64,000 bases of DNA from contig NC_080421.1 in assembly GCF_029873635.1 (NCBI RefSeq), positions 3,596,001 through 3,660,000 of the forward strand, given 5' to 3'. The notes beneath the pieces were generated by a model. It saw nothing but the letters and a program-made list of their open reading frames with translations, did no database searches and was not told the origin of the DNA. This document shows, piece by piece, positions 1-64,000 of this stretch. This DNA comes from Malania oleifera. Lineage: Eukaryota; Streptophyta; Magnoliopsida; Santalales; Ximeniaceae. Both the position numbers and the translations under genes were made by a program. Each line of letters begins with the position of its first letter. Within the stretch, counting starts at the first letter, position 1.

Positions 1-47
1 TTATAATTAGGATCACCCACAAGTAAGAGTGGTACAGCTCATGTTTT

Positions 48-2285
48 TTTTTTTTTATCAAAATGGGGTAAAATATATTGATCAAAAGAATACTTACAAA
101 TACACTAGACATTCCCAGGCCAAACAATATACATCATAACTCGGGCATACCCTAAGGCCAATCATGGCCAATCCTTTGTAGCTAACAAAATCAATCCAAG
201 TACAACACTCCAAGCAAATTAAACAAGATACATATCAAATTTATCAAAAACAGCCCTATAGACATATTTTTTTATCACAATTACCAACTTTATAGGGGAG
301 ATTACATGATTTTCAAATCTATATCTATTCCTAAAGTGTCATATAAAGTACACCATCGTAGCAAGAGCAATTCTTTTTCCCATCGCATGGACACCATTAC
401 CTTTCACTTCTTTATGGATCCATTTGGTGGCAGCCTTAATGGTAGACATAGATCGCCTTAGGCCCAACCACCCTTTAATTTCTCTCCACACTTCTTCCAA
501 AAATTTACATTTGAAGAACAAGTGATCCTCTAACAACCACAATATTCTATCCATTTTTTTTTTAAATATATACAATAACCAGTCCTACGTAGTGGAAACA
601 TAAATCATAAAATCATTTATACAGAAACTGTACAATACCAGATTCCAGAATACACAGACCATACAAAAATGTCCCTCTAGTATCATCTACTCAAAAAGAT
701 ATACAGCTCTGACAAAAACTCACCCTATAACCAAGGTAATCTAACTACTTTCTATCCGCGAGCCTAATCTGCTCGCCTAGTTGGCTCACCTGAAAAATGG
801 TAAAATAATGGGGTGAGTCGACGCTCAGTAAGTGGAAATATTCTATTACTAGTGTGTGACAACTAAGTTAAGGATACTTTTAAAATAATAACTGAACTGT
901 AATGCAATAAATCATCTATAAATCACATCTTTCAAACATATCTTGCTTTCTCTATTTAAAACATACTGTATCATCCGTTTTCTACTTTCCATACTGATAA
1001 TATATCATACTGTACTCATCATATACTGTAAAACTATATATATATAAATATTTGTACTTTATCCCTAGGACTCTGTACGTCATGATTTAACCCCTCATGG
1101 TAGGGTTGTGCGGCTCGTAGGCGAGACTCTATCTGGTCGGCCCTCCAGATAAGTCAATATACTCTACATTACCTCAGCCCGGTAAAACTGCATCCTCTCC
1201 TAGGCGCGGGACTGGCTGCTATCTCGTCTAACCAGCCCCCTCTACCCAGCGTACTGGGGAGCTGCATCCTCTCTGAGCACGGTTAGACGGTACCCACACA
1301 CTATCTAAGATATGTGGTTGCACTCTGTATGAATATAGCAACGGTACCGTGCTCTATAATCTGTATCTGTACTATATCTGTCTGTAATCTCTCCACAGGG
1401 ATCTGATACTATATACTCTATCTTTTTGTGCTGTAATACTGTAATCTCTATATACTGTATCCGTAACATCTTGATGCTACCTCTGTATATCTATATGAAT
1501 ACTCTGTCTATATACTCTGTCTGTATACACTATATGTTATGGTAATAGGAAACATGGAATACTATAACTCTATATTACTGTTCTGTATAAAACTGTAATA
1601 TAAAATACTGATCTGAGTATCTGTATACATGTATATGTATATATATGTATATATCTGTTTCATGAACTATTCATATAAAAGTTGCATATGCATGTACATT
1701 TCTCTGTGAATATAAATCTATACCTGTATATTCTGTGTAAACCCACATACTAGAAGAAGTTATATAAACTGTATATACTGTTATTAACTGTGTACTCAGT
1801 ATAGTATGATACATCACAAAACTATATAAATTATTTTATCTCATAAAATTCTACTCAGGCCACACAAACATTTAACTCATATTCTGTATAAACTAAATAA
1901 TAAACTGATAGGAATATATGTTTATAAAATCTCTAAAAACTTTATAAAAATTCCTAATATAGCATATTTTCCTTACCTCAACTTTGAAAAGCCCCTATAA
2001 ATTTTGGCTCTATACCCGCAGGGTTCCTAACCCAACATCCTGAAAACGCAATCCCCCAGAACAAAACATCAGTATTTCTTAGTTGCATCATTTCCTATAA
2101 CTGTCAAGAAGTCAAAAACTGAATAAAAGACCTTACCTTTAATTTGGGATGAAATTCAATTTTGTTTTTCTGACGATCCACTCTAGCAGACTTGTAGAGA
2201 ACTCCGCCAGGAGCGTCGTGGTAGCTTCGGATAGTCGATCCGGTGACTGGTGGGGCCGGAATCGAAGAGAGAAGGCAGAGGATTC

Positions 2286-2332
<47 letters not shown>

Positions 2333-2771
2333 TGGAGCGCTGAAAATGATTAAAAATCCCGATTTTTAGATATTTATGCTGCCAGATTCGTCGACGAGAC
2401 ACGTCACCTCGTCGACAAGTCCCTGTATTTGTCGGCAAAATTCAGATTGCTCCATACCCCCTCTCAGTATTTTCTTGTCGACAACGCCTTATTTTCGTCG
2501 ACGAATTTTCTTATGTGCTTGTCGACAAAGCCCTATATTCGTCGACGAAATCCCTTATGTTCTCGTTGACGAAGCCCTGGCAATTCCTTGAAAATTATTA
2601 TTATTATCCCCAAAATGCGATGTCGTCGACGAAACCTACTGCCTCCTTCTGTTTTTGTTTCCATTTTTCCTCTCTCTTTAATATTTGAATATCAATATTT
2701 CCCGGGTCGTTACAGATCCGGTGTCTCCAACTCTTCCTTACAAAACACACAACTCTACTCAATTCCTTCCA
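48..2771 (-). mobile_element. 5'-truncated LINE fragment (zf-RVT end), split by a solo LTR
   Basis: Two pieces, 48-528 and 2715-2771, belong to one non-LTR retrotransposon lying on the minus strand. Read on the minus strand, the pieces give a zinc-knuckle of the zf-RVT type (CVFCKEELETPDHLFFKC) followed by a W-rich tail, the usual C-terminal end of plant LINE reverse transcriptase. An in-frame stop lies just before the first Cys, so nothing functional remains. The T-run at about 46-58 is the poly-A tail on the other strand. A near-perfect 17-bp target duplication, TGGTACARCTCATGTTT, flanks the whole unit at 31-47 and 2773-2789. The insert itself is only about 540 bp, so it was heavily 5' truncated on arrival. 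The remaining length is the LTR at 529-2714, inserted later. Confidence 0.82.
529..2714 (-). mobile_element. Solo LTR A, Gypsy type, inside the LINE
   Basis: A 2186-bp LTR without internal region. It is flanked by a perfect 5-bp target duplication GATCC at 524-528 and 2715-2719, which cuts the LINE zf-RVT reading frame. Orientation is minus: the TGTAACGACCC end is at 2714. It shares most of its length with solo LTR B (2984-4990). Notable parts are an (AG)n tract at about 2288-2321, a cluster of GTCGAC palindromes at 2386-2632 and the module GTGAGTCGACGCTCAGTAAG at about 814-833, also seen in other LTRs of this window. Because A and B have different target duplications they are independent insertions, not the two ends of one element. 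The younger-than-LINE order is certain from the nesting. Confidence 0.85.
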
Positions 2772-2789
2772 CTGGTACAACTCATGTTT

Positions 2790-2983
2790 GATGTGAGAGG
2801 TAGAGGTGGGGTGTCCTTAGAAATTAAAGGCAGTGCATGGTTGGCTTTTAATTCAAATGCTGCCCTTTCTTTTTTTAAAAAATGACCCAAAGGTCCCTTT
2901 GGCCTTTGCTCAAATTTGGGTGGTCATGTTAATTAGGGGAATCTAATGATCAAACAGTTGAAATAGAAATTTTAATCCAAACA
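2790..2983. other. Short unique spacer between LINE and LTR B
   Basis: About 190 bp between the right target duplication of the LINE and LTR B. No coding potential or recognisable repeat seen. Confidence 0.4.
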
Positions 2984-4069
2984 TGTAACGTCCTCAAAAT
3001 TTCATACTATTTTTTTTTTTTTTTTGTGTATATATATTCACATCCATGTCTAAACAGCAGAAACACATATCATGCAGCCATTCACATATTTATTATACAA
3101 TACCAGAACCCAGTATATACAGACTATACAAAAATACCCCTCCAGCATCATCTACCCAAAAATATATACAACTATATCAAAAACTCACTCTATAACCAGA
3201 GTAATCAACCACTCTCTATCCGCGAGCCTGATCAGTTCGCCTAACTGGCTCACCTGAAAAATGATAAATTAATAGGGTGAGTCGACGTTCAGTAAGTGGA
3301 AATATGCTATTACTAGTGTATGACAACTAAGTTAATTATACGTAAAAAAAAATAGTACCGAACTGTAATGTAATAAAACATCTGTAGAGCATATTTTCCT
3401 TTCACAATTTAAGATATATTGTATTGCCTGTATTTTCTACTTTTCATACGATAATATCATACTATACTCATCATATACTATAAAACTGTATACATTTACA
3501 TATCTATACTTTATCCCTGGGACTCTGTACGTCATGATTTGACCCCTTATGATAGGGTTGTGTGGCCCGTAGGCGGGACTTCATCTGGTCGGCCCTCCAA
3601 ATAAGTCAATATACTCTACTCTACCTCAGACCGACCAAACTGCATCCTCTCTTAGGCGTGGGACTGGCTGCTACCTCGTCTAGCTGACCCCCTCTACCCA
3701 GCGTACTGGGGAGCTGCATCCTCTCCGAGCACAATTAGACGGTACCCACACACTATCTGAGATATGTGGTTGCACTCTATCTATATATAGCAACGGTACC
3801 GTGCTCTGTAAACTGTATTTGTACTGTATCTGTCTATGATCTTTCCACAGGGATCTGATACTATATACATATATACTCTTTTACTGTTTTCGCCATGTTT
3901 CCAAAGTTGCCATAATGCTATATTTCTGTACTGTAAATACTATAATCTCTGTATACTATATCGGTAGCATCTTGATGATACCCTTGTATATTTGTCTATA
4001 CACTCTGTCTTTATACTCTGTATATTATGGTAATAGGAAACATAACATACTATAACTCTGTATATACTG

Positions 4070-4101
<32 letters not shown>

Positions 4102-4152
4102 GTTTCATGAAACTATTCATATAAGAGTTGTATATGCAGGTACATTTCTCTG

Positions 4153-4191
<39 letters not shown>

Positions 4192-4990
4192 GTATATCTA
4201 GTATAGTATGATTCATCATGAAAGTTGTACACATTTCTTTATTACATAAAAATCTACTCAGGCCACACATGTATTTAAACTCATATTCTTTAAGTACTGT
4301 ATACTAAACTGATATAAATACGTAATTATGAAGTCTCTGATAGCATTATGAAAATTCCTAACATAACATATTTCCCTTACCTTAACTTTGAAAAGCCCCT
4401 ACAAAATTCTGACTCAATACCCGCACAGTTCCTAGCTCAACATCCTGAAACTACAATATCTCATAACAAAATATCAATATTTTCTTACCTACAACATTTC
4501 TTATAACTGAGGGAAAGACAAAAACTGAATAAAATGTCTTACCCTGAGATTGGGACGAAATTCAAAACAATTTTTTCAACGATCAGCTCCAATAGACTTG
4601 TAAAGAATCTCACTAGGAGCGTCGTGGTAGCCTCGGATCTTCGATCCAGCGAGAAACAGACCCGGAAATGAAGAGAGAAGTGAGAGAGAGTCGTAGAGAG
4701 AGAGGAGAGAGGGAGGGGCACTGAAAATGACAAAATATCCCGATTTCCCACTATTTATATTGTCAGATTCGTCAACGAAACCCTGTATTCATCAACAAAA
4801 TTCAGAGCAGCCCATATCTGTCTTTTGGGATTTTTTTGTCAACGAAACCCTGTATTCGTTGACGAATTTTCTGATGCACTCGTCGACGAAACCCTGTATT
4901 TATCGATGAAATCTACTGCCTCTTTCTATTTCTGTTTCCATTTTTCTCTCTTTTTAATATTTAAATATCAATATTTTCTGGGTCGTTACA
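2984..4990 (-). mobile_element. Solo LTR B, same family as LTR A
   Basis: A 2007-bp LTR beginning TGTAACGTCCTC and ending GGGTCGTTACA, flanked by a perfect 5-bp duplication AAACA (2979-2983 and 4991-4995). No internal region is present. It aligns by eye with LTR A along nearly all its length, in the same orientation, and carries (TA)n tracts at about 4077-4101 and 4158-4190. The palindrome cluster of LTR A is present at 4770-4907 but looks more decayed, with many C-to-T type differences. This suggests B is older than A. Fossil LTR of a Gypsy element with about 2-kb LTRs. Confidence 0.85.
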
Positions 4991-4995
4991 AAACA

Positions 4996-5635
4996 AGCCC
5001 TACCCATTTAATTAAGGGCTTGTTTGGCTAATTAGATTAAAAAAATTAAAAAGTTAAAATAGGATGATAATTAAAATAAAATTTAAAATTTAAAACTTTC
5101 TTGGCTCATCATTTCCATACAGATGAATGAAATCTTTCAAGTACACGTGAGAAGATTTGCAAGATTGTTTGGGAATGAATAGCTACGTTTTTCACATGAA
5201 TCTCATAAGTATAACTTAATTAATTTTATGTTGATTAATTAATTAATTAAGGGGACCGGCCGCTTATATTATTATCATTATAAAAATGCAATATCTTTTT
5301 CTAATCAATTGAGCAAATGAATAAAAGCATGAATGTGACAGCCAACAATGTTTGTTTCATTGGATTTACTAATAAACACAATTCATAAAGTACATAAAAA
5401 TTATTATTACATTAATCATTGCCTTTATGTACAATTTTTAAACCATTTATTGGCCCACTGACCTTGCTTCATAAATACAGCTCACAACATTCTAATTTCA
5501 TAATATATTTTTTTTTTTAAATTAGAATGATGATTAAGGAGCTTGGTTAAATTTAAAATAAATAATGTAAATGACTGGTGAAAGGAGTTTTATGTGGCCA
5601 AAGAGAGAGAGAGAGAGAGAGAGAGTCAGAGTGTG
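4996..5635. other. Intergenic, no gene seen
   Basis: AT-rich spacer between LTR B and LTR C. It contains short TTAATTAA-type runs and an (AG)n tract at about 5601-5625, just before LTR C. No gene or RNA recognised. Confidence 0.5.
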
Positions 5636-5941
5636 TGTAGAGACCCGAATCCGTAAAATAGGACAAAGGGTAAAAAGGTAATTTTAGCAGGCTTTGTCGA
5701 TGAAGCCAAGGTTCTTGTCGACAAAGGCTCTTCTGCGCCTCATCGCCGAAATTCAGAGTCTCTTCGATAAAAGGATCCCGACCGAAAGGAAAAATATCAG
5801 ATTAGGGTGCGTCCACGAAAAGCCTTTTGTAGCTTGTCGACAAAGAGCCTTTTGTAGCTCGTCGACAAAGGCACCATTTGTCAATGAGTTTGACCGGGTC
5901 AAGGGGTCTATAAATATTATTTTTCATTACTTCATGGTTAA

Positions 5942-5980
<39 letters not shown>

Positions 5981-7792
5981 GAACCGGCAAACTCTTTCTC
6001 TCTTTCTCTCTTCAATCCTTCATTGTTCGTCACCCAAATCCATGATATGACTTTACCACGTGGATCAAGGGGAAAACCTCTACAATTATAGCAGATTGGA
6101 TCTTCGTTTTGAGGATTTCCAAGTTTTATCCCAAAATCGAGGTAAGGGTCTAAGTTCGTTTTTTGTTCGATAGATCTGTAGTAAATAGGATTGTATTAAA
6201 GTATTGTTCTTTGGTTTTTAGGTATTGGGAATACAGTTCATTGTTTTGGAGCCGTATAGTTTGTGTTTCAGGTTCGGGAAAATAGGTAAGGGGATTTGTT
6301 TACATGAATCTTTTTAGAAAACTAAAAAGCTGAAAAGTTAGCTTATGTTTATATGCACGTATGGATTGCTTATTTGTAAAGTTTCACCGGGTAAAAATTC
6401 TGATTTTATGATTTTACGATTTTGGTAAAAATGAGAGTTTTGGCGTATAATCTCCAAACTTTTCAAAACTTCGTTATTTATATTAAACATAACATAGAAG
6501 ATACTTGAACCCCTTGATTTCCGTTTAAATGTTACTTTTCGAGTTATATACTATATATAATGGATTTTTTACCAAATGAGTGTGTCATATGATATGAAAT
6601 GGAATATTTGAATTTGTTTGAATACGTATATGAACTATGGGAACTAGAGTTCCATTTCACTATTTAAAAATGTGGAAAACAAGTGCCGGTTATATATCGA
6701 GTTTTATATATGAAAATGGTTAAATCGAGAGGGTGTGTGTCGGTTTATATCATAGTATGAATGGATGAGTTTGTGAAAATACTGGAACTGTACAAGTGAT
6801 TTGTGAATTGGAAACAAGTCAATTTGTTTTATTGTATATTGTACATATGATATTGGGACCGCAACTTGTTACTATGAGAGCTTTAAAAAGCTCAATGTTA
6901 TATTAGAATCTTAAAAAGCTCAACGTTATATGAAGCCTTAAAAAGCTTAAGCGTGGTTCCGTTGCTATATTTTGGATATAGTGCAACCATACATCTGATT
7001 TTCAGTGTGGGTATCGAGATAGTTGGCTGGGTAGGATTGTGTCACTAGTGGATTAATGGACCAGGTGGACTCAGTCGAACTATAGTAAATCGCACAACCC
7101 ACGCCACAGGGTAGTGTTGGCATAGTTATTATTGTTTCAAAGTTGGACGGTGTTCTAAATATGCATATACATGATTTAAAAACTAAAATGGGAAAAGTCA
7201 CAGGTTTGAGTACCGGACGAAGGGATTGTAAAGTGTATGGGCCTGTACCCTACCCTAACCTTAGGAACTCTCGTTTGCAACGATGCTGAATTATTTATTG
7301 TAGGAAATATATATAAATATCTCCTATATTATAGTGTTGAGAATATACTATATATGTAACTGCTTTCTACTTGTTTGAATATATATCGTCACACACTAAT
7401 GTAATATTTTTCACCATACAACCTTTGTTTCAGGTCTTGCTGGACATCGGTCCTAGTTGCTAGAGGGACTTGGAGTGTCGTATTGTGTTTAGCTTACGTA
7501 AGTGTTTTGTATATGTAATAGACTTAATTCAGAATGCATTTTTGGGGATTATAAAAACAAGTTATGTTTTAAGTACAATCGTATGTATGTGAGGATACAG
7601 TTAGAAATTCTGGTACGTCTATTAGAATTCATATGGATGTTTATGTTTTTCGCTGTACATGAGATTTCATATCAATATGAAACACCCGTATGTTCCTATT
7701 TAGAGCGGGTTGTATATGTATGTTATCAAAGACAGGTGTATTATACAGGTGTAATAGTACTCCGAGGCCGTATAAGGGGTCGAGGCGTTAAA
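5636..7792 (+). mobile_element. Solo LTR C, Gypsy type, opposite orientation
   Basis: About 2.15 kb beginning TGTAGAGACCCGAATCC and ending GGGGTCGAGGCGTTA, which resembles the LTR ends of the intact-length Gypsy element at 44.5-53.9 kb. Like LTRs A and B it has a cluster of GTCGAC palindromes near its 5' end (5696-5884) and a long (CT)n tract (5945-5980). A clear target duplication could not be called because both flanks are (AG)n microsatellite (5601-5625 and 7791-7812), so the exact ends are uncertain by a few bases. No internal region is present. Confidence 0.7.
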
Positions 7793-7812
7793 GAGAGAGA
7801 GAGAGGGAGAGA

Positions 7813-8867
7813 ATAAAAAAATTATTTGAAAAGTTAAAAATAATCTTTTCTATTAGAAAAAAAATTAGGTCCTTCCGAAAAATCATGGTAATTCTCCTAT
7901 TAGTCCTCTCCAATTAATGAAATCACAAGAGGAAGCGTGACATATAAGTCCTTATATGTGGGCCCACTGTTTTTTGGTATGATTTTATTGGTTAGGAAGG
8001 ATTGACAGAGACCGTAGCCTTTCCCTAATTATTTCTCCTTCAATTCTAATGGAGGGGAATGCATAGACTTTAACCTTAGGATATGACCATGTGGGAGATC
8101 ATGAAATTCTATGATAGCATTATTTTTATTAATAATTTTTTATTTTATTTTTTTGCATAAATTATTATCTACTTTTATGAGTTGTCTCTTTTAGTGACTT
8201 GATTAGGTTAGGTTAAGTTAACTTAACCGCTCTAGTCTTTTTCATTCTACGACTTTAATCCAATCTTGTAACACTAAGTCATAAGCAAATGCAAACCTAA
8301 AGTAGTGCTTAAGAGCATATATTTCAAGACTTTAATTTTAATTTACATAAATTTAAAAAAAAATGATGAGTAATTAATATAATAATTATTATATTTTATC
8401 TAAATCTGCATAAACTTAAATTTAAAGCATGAATTTACTAAAAAAAAATACAAGTAAATGCATTATGATTCATGCAGCGTACACAAACTGCATAAAGGTT
8501 TTCTTTTTTTAATTTTTAATTTTGTTCTATTATGTTATTGGAAATTTCTCTCTAAATAAATAAAAAAAAGTTGTTGAAAAAAGACATTCTTTTTATTTTA
8601 TAGGAAAATAATGGAATATTCCACGTGGCATGTTCTCTTCCAAAAAAGATAATGCCGGATCAATATCATAATTAAAAATTCAAAAGGGAGCCCTTAAATG
8701 ATTGATGAGCAAGAGGCACAGCTCTCCGTAATGCCAGAAATGGTTGTCCAATTTTTAATTAAACATAATAAGGAAAAGGAATAATTAGGTGTACTTAATT
8801 TTAAAGAAAATGGTTGATTTTTTTTTTCTTTTTTTGGTGTGGGGTGTAAGGGTGGGACAAAGATCAA

Positions 8868-8909
<42 letters not shown>

Positions 8910-11373
8910 TCTTTTTATAATTCGAAATTCTAACCTAGACGATCCCTTTGCGTTGTTCCAAACAAAGGAAGACATGACTGGCCCTAAAGCTGCCAAAAAC
9001 ATCTATTATTAGGAGACTTATAACTTGTCAATATCCACTTGACTCGTACTCGTTGGAACAGAAAGATCGTAAACAATGGTCAAAAGATAATATATGAGAA
9101 AACCATACCAACTAGATCATCAAGCAGAAAACCTAAAGAATCCGACTTATAATTCTGAAGAATACACATTTCCAAACTAAATCTAATGATATAACAAAAT
9201 TAACTAAAAAAAAAATCGATCATCCATTACTCTCTCAAAATATATGTTGAAGTCAGACTATCTAATCCATGAATAAGAAACAAGCAATCAACAACATTAG
9301 TAATAATTCTCATCCAATAAATGTTGTCAATAGATCTAATTACTCTATTCATTTTTTTTCTCTTACTATCTCTTAGAGTTGTTTATAGAATGGAATTGAA
9401 AAAAAAATCAACACAGAAAAAAAAGAAAATAACAAAATTATTGTGAAATATGATTATTGCAGTGCACAGTATATAATATTCATGTTAATTAGAAATTTGT
9501 GCAATACTTATAAAATTTTATAAAAATTTATGACTTATTTGAGACATAAGAATGAAATATAATAAAATAAAAATCAACCTTATAATTTCACAAATTCGCC
9601 ATATAATTTTATAGTCTATTTCACTCTCAATGCACGCCAAACATTAAATTAGTGAAAAAATGAGGAAAAGAAGGTAATTTTTTCTAAAAAAAAAAATTAT
9701 TTAAGCTATTACAAAATCCAATTTTTCAAATTCTAATGGGACACGAAATGTTGAACGAGGGCCCACCACTGCCTAGTGGTGGCCAGCCCGTCTTGGACAA
9801 AAATGCCCTGCCATTTCCAACGTCAACTTTCAACTTTCCACTCTGGGAAAACCGAGCAATAAAAACAAATAAAGAAAAGTATTATAATAATTTTTTTTCG
9901 TTCTTTTGAACTGGTGCTCTTGAGTAGTGCCAGAGCTGCCCCTGCAGTTTGGTTATTTGCACTTTTTTACTATGGTTTTGGGGAGACCAGGCAGGCGGGC
10001 AGTCACATGTGCTCTGAAACAAATGATTTTCTGATTCTCTTAAATTCATATTCTGTTTTTTTACTGTTTGGGCACAGCAAGTTTTTACTTTTTTAGTGCC
10101 ATTTTCTGAGAGAAGCTGCAGAAGGGAGAGAGAATCCAACGTGCTCCCTTGGATCATATGGCTCAAATTGCACCAGGAGACGCTGCAATTTTTGTTCATT
10201 TTTATTTTCTTTTCTTGCTGGCTAGCTCTGAAATTCAAAAGTAAGAGAAAAAATAAATAAATGAACAAATTTATATTACTGGATAAGGTTTTTATTTTAC
10301 GTGTTGGTATTATTGATTTTAAAAGATGTCATATCTGAACAAATTTTAAGTAAAATTCCACTCTTTTCCTTGAGACCTAATTTGGAAAAAAGAAAAGAAA
10401 AATAAGACAACGATCAGAGGAATTAATGTTTTTTCTTATTTGACCATAAAAAAGAATATTAATAAATAAAATTTTTACACTATCACTAATGGTTTATTTT
10501 TTAAAAAATAAAAACTTAATGATGATACTAAAGTTTCAATTTCTAGACAATTTCATCAACTAAAATGCATAAACTTTATCCGCACAAAATTATGTGGCTC
10601 ATGCTCGTGCTCGGACATAAATGACTAGTGAAAAGAAATGTCTAGAAAGCATTTTGCTCGTGTCATCCATCCACACCATAACAATTCAATAAATTTATTA
10701 CAATATGTACAACTCAAAATTTCCAGAAAACATTGAAGCATCATCATGGATAAATGGTTGGAGGGTGAGACACCAACTAGGACAAACCTAAAGTGTGAGA
10801 ATTACTCCATGGAAGTTTGCAATAAGGTATGTGACGTCATGGTGATGGCTGTTCTCACCCTGTCCTTGTTCTCGCCTTGGAGTATAATTTACACATGGGC
10901 AAATCATTTCTTCATGGTAAGAAGCTCCACGTTTGCTGAAATTACTAAATGCAATTTCTTTCCAATCATTTTTGCTTTTATTGAATCCCAAGATATATTA
11001 GGTTCATTTTCCAAAATCTTCACTACTCAAACTATACAAACGAAGAATAAGATCCCTCCATTACTGTGTATGACCTAGAAACTAACCGAAGGGGGAGAGA
11101 TCTCAAACCTTTGGGCTGAATGTACCAAAGGACGAATATAATTTAAAAGATTCTGACCCATATAATCCAGCTCTTCAAACCTGTAAACAAATTGTAAGAG
11201 AATTGAGTTCACATCATTAGAGATGAGGGGAAAATCCTTTCATCGCGGCTATTGATAAATTTTTGTGTACTGCATTGGGAAATGCATGCCTCCTTAAAAC
11301 TGAAAGAAAGCACAATCAGTCACAGATATGATCAAAGGATTTACCCCATGCAGAGGATGTTTGAAATATCATT
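7813..11373. other. Intergenic region and 3' flank of the HGSNAT-like gene
   Basis: About 3.5 kb of AT-rich DNA. It holds an (AAT)n microsatellite at 8868-8909 and many A/T runs. Open frames here are short and have no recognisable domain. The last few hundred bases, next to 11374, should include the 3' UTR of the minus-strand HGSNAT-like gene. I did not identify a clear poly-A signal. Confidence 0.5.
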
Positions 11374-14300
11374 TCATCTGGACACAAAGCGAGTAACAAT
11401 CCAGTGAATCTGTAGAACAAGAGCACAGTATAAGATAATAAGGACTATATAGTTTTTTCAGTTATAATATATATATCGCATATCATAGGCACTCACTAGA
11501 TTGTTTTCAGGAGAAACCCAGTAGAATCCTTGTATCACTATAACAGCTAAGTTAGAAGTAACAAGAACAAAAATGCTGAGGGAATGCACCCCCATCCACT
11601 CCAAGGGAGATGTCAAACGCCTGTAACCGTAGAAATCAACCTGTTTTGAGAGAGAGAAAAGGTAAGCATGTTTTTTATGTGTCAGTCATAAAGGCAGAAC
11701 AAATCAGTTCAAAGTGTGAAAATGGTAAAAATGGAAACCCAACTACTCTTTGGAATGTACTGCAAATAATAGTAACAAGCACTTTTAACCTCCAAAATAT
11801 TAAGTTGTTAGGTTTGAGATTTACTTGTAGATCTAATGAGTAAAATACATTTTCCATGAAGATGAAATGAAACATGTCCCTAATCCCAACATTAACTCTG
11901 GGCACAAGCTTTGCCGTTAGGCCCTCCAAGCTAGACTTTTGCAAGAAGATTTTAGCACCTAAACAGTAAATTGAAATATGAATTAATGAGGAGTTTGGTG
12001 GGTGGAATTCAAGATGGAAGATGTGTTTGATGCAATATCAAGCTGCTCAATTATGAGAGTTGGGCAAAAGGCCTAATAGGCATAAAATTAAAGAGCAACC
12101 ACCCTAAAAGTGAAATGCAAAGTTCAGTACATTTGGAAGTTAACAGCAGAATTCATGATTATTTGGCTGGTTTCAGGAATAGTAACCCTGAATGTTCACA
12201 CCAAGCAGCGGAAAAAAATAGAGGAATAATACTGAGGCTGCATTTGGGAGCATGAATTTTGGGCCTTGGATTTGGACAAATTCAATACAATTTTGTATCA
12301 AATCTAAATCCAAGGCCTCTCCAAAACATAAGGTGAGTTCCCAAAATGGTGCCTGCTCATGCAAGAGTTAATCTGGTGTGAATGCAGCAGTCAACTTACA
12401 AAGTCTTATTGTTTAGAATCAACATCAAATTTATGAACTATGAAAGAATATTCACCTGTCATAACAGAAATAACTTTTTGGAACTCACCAATAAGTATAA
12501 AGCGCAAAGTGTAATTCCAGCGGAAGCAGTTGTAATAGACATATAACTGACTGTGTACAATGATTTATTCAATGGGACACCTGCAGAGAACAAAAAAGTA
12601 GAATGTCAATTAAATGGAACAAACAATTGAAATCTAGAAATAAAAAATAAAAAATTATTTAGTTCAATTCAAAAAACTTTTCTTTTCTACTTTTTTTAGA
12701 AGAAATCTTGAATTTTTATTTTTATTTTTTTGTTTTGAAAAAAAAAAAAAAAAAAGCCAAAGTTTTTATAGTTCTCTGAAAAACTGAAAATTGAAAACAG
12801 GAAAATGCTTTCTACAACTAAACAGGCCCTATATTTTCTCTAACTTGTGAGTTTTGACAAAAGACATGAAGCTTTCTTGAGGTTTCAAAAATTCAATGTC
12901 ATGCATCTGAAATCAAATCCATTTACTACCAGGGAAATATCGATAACCATACGATGGGTGACTGAACTATCCTGATGATTTGTTAATCAGATTTCTTTTA
13001 GCTGTGTTTGTTCTCTAATTCTTTTGAGTCCTCCTAAACACAATACTTCAAGAAATTAGAGCCTTCAAAAACAAGTGCATACCCATGAATGCAAGTAACA
13101 AGCCCAGGAAAAAAAGTAAAACTGAAAGCATAGACCAACTGTATAAGCGCTCCTTATGATCCTGAAAGAAATTTGACAATGTCAGATTCACTGAAAAAAA
13201 ACAACCAAAAGAATGGAGCTTCTAAAACTTGATCAATTCACATGATAGGTCAATTCAACCTTCATTCACAAATTATACTGCAAATATTACATATTTGGGC
13301 ATTCCAAAGCAAAAATAAAATGAAAGGAATGTGAATGAAACATGTTACGACTTACGAGGATAAGATTCATCAATTACAATGTGTTGATTGCATTTCATAA
13401 GAACAGAATGATGAACAAATCATACTGCAGTTCATTAGTAAACTCAAAATTCATTACACAGATGAAAGTAGAATACTCTGCATCTTGCTTAGGTCACGGG
13501 CATCTTACCCCTGTTTGTGCAAGGATATGTCCATATTGAAGCCCAATTATGCAGGTCACAGCAGCCATTAAAGAGCTGTAAGACATGGAGCATTACGATA
13601 TTATGAATATGAATTAAATAAACAGATAATGCAGTCATTAATACCGGCTCCTCGAGAAGACAAGCCAACCAAAGGCATCAAAATGGAATAAATAGAAAAA
13701 ATATATTAAGCAAGAGAAAGAATTGCATGTGGACAAGATAAGAGCCAAGGGAGATGGTTCAATCATTTTGGTGATCAGGACTGCTGATGATAGCACCAAT
13801 AAAGAAGTAGTAATGTTCATGTAAAATAGATTGTGCATTTGTCTAGACAAGATGGCCACATGTCTTTTAAAAATGTATTATCACAGTTCATTTACAATCC
13901 ATTCCAAACTAGCACTATCACAGTTCATCAATGATACATTGCAAACTTGTTCGGTGCATATTCCTACGAATGATGGGGATATTCATTAAATTAAGCTGAA
14001 ATATTTCAATGAATGATGTGAAATTCATTAAACTAAGCACAGTGAATAGACTTCCAAAGCTCCTTATCAGCTGAAACTTTAAAGTACATTATTTTAAGTC
14101 TAGTTCATGTCATCCCATTCTTTAGTACAAGACATTAACACTTGCAAAATGCATTTGAACATATGGATTGTTTGCATCTCATCATTTTTTTCCTTGTTTA
14201 ATAAAGACTCTGATAGAAGGGATTTCTTAATATTCTGATTTAGTAAAAGCTCATTCACAACAAAATGTTTCATCCTTTGTCGGTTGCTTCTTAAAAAATT

Positions 14301-17300
14301 AGCACTGTTTACCACTTCAAAATCCTATATCTAAGCTAATGAAGTTTGAGATGAGAAACCAAATCAACTTATCCTGCTGAAAAAAACCTAAACTTCACTA
14401 AACAAGAGAGGAGGAATGTAGTGAATTGAACTGTATGACGACAGATATTCTAAATCATCTGCATGGAGTAAAAGAAAAGAGAATCGTCAGATAGTCACCT
14501 TAAAATACCTTCAGGTTCAAAAGGAGCATGACACCATGAAGGTGTACTTTCAGAAAGTATGCCATTTTCGGTACCAATGCACTCCTGTGGATGAGAACTG
14601 TTTCTTAGCATCATTGAATTGTAAAATGTTGACAGCATTATAAACATTTTCAAATTGCAGATACCTTCAGATTTTTGTAAACTGGTTTTGTATATAGATG
14701 ATTAATACCAAGGACATAACGATCAATCATTCCAGCAGAATTACAGGCAGGTCCAAGATCACCCCTTATGGCACAGTTCACCTACAATCAAAGAGACTAA
14801 AATATGTTTTGACAGATGTCTTACTAAATTGATTTCAGGGAGGTAGGAATGTATAGCACAACTCAACTCAAGCCTCTATAACAACCTTGCTAGCAAATGC
14901 TGCCATGAAACCTTGGGGGGATCAGCAACATGTATCTCAGGTTGTCTAGGTGGAGGTTTTGAGGGCAGCATCCGTGAGTAATTATTAAATAATAGTTTTT
15001 GTCATGTATTTATGTGCATTTACTTGTTTTGGGCATGATTATGGTGCATCAAACTAGTGCACACATCTTTCCATCATCAAGGATGATGAATCTTCCAACT
15101 CAATCTCAATTCTGATAAAGATATGCATGATAATAGTGCATGTGTATGCCTCTGTGCATAGATATTAGACCCTTCTTTTGGATTCATCAAATGAAGTGCA
15201 TTCATACATATATATCCATTAATAGTAGATAACTGATTTTTCTTTATCATTTAAATCCAAAAATTCTCAATAGTTTCCTCAAACTATAGACAACAATAGT
15301 ATTGAGAAGTTGCAACAAATCATCTAAACTCCATAGAAATGTTTTCTCTGGGATGTGTTGGAAGACACAAGATTTATAACATTTACAGTGAAAAAATAAA
15401 ATAACATCACTTTCCAGGCTTGACAACTCAAAATGCTAAACTCTAGTCTGATGGTTACAAATCAAAGAACTTTCAGCCTAAACAAAATATTTGAGATTTT
15501 TATTTTGGGGGGTGGGGTGGCCAAGCTAGGGGGGAGGGGAAGCATGAGAGGGGGTGAGACACAACCATGCCAACGCACACAACTTTGGTGTTATATAGAC
15601 ACTTCATGACACTTTTATGTGCCATGAGCTTGATATCAACTAAAATAGGCTGTTTGGGTGACAGACCAGAATTGAGTAAAATAGAAAAGAAAATAAAATA
15701 AAGCAGAAAAAAAGAAAGATTAGAGCATGCTCTCACCGTGTAGACATAGCTATCATTTGATAAAAGCAAAGGAGAAGTTGAACTAGATACTTTAAATTGC
15801 CAATCTGGAACATATAAACCATATAATAGCCCAAAGTAAACTGCTGACAATGAAAATGCAGCAAACCTGCAAAATTGAAAATCAAATTGCCAGACATTTT
15901 GAGAAAATTGAGCACGACAGATTAATTATGCGTAATGAGAAAGGAATTAATGTCTTAATGAAAAGTATCACAAGTCAAAATCACTTGGAAATTATAAGCA
16001 ATTTAGCATGGAAATATAGCAATTTAGGAATAGTGATAGCAGAGGACTGTAGTGTCATTTCTCAAAATTAGTAATTAAGGTCAAAATAGTTCCAAAAATC
16101 TAATGCAGGTAAAGTTTGGTTATCCCAACATTACTTTTATGAGTCTATACTTTTACGGAAGTGAGCTTTTTTCCTTTTCAAAGAACATGATCAAGATTAT
16201 TGAATTAAGTTTGACATTACAACAACAACAACAAAACCAAGCCTTAAATCCCAAAGGAAGCAAACCTCCATATGTTGCAAATGGAGGTTGGTTGAACACC
16301 AAATGATAAGACATTGAGATTGGGGACTTTATCAGCTTGTTAAAGCAATTTTATGGCCATAGCTTCTAAAACACTTAACTAGTTGCTCAAAATACAAGAA
16401 AATATATCTATTGCCTACTTCAACGCTTAATAAGGAAGACTAAAAGCCAGATGGGTCTAACACAATCTTATCAAAGTGAAAAAAAGATCCCTATGCTGTA
16501 GGTGGAGCCTAGGTACCTTGAAGAGGTCCTTAAAAAGAAGTAAGGCTAAATATTGCTTTGGTCTGTATCATTATTAATGGCTATAATATAATTGTTAATC
16601 GTCCCTTTTGCAAGCAAAAGCGCCATTACAGTTTTTTTTTTTTTTTTTTTTTTGAAGGGCATCAATCATGTTACACTCCCAAACAAAGACATCTGCTATC
16701 TATGAACCTTTCATCAATAATTAATTTCTAGAAGCTCTTTCCAGCCAAACAGTACACATAAACTAATATCTTCTATAGGTGCTTTCTGCAAACATGGAAA
16801 ATATAAAAGCAATGCAAGAGGCCAAGATAACTTAATAGAGAACTGTCCCTTGGGGAACAAACCCAACAGGTTTGAGCAAAAAACAATGATGTTGACAACT
16901 TAGGATAGAGAGGGAGGAGTTTGGGATTGGATTGGGAACACCCAAATGATTTGTTTAAAATGTAGGAAGTGATTTTTTCTTTTCCCTTTTCGCTGCCGAA
17001 AAAATCATACAAAGCGGCCAAACAAAACAATCAACAAACAAGAGAATTACTGGAGGACGACTGTATTGAACAAAACCAACTAACCAGAGAAAAACAAAAT
17101 CAACCCAGGATCAAGTTACAGAATTTTTTACTCTAATTATTTTCCCTTATAATGCATTTCTTCACAGAAGTTTTGAGCAGCAGGAATATTTTTATCACGA
17201 TGCCTTTAAGAGATCAAATACTTGCAAGTTCAGCATAAAAAGACAAGCAAAGTCCACAGATTTTTTTTTTTTGGCAGGCATCAATCATATTACACTCCCA

Positions 17301-20300
17301 AAAAAAGACATATCTGTTATCTATGAACCTTTCATCAATAATTAATTTCCAGACGCTCTTACCAGCCAAACAGTACACAAACTAATATCTTCTGTAGGTG
17401 CTTTCTGCAAACATGGAAAATATAAAAGCAATGCAAGAGGCCAAGATAACTTAATAGAGAAATGTCCCTTGGGGAATAAGCCCAACAGGTTTGAGCAAAG
17501 GACAATGATGTTGACAACTTAGGATAGAGAGGGAGGAGTTTGGGATTGGATTGGGAACGCCCAAATGATTTGGTTAAAATGTAGGAAGTGATTTTTTCTT
17601 TTCCCTTTTCGCTGCCGAAAAAATCATACAAAGCAGCCAAACAAAACAATCAACAAACAAGAGAGTTACTGGGGGACAACTGTATTGAACAAAACCAACT
17701 AACCAGAGAAAAACAAAATCAACCCAGGATCAAGCTACAGAATTTTTTACTCTAATTATTTTCCCTTATAATGCATTTCTTCACAGAAGTTTTCAGCAGC
17801 AGGAATATTTTTATCACGATGCCTATAATAGATCATATACTTGCAAGTTCAACATAAAGAGATAAGCAAAGTCCAATAAGAACTGTCTTAGAAAGAACAT
17901 TGCTACAAGATATGGACCAGCTAATAAGTTCATAATATGTATCACTATGCCAAGGCAACCTTACTTACCACTGCCAATAGTAACTCCTGAAAATGTCTCT
18001 TCCCCTCAGCCTAAGCCCCAAACATGGAAGCCATATCTCACATAAGGCTGCAACCATATATCCAATAGATATTCTCTGGATATGATGAAAGTAATAACAG
18101 TTCAATGTATTATATATAAACTGGATGTTAAAGAAATTCCAAAATTACTAGTAGCACCCTATTACTTCGGTTGGGGGCCGATAAAGCTACCCCATGTAGC
18201 CATCACATATCCTATTGAGATGTGAGAGCTAGAGAGACTCATAAGATGCATAGACTCAGGTAGGAAATTGATGGGATTCCATTTTTTATCAGCGATAAAA
18301 ATCAGAAGAAACTCTCATCATTGTTAGGTTCTCTTGACAAAATATAAGAGCTTGTGTCCTTGTGCAAGAGCTCATGCTCAGAAAATATTTTGCAATTTGC
18401 ATCAAACGCACCTGCAAAATCCCAAGCCACCGCATTCTTTCGATGTCAACACCAAATGTCAAAGATGTTATTCCATGAAAATAACCACCTGAAACGAAAT
18501 GGAAAATGTGTACTTTGCATCTCCACTGATAGTTGGTGATCATAGAACCAGTGAACGGGGAATAAATAAAGGACACAACATAACCATGAAACATCAATCA
18601 CTGAAATATTAAGCCCAATTTGCATTCATTGAGTCTCTACCATCTCTTTACGCCAACAAGTACAGTTCCATTATCTAAATTCTGAAATTTAGCAAATACA
18701 TGAAGCACATCAAAGTATCTAAGTTATAAGCTTTACAATTCAGGCTTGACCAGACTAATTGTCAGACAAAATGATGCCCAATATCCAACCTCAGATTGAT
18801 TTATATTTTATTTCTATCGAGTACGAAGATCTTATTCGAGGGTCATCCTGACTTATTATATAAAGAGCTTAAAAAACCTCATAACATAAAGAAGTTCAAG
18901 TAAAATTGACCTATACTGACATTACAGATGACCAAAATAGATGGCATTTGGACTGGCACTTATATACAATGAAAATCAATGAGATGAAGATAACTCCTCA
19001 CAATGTTCTGGTGTCCAACTTAATTGTGCTTCAAATAAATGCATATTAAGTTCTTTAAACATATTTAATTATGAGCGATCTCATTAAATAAAATCCATTA
19101 ATAATACCTTGAAGAAAAAGGCCAAGAAAAAAAACTTTCATTGCTTTTAGAAGAGACATCCATGTGGCGTCAACTCTGTTGGACACTTTCTGAAATTTCA
19201 AAAAGAAAGAGTCAAACACTACTATTCAAATTATTAAGCCTATTTGTCAATATATGAAAGAAAGTAACAATCATGTAACCAACAAAAAATAAAAAGCAAC
19301 AATCATTCTTAAGGACAACAACAAGTGACTAGAAAATATTGTTTTACACATAAATAGGTTACCTTGTTGACAAGTGCAATAGAAATTCCAGCAATGAATA
19401 GAAAGGATGGCATCACAAAATCTGCCAAGTGTAGGCCATTCCATGGACAATGAGCAATGACAGGGAAAATCGCACCGGCATAGTCTACGAGTATCATAAG
19501 CTGAAAACAAACAACGCATTTGCATTGTCAGTACTGTAACCAGAAGGCAGAAAATAATACTAAATCAATAAAAATGTTAATCAGTTAGACATTAAAAAAA
19601 AAAAACAATTATTATCATATAACGAGTAAGAGAGGGCTAAATTTCGATTTTTATGCGAAAGGTAAAGGCAGATAAGAAAAAAATTTTGTCCATTAATGGA
19701 CAGAACAGACAATGATCAATCACTTTAAAACAACTTCAAAACAGGGGAATATGGTTTGTTCAGAGCCTCGCATTGAGGATTCAATAGAAGCTACCATTCA
19801 CTAAAGCAGATAATGAAAAAAAAAAAAAACTTGAACAAAGAAATTGATGTTCAACTGCGTATTTTCTCTCACAGAAAAATCGCAAGGAAACTTATAAGAG
19901 ATCCGAAGCCCGTTGACTAGATGAACCCCAAAATCGAAACTGGCCTCAATCAGTCGATTCAAATCGCAGATAAAACATTGGACACTCGATTTTAAAAAAG
20001 AAAAAATAACATTTGTTCTACACATGAATAAACACCTCCCTCGAAGCGATCAAAAGAACTGCTAATATAAATGGAGAAAAAAAACGTTGCGTTGGCAAAT
20101 GTTTTTTATTGCTTAATGTTCCCAGGGCAAAAATCACGAAAAAAGAGGAGCATTTGTTCGGCACAAGAATAAGTACTTCGAAGCGGTTGAAAGAACTGCC
20201 ATTGGTAAATCAAAACCGCTTTTAATTGCTTCTACCGGCCAAAAAAATAAAACGAATCCAAGGTACCCTTCAAGAAGCAAGAAAACTAGAAAACTTCTAT

Positions 20301-20521
20301 ACAAACGAAGCAAAATCGGCTAGCGAATCAAGGCAAGAGCTTACGAAGACGGAGAGACCGCGAAAAACGTCGAGAGACACGATGCGAACGGTGGCGGTTG
20401 TGCTTCTGATTCTGATTCTGGTTCTAGTTCCGATTCCGGACTTCGTCGGCTCCGGTGGTCCTACTCCGCCGTCATCGATGTACGCGACGACGTCGTTGCG
20501 CAGCGGCTCGTAATCCGCCAT
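11374..20521 (-). CDS. Heparan-alpha-glucosaminide N-acetyltransferase-like membrane protein
   Basis: Thirteen exons give 443 residues. Exons in transcript order: 20345-20521, 19363-19500, 19108-19189, 18412-18488, 17969-18075, 15737-15866, 14665-14781, 14499-14584, 13509-13575, 13083-13161, 12489-12580, 11497-11640 and 11374-11409. All junctions are GT-AG and the phases agree throughout. Start MADYEPLRND fits the plant family. Seen: SLDVFRGLSVFLMILVDYAG (residues 49-68) and IAHCPWNGLHLADFVMP (74-90). His76 in the AHxPWNG motif aligns with the histidine reported as catalytic in human HGSNAT (His269). Further along are the lumenal-type segment VNCAIRGDLGPACNSAG (238-254), SWCHAPFEPEGIL and a C-terminal series of hydrophobic helices to LIHWIVTRFVSR. 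In animals the family moves acetyl groups from cytosolic acetyl-CoA across the lysosomal membrane to heparan sulfate. Plants lack heparan sulfate, so the acceptor is unknown and function is inferred by family only. Introns carry a tandem repeat and a MITE. Gene looks intact. Confidence 0.93.
12236..12332. mobile_element. Foldback MITE copy 1 (intron 11 of the HGSNAT-like gene)
   Basis: About 100 bp with imperfect inverted ends: CATTTGGGAGCATGAATTTT near the left and CCAAGGCCTCTCCAAAAC near the right, with TTGGATTTGG and AAATCTAAATCCAA facing each other inside. Same family as copies at 23.3, 35.8, 38.0 and 38.5 kb. Confidence 0.6.
16630..17260. repeat. Tandem duplication, left unit (intron 5)
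   Basis: About 630 bp starting with a T-run and GGGCATCAATCATGTTACAC and ending ACAAGCAAAGTCCACAG. Nearly the same sequence follows at once at 17262-17875. The unit lies wholly inside intron 5 (15867-17968) of the HGSNAT-like gene. Each unit contains an open frame of about 85-96 codons on the minus strand, kept only because the copies are recent. It has no recognisable domain and I do not call it a gene. Confidence 0.8.
17262..17875. repeat. Tandem duplication, right unit (intron 5)
   Basis: Second copy of the 16630-17260 unit, in direct orientation, with a shorter T-run at its left end and scattered substitutions and small indels. By eye the units are well above 90% identical, which points to a fairly recent duplication within the intron. 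Confidence 0.8.
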
Positions 20522-20561
20522 TACCGGCCTTTTCGCAGAGTCCGTTACAGAGTACACATAA

Positions 20562-20597
20562 GAATGAAGAAGAAGAAGAAGAAGAAGAAGAAGAAGA
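20562..20597 (-). repeat. (CTT)n microsatellite in the 5' leader
   Basis: Roughly twelve CTT units on the transcribed strand between the likely TATA box and the ATG. Pyrimidine-rich leaders of this kind are common in plant genes. Confidence 0.7.
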
Positions 20598-20626
20598 CGA
20601 TACCTCGGGTCACCAACTTGGGGCTC

Positions 20627-20632
20627 TTTATA
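20627..20632 (-). promoter_or_regulatory. Likely TATA box of the HGSNAT-like gene
   Basis: AAATATAAAG reads on the minus strand about 106 bp before the ATG at 20521. Transcription would start near 20600, giving a short leader that includes a (CTT)n tract at about 20564-20597. It is the only good TATA match close upstream. Confidence 0.5.
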
Positions 20633-20649
20633 TTTGGTCACAAGGAACG

Positions 20650-21199
20650 CATCTTCGAACCTTTTCGCGTCCGATGCTTTACGCTATGGTCACCGATGCG
20701 GGCCCATTTGGTCACGTGGCATGTATCGATTGGTTCCTAGAGAGAATAATGCCCTGTACATGGGGCCCATCAGAGAGGGAATAGAGGGATTGAGAATTCG
20801 GGTGCATTCTCAAATTATAAATTAAAAATTACTAAATTAATATATATAATATTTTTTTCCGAAATTATATGAATGAAAAAAAATCTAGTGCTTTTGAAAT
20901 ATTTTATTCTTCCTATAGAATGCTTAAAGAGTTGTGAATAAAAATAGATATTTTTAGTAAAGAGAATATTTATTTCCATTTCATTTTATATAATAAGTTA
21001 ATAAAAATTTTGTAAATTACTGACAACACACATTTTCCTATGTTATCAAATACCTACAATATGATTACTTTATTTAAAATTTTGTTTTAAAAGAGAAAAT
21101 TAAAACTAAATGAGGAAGGAATTTATTTTTATATTTTCTTTTTACATTAACTGTAAAAATAAAAATTTGCTTAACCTTTTATTTTTATATTTTATTTTC
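20650..21199. other. Upstream flank of the HGSNAT-like gene
   Basis: About 150 bp of mixed composition, then AT-rich DNA up to the SINE pair. Probably holds distal promoter elements. No specific site can be supported. Confidence 0.4.
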
Positions 21200-21536
21200 C
21201 ACGGGCATGGCGCAGTAGAAAGACATCAGCACGTAAGAAGGAGTATCGGGGGTTCAATTCCAGGTAGATACACTCGCGGAGCTAGTGGGGACTGTGGATG
21301 GTGAGAGTTCTTTATGAGCTAGCGGGAACCGTAGATGGTAATGGAAATGTGTCACGAGGGTCGGGTTGGCCGAACGCCCAACTGATGCACGAAAGTCGTG
21401 TTCGCATCCGGACTTTACCCTGATTAGCAAGACTTGGGGCCGGAAAACGTTGATCCGTAAGTTTAGTGCCGCACAAGGAGGTCCGAAGAGCTCATTGGTG
21501 GTTAGAGTTCCTATGTAATCAAAAAAGAAGAAGAAA
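21200..21536 (+). mobile_element. tRNA-derived SINE, copy 1
   Basis: A roughly 335-bp element with a tRNA-like head: an A-box-like TGGCGCAGTAGAAAG at about 21207 and a B-box GGTTCAATTCC at about 21252, i.e. an internal Pol III promoter. The body ends CTATGTAATC followed by an A-rich tail (21521-21536). The same body recurs inverted at 21623-21986 and as a 3' part at 43121-43326, so this is a repeat family and not a working tRNA gene. No clean target duplication found for this copy. Confidence 0.8.
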
Positions 21537-21614
21537 CCTGCTTAGGCTCAAACGCAATGTTAATTTTTATATAGTTTAATAAATAAAAATTAAATTTAAT
21601 AAAGTGTCTGTAAC

Positions 21615-21622
<8 letters not shown>

Positions 21623-21663
<41 letters not shown>

Positions 21664-21986
21664 TACATAGGAACTTCAGCCACCAATAAACCCTTTGCAC
21701 CCTCTGGTGCGGCACCAAACCTACGGATCAACGTCCTCCCCCTAGGTCTCGCTGATCAGGTAAAGTCCGGAATACGGACACGGCTTTCATGCATCAGTTG
21801 GACGTTCAACCAACCCGATCCCTAGGATATATCTCAATTACCATCTACGGTCCTCGCTAACTCATAGAGCGAACTCTCACCATCCACAGATATCATTAGC
21901 TCCGTAAGTGTATCTACCTGAAATTGAATTTCCGATATTCCTTCTTACGTGCTGATACCTTTTCCACCGCGTTATGCCCGTGGGGG
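21623..21986 (-). mobile_element. tRNA-derived SINE, copy 2, inverted
   Basis: Reverse-orientation copy of the SINE at 21200-21536. Its tail is an (AAT)n run on the minus strand, seen as (ATT)n at about 21617-21662 on the plus strand, and its head ends near 21986. A possible 9-bp target duplication CGTTATTAT lies at 21614-21622 and 21987-21995, though the left one merges with the microsatellite. The B-box has drifted (AATTCAATTTC on the element strand). Confidence 0.8.
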
Positions 21987-23316
21987 CGTTATTATATTTT
22001 TATTAATAAGGCAAATCCAATAAAAGATCGTAAAATCATTACCCTTCTCATATATATATATATATATAAAAGACTAATAAGGCAAATTCAATCTCTTTGG
22101 AGATAATTTTTCGCCAATGTTAGTGTTGGTTCATAACATTATTAATGACGACACTAAAATATGTGTGGATTACTTGATTTTCTTAAAGCTCATCATTATA
22201 AAGAGAAAATAATCATATAATAGGTCTATCAAATTCATATATTGATCCTTCCTGGGTTCTTGAAAATATCAATGTATAGTATTAACCTTAAATTTTTAAT
22301 AATCAATATTACTTAAGCATTATAACTAGTGAGAAAAAATAAAATTGTTGAACTAAGTAAATCAAAAGGAGTATTATATATGCAAGTAACCTATAAGAAA
22401 ATAATGTAATTAATAGTCTTATTCTATGATTGACATTAAATTAGGAAAAATTTAAACCACATTTATTAATAGACTTAAATAACAGATTTCATAATTTAGA
22501 AATGAAATATCTTTATATTTAAAGTTGGGAAAAAACTTCAATCATCTCCTCTAACATTTGGAAAAAAGATAGAAGAAGTTCTTAAAATTCTTGAAATCTT
22601 AAAGGAGGTCTTTGAAATTTTTGAGACTTTAGGGAAAGTTATTATCTTTTTGTCAAACATTAATAAAAGTTAATGTCTTTTACCCATAAAGTTATTAAAA
22701 TTAAATTTTTAAATTAATTTATTTTTCAAATAAACAATAAATAATATCATATACATTGCATATAGGCCAATACCGGAGTAATTTAAAAATTAATAAATAA
22801 TAAAAAGTTAATGATATATAAAAATAAGTTTTGATATTTTTCCCGATAATCAAGAAGTAAAATTTTTCATATTTTCTTTTTCTTCTCACAATGTCTTTGG
22901 AGTTTGAAAGGGTATTTGAGAATTAGCCAATGCATTGCATAATCAAACTTGAATTTTGAGTTTTTATTAGACTATATGTTATAATTCCAACCCATCTTAT
23001 TATTTTTATTCAATTAAATAATCCAATATTTGGTATGCAAAATGAGAATAGAGTTTATTTTTATATTTTTATCTGTGTCATGAAATTATTTTATTTTATT
23101 TTATTTTATTTTAATATATTCTATCTTGACCTGCCAAACAAGTCCTAAAATTTTATTTTTTATTATTTGTGAATAAATAAAAAATAAATGGGGAATTAAT
23201 CCAACAAGTTGGCTAAAGAGCAATGAGAGACCATTTTATCATCACATATTTTAATAATTTCATTAAAACCTTTTTAAGTTTATAAAAACACAAAAAAAAA
23301 AAAAAAAAATCAAAGG

Positions 23317-23445
23317 CTGTGTTTGGGAGTATGAGTTTCGAATCTTAAATTTGAATTTGGGTGAATTTGAATAAATTCTAATATAATTTTATATCATATT
23401 TTATCTAAACTCGATACGAATTCAAGTCCAAAAACCATCAAAACA
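23317..23445. mobile_element. Foldback MITE copy 2
   Basis: Starts GTGTTTGGGAGTATGAGTTT, ends with the imperfect complement (CAAGTCCAAAAACCATCAAAAC), with an AT-rich centre. Same family as the copy at 35829-35946. Confidence 0.6.
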
Positions 23446-24057
23446 ACAGGTAGCAAAATTTTCTTAGATTTTTAAGAATAATTGTAATTCATAAATACTA
23501 TTTTTATGAGGTGGATATTTTTAGGTCTCAGTCACGTCTCTTATCATGATTATTATTCATATCAATAGGAAATTATTTAATTTAATTAAATGTCGAGTCA
23601 ATTGATATTTCAATAAGTTATGTACGTCTCCTATCATTATAATTATTCATATTAAATGGAAAATTATTTAATTTCATAGAATGTCAATTCAATTAATATT
23701 TTTAATAATTGATAATTATTTTGAATATAATTAGTCATATATATGAGTATGTACGACAACTCAATAACACGTCATGCATTAAGATATGAACAAAAAGTTA
23801 TGAGGTAAAGTACCCTCACATCCTTTCATTTGTATACCTAAGAGTATTTATTTATCACTCTCTTTTTTTTGGGTCATTTTATTGGCATGTAATAATAAAT
23901 TTATACATTCATTTGAAATATTATATTTTCATTAACACAACTTGTAAGTATTTGCATATCCGTATTTATTCATTTTAGATTAGACTAAAATTATGGATAG
24001 GTCAGACTCTCTCGAAGCATGCATGTATGTTTAACATTTTAAATTATTTATATTAAA

Positions 24058-24060
<3 letters not shown>

Positions 24061-24097
<37 letters not shown>
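24061..24097. repeat. (TA)n microsatellite
   Basis: Uninterrupted TA dinucleotide run of about 37 bp. Confidence 0.9.
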
Positions 24098-24099
<2 letters not shown>

Positions 24100-24596
24100 G
24101 TATGTGCATATATTTAGACATATAATTTTATAAATTAAATTATTCTCTTTCAGATAGCTGGCCTAGAGTTGGGCTTAAATTATACCGACAATTGTCAAGT
24201 TATCAAGATTCTAGTCTAATATGTACATATTTATATATGCGTGTGTGAATTTAATATTTTTATTAATTTTAGATAGTTTTGTATATTATATGTGGATAAT
24301 TTTGGTAAGAAAATATTATAGCCCGATTCAAAATATTGTTCAATTCAATTTCAACCCAGCTTGCCTAATACAAAAATTTAATACATAATGTGCAAGCTTA
24401 CATAATGTTTAGGTCTAGTATACAGTAATACAGATATTAAAATATTTATATTCACATATATTATTATTATATATGCATATATTTCTTTAAATCACTAACT
24501 CGTTTACAAAATGAAGTATAAAATAAATATTTTAAGTGAATAATTATAAAAAAGACTAAATGACTAATAGCAAAGATTTTTATGTTACTAGCTTTG

Positions 24597-24674
24597 CAAT
24601 GTCATAAGGAGACCTCTTAGTATATGAGGGCAGTTATCGCCCAAGTCAACCGCCCAACCAGAGCAATTAACGTC
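24597..24674. repeat. Piece similar to the Tat-like LTR at 26.5-26.9 kb
   Basis: The last 53 bases (24622-24674, TATGAGGGCAGTTATCGCC and onward to AACGTC) closely match 26562-26614, and the similarity fades upstream. It stops abruptly where similarity to an RRM gene begins at 24675. Best read as a fossil LTR fragment. Confidence 0.6.
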
Positions 24675-25025
24675 GTCCGATCCATCGCCGATCGAGATCC
24701 TACCCAGTTCAAACTCTTCATTCGTGGCCTTGGATGAGATACTACCATCAAGAACCTCAACAATCTCTTCTCCACCTACGGTGACCTCGAAGAAGCCGGC
24801 ACGATCCTTGGAAAGGCGACCTAGAAAAGTAAAGGGTACAGGTTTATTACATTCAAGCACGTCAATGGCGCTTTGCTCATGTTGAAGAAGCCAAGTAAGA
24901 AAATTGACGAACGAATAACCGAGACCTAGCTTGCGATATTGGGAAATTCTGAATCTAATGCGAATCTGACTACAATTGATGTTTCTATACGCAAGATTTA
25001 TGTAGCCAACGTGCATATTCTCAAG
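24675..25025 (+). pseudogene. UBA2-like RRM protein pseudogene fragment
   Basis: The plus strand reads DRDPTQFKLFIRGLG, then NLNNLFSTYGDLEEA, KSKGY, then [20 protein letters not shown] and IRKIYVANVH. This is the first RNA-recognition motif and the start of the second of plant UBP1-associated UBA2-type proteins, which bind RNA in the nucleus. The RNP2 (LFIRGL) and RNP1 regions are visible. At least three in-frame stops interrupt it: one at the expected Trp of GLGWDT, one at the Gly of KATGK and one at the Gln near TETQLA. No start codon or C-terminal part remains. No intron is seen, as expected of a processed copy, but a clear poly-A tail and target duplication are lacking. The opposite strand has a 152-codon open frame across the same bases, which I regard as a shadow. 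Confidence 0.8.
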
Positions 25026-25950
25026 GTATGATTTTTTCTCCATCATACAATAATAATTCTAAAAAATAAAAAATAAAAAACAAATAGATGCCACAGTTTC
25101 AATGCTTGAAGAGCTCCACCTTAATGGCTAATAATAATTAATAGGATGTTCAAGTTATTTAATTGATTGAACAATGACCTATACACCAAATGTATAGTGG
25201 GGTCATGACAGCTGCACTTCCAGTCAAATAAATAAAGCCAAACTTTGAAATTCCAATGGGTTGGCCAAATGCACCATGGGATCGGCAATAATGACTTTTG
25301 CACATTCATGTGCACTGAATAGTGTTCTGAACAGTGAATTTAAAATTGTAATTGGAAATTCGAGTTGAAATTGCAACGCACACTGAAATTGCACCATTGT
25401 AGCAACTGCAATCAATAAAACCTCGAACAGCAAAACCGAGCTCCTTAGTGACATTCTGTCGAACACTTGGAGCCTAATTAGCTGAACAATTCACACCATA
25501 ATCAAAACAAACAATAACAAAATCACCGTCGTCAATAATAGACATCTCGCAGATCTCAATCTCAAATTTCAATCTGCCACTACACTCACAACCCCATGTG
25601 CAAAAAATCCAACATGGGACTTATGGATCAATTGGGATACAATCGAATAATCTGAGTTTATAGACCCCACAAATGACACAGATGACACGAAAATAGTATG
25701 CGAAATCTATAACACAGTACACTCACCTACAGTTCCCTTTCTCGCAAATGATCGAACACTTGGCACATACACCTCCAAACCCTTTGAAACAAATTCATCC
25801 TGAACTGATTTAGAATCCTAACTTATATTGAAAATACCAGAACTCACATCTTTAACCCCAATGAAATCAAAACTGCAAGAACCTATCGAATTGAACAACC
25901 ATCCCGGTATCATAAATTACTAAAATGTTACTAAAGATATAGCCCAAGAG
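25026..25950. other. Region between UBA2 fragment and tandem repeat
   Basis: About 0.9 kb without a recognisable gene. It may be internal or 3' untranslated sequence of the decayed Tat-like element, but nothing here proves that. Confidence 0.35.
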
Positions 25951-26412
25951 ATGAGCACAACTTACTAGGCAAAGAAGAATCGACCCAACTGATAAGTAAC
26001 GCTCGTGAGGCTAGAAAACTGCCTAAAAAATGAGCACAACTCATTATGCAAGGAAGAATTGGCCTAACTGACGAGCAACGCTCGTAAGGTTAGAAGACTG
26101 CACAAAAAATGAGCACAACTCATTAGACAAAGAAGAACTAACCCAACTTATGAGCAACGCTCGTGAGGCCAGAAGACTGCCAAAAAATGAGCACAACTCA
26201 TTAGGCAAGAAAGAATCGACCCAACTAACGAGCAACGCTTATGAGACCGAAAGACTGTCCAAAAAATGAGCACAACTCATTAGGCAAAGAAGAATTGACC
26301 CAACTGACGAGTAACGCTTATGAGGCCTAGAAACAGCCCAAAACATGAGCACGACTCATTAGGCCAAAAACAGTAAAAAAGAAGAGCACGACTCATTAAG
26401 TCACAAGCAACC
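25951..26412. repeat. 79-bp tandem repeat, about 6 units
   Basis: Units start ATGAGCACAACTCATTAGGC and recur at about 25951, 26030, 26109, 26187, 26266 and 26345, with a final shortened piece near 26382. Each contains GAGCAACGCTCGTGAGG, which is itself a short inverted repeat. It lies directly upstream of a Tat-like LTR, where this retrotransposon lineage is known to carry tandem repeats in its 3' untranslated region. Confidence 0.85.
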
Positions 26413-26469
26413 CGAAATGCCTCAATAAGAGTTGCCCAACCAAAAAAAAAAATCCAACAACAACAATTT

Positions 26470-26940
26470 TTGAACTTTGGAAGTCAGCTTCAAAAATTTG
26501 AACCTAAGCAACTAATATACTCCAAATATATAACCTACCTAGAAGAGACCAAAGCACAGCATTATGAGGGCAGTTACCGCCTAAGTCAACCGTCCGACCG
26601 AAGCAATTGACGTCTGCCTTATAATAAACAAAGCGATTCATGCCAAAGAGGTAAAAGCCGGAGCAATTCACGCCCGCACCATAACTGGCCAATAAATGGC
26701 ATTACACCCTTAGGTAAACCTTCGTCACTATAAATAAGGTTTTAGAAAAGAGACTAAAGTATCTCATCCTAACACACTTTACTGTTGCATAAAAACCTCT
26801 CAAACCCATCCCTTACTTAAGTATCGGAGAGGTCCCTCGGAGTACACCCCGGGTCCTCCAAGCCACTTTTATTTGTCTTTTTTCAGGTGGTCGTGATCAA
26901 GGATCGATTCGTGAAGATTGTTCAATTTTTGGCTTTAACA
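26470..26940 (+). mobile_element. Tat-like Gypsy LTR remnant
   Basis: The right part has typical features of this LTR type: CACTATAAATAAGG (TATA region, about 26729), CTTACTTAAGTATCGGAGAG, CCCCGGGTCCTCC, CAGGTGGTCGTGATCAAGG and a terminus GGCTTTAACA at 26940. A relative in reverse orientation lies at 28454-29860. The left boundary is uncertain; about 26470 is a guess. The host element is decayed, with no recognisable gag or pol nearby. Confidence 0.6.
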
Positions 26941-27370
26941 TATTTAAAAACACATAACTTAGTGCATTTTCAAAAATTTAAGGAGTTTTAATAAATTTTA
27001 TGCAGAATTATGTATAAAGATCAACCATCCCTTAAGGAACATTTTAATGATTAAAGTTTCAAACTTTTATGTTAAGTGTATGATGTTTCAATGCCTGAAA
27101 GAAAGGTTATCTCCCATTATATAATAGGTTAAAAAAATTTAATATTTATCGAAATAGAATTCATGACCACATCTAAATAGTTGAATATGGTATAAGATTT
27201 TTATTAATCAATCCCATTGACGTTCGAATCGACTTATTCATTTAACAAATTAGCGAATTAAAAAATTTAGATTCATATTATTCTATTTATTCTAACAATG
27301 ACCAAAACTTAATATCATATAATAATAACAACAAAGTTGTTTCAAGACATAAAAATTTTTCCCCCTTAAT
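26941..27370. other. Intergenic, AT-rich
   Basis: About 430 bp of AT-rich DNA with no gene or repeat that I can name. Confidence 0.5.
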
Positions 27371-28281
27371 TAGGGGGTGGCAAAATAGGTTGAAAGAGGG
27401 GTGAGCACAATTCAGGGATACCCAAATTAATTGAATTAACCAACCGAAATTGGTTAGTTCGGTTGGGTTAAGAACACGGGATTGGTCAGCTCGGTTATGG
27501 TTTTACAAAGTTTGATTAATCAGTTCAGTTAAGAGGAATGTTAATTCTGTTAACCAAAATAATCGATTTAATAATTAATTAAAATTTAAATATAAATTAG
27601 AATATGTTAATTTGTTAATATGTTAATTAGTATATATTAATTTGTTAATGTGTTAATTAGTATTTGGTAAAAAAATCTACAATTATACACATAATGTTTT
27701 TATTAATTAATTTCAAATTAATTTGATTAAATTCGATTAACCGAATTACCCGAAAAGGTAATTCGGTCGAGTTTGATTCGGTTTAGCCCCTCTATTCGGT
27801 CGATTCGATTAACAATTCTCATTAATCGAAAATTTTGGTTAATTCAGTTAATTGACCGAATTCGGCCAAACCGACCGTTTGTTCACCCCTATGTTGAAAC
27901 CCGAAGGGTGACCCGTGACCGGCCCGTTTAAATCGGGTTTGGGTTTAATACAAGCTGACTCATTTATAAATGGGTCAACCCGGACCCAACTCATTTATTA
28001 AGCGGGTTAGGCGGGTTTGGGTCGGATCACTTGCCAGTTTAAAAATAAAATGATGAGTATTTTTTTGTTTTTTAAATATCATTTTATATGAAATGTTTAA
28101 AATTTTTAGAATAAATAAATTATATTTTTAAATGCGTGATCTGTTTATTTAATGGGCAAGTTTGGGGTTTACATAGTAGTCACCAGTTAATAAACGAATC
28201 AACTTGAACCCGAATCCATTTAATCCCGACCCGTTTATGACCCGCCTAAACCTGCTCTGTTAACCCGTTTTGCCACCCCTA
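27371..28281. mobile_element. hAT-type MITE (outer), interrupted
   Basis: Terminal inverted repeats TAGGGGGTGGCAAAA (left) and TTTTGCCACCCCTA (right, 28268-28281). An 8-bp target duplication with 7 of 8 matching bases flanks it: CCCTTAAT at 27363-27370 and CCCTTATT at 28282-28289. Inside, the sequence is rich in GGGTT/AACCC words. A second MITE (27396-27891) is inserted near its left end, so its own length is about 410 bp. No transposase. Confidence 0.8.
27396..27891. mobile_element. hAT-type MITE (inner)
   Basis: A 496-bp element with ends GAGGGGTGAGCAC and TGTTCACCCCTA. Flanking 8-bp duplication matches at 7 of 8 bases (GGTTGAAA at 27388-27395, TGTTGAAA at 27892-27899). The interior is full of TTAACCGAATTAACCGA-like words, as in the larger element at 28644-29787. 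It sits inside the outer MITE, so it arrived later. Confidence 0.8.
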
Positions 28282-28324
28282 CCCTTATTCCTTCAAGCAC
28301 TAGATATGTCATATTAGGATTTAT

Positions 28325-28452
28325 TATTAAATATTTATTTTATAACTAATTTTTATTATAATTTTCAATTGTAACTCCAAATAAGTATATCAAATTGTTT
28401 ATGTTATTCTAAATAAAATCATACATAATTTAAATAAATATCATATCTAGAT
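28325..28452. repeat. 125-bp direct repeat, left copy
   Basis: Similar in the same orientation to 30053-30180: both read TATAACTAATTTTTA, then CAAATTGTTTATGTTATTC and AATAAAATCATAC. The two copies flank the Tat-like LTR and hAT nest. Confidence 0.75.
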
Positions 28453-28643
28453 TTGTTACTGCCAAAAATCAAATGACCTTTGTAAAGCGTTCCTTCATCG
28501 TGACCACCTAAAAAGAATCAAGTAATAATGACTTGGAGAATTCAAAGTATACTCTGGGGATCATTCCGATGCTTAAGTAAGAGACTAATGGAAGGTTATG
28601 AATTGCAACAGTAGAAAGAAGTAGAAATGAGTATGATGCTTAC

Positions 28644-29787
28644 TAGGGGTGAGCAAATGGTCAGTTCAGCCAATTTTTGTTAATTAACCGAATTAATCGA
28701 AATTTTCGGTTAAAGAACACTATTAACCAAACCGACTGAACTGTTGGGCCTCACCGAACCGATACCAGACCGAATTTTTTTTTCGGGTAATTCGGTTAAC
28801 TGAATTTAACCGAAATTAACGATGCAGACCAAGAGGAGGCAGGTGCAGTATTAGAATAGCAGACATTGACAGAATTATTTTCTTCCAAGCTAGTGGGTTC
28901 TTTCATTTGGGACCCAAAATTTGAATTGAGCTCGTTGAGTTGCATGCACAACTAGAGTGAAGAAGGTTTCAGGACCCCGCCGATGGACGACGATCTCATG
29001 TCTAGGAATTGTTTGGGCTTGGCGGCAGAGGAACCATTGTTGGGCACTCTGTTTTTATTTAAATTTTTTTATTTTGTCTAAAAAAAATTGGCACTCGGTA
29101 GGTGAAGGGAGATGATTGTGTGCACACATTGTTTATAAGAACAGGGGACATCATGGGGGCTAGCACGAGCGCCAAAATTAGTTGGCGCTCTTCGACGACA
29201 ACAGCACGGCGGTGGAGATGTCGGATTTGGAGGCGTGGGGCGGGCTGATGGGCCTAAACCACGACTACTTCGAGCGCGGCAACCTCAACATCTTCAGCAG
29301 GAGAGGGGATTGCCTCACCGAACTGGCTTGCAAGATGCGCCTGACGTTGGACGGCTCTGGCCTGCTTCCAGGTTGGTATTGCAGTCACTTAGAGGTAACT
29401 ACCACAGGAAGCAACATCATGTCATCAATGTCGCTCTGTCTCATCATGGGGATGAAATTCTGCTTGTTGTTGGAGGCGGTGATGGCGTTCTAGCGCAGAA
29501 GAATGCCCAGAGGTAGAGCGACGTGGTCCACTAGCTCTGCCTTTTTTCCCTATCCCACCTACGCCTTTAACGAATTAACATATACTAATTTATATTTAAA
29601 ATTTAATTAGTTATTAAATCAGTTAATCGGTTAACCGAATTAATATTTTCTATTAACCGAACTGAAACCCGATTCACCGAAATGTTGGAAGACATAACCG
29701 AACCGACCGAATTAACCGAATCGAACCGACAAATTTCAGTCGGTTAATTTAGTTAATTCGGTTTTACCCAAATTATGCTCACCCCTA
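28644..29787. mobile_element. Non-autonomous hAT element carrying host gene sequence
   Basis: Perfect 12-bp terminal inverted repeats TAGGGGTGAGCA and an exact 8-bp target duplication ATGCTTAC (28636-28643 and 29788-29795) identify a hAT superfamily element of 1144 bp. Both ends carry TTAACCGAATTAACCGA-like words shared with the 496-bp MITE at 27396. The middle (about 28826-29560) is different: GC-rich, codon-like DNA that includes part of a PLAT/LH2-domain gene (29111-29420). No transposase is encoded, so it would depend on a partner. This is the hAT counterpart of a gene-capturing Pack-type transposon. Termini and target duplication still match perfectly, so it is likely young. Confidence 0.88.
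29111..29420 (+). pseudogene. Captured PLAT/LH2-domain protein fragment
   Basis: The plus strand reads DDCVHTLFIRTGDIMGASTS, then after one frameshift near 29180 ALFDDNSTAVEMSDLEAWGG, LMGLNHDYFERGNLNIFSRR, GDCLTELACKMRLTLDGSG and LPGWYCSHLEVTTTGS. This is the core of the plant PLAT-plant-stress domain family, ER-associated proteins involved in abiotic stress responses (WGGLMGPxYDYFERGNLDIF and GWYxxYVEVTTTG are family hallmarks). The signal peptide and start are absent and the C-terminal end diverges after the TTTGS motif. It lies inside the hAT element at 28644-29787. I judge it a non-functional captured piece, although transcription cannot be excluded. Confidence 0.85.
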
Positions 29788-30052
29788 ATGCTTACCTCCT
29801 CTCCAAGTTTCTTTTTATAATGATGGAGGTTGACACTCCATCAATTCGGCATTGATGGACATTATTGTGCTTGTGGGGGGGTTATAGAGGTTTTATAGAC
29901 ATTTATTTTGAGGTTTCAAGTATAATTTTGTAATCATTTCCTTTCATAAATGTGTGTACATTAAAATTTGTACACCGGTTATGTAAAGAAGTTTAATGAT
30001 GATTTCGTAACCATTTTTTATTTTGAGTAAGGATATTTTGGATATATCATGA

Positions 30053-30180
30053 TTTATCATTAAAATTTGCATTTATAACTAATTTTTACTATAATTTTCA
30101 ACTGTAATTCAAAATAAGTATATCAAATTGTTTATGTTATTCTAAATAAAATCATACCTAATGTAAATAAATATCACTAA
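30053..30180. repeat. 125-bp direct repeat, right copy
   Basis: Partner of 28325-28452, in the same orientation, about 1.7 kb away. Confidence 0.75.
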
Positions 30181-33100
30181 AATTTTAAATAAGTTTGCTA
30201 ACTCGTGAACTTAAAAATAATCTTATGCTTAAAATATATATATATTTTCTAATTATTTATACCTAAGTAGGAAATCTCCAAAAGTTCATATCAATAACTA
30301 AGAAAAGATAAACTATTTTTAAATAATAATTCATCTCTTTCATTATTCTTAAAAAATCTCAATTTTAAAGTTTATAAACTATAGGTAGCTTATAATTTAA
30401 TATAATAATTTTAAATTTTAAATTCTTCCCATGATTTCTCAATCATCTCCAAAAGAACAATTCATTTTGGAATGTATGTAATTATTTTTGTTGACCGCAA
30501 ATAGTCAACTTAGGCTATACAAGAGAGTAGATAAGAATGAATTGATTTGTGGGTCTCTATCTCTTTTAATAAATCATTCAATTGAGTATGACAAAGGGTC
30601 ACACGATGAGACCCACAACCGCCAACAAAATGGTTCTGTAAATGGTTTACTAGTGAGTCAAACAAACAAACAAACAAAAATTATCTTGAAGTACAAACAG
30701 TGTCCAAATCTTTTCTTTTAGATTAGGACAAAATATTTTTTTTAAAATGGATTCAACCAAAATAGATAAAATTGCCTTAAAAAAATTGTTGCTTTTTTTT
30801 TTTTTAGTTATTTCAAAAGGAGGGCGGCACCTTCATTTATTTATTGATATACTATTACTTCTGACAGAAGAATACCGTGATTACAAGATAAGAATTGAGA
30901 TATTACAGATAAAAAAATTAAAGGCATCTCAAAAATAATACTAACAACCAATTAAAATAGGACTACAAATCCAAACAAAGCTAAATAAGAAACAAATCTA
31001 AACAGGCCTATCAAAACTAAAAAATAATAAAATAAACTAGAATAAAAAAATCTAAAAATCTAAACCAACCAAACAAAAATCGAGAGGTTGATCTAATGAC
31101 GAAAAGAAAAGAAGTGAGACCCAACCTATCAATTCAAAGGATATCTTTTAAAGAATTAAAAAAATTGTTGCTTCTAAAGGCATTGTGAGACATTTAAGAT
31201 TTTTCAACTAAATAATAATTTAATTTCTAAGACCCCTTTTGGAACTTGGGAAATCTTAGGAAAAGGAAAGGAAAATATGAAGTAATTTACTTTTTATGTT
31301 TGGTTATCAATAAGAAAAAAACAAAAAATATTCAAAATCAAAGAAAAAAAATATGATTTTAATTGATTTTTCTTAATTTCCAACCATATAAAATAAAATT
31401 TATTTTTAGTAGTATTTGGTATAAAGAAAAAATAAAGTGGAAAATAAATTTATTTCTTACTTTTCTTTTCCTTTTCTTTTACCAATCAAAATCTTTGGTT
31501 CAAACCAACCTTGAAAGATAAATGCTCAAAATAAAATCACAAACGTTATATATTTTACACCTATTATGTCTATAAAAGTACAAATAATGAAAAAAAAAAT
31601 TTGTAGATAAAAGTATAACAATTTTTTTTTTTCATAAAATTATTTCAGCTAAAAATAGATAAATTCACATTTAAAAACTTGTTTTTGAATTCTTCTCTAA
31701 CATCTTCTAATATTTTTTAATGACCCGAAACACCAGCCTTGAATGAACCCTGCCTCATACATCTTCTAATATTATTTTAAAATATATCGTATTGTTATGA
31801 TAAAAATAATAATTTAACTTTTAAAGGATAAATTTTAAGAATAAAATCACGAACAAAAAAGTACCTTTTAAGTAATAAAAGTCAAATTTGTTTAAAATTT
31901 TAAGACTTCACTAATCAATTATTATTGTAAATTATGGAATAACATATTTCATTCAATCCAAACTTGTATAAAAGTGTCATGGCTGTATTTTGTATTTTAC
32001 ATTTTCAAAGAAAATATAAATTTTTATCTTTGATTATTAATTATTACATTAATTATAAATTTAATTATGAAAAGAATTCTTATAAATTTATTAGCGTACT
32101 TAATTTTTTAAGATTTTATTTTTAAAAATATAATTTTAATATTATATATTATGAATACCATATTTCATTTATAGCAAACTTGTATAGAAGTGTCATGGTT
32201 GTATTTTGTATGTCACATTTTCAAAAAAATCTAAAGCATATTAAGAGCTATATGAATACACTAATCAAGATATAATTAATTTATTCATTGTACATCACAT
32301 ACAGATATAAAGAATAAATTATTATTTTGTAATCAAAATTCAAGTACACCGGTGCATATTTATTTAGATTTTTAAAAGAAAACCTAATTTAAAATGTTTC
32401 CATATTAGATAGCCTTAATAATAGAAGGCATAGAAATGGAAGTGGAGCTAAAATAAAATGTATTCTTTATCATTTTGAAATTAAGATTTCAACTTAAAAA
32501 AAAATACAATTTTTTTGGGTATATTCTAGGGATATAGGATTATTCCATTATTGCTCATTGTAAAATATTCAAATTCGACTTGATTTAAAAATATTTAGCT
32601 TGAAACTCGACTCGAATTCGATCAATTTCATAATTGCAAAACACAAATTCGACTTGCCGGTAAGTTTATAAAGTCGAGCTTGACTCAATTAACCTCAACT
32701 CGATTATAAATTAATATTAAATACATATATAAATATATATAATGTATATATAATACTAAATATAATTATACAATACATGTAATATAAAATTAATAAAATT
32801 AAAAAGTTTGAAACTCGATTCAAGTATTATTACTAAGTTTGAACTCGATTCTTGAATCGAGTTGAGTTAGGGGACGAACCAAGTTTGAGTAACTCACAAG
32901 TAAGCCTAACTCATTTACATACTCTATTAAATAAAGTTATTTCATAAATTATAGAAATAATCATACAAAATAGTTTAATTAAGATATTTTTTTTCAAAGG
33001 CTCTCAAATAAAATATGATTTTGTTTGAAATACACAATTGTAATTGAGGCTTGCAAAGATAATGTACAATCATCTCTATTTTTCTCTCAATATTGGAATG

Positions 33101-33866
33101 GTATTATTGCTTTTTTTTTTTTCTCTAAATAAAAAAAATTCAATGATAAGATTTTTATTGAATGGCACATATTCTAAATTGAATGCAATAACACAATCTT
33201 AAAAGACCAATATTGTTTTTATTTTTTTGTTTTTGTGGTTTTGCAATTTCTTAAAATGGGAAAAATCCGTTTGAAACCTTCGAGGCTTATTTTCTTTGAC
33301 GGTTAAAATATAAATCAAAATTTTCATTATAAAGTAGTGTTCGATATAGATAATGGTCTTCATCTATTTTTCTCTTATTTATAGTTTTGATCTAAAACTT
33401 TCAAGAAAGCTTTGAATTCCTTGGTTTTAGGGCTCTTGTTCTAATATTGGTGGTTGTACGATCTATCAATATTCATAAAATATTACATCAAAAACTCGTC
33501 AATCATCATCTTGATTGTTCAAGATTATAACTTCATATCATATTGTCTGAAACCATAAGCAAATATGTTCACAGTTATATTTTATGAATCTCAGTTGAAA
33601 ATTCAAGAGATAGACATGCGATGGAAATTCATTAATTGGACAACTGTAAAAGGTCCAAAGTGCGGTGCCCAAGATTAATGACTTAGAGTTTTAATAAGCA
33701 CATTAAGGTTACATTTGGCTCATAGAATAGTGATTTTTTGAAATAAAATGAAATATAATGAGAAATTTGTAAATAGAGTAATGACTATTTATTGTATATT
33801 TCTTATTTATTTCATCATTTAACATATAATAAGAAAGGGATAAACAATCCCCATAGTTAAATTTGG

Positions 33867-34132
33867 GAATAGTTATTCCATATCTATTTCTTGTTCTAAT
33901 TTATAAAAAAAAAAAAAAAATACTTTATTATTTATTTTATGATAACAATATAATTTTTTGTTTAAATGATTGTAACCTGTTATAATTAATTTACTCTTTA
34001 TTGAGAATAGTTATTCCATATCTATTTCTCGTTCTAACTTATAAAAAAAAATTACTTTATTATTTATTTTATGATAACAATATAATTTTTTGTTTAAATG
34101 ATTATAACTTGTTATAATTAATTTACTCTTAA
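33867..34132. repeat. Tandem duplication, two units with period 138 bp
   Basis: Unit begins GAATAGTTATTCCATATCTA at 33867 and again at 34005. The copies differ mainly in the length of an A-run and a few bases. Confidence 0.88.
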
Positions 34133-34291
34133 GAATCATGCCTGAGACGTTCTCGTAATTAAAACATCAAATTTCTGTAGAGGTATTATGTTAGACAAAC
34201 AAATGATAAATAACACCATAAAATAAAGGTTGACAACAAGACTAGAACACATGACCTCCTAGTAACAAGAGTTTTGATACCTTGTAGATCA

Positions 34292-34345
34292 CCACTTTAC
34301 CTAAAAGTTTAAACTATTAGGTTGTGGGTCAACAATATATATCAT
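34292..34345. repeat. Short repeat shared with HPR1 intron 10
   Basis: CCACTTTACCTAAAAGTTTA to ATATATATCAT matches 36797-36850 (CCACTTTACCTAAAAACTTA and onward). Just upstream, the minus strand reads AAGGTATCAAAACTCTTG and AGGAGGTCATGTGTTCTAG, faintly like a tRNA head. Confidence 0.5.
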
Positions 34346-35008
34346 TGTTGAGAATTTCACTTATGAGTTTGTCCCACATAGGAAAATTTGAGTGGATGAT
34401 GGGTGCTCATATACATAGTTCGACCTAAGACTCACTAGGCTTAAGTTTTTGGGTCAAGTTGGTGTTCTGTATGTGTATCAAAGTCTACCCATGGGATCCT
34501 CCGATCTTAACAAATGGTATCAGAGCCGACAATTTGTAACTCTGGGTGAGCAATATTGTAAAAAGTCAAGACGTGAAGTTAATTCTCCTGACGTGCTAAC
34601 AGTTGGAAGACCAAGTGTGTGGCTGTGGTTAATAAGAATCATCTAGGCTGGAGATGAATCCGAATAGGGTCAAGTCATAAGAGGTAGGATTGGTTCGGAG
34701 GCACGTGGAATGCAATCCGACGCACGTAAGGTGCTTGTGGTAAGGGCCACTTGAACAACTGTTAGAGAATTGAGCTTACTCCCAGAAGGGAGACAATTTC
34801 TGTCAAGGGGGAGAAATTTAAAATCACAAGTGAGGGGGAGATTGTTGAGAATTCTACTTGTGAGTTTGTCCCACATTGGAAAATTTGAGTGAATGATGGG
34901 TGCTTATATACATGGTTGAACGCAAGACCCAATAGGTTTAAGCTTTTGGGTCAAGTTGGTGTTCTGTATATGTATCAGAGCCTACCCATAGCTCCTCCGA
35001 TCCTAACA
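34346..35008 (+). mobile_element. TRIM (miniature LTR retrotransposon)
   Basis: Two terminal repeats of about 167 bp, 34346-34512 and 34843-35008, both starting TGTTGAGAATT and ending CCTAACA or close to it, with TTTGTCCCACAT inside. Directly after the first is a primer-binding site TGGTATCAGAGCC (34516), matching initiator methionine tRNA. Directly before the second is a purine tract AGTGAGGGGGAGAT. The roughly 330-bp interior has no coding capacity, as usual for TRIMs. No matching target duplication was found, so the flanks have changed or the element recombined. Confidence 0.85.
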
Positions 35009-36260
35009 TATTAGGCTTTAACATATTGAGTACTATAAAATGTGAGATGAAATATTTTCCATTAAGTAGCTCAGACCCAATTTAGATCTCTAATAAAGCA
35101 AAAAAAAAAAAAAAAACTCATCGTGCCCAAAAAAACCCACCTCCATACTTTTCCCAACAAGTATATCAATGGCACAAGAAGAGTTAATGAGCATAAATGT
35201 GATTGCCAACTCCTACAAATAAGAGTGTCATAATAGACAAAATCTCAACTGGAATCAATAACTAGAATGAGCACTTGAACATTCAAGGGTTCAAGATGAT
35301 GAAAAGGATTGAAATCCCCCTTGCAACTATCATTTTATGTAGATTTGAATGAGAGAAATTTTATAACTTTTATGAACAAATAAGAGCAAGTCAATCTCAA
35401 CCAAACCCCAATAACAAAGGCATGATAATGTCTGTTGTTGGTTAAAATTTTGAATTTTACATCTACTAACTTGAAAGAAGACAGAAATTAGAAGGCCCCT
35501 TGATCCTGATAACCAATAATTAATTGGGTTCTAAAGAGACCTCGATATGATCAATTACGAAAGAAGAAGAAGAAGAAGAAGAGGAGAAGGACCAAGAAGC
35601 ATTACATAAGTATCGTTTGGTTCATAGATTGAAAAAGTAGAGTGACTTACTTGATTTCTTTCATTTCATTCCTTGCATACCTACACATTGCCAAGTATTA
35701 GTGTTACATATTACGGTTGAGCTAATGGGGCTGTTAGAATGCCAGCTCTTTTTTTTTTTTGCCCGTAAAATTCCATAGCACTTAAACACAGAAGATAACT
35801 TTATTATATATTTTTATTCTTGACTTAACTTTGTGTTTGGAAGCATAAATTTTGAAATTTGAATATGAATTTGTATAATTTTTAATAAAATATAGTATAA
35901 AATTATATTGAATTTAGGTCCCAAAATCCATGCTCCCAAACACTGCCTGATGAATTCCAGACATCTTTAATTTAATCACATTGATAGAGGCTAGCCTTTT
36001 AGAAGATGGAACAAAAAATTCTTCTGAAAGTCTGAGATACCTTCCCTATTTCCAATAGATATTTGCTTCATATTGTACAACGGGAACAACAGTATGAAAG
36101 CGAAAGAGAAGCAAGTATACATTATCAGCATTCCTCCCATGCGAATGTATACTGTCATCAGCACTCATCAGAAATGAAATACTCTAAAACCCAGACCCCC
36201 AAAACTCCAAAAAATACTCTATCTGCATCAAAGGGCACACATGTAATCAAGTATCCTTGC
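35009..36260. other. Intergenic, 3' flank of HPR1
   Basis: AT-rich spacer with a (GAA)n run near 35560-35585 and a foldback MITE (35829-35946). The bases next to 36261 should hold the HPR1 3' UTR. Confidence 0.5.
35829..35946. mobile_element. Foldback MITE copy 3 (best preserved)
   Basis: Begins GTGTTTGGAAGCATAAATTT and ends AAATCCATGCTCCCAAACAC, giving an imperfect inverted repeat of about 27 bp, with AT-rich interior. No clear target duplication. Confidence 0.7.
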
Positions 36261-39200
36261 TTACAGCTTTGAAACATGTAATCCTGTACCAAGAACAAAA
36301 TTTGCAGGTAAGTGAAGTCCCAAAAAGTTGGAAAATTCAGCAAATCTGTGTTAATAATCAATATTACCCAAGGCCTTTGCATTAACAATACTTGGACATG
36401 CAACTGGAGGTGGAGAGCTTTCATTCAGAAATGGTTCGACTTGATTTGGATCAGACCAAAGTGGATATCCTTTAATCTTCCCCTAGAGTGTGCGCAAGTA
36501 AATGATGCCAATGTATAGTTTCATTAGAGCTTGTCTTGATTAATCATTTCAAGGGATAGTACATACGAGCAGAATTCCAGTTCAAAAATCAAAAAACAAA
36601 AAAACAAATCGAGCCGCGAAATTTCTTTTTGGTATACCAGAACATTCAAAGCAGCCAGTGTTGCCATTCCTTCACGAGTCCACTGCATGAACCATAACTT
36701 AAATCGTTACCATCATTTCAAATAATTATTTTAAGAACTATGAGCAGCTTTGGTCTAAAACATGGATGATTCCATGTGTTTCTATTTGTTAGAATACCAC
36801 TTTACCTAAAAACTTAAGCTATTAGGTTGCGAGCCAACAATGTATATCAAGCTTAACACTCCCCCTCACGTGCAGCTCGACAGCACGTTGAGAGATACAC
36901 AAGCATACGATAGATAACATCCATTACAATTCTTTAAAAGGCTTTGCTTTGTAATATAAGGAAAACCTATTGATACTACCTTTGAAGCAGAGGCAATGTG
37001 AGGTACCACAATGGCATTCTTCATCTCCGCAAGCCCAGGTTTCATGCGAGGTTCATCCTAGTAAAATACCATATGATGAATATATTGCAGACAGTGTGGG
37101 ATGTGATTTTCTGCCACATATTTGAACTTCGGATAAAGGTGGGTTCGGTACCTCAAAGACGTCAAGACCAACTCGAAACATGGGATTATGTTTCAGATGC
37201 TCCACAAGAGCTACTTCATCAACCACGGGCCCTCTACTACAATTAATAAGGATTGCTTCCTGCAGAGGTAGATTTCATAGTGTTTTACAAAATAAGCTTA
37301 TATTTCCCGTTGCTCAGTACTCAAATTTAAGAAGTTTTAGCATTCACCTTCTTCATTGTTGAGAGTCTCTCTTTATTGATCAGATGATAAGTAGTTTTAT
37401 CCAGGATAGGATGAAGACTCACCTGCAAGAAGCAATAATCACAGGTAACCTGTTTCATCGAAACCAGAGTAATAGTTTAAAGACTTGTGAACGCGAGTCT
37501 CACCACATCCGCCTGCTGGAGCACCTCATCCATGGTTGCTGCTCTTTTCCAAGTGACGGGCCATTCACCACTTGCTTTCAGAAATTCTCCATAAGCTACA
37601 ATTAAACTCAAAAGATATCAGCAAAAAGGAGTTGTAATGTTCCTAAATTCACCATATTGACTCGGGCATGCCTGTAACGAACTTCTCTAGGCGTGTGGCT
37701 TGATATAGGTCATAGTATATTAGGTTCATTTTGAATCCTTCAACCTGTTACAGTAGAATGATAGAGTTACGATTCCCAAAAGAAAGCAAACACCTGAAAT
37801 CCTAATGGAGGTTCTTTCCATACTGTACTTCAACTTGTCAATCACTGAGTCCAAACACCAGAAATTATGGCATCTTTATTCTTCCAAGCATTGGACCATA
37901 CATTTGCACCATCCTGAAATTAATCATTGAGGAAACAAATCCTTTCCTCTTATTCATGGAGGTATCAAATACTAGGTTGTGTTTGCGGACATGGACTTCG
38001 GGCCTTGGTTTTGGATTTGTGTGGGTTGGAACAAAATGAAGTATAAACGCGAATCCAGAACCAAGGTCCAAATCCAAGCTCTCAAACATTGGGTTAGAGG
38101 TTTTAGTGTTATGATTTGGGTGACTTTGGACGTAGGACAACTAAATATGATTCATATTGGTAATTTTGTTCTTCAGTATGTTTTGATATAGCTTTTCCCA
38201 GAGGCTGCCTGATAATATTTTTCAAATCGGTGCATTGATTTTTTCAAATGGGAAAACAACATAAATGCCAAGAAATCCAACCACTTTAAAATGATAAGCT
38301 TAATGTTATAAAGTTCTAAAACAAAGGATGCATTTTTTAGTTAAATACCATCATTCGAGCATAAGCAGATCCAATACGACCAGCTCCAATCACACCAACA
38401 GTCTGTCCTTTAAGCAGGTTTCCCACAAAACTACCAGGAAAGCAAACCCAATTTTGCAATGTCTTATGAGAAGCACAAGAAGTTCACCCCATTTATCATA
38501 GACACAACAGCTGTGTTAGGGCACATAAATCTCAAGCCTTGGATTTGGATTTGTGTGAAAGTGAATGAAATTCAATACATTTTTGTACAGCATTTATCTA
38601 AGTCCACACAAATTCAAATCCGAGATTGAAACTTCAAGCCCCCAGTCATATGGAAAGTGTAAAATGACTAAAGGTGAGAAGTGCCATACAGATGAGGAAG
38701 CCATCCATCGTATAAGCCTCCCCGCATGAATTCATCTGCTTCAACTATTCTTCGAGCAGCTGCTAAAGAAAGTGAAGCTGCTAGCTCTGCTGTTGTCTCC
38801 GTAAGCACTCCCTAAATCACGAGGGAAAAAAAAAATCTAAAAACATTCTCTATCTCAATTACTTATGCATCAGAAAGATAAGTGCATCATTTCATTTATT
38901 TAACGTGTAAAGCACAGTATAGAACTGCATAGACGTGGTTGTAGATGTGTATACTGGTGTTTATCTAAGAACAGGGAGATGAACATGTACATGCACGCTG
39001 ATGAACCTTGAGCATACCATTGATGAGAAAATTATGAGAAGTTGATACCAGACCCTAGTGATAAGGCTGAAATAATGATATTATTGTGGTTCAATCATTT
39101 CTCACTCATATTTTTAGAAGAATATACGAATTATGAACAAACTATATTGATGCACGTATGATCATTTATGCATTTAAACAAACAGATGGCAGATATACTA

Positions 39201-40067
39201 ATACACAACTTATCTTTGTTATAGATACCCCAAAGAAGAAGAAAGGAACTCACAGGGGTGTTCCCAACTGCAACACCCCACTTGTTAGCAGCATTGACAT
39301 CTACATTGTTGTACCCAACAGCCATGTTGCTAAATGCCCTTCCTCCTGCCCTGCTCAATGCAGAGAACAACGCCTCCCCCCAGTCTTCTGTCAACTGAAT
39401 AAAAATAAATAAATGAATAAATAAACAGTCCCAATTGAACATAACAATCAATATAGAAAAATCCTAGAACACTATAACCATTACTCATGTTTTTACCAAA
39501 AAAAAAAAGTTCATAATTAATTCAAAAAGTTTCCATAAAAAAAAAATGTTCATACCCAACATAACGTAAAGAAACAAATCTTAATTTTTTTCTTACAAAC
39601 CCACTGCAAATATTTGTTTATGCATATACTTTCTCCCCAGTAGGAATTTTTTGGTGTAACTCCTCAGAGAATCAAACTTATATTTAAGAAAAATGAAGTA
39701 AAAAAAGTACCTGCCCAATCACTCCATCACACTTATCGCCAATCAGAGCAATAATGTCTTCAACTGATAAGATTGTTTTCTTCTGGGTGCAAATCTGAAT
39801 TAACCCACAAGAGTCAAAAGATTCACCGCAATTTTTCAAAAAAAAAAAAAAACAACCAACAAACGAACAGAGAAGAAGAAGAAGAGCAAGAAGAAGAAGA
39901 AGAAGAAGAAGAAGAAGAAGAAGAAAAGAAGGATTAACAATCACCTCAACCCGACAATCCTGCTGTATTAGGAGATTGATCCAGCGGGTTCCGGGCATGG
40001 GTTTGGTGCTGACCACTCTGTATTTCCCATTCGGGTTCCACACCTCGATTGAAACTGGCTTCGCCAT
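36261..40067 (-). CDS. HPR1: Peroxisomal NADH-dependent hydroxypyruvate reductase
   Basis: Thirteen exons give 386 residues, the same length as Arabidopsis HPR1. Exons in order: 39945-40067, 39711-39794, 39254-39394, 38690-38811, 38349-38430, 37672-37744, 37504-37595, 37348-37422, 37152-37259, 36980-37057, 36638-36682, 36368-36482 and 36261-36283. It reduces hydroxypyruvate to D-glycerate in leaf peroxisomes, a late step of photorespiration. Start MAKPVSIEVWNPNGKYRVVS is the family N-terminus. The D-2-hydroxyacid dehydrogenase NAD fold shows GVIGAGRIGS (Gly172, Gly174, Gly177). The catalytic triad is Arg273 (NCSRGP), Glu302 (FEDEP) and His320 (PHIASAS); its spacing of 29 and 18 residues equals that of the D-glycerate dehydrogenase Arg241/Glu270/His288. 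The C-terminus is VSKL, a type 1 peroxisome signal. All introns are GT-AG except intron 6, which is GC-AG. Looks fully functional. Confidence 0.97.
36797..36850. repeat. Short repeat in HPR1 intron 10
   Basis: Matches the segment at 34292-34345; followed by AAGCTTAACACTCCCCCTCA. Looks like the end of an older mobile element. Confidence 0.5.
37596..37671 (-). other. HPR1 intron 6, GC-AG type
   Basis: Exon 6 ends TTCGTTACAG and is followed by GCATGC. Exon 7 starts CTTATGGAGAATTTC after TTGTAG. Only the GC donor keeps the reading frame VTAYGEFLKASGE expected for the family. Length 76 bases. Confidence 0.85.
37975..38095. mobile_element. Foldback MITE copy 4 (HPR1 intron 5)
   Basis: GTGTTTGCGGACATGGACTT facing CCAAGCTCTCAAACATTGG, with GGGCCTTGGTTTTGG and CCAGAACCAAGGTCC forming a strong inner stem. 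Confidence 0.65.
38512..38645. mobile_element. Foldback MITE copy 5 (HPR1 intron 4)
   Basis: TGTTAGGGCACATAAATCTC and CCTTGGATTTGG facing CAAATCCGAGATTGAAACTT. More diverged than copies 3 and 4. Confidence 0.55.
39871..39933. repeat. (GAA)n microsatellite in HPR1 intron 1
   Basis: GAA-rich run, so CTT on the transcribed strand, ending close to the 5' splice site of intron 1 (39944). Confidence 0.85.
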
Positions 40068-40168
40068 TAGAGTGAAGTAAGCGGCTCAGTTCTAACTAGA
40101 GGATTTCTGCAATCGAAGTCCCTGACCTGAAACAGAGAGCCTCTTCGAATTTCTGGTTTTTCCGGTTT

Positions 40169-40174
40169 TTTATA
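40169..40174 (-). promoter_or_regulatory. Likely TATA box of HPR1
   Basis: GGCCTATAAAAAACC reads on the minus strand about 105 bp before the ATG. Transcription would begin about 30 bp further on, giving a leader of roughly 70-75 bases. Confidence 0.6.
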
Positions 40175-43120
40175 GGCCACGCTTGATGTGGTGAGACGCA
40201 GACTACGATAGCATACCTTTTTTCAACGAACGGGTGTGATCGATCGTTGAAAGGAATGACTTTATTTGTTGACTTGACGATCCGTGGAGGGTGCAGGGTA
40301 ATGGTGGGCTGCCGGACCATATGAAGGTGTTCTTCTCTGGATAGAGGGTGTCATTTGGGCCTCCCGTTTAGTAGAAGGATAGAAGTGGATTATGCACTCG
40401 TGGGTCGACGACACGTAATGCATCCTTCACACCAAATGACAAAACTACCCTGCTTTTGAGAAAGTTATTCAATTAGCACTTGTTTGTTATGGATATTATT
40501 ATTATTTTTTACATAATAAAGAAACAAATTATTAAAATATTTTTTTTATATTATTAATTTTTTTTTATTTCTGTCGTCATTTTTCTGCCATTTGTAAAAA
40601 AATTAAAAATCAAAATTTATGATTTTCAATTGTTTCTTGAATTTATTGTAAACAAAATTAATATTCATAAATAATTCTTTTAGATTTTATACACTTTAAA
40701 ATTCACATGAATTTAAATATAATTGAAATATATATATATATATATATAAATAATAAAGTCAACTACAAAATATTTTTACTATTTTTTGATTGTCTTGTCT
40801 CATAAAAAAGTAAATATTGAAACTATAACACTAAGTAAAATAATTATAATAATTTTTATTTTTTTATAGCATTTTTTAATAGGTATTATTTTGCAATTTT
40901 ATTATTTTTATCATATTTTTATGATATCATTTGATTTAAAGATGAAAATGAGCATTTTTAATTAATTTTAAAATTTATTTTAATTTTATAAATATTATGC
41001 AAACAAGTTGCTTGTTTCTGCTTTTAATTTTTAATCTTAATTTTTTATTTTCGTTTTTATAATTTTTTCCATGATGCCAAATGGTTCCTTAGATTGTTTG
41101 ATACATCATATTTTAAATGAGAGTTTAATTTCTAAATTTGAGTAATTCTTAACTAATAATTATTTATTCGAGTCAAAATTTTTTTTTTTACAATCACCTA
41201 AATTTTAAGAATATAATTATTACGTAAAATTTATGTGACTAGATAGTCGAATCTACTGATTTCTTGTTACAAGTGAAGATAATATGACTTCTCATTTTAA
41301 TTTTGAATTACCCAACTTACTCTGTATTGAAAAATATAAATATTTGAAGAAGTTGGATTACTAACAATCGTTAAAATCGACATTTGGAGAGGTTGTATCA
41401 TTAGAAGTTAATATTTGACTTTAAGAAAATAAATTCACTTGTATTCTCTCGCCCACACAAATATATTCTTATCAACAATTCGTCACTAGGGGACTAGAAC
41501 CCTATTTCCCTTTTGCGAGCAAATATGTAAGCCATTAAGATAGTTAAAGCTATGAACTAATCAAATTATTTGTAAAAACTTATAATTGCTTATTTGTGTT
41601 CATCTATTTGTATAAGTAAATAATTGATAAGTTTATTTTTTAGATTAGCTTAAAAAGCGATTTGAATCTAAATAATGTTAAACTCGACTCATTCAAAGTC
41701 ATGAATTTATTTAGACTCATTTCTAATCTCAAATAAGATTCTTCTAAAATCTTGTTGACGAACTCATTTAAATATTGAGATAGGACTGACAATAAAAACA
41801 ATTGCAATCCACTTAATCTTATACTTTGCTTTTCTTCGTCTTATACTCCTTCCCTAATCATTGAATGTTCAATTCAACCTACACTTTACTATTTACTCTC
41901 TACTTATGTCTACATATATTTATTCCATAAATTTATCGAATTGAATTAAATTTAATTTAGTTTTAGTATTGACTTTGGCTTAAACTCAATTAATATTTTA
42001 ATGAACAAGTTTGGACAATTATATTTAAGCTCAACACATGTTTGGACTCGCTTAAAAATTTAATTCACAAACTTAAACATAAAATAAAAATGAGCTCCGA
42101 CCAACTTAATTAGTTGAGATTTAATTTATATTTTAATGAACAAGTTTAAACAAGTATATTCATTTTCAGTTAAACTCAATTTGAATTAAAATTTAACAAA
42201 AAATGCAATAATGTGAATTAGATAGTTTTCAAAAGAGTAAAAATTATAAGATTAAGTTATCTAATTAGATCATATTTTAGATAATCAATCAATTTTTTAG
42301 ATTTTTAGTAATTTCCGACTAATGTTTATCTACTCAAGTAAAGTTTTTCTACTATTATTCAACTTACCCTACCTTTGAAAGTATACTTTAATGTCTTAAA
42401 TTTGGATAATATATAAAATAGAATTACATTAATTTTCATTGAATTCCACACGAATCTAATTCTAAGAACACAAATTTATATTTCTAACTCAATCTTAATA
42501 TGAGAATTAATTTTGCTTCTTGTTCCTTCTTATATTTTTTGTTAGTGCTCGTAGCTATTTCGCTTTAGGATCTTAACACTAAATTTAGTATTGCTAACAA
42601 AAAACACTTTTTAAAATGTAGGGCTGCAAATTTTTTTGAAAAAAAAATTTATAAACAAAAATATTAATAAGAGAGAATTTATGGACTTGATTAGTTATGA
42701 AAAATATTTTATATTTTTCTTATTTTTAAATTTTCAAAGAGTTATACAAATGTAAGCATGTTTATTTTTCAATACTTGTATTTAGAGAAATAGAATATAA
42801 ATAATTCGACTAGTTATGAAAATAAATTTTATTTTTTATTTTTAGATTTTGAAATAGTACCAAAATCATTTATAAAAAAATTATCTAAAAACTATAAATT
42901 TAGAACATAATGGATGTTTTTCAACTTTCCTATTTTGATTTTTAAAAAACTAAAAAAATAAGGCTATATTTTTGTGATTGTTTGAAAATCGAAAATGGAA
43001 AGTAAAATATTTTCCACATGTAAACTATGTCTAAAAACTTATTGTTTTCCAACTATTTATACAAATGTAGAAAAAAAAATAAGCTGAATTTTTTTAATTT
43101 ACTTTTTACCACAACTAAAA
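40175..43120. other. Intergenic region upstream of HPR1
   Basis: The first 300 bp hold the HPR1 promoter. Beyond about 40480 the DNA is extremely AT-rich with no supported gene. A stretch with CTCGA/TTTGAA words at about 41640-42110 resembles an old repeat also hinted at 32570-32900. Confidence 0.5.
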
Positions 43121-43326
43121 GTGAATGGTAATAGAGATGTGTCTCGGGAGTCGGGTTATCCAAACGTCCAACTGATGCATAGAAGTCATGTCTTCATCAA
43201 GACTTTACCCTAATCAGCAAAATTTAGGGGCGGAGGACGCTGATTCATAGATTTGGTGCCGCAGTAGGGGGTCCGAAGGGCTCGTTGGTGGCTGAATTTC
43301 CTATGTAATCAAATAAATAAATAAAT
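43121..43326 (+). mobile_element. tRNA-derived SINE, copy 3, 3' part only
   Basis: GAATGGTAATAGAGATGTGT to CTATGTAATC aligns with the last 200 bp of the SINE at 21200-21536, followed by an (AAAT)n tail. The tRNA-like head is missing. Confidence 0.75.
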
Positions 43327-44551
43327 GGACTTAATTAGTTTCAACACAAAATCTACCAATACTACTACTCTTGTAAAATATTTTGTGCAGTCATGGTCCT
43401 CACATATTCAACATATCATGCGCATATTATTAAAGTTGTAAAATTCCGCTAATATACCTACCTTAAATCCTATATCTTTCATCAGATGTGAAAATATGTC
43501 TTATTCCGATTATCATTCTATGCAGAAATGGAATTCCCCCTTTTATCTATATTTGATTATTTACTTTTACTCTGGAATCAAATTATGTTGCCTAAAAATA
43601 CAGTATTTATTATAATGCAATAATTTATATTGATATAATATAGTATATATATTACATAAATTTTAAAAATAATAGTGATATTATAATATCATTATTAATA
43701 TTTAAAATATTATAATTTATTTTAATATAAATATTAAATCATCATTATTAAAATTTTTATCATATATAATAATCTTATAGCATATTAAAATTAATAGAAC
43801 AATATTAAATGTTAAATATTAAGATATACTTGTAATATGAATATTAATTTTTTATATTATTATTTTTAATCTTGAAAAATTTAAATTAAATTAAATGTTT
43901 ATTATCATCAATTATAAATATATAATAATAAAATTTTAAATGATATAGTATATAAAAATATTTAATACCTGCATATATATATATATATATATATATTATA
44001 ATATAATAAGATATATACTGCATAAATATAACAAATAATATTAATATAATACTATATAATATAATATAATATAATACAATATAAAATTGCATAAATCTAA
44101 AAAATAATATTAATATTATAATATCATTGAATATAAATATATAATAGTATTTTTTATATAAAATATTTTAATCATTATTATTAATATTTAGAGTATATAT
44201 AATAATATTATAACACATAAAAAGTAATAGAATAGTATTAAATTATAGAATACTATAATATAATTGTGGTTATTATTATGTATAACCTTAAAAGAAAATA
44301 AAATATTAATTATTAATATCATTATAAAAATATATAATAAATATTAATATTGATATAATATATAAAAAATAATAAAATACTATTGTGTAATAAAAGATGA
44401 CACTATGGTGATTGTTTTACTATATTATTATTTTATATTAAATAATAAATTATATTATAGTATTATAATGCATGAGATTTTTATTTATATTTAATAAAGT
44501 ATATCTTAAAAAATAATACTTATAAAATATAAGATAAAATATAATATTAAT
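43327..44551. other. Extremely AT-rich stretch
   Basis: About 1.2 kb; from about 43600 it is almost only A and T, with ATAATATTA-like words and a (TA)n tract near 43972-43996. Looks like simple low-complexity DNA. The Gypsy element inserted at its right end. Confidence 0.6.
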
Positions 44552-44556
44552 AATAT

Positions 44557-46831
44557 TATAATAACCAAAAAAATAATAATAATAATGGTTATTTAGTTAG
44601 TATCAAAATGAAAGTGTTTATCTATTAGGATCCTTGATTCCATATTTGATGCCTAAGAAAGACTTTGTCTAAGCGAGTGCTCAGAGACCATTGCGGCTCA
44701 ATCACTCCCTGGAGGTCAGCTTGGTCAAAATGAAATTTCATAAGATAAACAGAGTAGACACTATTTATATACGTAAATAAGTACATAAAATAATGTTTTG
44801 ACTCACATAATTTATAGAAATATATAATAAAATAATAATAATATAAGTATCCTATGTGGGGCCCACATGAGTCCCGAAGCCCTGTGGAGGTTTACACGAG
44901 TCTCGAAACTGTGTATGACTCATAAAATCGTATGAGGATTATTGGAATTACGTAGGATCCATTTGAATCTCGAAGTTGTATGGGGCCCACATGAGTTTTC
45001 AAATTTTAAATTTAATTCTTATTCAAAAATAAATAATAAAATAAATAAATACTAAAAATAGTTTAAAAGTAATAATAATGATAATAATGATTAAGAAAAA
45101 TAATAAAATAATTAATTAACTAATTAATTAATTAATTAGGTAAGTGATTAATTAAAAATTTATTTAATGGGAATGGTGGCAAGCACTCCCACATGGCCTC
45201 CATCCCCATCTCATATTCAACCCATACCTTACCCATTCTTTAATTTTTAAAAATTATAATTTCACCAATCTCCCCACACTTTTATAAATTTCATTTCTTC
45301 TCCAAAATTTTCCTATAAATAGGAAGCTTTTAACCTTCATTTTTTATAACAATTTTTCCAAGGAAGAGAATGATTAGTGAGTGAAAGAATTTGTGGTGGA
45401 GAGTGAATTTTTGAGTAAGTTCTCACTCATCCACTCTTTCCGATCTCATTTCTTAGAAATAATTATTGTGTTCGTGGCACAAAATAAAAGAAAAAGGTAA
45501 GTAAATTTTGATTATGTTAGTTTTTTTAATTTAAAATTAATACCCGAATTTATTTTATAAGTAAATTTCAATTATGTTAATTAGTATCATAAAATTTCCA
45601 TGAGTTTATTTTTACGCATATTTAATTATCCCAGTTCTATCTTTAATATACTTGCATCCATTTTTGGGTTAAGAAATGTTCTAATCTTCTCGGGTAAATT
45701 TTCAGCATTTTTTTCTATTCAAAAATAAAATTATATATATTTTTAATACAAAAATTGTGTGGCATGAGTTTATTTTTACGTTGTATTTTTTTTTTTTTTT
45801 TATGAAAATATGAGTAAAGATGAGATTTTCAAGATATTTTTTTAAATTACATAAATTATAATAAGATGCTTTTAAGACCCCTTATGGCAATGAAAGTTCA
45901 AAGTTACAAATGCTCGGTACCGCAACTTAAAGTTTAAACGGATCAGAGTGCACTCACACTGTTTACATAATGGTTATTTATGTTAGTGGATTTCTCCTGA
46001 GTGCACACCTGATTCCGGATCAGGACTTAATAAGGAAAATCTCACTTAAAGTTTACGTACGTTGATTTAGTTTGGTCAATCAGCCAGTTAAGTCCAGTTT
46101 TCGAACCGCACAACCTAATCATGGGGGTAAACATGACTTACAGCAAACAGGCCTAAGGGTGATTTTTACAATATATGTTTATACATATTTAATTACGTGT
46201 ACAAAGTTACTGATTATTTGAAAAAAAAAATGTATGTTTACATAAAAAGGATCATTCTGGTGCTTAAATGACGATCTAATGAAAAAGTATAAGGAAAAGT
46301 ATATGCATATTTATCATTAAATATTTTTACAGTTTTAAAGTTAAAATTTTAATTTAACAGTTATAATATATGATTATAAAATTTTATTATTGTAATTGAT
46401 GGTAAAAGTTTTATGTAGTAATTCTTAAATTTATATTTATTCTAGAAGTAATTTTGAAGTTATAGTATTAAATATTATTTTACGAATTTTTTTTTAAAAA
46501 ATCTCATTTTGGACACTCACTAATAATAATCTTATTTACTTACTGAGCGTCATCTCACTCCAATCATATTTTTATTTTAGATAACTCTGAAATGCATGTC
46601 GAAAATCAGGCTTAGCAAGCATGCGGGTGGGGATAGAAAAATAAAGATTGATTAGAAATATTAGTATGATGCCCGATATTTATACTTGTGTAATTTTTCT
46701 TCTTTTGGAATAAATAATTGTAATATTGATAATTAGTGTTATGGTTTAATAATAATTGAATTTATTTACTTCCGCTGTAAATCAATGGTAAAAAGTAAAT
46801 ATCTCAGACCCTTCGGGGTTGGGGTGTTACA
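44557..46831 (+). repeat. 5' LTR of the Gypsy element
   Basis: 2275 bp, ending GGGGTTGGGGTGTTACA. Contains the shared module TTACTGAGCGTCATCTCAC (about 46540) and ACCGCACAACCTAATCATGG. Confidence 0.92.
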
Positions 46832-49800
46832 TTTAGTATCAGAGCAATAGGTTATAAGTTCTGTAGACTCTAAGAAATAATTTTACCAGAGCACAGGCAT
46901 AACCATGATGTGGGTAAGAACGGGTAAATTAGGATGTTTTTGTTTTGCCTATAAATTCGATTAAATTTTAAAAATAAGGTTATGATTTTAAAATAACTCT
47001 AGTCCTTTCCCTCAGAATGGACCCAAGGAACAACAACGTAAGTGTTGAAGGAAACGAGAATAATACGAGTACTTGTAATGGAGAAGACATCAATGCTACT
47101 ACAGTGTTGCGTGATGTGGCACAAGTCATGAAGGAATTTATGCGGAACTCCAATGATCGGAATGATCCACCAACCCTTGAAGGTTGTACGGTTGAACAGT
47201 TCAATTGAATGCGCCCTCCGACTTTTGAGGGAAAAGCTGATCCAATTGCTGCAGAAGATTGGATGCAAGTAATGAAAGAAATATTACGAGTCCTTCATTG
47301 TACGGATGAATAGAAGGTGCTATATGTTGCTTATAAAATGATTGGTGAGGCCAAACGCTGGTGGAACTCGAAAAAGTTACTCCTGGAGGAAGGACCAAAT
47401 CCAACCGTCCTTACGTGGGAGCGTTTTAAAGAAATATTCTTTGAACGATTTTTCCCCAAAACCACCAAAGATGCAAAGGCGAGGGAGTTTTTGGAGTTAA
47501 AACAGGGAAATATGAACGTACAACAATATGCAGTAAAATTCATTGAATTAGCCTGGTTTGCACCATATTTGGTTCCGGATGAATCAAAGAAGGCCCAAAA
47601 ATTTGAAGAAGGCTTGAATTCAAGGATTTATGAGATGGTAATAGTATTCGAGCTTGAAGACTTCTCCAAGTTGGTAAACAAAACAACGAAGGCAGAAGAA
47701 AGTCTACAAAGGAGTGCGGAGATATCTTAGCAGAGAAAGAGGCCCATGCCACAAGGGTTTCACTCTGGTAGAAATCAAGGACCTTGGAAAAGGAACAACA
47801 ACAACAACAACAACAATAACAACAGCAGCAGCAGCAATGTGGGGCGAGGGTAAACAGCGAGAAACCCAAACAATGCACAAGGCACCCCTTGTCCAAAATG
47901 CAACAAATTACATGGGGGAGAGTGTCGAGCCGGATTAGGGGTTTGTTATCAGTGCGGTAAACCTGGTCACATGCAACGAGAATGCCCACAAAACAACTAC
48001 AACCTAAATCAACAGAGAGGAGGCAACCAGACACCTCGAAGCAACAATCAACTAAACACCGCTCAGGCACGTGTTTATGCCCTCACTCTAGGAGATGCCG
48101 AAAATACTAGTGATGTGGTGACAGGTATTATTCTCATATTCTCCAAGAAAGCAGTAGTATTATTTGATTATGGAGCCACACACTCCTTTATATCTACAAC
48201 TTATATTAAAATATGTAGGGTAGAGACTTAGCCATTAGAAACTGAGTTATCTGTAGGTACACCAATGGGAACCTCGGTAGTATATAGAAAAATACTTAAA
48301 GACTACCCAATTTGTATTGAGGAAAGAATACTACCGGCTAACTTGGTAGTATTTAGCATGCACGTGTTTGAGGTAATTCTTGGGATGGACTGGCTAGCTT
48401 CTAATTATGCTAGTATAAATTGCTATAATAAGGAGGTGGTGTTTAGAACTCTTGGAGAGCAAGAATACAAGTTCAATGAAACTCGTGTATGCCCTTCACC
48501 ACAAATATTGTCTGCTATCTAGGCAAAGAGATTACTCTTGAATGGATGTCAAGGATACCTAGCATACGTAGTGGAGGCACTAAAGGAAGAATTGAAACTC
48601 AAGGATATCCCAATAGTAAGGGAATTCTCGGATGTATTCCATGAGGATTTACCTAGGCTACCTCCTAACCGCGAAATCAAGTTTTTCATAGACCTACTAC
48701 GAGGGACAACACCGATATCTAAAGCTTTATACAGAATGGCACCGGTAAAATTGAAAGAACTGAAGGAAGAATTACAAGAGTTGTTGGACAAAGGATTCAT
48801 CAGACCCAGTGTGTCACCATGGGGAGCACCGGTACTATTTGTTAAAAAGAAAGATGGATCGATGAAAATGTGTATTGATTATCGGGAAATAAATAAAGTG
48901 ACCATTAAGAACAAGTACCCAATACCTCGCATAGATAACTTGTTTGATCAACTCCAAGGAACATAAGTCTTCTATAAAATTGACCTCCGATCAGGGTACC
49001 ATCAAGTGAAAATCAAATCAGAAGATGTTCCAAAGACTGCATTCCGAATGAGATATGGTCACTATGAATTCTTAGTTATGCCATTTGGACTAACCAATGC
49101 TCCTGCTGCCTTTATGGGCCTTATGAATAGGGTTTTTCGTGAATATCTAGATCAATTTGTGGTGGTATTCATTGATGATATTTTGATTTATTCAAAAAGC
49201 CCCAGGAACATGAGAACCATTTGAGGCTAGTACTAAAAGTACTAAGAGAAAAGAAACTCTATGCCAGACTTACGAAATGTGAGTTTTGGCTAGAAAGAGT
49301 TGCATTCTTAGGGCACGTGATATCTAAGGATGGTATTTCTATGAACCCAAGTAAAATAGAGGCAGTAGTAGATTGGGCGAGACCAAAGAATGTTCATGAG
49401 ATTAGGAGTTTCTTAGGTTTGGCAGGATATTATCGTCGATTTGTGGAAGGGTATTTAAAATATCTAGTCCTCTAACGAGATTGACAAGAAAGAATGTGAA
49501 GTATGAATGGACTGATGAATGTGAGCAAAGCTTTCAAGAATTAAAGCGACGACTCATCACTGCCCCGGTGCTGACAATCCATCAGGAGAAGATGGTTTTG
49601 TATCTACAGTGATGCATCTCGGAAAGGGCTCGGGTGTGTATTAATGCAATAGGGGAAGGTCATTGCATATGCTTTCGACAACTCAAGGAGTACGAGAAGA
49701 ATTATCCTACACATGATTTGGAACTAGCAGCTGTGGTATTCACACTAAAGATTTGGAGACACTATCTCTATGGTGAAAGGTGTGAGATTTTCATAGACCA

Positions 49801-51586
49801 TAAAAGTCTCAAATACTTCTTCACACAAAAAGAATTAAACATGAGACAAAGAAGATGGTTAGAATTAATCAAAGATTATGATTGCGCCATCAACTATCAC
49901 CCGGGAAAAGCTAACGTGGTAGCAGATGCATTAAGTTGAAAGTCAATGAATGCGTCAGTCTTGGCAATGGTGACCCAACATCAAATTATGATGGACCTAG
50001 AAAGATTTGGTGTGGAAATAGTGGAAGGAAATCATCAAGCTCTCATTGCTAATCTGGTAATCCAACAGACCTTATTGGAAAAGATTAAGGTTGCGTAGAT
50101 GGAAGATGCAGAGCTAGTGAAGATTATAGGTAAGGTATAGAGTGGATTGAAGGGAGACTTTAACATCTCTGACGATGGAGTTTTGAGATTCCAAACTAGA
50201 TTGTGTGTGCCCAATGACAAAGATATCAAAAGAACAATCTTGGAAAAAGCTCATCAATCTATTTATACAGTGCATCCGGGAAGCACGAAGATGTATAGGG
50301 ACTTGAGAGAGTCTTTTTGGTGGAATAACATGATCAGGGAGATTGCACAATTTGTGGAACAGTGTCTTACCTATCAGCAAGTAAAGGCTGAGCACCAGAG
50401 ACCAGTAAGACCACTACAACCATTCCACATTCCTGAATGGAAATGGGAGCACATCTCCATGGATTGTGTAATTGGGCTACCTCCAGCACTCCATGGACAA
50501 AACACCATCTGGGAGGTTGTTGATCATCTAACGAAGACCGCTCACTTTATTCCAATCAAAGTTAACTACTCTATGACCAAACTTGCAGAGTTATATGTTC
50601 AAGAGATAGTTAGACTACATGGCGTGCTCGTGTCTATCGTATCAGATCGAGATCCACGATTCACATCATAATTCTGGAAGAGTTTGCAAAGAGCCTTGGG
50701 ATCACAACTTACTTTTAGCACAACATTTCATCCTCAAACTGATGGACAGTCGGAGAGAACCATTCAAATATTGGAGAATATGCTGAGAGCTTGTGTACTG
50801 GATTTCAAAGGAAGTTGGATTCAGTATTTATCGTTAGTTGAGTTCGCCTATAACAACAGTTATCAGTCCAGCATAAAGATGGCACCGTATGAAGCGTTAT
50901 ATGGTCGAAAATGTCGATCCCCATTATATTAGGATGAGGTTGGTGAACGATGAATTTTAGGTCCCAAGATTATACAACAGACCTCTAAGAAGATTAAGCA
51001 CATTCGGGAAAAAATAAAAATCGCTCAAAGTCGGCAAAGGAGCTATGCGAATACCTGACGGCGTGAGTTGGAGTTTGAAGTGGGGGATAATATATTTTTA
51101 AAAGTCACTCCAATGAAAAGAATCATGAGGTTTGGGAAGAAGGGCAAACTAAGCCCTAGGTATAGCCATTCGAGGTATTGGAGAAGATTGGTCCAGTCGC
51201 TTACAGAATTGCCTTACCGCCTGCACTATCGAGAATTCATGATGTATTCCACGTCTCAATGTTAAAGAAGTATGTTCCAGACCCTTCTCATGTGATAAGT
51301 TACGAGTTGTTAGAAGTTAGTGACACTCTATCATATGAAGAAGTACTAATCCAGATTTTAAATAAGAAGGATCAAGAGTTGCGCACAAAGAAGATTTCAC
51401 TGGTAAAAGTGCTCTGGCACAACCATGATATTGAGGAAGCATCATGGGAACTAGAAGCAGAAATACGCCAGAAATACCCACATCTTTTCGACGATAGCAG
51501 GATCGGATAAAAGCACAACATTATACAAGGTACTCATTTAAATCTTTGTAAATTTTGAGGATGAAATTTTTATAAGGAGGGGAGGA

Positions 51587-53911
51587 TGTAATAACCAAAG
51601 AAAAAAAAAAGAATAATAATAATAGTCATTTAGTTAGTGTCAAAATAAAAGTGTTTCTCTATTAGGATCATTGATTCCATGCTTGATGCTTAAGAAAGAT
51701 CTTGTCTAAGCGAGTGCTTAGAGACCATTGTGGCTCAATCGTTCCTTGGAGGTCGGCTTTGTCAAAATGAAATTTCATAAGATAAAACAGAGTAGACACT
51801 GTTTATATATGTAAATAAGTACATAAAATAATGTTTTGAATGACATAATTTGTAGAAATATATGATAAAATAATAATAATATAAGTATCATATGCGGGGC
51901 ACACAAGACTGTATGGGGCCCACATGAGTCCCGGAGCCGTGTGGAGGTCTACGCGAGTCTCGAAACTGTGTAGGACTCATAAAATCGTATGAAGATTATT
52001 GGAGTTATGTAGGATCCATTTGGGTCTCAAAGTTGTATGGGGCTCACAAGACCATGTGGGGCCTACGTGAGTTTTCAAAATTTAAATTTAATTCTTGTTC
52101 AAAAATAAATAAATATTAAAAATAGTTTAAAAGTAATAACAATGATAATAATGATTAAGAAAAATAATAAAATAATTAATTAACTAATTAATTAACTAAT
52201 TAATTAATTAATTATGTAAGTGATTAATTAAAAATTTATTTAATGGGAATGGTGGCAAGCACTCCCACATGGTCTCCATCCCCATCACATATTCAACCTA
52301 TACCTTGTCCATCCCTTGCTCATTTTTTAATTTTTTAAAATTATAATTTCACTCATCTCCCCACACTTTTATAAATTTCATTTCTCCCCAAAATTTTCTG
52401 ATAAATAGGAAACTCTCAACCTTCATTTTTCACAACAATTTTTTCAAGGAAGAGAATGATTAGTGAGTGAAAGAATTTGTGGTGGAGAGAAAATTTTTGA
52501 GTAAATTCTCACTCAACCACTCTTTCCGATCTCATTTCTTAGAGATATTTATTATCTTCGTGGCACAAGGTAAAAGAAGAAGGTAAGTAAATTTTGATTA
52601 TGTTAATTTTTTTTATTTAAAATTCATACCTGAGTTTATTTTATAAGTAAATTTCAATCATGTTAATTAGTTTTACAAAATTTCCAAAAGTTTATTTTTA
52701 CGCATATTTAATTATACTAGTTTTATCTTTAATATACTTGTATCCATTTTTGGGTTAAGAAATATTCTAATCCCCTCGGGTAAATTTTCAGCATTTCTTT
52801 TTATTCAAAAATAAAATTATATATATTTTTAATACAAAAATTGTGTGGCATGAGTTTATTTTTACGTTACATTTTTTTTTTTTATGAAAATATGAGTAAA
52901 TATGAGATTTTCACGATATTATTTTAAATTGCATAAATTATAATAAGATGATTTTAAAACCCCTTATGATAATGAAAGTTCAAAGTTACAGATGTTCGGT
53001 ACCGCAGCTTAAAGTTTAAACGGATTAGAGTGCACCCACACTATTTACAGAGTGATTATTTATGTTAGTGGATTTCTCCTGAGTGCATACCTGGTTCCGG
53101 ACCAGGATTTAATAAGAAAAATCTCATTTAAAGTTTACGTACGTTGATTTAGTTTGGTCGGCCAGTCAGTTAAGTTCAATCTTCGGACCGCACAACCTAG
53201 TCATGGGGATAAACATGACTTATGACAAACAAGCCTAAGGGTGATTTTTATAATATATGTTTATACATATTTAATTACGTGTACAAAGTTACTGATGATT
53301 TGAAGGAAAAGTGTAAGTTTACATAAAAATAATCATTCTGGTGCTTAAATGACGATCTAAGGAAAAAGTATAAGGAAAAGTATATGCATGTTTATCATTA
53401 AATATTTTTATAGTTTTAAAGTTAAAGGTTTAATTTAACAGTTATAATATATGATTATAAAATTTTACTGTTATAATTGATGGTAAAAGTTTTATGTAAT
53501 AATTCTTAAATTTATATTTATTCTAGAAGTAGTTTTGAAGTTATAGTATTAAATATTATTTTATAAAATTAAAAAAAAAAAGTTTATTTTGGCCACACAC
53601 TAATAATAATCTTATTTACTTATTGAGCATCATCTCACTCCAATCATATTTTTATTTTAGATAACTCTGAAGGGCATGTCGAAAATCAGGCTTAGCAAAC
53701 ATGCGGGTAGGGATAGAAAAATAAAGATTGATTAAAAATATTATTATGATGTCAGATATTTATGCTTGTGTAATTTTTTTTCTTTTGAAATAAATGATTG
53801 TAATATGGATAATTAGCGTTATGGTTTAATAATAATTGAGTTTATTTACTTACGCTGTAAATCAATGGTAAAAAGTAAATATCCCAGACCCTTCGGGGTT
53901 GGGATATTACA
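51587..53911 (+). repeat. 3' LTR of the Gypsy element
   Basis: 2325 bp, collinear with the 5' LTR over its whole length. Begins TGTAATAACCAAAG and ends TTGGGATATTACA. Confidence 0.92.
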
Positions 53912-53916
53912 AATAT

Positions 53917-55766
53917 AGTCAAAACAAAATAATAAAATATAATATGCAAATTATAATAAAGTACATAACTATGAGAATGATTTTATTGCAAGAAAATATT
54001 TATTATATAGGTTAATAAAATAATAGCATGTAATAATTACATATTTAAAATGTTATTATTTCATATTAAATTAATTGAATAAATTTTTCATACTATAATA
54101 ACATAATTGATAAATTACACTCATTTTCGATTCCTATGTTTATATATATATATTTATATACCAAATATGATGATAAAATTTCAATTTCGAATCCTTACCA
54201 AACCAAGCAAGATAATACGATTTCGATTTTAATTTTGAATCCTTACCAAATCAAACATGAGAGAAAAATCTTGTTTTTGATTCCAGTAAACTCCAATTTC
54301 AATTCCAATTCCAATTCCAATTCCAACTGTGAGCCAAATACTATCTTACACAAAACATTCGTCTTCTCGCATTTTAATGCTTATTCCTATTCATTCATGC
54401 TCCCACCCTTCAATTCTCCCCTCCCCAATGAAAATGCTTTAATTTAGGGTTGCCTTTCGTGGTGTACGTGTCATGTTTTGTGCTGTTTGGCTTGAGATGG
54501 ACGGGGGGAATATTGTAGTGCGTTCACACGGGCATTTAATATTTATGAACCTCATTAAGAGTATCCTAGAAAGTCAGCCAAACAAGTCCCATAATTAAAA
54601 ACACAAAGACCACATTTTCTCCAGTACATGCTGTGGCCCAAACAAGGCCACAATCTTTCCTCTAGTGCTGGTCAATTTGTAGTGGGGCAGTAATTCAGCT
54701 TAGATATTGCAAAATCAATGTTTGGTACATAGGGTTAGGGCAAGCCAAAATGTTAAACCTGCACCGCATGAATTTGTTTGATTGCACCCAGAGACATTTG
54801 ACCCATTTTATGTTTTTTCTTTTATAGTATTTTTTTTAAACGATATTGTCCGAATTCTTTTAAGTACTTGACTAATCTACTGGGAACATGAATTCATCCC
54901 TCTACCATTATCTACTTAGGTGATATTATCTCGAATAAAAAAGTTGCGACTCTTAAAACTCGAACCCTTATCATTTAACACTTTCTTCTATATTTTTTTA
55001 TAAGCAAGGAATGAGACTTTTGATTTTTGTGAGACTTAAAACTCCAATCGATCGAAAAATAGAGATGAATCTTATAGTTTCAAATAAAAATCATGAAACA
55101 ACTACTCTAGATAATTCTATAAATATATTCTATTCTTTTAATATATTTGCAATACAAATAGCAAAATACTCTAAATATTCTCGAATAGTGATGACTCTAA
55201 ATAGTTTTCTCTAAGATTTCGCACTCGAATTTCATTAAAATGAGGTGAGAAAATCAAGGTAAAAAAAAAAAAAAAAAAACCCCCATTATATGTGATATGA
55301 GAGTTATCTTTATGGTTGAATTTTAATTTACAATTTTGATAGTTGCATTTCAGTAATAAGGATATTATTGAAAACAAGTGTCCTTCTATTGGTGGTTTTT
55401 TTTTTTTTTTTCCCCATCAAAGTGTATCATATATTATTCATACATGCCATGAGGAATTTCAATAAAAAAAATTTGGATACAATGTGTTAGCACTTAACAG
55501 AAAAAATAAGAACATTAATTTAAAAAAAAAATTAATCTAAAATTTTGGATAGAACGTGCTAGCACTTAATAGAAAAAATAATATAATTTGTTGGAGAAAG
55601 GAAGTTCAAGACCACTTAGATGAGAATAATATACAAGATTTATGATATATAATATTGCATTTCTGTACACATATTTTCTATGACCAAGATTCATATTTTT
55701 TTTCTAAAATGTTTTATTCAAATAAAAAAAAAATTATAAACTTAATACATTATAAGTCTTTTCTTT

Positions 55767-55806
<40 letters not shown>

Positions 55807-55992
55807 GGGGTTTTTGGTTTTTTCATACAGAAAAGCCAGCCAGCATCTGTTTCAATATACGGTTGAACCAGTTGGGCTCAACTGGCCGACTTTATCTTCT
55901 TAGTCAAAACCCTGCACAACCACCTCCCGCCTTTCTTCCCTCTGCGCATCTGCAGTCTCGCCTCCAACCCTCTTCAGCCCCACAGTACATAA

Positions 55993-55998
<6 letters not shown>
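53917..55998. other. Intergenic, upstream of gene 3
   Basis: About 2 kb, AT-rich, with A and T runs and a (TA)n tract at 55769-55802. A CAATTTCAATTCCAATTCC run lies near 54300. The last few hundred bases, which become GC-richer, should hold the promoter of the gene starting at 56056. No specific TATA box can be called with confidence. Confidence 0.5.

Positions 55999-56055
<57 letters not shown>
55999..56055. repeat. (AG)n microsatellite directly before the ATG
   Basis: A run of AG dinucleotides with one interruption ends just before the ATG at 56056. It would form the purine-rich end of the 5' leader. Confidence 0.85.
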
Positions 56056-56056
<1 letters not shown>

Positions 56057-56379
56057 TGGAAAGGCTTATGTGTTCTTCTTCAATCTCCTACAAAATCCAT
56101 CTAAAACCCAGACCGTTTCTCCCCCGGTTCGGCCGAATTGACACCCCGAAACTCGGTTTCTCTTCATCAGCTCGCGCCGATTCGAGGTGGGTCAACTCGA
56201 TTTCGTCCAAACACGAAGACCCATCTCCCGGCTCTTCCTATTCTTCGACGCCCATTCCGAAATCGTACGATGTACTTTCTCTTGAACCGTCTTCTCCTGT
56301 CCTCGATTCGCCGGAAAAGGTTGTGGTTAATCCCGATTCTTTGAAACAGATCGCAGAAGGAGCCTCTGATAAGACAAAG
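56056..56379 (+). CDS. First exon of an unrecognised, probably plastid-targeted protein
   Basis: An open exon of 108 codons from ATG 56056 to a splice donor AAG|GTATTG at 56379/56380, ending in phase 0. The first 60 residues (MERLMCSSSISYKIHLKPRP and onward) are rich in Ser, Arg, Lys and Pro and almost free of acids, as in chloroplast transit peptides. Residues 61-108 become Ser/Pro-rich and acidic, ending EGASDKTK. No domain is visible, so I do not name a function. A splice acceptor CTCAG at the right edge (63959-63963) is followed by a phase-matching open stretch HVGKFGPWLLGH. Translation as a gene is supported by codon-like composition and clear GC rise, but other exons in between cannot be excluded. 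Confidence 0.7.
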
Positions 56380-57328
56380 GTATTGATTCTTGTGCAATTT
56401 CTGAGTAATTGTTTTATGATATCTAGAAGCTCAGTCAAGGGTTTCTTATTGTCTTAGTTGTGCTGAATTTATTTTGACTTCAATTGTTTCTGCTTCGGGA
56501 CTTTGTTTTGTTTTAGTTTTCTTCTGCATGGTAGCCAAAAAAAAGAATCAAAAGAAAAATCAGGAGAAGAATTGGAGACTCTTCTTAAACCCCATTTTGT
56601 GATATGAGATTCAAGTTCTATTTGTTTTCCCTATGTACTGCCACAAAGCTGCCACACTTCCATCATATAGTTTTTCATTTTATATAGAGCTTAATATTTA
56701 GAGGATACCTGACGAGAACTACTGATGGGCTATCAGCTTAGAGAATTCTAAGATTACAAGTAGTTTTTTTTTAGCTTATACAAGATAGGGTTTATAAGCA
56801 CATTATGGGTTTTCATCTTGGAAGTGTCAATTACTTGTTTTGAGTTTCATTTGTTCGGTATAAAAAAAATATTAGGGTTTGAATGTGGAGGCTATAAAAG
56901 TAATATTGGCGTTTTAGTGAATATATACAGCATGAATATTTTATATAATATTGTGAACCAGCTATTGAATCATGAAATATAGCCTAACAATTTGAAAGAA
57001 ATGTTTATTGGCCGTTCTATGGATAGAGAAACTTTGTTGCGGAGTACATCTTTTTGCTTGTTCACTTTCATCACTGGTGCTCTGTGAGTATATTTGGGAA
57101 TTAGGCTGCAATGAATTCTCTTCCAACATTTTGCATGAAGTAAGGCAAGCTTCTTCAAAAGTTGATGGTGTCAAATCCTTACTAACACTTCTAGTCCAAG
57201 TTATTCTATGTCTCTCTCCTCCAACTACCAGTGTCACCAAGAACAACTAACTCACCCCTTCATACATTACTTGGCCGTTATTGCGATTCTCCAAACCATC
57301 TTAACCTACCTTCTCTTTCCCTTATCTT
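56380..57328. other. Intron 1 of gene 3, left part
   Basis: No exon recognised. Short open frames on both strands overlap each other and lack domains. Confidence 0.4.
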
Positions 57329-57333
57329 CTATA

Positions 57334-59415
57334 TGTCACGCCCCAAACCTATTAGGGTCTAAGGTGCGATTTTTTATAAAAATTGCACATTACATAACTA
57401 ATAGAAATAGCGAAAATAAATAAAATCTCATAAACTTTTATATCAGAGTGTTAAATAACGGCATTACATGAGTATCTCCAACATAAAAATTAACATTCTT
57501 AAAAATTCCAAAACATAAAAGCATTTCTAACTGGTATTATACTAGTATATATTCTAAACTATTCTTTCTAATCTCTCCCACCTGCTTGTTATTCCTAATT
57601 CTCAATACGCTCCTCAAAACTGTCTATAAGGTAGGAGAATGAATTAGTGAGACGACGCTCAGTGAGTAAGAAAAATTATATCAATATGTAGCTATGATGA
57701 ACTTTACTGTACCTTAATTTTGTAACAGTTAACATTTAATACCATAGTTTCAAAACTGCATTTGTAAAACTGTAAATCATGTATAAATTTCTGCACAAAA
57801 TTATTTCCATTAAGCTATAGCTGTAACTTTTGTAACTGTATATTGTATACTATAAAACATCCCTTAGGCTATAACTGTAACCTGTGGGCTTTACCCCTAT
57901 GACAGGGTTGTGCGGTTCGAAGAATGGATTTAGCCGGTGGCTAACCAAACTAAGTCAAACTATAACTGTAAGAGAGATTTTCCCTATTAAGTCCTGGTCT
58001 GAAATCATGTGTGCACTCAGGAGAATTCACTGCTATGAAAACCACTCTGTAGAACAATGTTGGTGCATTCTCTGTAACTGTAAATTGTAAGTTACGGTAC
58101 CAAGCATTTGTAACTCTGTAATCTCTGAGCCATAAGGGTTTTAAAACATACTGATATATAAATCATGTAATAAAAATATCATCATTGCACATTGTTTCAT
58201 AAAACATGCAATGTACTTTAATAAAAATAGGCTTATACCACACGATTTTCGTATTGAAAACATTTATTCTCAATAGAACATCATAATGTTGTAAATTACC
58301 CGAGAGAATTAAAATATTTTTTAAAAACTTTCTAGTAAATCTTTAACCTATCACAAGATAAGCACAAATCCATGATTTAGAAAATGAATTATAATTTCGC
58401 TTTAAACCCCCTTAAAGGTCTTATTCTAAATTCGATTCTTTTTATACTTAGAACTTAGAGACAAAATTTGTATCCATACAACATCGTTTGGTCACTAAAT
58501 TTGATTTTTGAAATTAACTTTCAATTCTGCTAATTGAACTGGGCATCCCAGAATTTAGCACTTACTTTGAAAAATCAAAAAGCCATCTTATTATGCTTTA
58601 CAAATCACCAAATTAAATCCATATGTTCCTATATATGTTATATATGAGCCTACCAAATTTCGTGGTCAAATTCGAAGTAGAAGTTATAAAATAAATTCGG
58701 AACCTAAAGTCTGGTTGTGACTCTAACAGCATATTGACAGCATACCGACTGTAGTTTTGAAAAATCAAAAATCATATCAAATGACTTCAGAAAATTCCGA
58801 AATTTAATCCTTGAGAATATTGATATATTAACTAGCTGCCCACCAAATTTCAAATTTTTTGGGCGTAAGCTCGGCTCCAGAAAAATCCTCATCTTTTAGA
58901 CATTTAATATTCCGGTAAGGTTCAAAATATAAATCTTGAAAATTTTAAAGACCATACTAAGATACCTACAAAATTCATAAATTGAACAACTAAGATAATT
59001 CTTATACCATAATAAAAATCAAAGTATACCACCAAAATTTGATTTAGAAATATACCTTGATTTACCCCTTTTCGCTACAATTTCTCGGAACCAAAAATTC
59101 TAATCCTCAAAATTTTGGACTCTCTTTCTCCATCTCTTCCTCTGTTTCTCCCCCCCCTCTCTCTCCTTCTCACCCTCTTGCAATTCCTACGTGTAGCACC
59201 CCTCCCCCCTTTATATAAATGTGTTAAGGCACATTAATAAGGGGATAAAACACATTTGTGAGGGGATAAGACACATTAATGATAGGATAAGACACATTAG
59301 TGAGGGGATAAGGTACATTAATGATAGGATAAGACACATTAGTGAGGGGACAAGGGTAATGTGAGGGGACTTGTGTCACCCATTCTTCAACCAAGGGTAC
59401 ACATGTCTCCTTATC

Positions 59416-59453
<38 letters not shown>

Positions 59454-59464
59454 AGATCATTACA
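57334..59464 (-). mobile_element. Solo LTR D, Gypsy type
   Basis: 2131 bp from TGTCACGCCCC to GAGATCATTACA, flanked by a perfect 5-bp duplication CTATA (57329-57333, 59465-59469). Reverse orientation. On the minus strand its end GGTTTGGGGCGTGACA and the modules CACTGAGCGTCGTCTCAC and GAACCGCACAACCC recall the LTRs of the element at 44.5-53.9 kb, but overall it is a different family. Near its 5' end on that strand are ATTAGTGAGGGGATAAG-type tandem repeats (59222-59350) and a (TA)n tract (59419-59451). No internal region. Confidence 0.87.
59222..59350. repeat. Short tandem repeats inside LTR D
   Basis: About six copies of a roughly 20-bp unit of the type GGATAAGACACATTAGTGAG, alternating in two slightly different versions, so a 40-bp higher period is visible. 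Confidence 0.8.
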
Positions 59465-59469
59465 CTATA

Positions 59470-62400
59470 GGTGCTGTGCTTAGATTTGTTAATTCCTTAA
59501 TTTATCTTTTAGGGTAACACCAGTCAACTATTTTAGTATTCTCATTTTGCAACATTTACCTTTTGGATAGGATACTTCTTAGTCACAGATGGTATTATAG
59601 TCATCTATCATTGCTAATTCTTAACAATCAAATATAGTATTTTCTTTAATATTAATCCTAAAATAATAAAAAATTACATTTCATGTATTTTGCATTGGCT
59701 GAAACGTGCTATAATGTCTGGCGCAAAGGGTCACAATCCTGCGTGGGTGAGCTAAACTCCAAAGAAATGTCCTCTGTTTGGTTTGCAGGCTGCAACTTGC
59801 CTGCATGAATTTGGAATCACTGGTCAACCATACGATGGCTAGTTCAATTTTGAGCCTTGTACATAGTGCCCGTGATGCTATCTGTGTTGGCCATGCCTAA
59901 AGTTATTATTTTAACCACAAGGAGGGGGAATTGTCTCTATAACTCTTTTAACTTATATTCTACGATCATCAATCAAAGATCATATATGAACAACAAACCT
60001 CATGGAATCTCATTTTACATAATCTAAGTTCAATCTAGTGATTTAAAAGGTGTTTCTCCGGTGATGCGTTTTGAGGCTAAAACACCCCAAGGCATGATAC
60101 AAAAGGCAAAAGTGTCCAAAGTCCAAAGGTATATGCAATTTGGAGTTGGGTATGTCTCAATAAAAAAAACTCGCATTTCACGCCTCAACAAATAAGGCAT
60201 ATGCATTTTGAACCCCACCACTTCTGCAAGTTTTAGAGCAGAAGTAGCTTCCTTGACATCAATGAATACTCTCCTTCCTTCAATCAATCTTCTTAGGTGA
60301 GACTCTTCTGATAGGATGACTGGGCTGTCATCTCTCTTCAGCCAATTGAGCACCAGGATTCCCTGTCTCTCTCTCTCTTTCTCTCAATTGTTGACCAACC
60401 TCAAATTTTATCCAGATCTGTGCCCTCGTCTTCTTAGGTGATCTTCTTCCCACGTTGAGTCCTAATTCAATCCTTTGAAACTCAACTGCTTCATATCTTG
60501 TTCAGATCTTTACACAGAAGTCTCTCTCATTTTCTCATTTCAGCAAACCTATATGTGTGTATGAGAAGAAGAGTCTAGAGATGCTATAGACAAGAGACGA
60601 GAGAGATAGAAGAGTTGTGGGATGGGATCTTCTATGGGATATGTTTCTTTTTACATTTTCAGGGACACGTGGCTCTTTTTAACCAAGAAAGGCAGATGTA
60701 TGTGGATTTCTGGAGTTCTGAATTTTGACCCCTCTTCAAGCTATTTAAGGTTAAAAATTATATAAGAAATTTTACTTTAGTTATTTTACGAAAATTTATA
60801 TATAGTTTAGTATTTATAATTTATGTATGTTTCTAATAAAAAATTAAATTCCCTAAAGGCTTATGCCTCAATGCCATGAGGCTCACGCCTCACCTAACCT
60901 GGGGTGAAACTCCTCACCTTACACCTTCAACTTTTAAAACAATGGTTATTTCACAACTAAAGTAAAAAGATAATAACTGAAAGTGGACCCTTGATGCAAT
61001 GTTGCAGCTGATTGTCATTGAAATTTCCCAAGCTCTTTGGCTATAGTCGTAATGCTAATCACTGTACCATTATGCATATTCTTAACATCTCTATATGTAC
61101 TATATAGGGGCTTTTTCGTAGAATCTACCATAGAAATTCCCTGTGTACCCTACAATAGACTTTCTCAAGATCAATACAAACCATGTGCAAGTCCCACTTC
61201 TTTTTCCTAAACTTTTTTGTAATCTCCTTTGTGTGTGTGTGTCTATGTGTTTATAAGAATGGAAAGTTTAAATCATTTTGTAAAATAAAAATATTCCTAT
61301 TTTTTAAACGTAATAAATTAAAAAAAACAATTAAATTCAACCAACATTAAATTACGTCCATATAAAGTATTTTTTAAAAATAAGTTAAGGTTTGAACTTT
61401 ATAAAAGTGTTCATTCAATTATTTAAAAAATGAATATAATAGTATCATAGATGTTAAATAAAGAAGTTATATCCTAAAAAAAAAGTATAATAGTTAACAT
61501 TTTTGACATGTTCTAAAACCTACTGTAAAGTGTTTGGTATTGTTAAAATAAATAATATATCACTCTATTCCCAAAAGATAAATAATAGGAATGGAATAAT
61601 AAACATAGAAGGCCCTCAAATAAGAAAGTTTAGATTTATTTAATATTATAATAAACTTAATAACTTACCATTCAATAGATAAAAAGAATTTTAATTTACA
61701 AATCAAAATTTATTTAAATATTTAACTATCAATCTATACACATATATTCACCCATACGTGCACATGTAGGAATTGTTTATCAAAATTATTAAATTCTATT
61801 CAAGGGCCCTCTTATACCACTTTAGGGTGTAAATTAAATATATTTTTTAATATTTTGTAAATTAAAAGCATGACTTGCTGTTCTAAAAAATTTTAAAAAC
61901 AATTTTTATTGAATTTTTGACATGTAAAATATGTGCATCTTGTAAAGTTAAATAACTAAAAAAAATTCTATAAACATAAAAATATGTTTATGTGTTGTCA
62001 AAAAAACATTACACTAGCACATTTGATTTTTTTCAGAATACCTTACACATTATATGCCTATCACTAACTTTAAAATAATATTCCTGCGCACACATTATAA
62101 TATCGTATTATGCTTTAGAATACTATATAAATTTTTCCTTCCAAAATTTAAAAACAATGTGATCTATGAATAAATATCTGATAAAGATCGAATCAACATA
62201 AGTTTATATGATAAGGTATTATTAATTAATTTAAAGCATCATATGGTAGTTACTGCAAAATCACATCATATTGAGTGCGTGTTTGTGTCATGTCCTTGAC
62301 ACTAACATTCTTTGGACGCTTCATCGACGTGTATCTAACACTTTATAAATGTGTTTATAGTTTTAAATAATATATTTCTAATGCTTTTTGACTCTCCTTG

Positions 62401-63963
62401 TGCATTTCTTTAGTAGTTCCTTCAACATATTTTAGACACAGCAATTCATTGTCACATGACTTTATTTTATTTCATTCATAAAAAATCATAATTGCGAAAA
62501 GAGCACGATAAAAAATGCATAGTTTTCAAAAAAATAAAAATAAATTTATTGACTTTTTTCAATGGAAGAAGTCATATTTTGGGAGTTTTACAAAATACAA
62601 AAATAAAAAAATGCACATTCATCTATTAAATTTTTTTTATATGGATAGCTCTGTACAAATATTAAAGTTGATGCTTGTCATAAGTAGTTTAATTTTAACT
62701 TATATGTTTCTATCGCATCTCGTCTATATTTTTAGTATTTTTATGTCCTTATATCTATGTTCTGATATTCGTGCTCATTTTTTATAATTGTAATGAGAAT
62801 ATAAGTTCCAATAAATAACTGTAAATATTTGTACTGTAACTTACAAACTTAATTAATAAATGTATTAATATAATATTTTTTGCATAAGGTCCACCACCTA
62901 GTCCGCTTACATTGACATATGTTACATTTCTCTTCTATTTTTTTATACATAATTACATATATATAATAACTTGACCATTCTTTATGATAAGCGATTAATC
63001 AACTTGACTTCTATATCTGTTTCAAGTTGTTATCTAACCTAGTCTCCTAAACTAGCTTCCTTACCTGTCCACATTCAAAATGATGCAAAAACTAAGTAAT
63101 ATTTGACACTGTACTCATGTGCTGACATAACATGCCACTCTGGGCCAACAACCTACCCCACCCATCCCTATTTTTCACTACACTCGGGCAGTGAAAGTGC
63201 AGAACGTCACTCGTAACTCGTAAGGGACATCTCCCAGCAAATATTTGGCAAGGATTCATATCATAGAGATCTAAGAAGTTTTACACTAACTGTCAACTAC
63301 AAAATGCAATCCTCTTCCTTTACCCAGGCTTGGTACCGGCTTTGTGAAAAAAGAAAAAAAAACTTGGTTGTCTACTCCCCAATGCAAGTTCAGCATCACA
63401 CTATTTTTCTGCTTCAAGAAACTAAATTCACCATGTCACATAATTCACCATGAAAAATTAGTTTTCTCCTATATTATTAGCTCCTCATTAATCATTTGTG
63501 GTTTGAGCACATTATAATCTAGCATCATCATCCTTTAAAGTGCCCTCTTCCCAATTTTGTTGTGTCAATCATTTCATTTTGCAGCCATATCTTTCAGGAA
63601 AGCATGGGAAATGTGTTTTGCTATCTTTCTTTTCTCTCTTCCCTTTTTTAAAAAGAAAACTGTTATCACTATTCTGCTATAATACTTGCAATTTAATTAT
63701 ACCTAATTTCCTTTATTTTACTTGATTGTTTAAGGTATTGCTGGCTGTAAAGAGGGTCCTCAAAAAGCTGTATCTTGTGTCATCTTTCTTGGTTCTAACC
63801 TCCTATCAACATATCTTCTGTAGGTCTAGTTCTGCATGAATCCATATATCCTTTCCTGAAAATCAAGAGATTACTAAATAATTTTGAATATCAAATCCAT
63901 GCATTATCAATGCAAAGCACCAACTAAGTTTTTAAAAATGTTTCTTCTTTTCTAATGTCTCAG
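59470..63963. other. Intron 1 of gene 3 or intergenic, right part
   Basis: About 4.5 kb. It has one 107-codon open frame on the minus strand (60030-60353, reading LRRLIEGRRVFIDVKEATSA in part) with no family that I recognise; the region around it, to about 60930, has GAGGCGTGA/TCACGCCTC words and is probably an old repeat. From 61250 to 62900 the DNA is AT-rich with nothing coding. Confidence 0.4.
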
Positions 63964-64000
63964 CATGTTGGTAAGTTTGGTCCATGGTTGCTTGGGCATC
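63964..64000 (+). CDS. Possible next exon of gene 3, cut by the window edge
   Basis: After TCTAATGTCTCAG the sequence reads HVGKFGPWLLGH in the phase left open by the first exon at 56379. It may start a membrane-associated segment. Only 37 bases are inside the window, so this is tentative. Confidence 0.45.

What the first reader, a model, noticed from the sequence alone, without database searches (positions are those of the whole stretch)
28644..29787. A hAT-type element that has swallowed host gene sequence
The 12-bp terminal inverted repeats are perfect and the 8-bp target duplication ATGCTTAC is exact, so the unit moved as one piece. Its ends are of the same family as an ordinary 496-bp MITE at 27396-27891. 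Its middle, however, carries GC-rich coding-like DNA including most of a PLAT/LH2 domain. Gene capture is well described for MULEs (Pack-MULEs), Helitrons and CACTA elements, much less for hAT elements. At least one further stretch on each side of the PLAT piece (28826-29110 and 29420-29560) also looks coding-derived, so capture may be from more than one source.
Basis: partly seen in the sequence, partly recalled or inferred. Interest (0 to 1): 0.75.

Follow-up and report, generated by a model that had tools for sequence, protein, structure and literature searches.

The report
Plant transposon that collects gene fragments
A small jumping DNA element in a plant genome carries a piece copied from a host gene, and its relatives carry pieces of at least three other genes, two of them with introns removed as if copied from messenger RNA, which hints at how such elements pick up genes.

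Summary
In detail: 28644-29787 is a 1,144-bp element with perfect 12-bp TIRs and an exact 8-bp duplication. The unit recurs in this 1.49-Gb genome at different duplications (20 element-borne PLAT pieces among 22 matches). The PLAT parent was found: an intact PLAT/ATS3-like gene on C7, with no family end in the 9.9 kb around it. The captured piece starts inside its intron. Six sister elements without PLAT show the older insert uninterrupted, so PLAT arrived later, once. Relatives carry RPL27, nucleoside diphosphate kinase (NDPK) and ferroportin pieces. The NDPK and ferroportin pieces join exons exactly where the parents have 797- and 733-bp introns, and no intronless donor was found. Junctions show microhomology and short templated filler. 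Best reading: a hAT Pack-TYPE lineage whose internal breaks were patched repeatedly, at least twice from a spliced or partly spliced template (RNA or cDNA). hAT gene capture is known, and a fungal hAT with a spliced gene is published; serial captures of both kinds in one plant lineage are a new variant. The PLAT piece drifts neutrally.

The parts
28636..28643 (.). left target-site duplication ATGCTTAC
28644..28655 (+). 5' terminal inverted repeat TAGGGGTGAGCA
28644..28813 (+). 5' family end (el 1-170), shared with elements that have quite different interiors
28814..29060 (-). left half of the older insert ('ORF-X'); in the PLAT-free copy L042 it is open on the minus strand through the later insertion site (147 aa); source unknown
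29061..29067 (.). filler AAATTTT at the left capture junction
29068..29101 (+). 34 nt from the 3' end of the parent PLAT gene's intron (35 in the parent), including the former splice acceptor (TAG in this copy, CAG in the parent)
29102..29419 (+). captured part of PLAT gene exon 2 (PLAT/LH2, ATS3-like); frameshifted in this copy
29421..29429 (.). filler (GTCATCAAC in most copies shown, GTCATCAAT here): looks like a slipped repeat of the adjacent CATCAA
29430..29579 (-). right half of the older insert (ORF-X); this copy and L003 lack 11 bp near its start
29580..29787 (+). 3' family end (el 937-1144), ending in the 3' terminal inverted repeat 29776-29787
29788..29795 (.). right target-site duplication ATGCTTAC
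27396..27891 (.). MITE with related ends, TSD GGTTGAAA/TGTTGAAA

Best explanation
This is a non-autonomous hAT element (Pack-TYPE) of a large family in this plant. Its ancestor already carried an older insert (ORF-X). Inferred: a break in that insert was repaired by microhomology-guided, template-switching synthesis (Pol theta-like), which copied about 352 bp of a PLAT gene (intron end plus part of exon 2) with a few bases of filler and lost at most one base of the element. Shown: PLAT-bearing copies form one group, lie beside PLAT-free sisters, and moved as a unit. The same lineage picked up RPL27, NDPK and ferroportin pieces; the last two came from a spliced or partly spliced template, most likely (inferred) mRNA/pre-mRNA or its cDNA used as a break patch. 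The captured PLAT frame shows no sign of selection, so the element most likely does nothing for the plant. Transposase is presumably supplied by full-length relatives.
For: Parent outside elements: the element against 9.9 kb around C7:10117198-10117551 gives a single match, so no family end is near. By eye the gene has exon 1, a 205-bp GT..AG intron and an open exon 2. El 425-458 is intron, 459-776 exon 2. Pre-capture copies L041, L042, L044, L045, L046 read TTTTCTTT|(G/A)TCG without the insert; L043 aligns likewise. In L042 the minus-strand frame is open across that site. Backbone tree, 13 PLAT against 9 non-PLAT copies: split support 100 in IQ-TREE, 0.98 in FastTree. Spliced sources: in 10 of 10 NDPK copies the join ..CAG|ATCTTC.. 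has no intron base (several have one-base changes near it), against a 797-bp GTGAGC..ATAG intron at C9; a search with this piece (14 of 14 candidates scored) finds 12 family pieces and the two parent exons only. The ferroportin join AATCTTAAG|GTTC is exact in L043; 3 of 3 copies lack the 733-bp intron, while 294 bp of downstream sequence that does not continue the frame is kept in L041. Junction marks: TTAA snap-back filler AGGCG (ferroportin); TGC and TTGAGTTG microhomologies with a 9-bp element duplication (RPL27 in L045); slipped CATCAA filler (PLAT). Neutral drift: 76 nonsynonymous distinct changes against 71.9 +/- 3.9 simulated. hAT: 3 of 30 PF05699 domains lie within 3 kb of a perfect 26-bp family end, random mean 0.07, 0 of 20,000 runs reach 3.
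Against: The RNA step rests on two events. An intronless donor gene that was lost or not assembled would look the same. PLAT retains intron, so it was copied from DNA or from unspliced RNA. Gene structures of the donors were read by eye; no transcript data. Pol theta is inferred from footprints of 3-9 bp, some of which could be chance. No premature stop in the PLAT frame of 13 copies (simulation mean 3.1, P 0.03) and pooled dN/dS 0.54 are weak hints of constraint, although 9 of 13 copies carry indels in it.
Confidence: 0.8

Rival explanations
1. All captures were made from genomic DNA by ordinary gap repair; the spliced NDPK and ferroportin pieces came from intronless paralogs or retrocopies that have since been lost or are missing from the assembly.
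For: PLAT keeps intron sequence. The maize Ds captures with known donors keep introns (PMC3260210, passages). RPL27 has an intronless coding part anyway.
Against: No such donor in this assembly: NDPK piece 14 of 14 candidates scored, ferroportin piece 14 of 14 scored; only family elements, the parents and short matches. Two separate losses are needed.
Confidence: 0.3
2. Retroposed gene copies (LINE/TPRT retrocopies) landed inside the element and were carried along.
For: Spliced exons; a 9-bp duplication flanks the RPL27 insert in L045.
Against: NDPK ends inside exon 2 with no poly(A); ferroportin keeps downstream sequence that looks intronic; the RPL27 duplication coincides with an 8-bp match in the RPL27 3' UTR itself, as microhomology predicts.
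Confidence: 0.1
3. Acquisition by tandem insertion of two elements and re-mobilisation of the DNA between them (the model of Gisby and Catoni for Pack-TYPE elements).
For: Proposed for maize and rice Pack-TYPEs including hAT (PMC8903248, passages).
Against: The PLAT piece lies inside an older insert whose two halves join almost without loss in PLAT-free sisters; no internal TIRs flank it; the parent has no family end within about 4.7 kb.
Confidence: 0.05
4. The interior is a long-standing part of the transposon family and the C7 gene is derived from it.
For: Many copies share it.
Against: The C7 gene has a signal-peptide-like exon, more intron and a C-terminal part of exon 2 that the elements lack, plus a paralog at 69% on the same chromosome; many family members lack PLAT.
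Confidence: 0.02

Closest known systems
Pack-TYPE hAT elements of maize and rice (Gisby and Catoni 2022, PMC8903248; passages seen)
   Same: Non-autonomous hAT with 8-bp TSD, TIRs and captured coding DNA.
   Different: Here parent, pre-capture sister and post-capture copies are all in one genome, so junctions can be read; no tandem-insertion trace for PLAT; two captures from spliced templates. Their main text has 0 occurrences of 'intron', 'cDNA' or 'mRNA'.
Maize Ds2 and Ds-l4 elements with gene fragments (Du et al. 2011, PMC3260210; passages seen; author name recalled)
   Same: hAT, short TIRs, about 1 kb, gene fragments, filler DNA.
   Different: [quoted passage not shown] here two of three informative captures are spliced.
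Histone H3-bearing hAT of Pseudocercospora fijiensis (Mob DNA 2019, PMC6710886; passages seen)
   Same: A hAT carrying an exon-joined, intron-free host gene; its authors infer that a transcript or retrocopy was captured.
   Different: Fungus, one gene, no pre-capture form or junction in the passages seen; here several genes in one plant lineage, with a spliced, a partly spliced and an intron-bearing piece.
Class 2 templated sequence insertions in human cells (PMC5110952; passages seen)
   Same: Break patches, some of spliced cDNA, with microhomology and added nucleotides, no poly(A), no TSD.
   Different: Human cell and polymorphism data, not inside a transposon that then multiplies them.
Pack-TIRs of animals (Tan et al. 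2021, PMC8277862; passages seen; author name recalled)
   Same: Gap-filling with template switching and microhomology in TIR elements.
   Different: Their pipeline discarded intronless captures of multi-exon parents, the class seen here.

Membership tests
hAT superfamily | 8-bp target-site duplication | tested here: met
   exact in the focal copy; at most 1 mismatch in 44 of the 50 copies scored over all classes (17/19, 2/3, 12/13, 8/10, 5/5); 5 further loci lack a readable end and were not scored (L034, L043, L044, L046, L085)
hAT superfamily | short TIRs of hAT type | tested here: met
   TAGGGGTGAGCA, 12 bp perfect; that such TAGGGGTG ends are hAT-typical is recalled
hAT superfamily | mobilised by a hAT transposase with the same ends | tested here: inconclusive
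   PF05699 domains in 732-, 736- and 557-aa open frames lie about 2.1 kb from perfect family ends, same geometry at 3 loci; the second end and the sequence could not be read
Pack-TYPE elements | TIRs and TSD, no transposase, captured host gene sequence with a parent outside TEs | tested here: met
   PLAT; for NDPK, RPL27 and ferroportin only 1.8, 1.1 and 0.7 kb of the parents was read, so family ends around them are not excluded
Pack-TYPE elements | moved as one unit after capture | tested here: met
   19 PLAT-class copies at 19 different TSDs, 17 with at most one mismatch
RNA-templated capture | exon-exon joins exactly at splice sites, no intron residue | tested here: met
   NDPK: 10 of 10 copies without intron bases; ferroportin: exact in L043, 3 of 3 copies without the intron. 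Not met for PLAT, which keeps 34 nt of intron
RNA-templated capture | no intronless DNA donor | tested here: inconclusive
   none in this assembly; relatives and missing sequence could not be searched
LINE-type retrocopy | poly(A) and target duplication | tested here: not met
   no poly(A) tail at the PLAT, NDPK, ferroportin or RPL27 (L045) pieces; only RPL27 has a flanking duplication, 9 bp

The most novel reading that the evidence does not exclude
In this hAT lineage gene capture is break repair that often uses RNA (pre-mRNA, partly spliced or spliced) or its cDNA as the patch, so introns may be kept, partly kept or absent within one family; such captures may be common in DNA transposons but are filtered out by surveys that discard intronless pieces as retrocopies.
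Probability: 0.5. Interest if true: 0.8.

Novelty: new variant of a known kind. Interest (0 to 1): 0.62.

Why it matters
How cut-and-paste transposons acquire host genes is unsettled. One genome here holds donor genes, the element before capture and many copies after capture, for several independent events in one lineage. That makes the template (DNA or RNA) and the repair footprint readable instead of assumed, and points to a class of capture that at least one published pipeline removes by design.

Tried and rejected
Older insert (ORF-X) as a known gene: no Pfam match at E up to 0.1 (protein 1); no locus outside the family by DNA (38 of 38 scored, 18 of the matches are to other family classes; 24 of 24 scored) and none convincing by protein (52 of 52 scored). 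The hit at C12:5221486 proved to be the other half of family copy L044; C6:7327732 has E 0.37 and was not pursued. So its coding origin is unproven.

Purifying selection on the PLAT frame: not supported by the codon simulation, although pooled raw dN/dS was 0.54 and stops are fewer than simulated (P 0.03).

PLAT-free copies as deletion derivatives: disfavoured by the open frame across the site, the tree and the nearly intact flanks.

The L049-L061 class (GC-rich interior) as a further capture: no donor among the 40 of 319 candidates scored and no Pfam match for two of its frames (proteins 5 and 6); left open. The species was not identified.

Slips of mine: the spliced NDPK model was cut one base short at exon 2, so the join was re-read from raw sequence. 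In one search the pattern for L043 at the PLAT left junction hit a wrong place and L005 (left) and L037 (right) were not matched; the L043 reading there is. After re-rooting, the script printed 80 beside the 13-copy PLAT clade; the unrooted tree string carries 100 on that split. First drafts of this report said 320 bp for the kept ferroportin tail; one search gives 294.

Full report
Setting.

The element. TIRs TAGGGGTGAGCA (12 of 12) and TSD ATGCTTAC bound 28644-29787. A whole-element search gave 67 matches (40 of 2,460 candidates scored, so a lower bound). They fall into classes that share the two ends (about el 1-170 and el 937-1144) and differ inside. The PLAT-piece search scored 22 of 22 candidates: 13 full or nearly full PLAT copies with the focal one, 5 short copies lacking el 201-508, 2 partial copies, the C7 parent and a C7 paralog at 69%. 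Of the 20 element copies, 19 had both ends scored: 17 have a TSD with at most one mismatch, and all 19 TSDs differ.

The donor. C7:10117198-10117551 (minus) matches el 425-776 at 90% and the 13-copy consensus at 332 of 356. It is an open frame over the Pfam PLAT cut-off (45.6 bits against 23; two exons joined by eye), with a signal-peptide-like exon 1, a 205-bp GT..AG intron and exon 2. The element starts 34 nt (35 in the parent) upstream of the splice acceptor, so intron sequence was copied. Blasting the element against 9.9 kb around the gene gives this one match only.

Order of events. Six sister copies, L041-L046, lack PLAT. Five read straight through the site (L041, L042, L044, L045, L046) and L043 aligns the same way; against L046, the nearest, PLAT copies miss at most one base of the element. 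In L042 a 147-aa minus-strand frame runs across the site. A backbone tree of 22 sequences (13 PLAT, 9 without) separates the two groups with support 100 (IQ-TREE) and 0.98 (FastTree). Its origin is unknown.

Other captures in the lineage. L045 holds an RPL27 piece from 5' UTR to 3' UTR, 91% to the gene at C5:107821160-107821615 and its 3' UTR (Pfam L27e E 1.9e-27). L074-L077 and L079 carry RPL27 with part of the older insert. L041, L043 and L044 (its 3' half in L090) carry a ferroportin piece, 95% in L041 to C11:3320004-3320494 (Pfam FPN1 E 6.9e-8 in L041, 2.9e-12 in L090). L078, L080-L084 and L086-L089 carry an NDPK piece, 86-89% (L080) to two exons at C9, beside the older insert and RPL27: a three-source chimera. 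The element's NDPK frame scores below Pfam's cut-off (21.7 of 27 bits), the parent's two exons above it (56.5 bits; NDP kinases in the PDB). L085 lacks a readable 5' end and was left out.

Template type. NDPK: parent CACTGTCAG^GTGAGC ... AAATAG^ATCTTC, intron 797 bp; L080 reads CACTGTCAGATCTTC. No intron base is present in 10 of 10 copies, though several have single-base changes near the join (L078, L083, L087, L088). The piece ends 4 nt before the end of exon 2, without poly(A). Ferroportin: parent AATCTTAAG^GTTTGAC ... ACTGCAG^GTTCTCC, intron 733 bp; L043 reads AATCTTAAGGTTCCCC. L090 has the same length with changed bases at the join, L041 a 6-nt loss there. Downstream, 294 bp that do not continue the frame (stop after EREW) are kept in L041, so the template looks partly spliced; that this stretch is an intron was not verified. 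Searches with these pieces found no intronless donor. PLAT is the counter-case: intron kept. RPL27 is uninformative because its coding part has no intron.

Junctions. PLAT: AAATTTT on the left; GTCATCAAC, like a slipped repeat of the adjacent CATCAA, on the right. Ferroportin: the element end ..CGCCTTTAACGAATTAA is followed by AGGCG, what a 3' end would copy if its TTAA folded back on CGCCTTTAA. RPL27 in L045: TGC shared on the left, TTGAGTTG shared on the right, and 9 bp of element duplicated. These are marks of microhomology-guided end joining with template switching; assigning them to Pol theta is inference, and no chance control was run for them.

Fate. Mean pairwise K2P among 13 PLAT copies is 0.099, and 0.036-0.080 to their consensus; no clock was applied. 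Distinct changes in the PLAT frame fit neutrality (40 synonymous, 76 nonsynonymous, 0 stops observed; simulated 41.0, 71.9, 3.1; the deficit of stops has P 0.03), and 9 of 13 copies have indels in it. Parent to consensus: 6 synonymous and 17 nonsynonymous changes. L031 keeps a 215-aa open frame that passes the Pfam PLAT cut-off (31.5 bits); whether it is expressed is not testable here.

Mobiliser. The family end TAGGGGTGAGCAAACGGTCGGTTCGG occurs 538 times exactly, 0 in the reversed control. PF05699 (hAT dimerisation) gave 150 scored of 1,711 candidates. In the stretch covered by the 100 listed ends, 3 of 30 domains lie within 3 kb of an end, at nearly equal spacing and the same geometry; the random mean is 0.07 and 0 of 20,000 runs reach 3. 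I could not read these loci.

Against the literature. [quoted passage not shown] Gisby and Catoni 2022 (PMC8903248, passages) describe Pack-hATs and a tandem-insertion model. A fungal hAT with intron-free histone H3 was read by its authors as a captured transcript or retrocopy (PMC6710886, passages), so spliced capture by a hAT is not new in itself. PMC8277862 (passages) excluded intronless captures. Human class 2 templated insertions give the mechanistic parallel (PMC5110952, passages). In the listings of my nine searches (titles and starts of abstracts, capped lists, open-licence papers only) I saw no report of spliced captures by a plant DNA transposon; that is weak evidence of absence.

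Noticed in passing
window 27371-28281: Another hAT-like element with ends TAGGGGGTGGCAAAA / TAGGGGTGGCAAAACG and TSD CCCTTAAT/CCCTTATT; the MITE 27396-27891 is nested inside it.
   Followed up: partly
L049-L061 and further loci: A larger class with the same ends and a GC-rich interior of unknown origin: 319 candidates, the 40 scored are 87-100% identical to the query, closer than the PLAT copies are to each other. It may be a further gene capture or the youngest class.
   Followed up: partly
L044 (C12:5227939) and L090 (C12:5220664-5221565): One family copy split by a roughly 6-kb insertion with a copia-like RNase H frame (recognised by eye).
   Followed up: partly
L042 el 170-610 (minus): The older insert reads as a 147-aa open frame with a DKEN motif, no Pfam match and no parent gene found; the plus strand is also open for 113 aa.
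   Followed up: partly
G000 C11:3316138 and C11:3319221: The ferroportin exon used as donor occurs twice about 3 kb apart, perhaps a tandem duplication.
   Followed up: no
L036-L040: Five short PLAT copies share an internal deletion joining el 200 to el 509 and lie at different TSDs.
   Followed up: no
L080 el 464-1117: A 218-aa open frame fuses sequence antisense to NDPK, the older insert and the RPL27 N-terminus; no Pfam match at E up to 0.05.
   Followed up: no
window 50141-50671: 176-aa frame that looks like a Ty3/gypsy integrase (by eye, no search).
   Followed up: no
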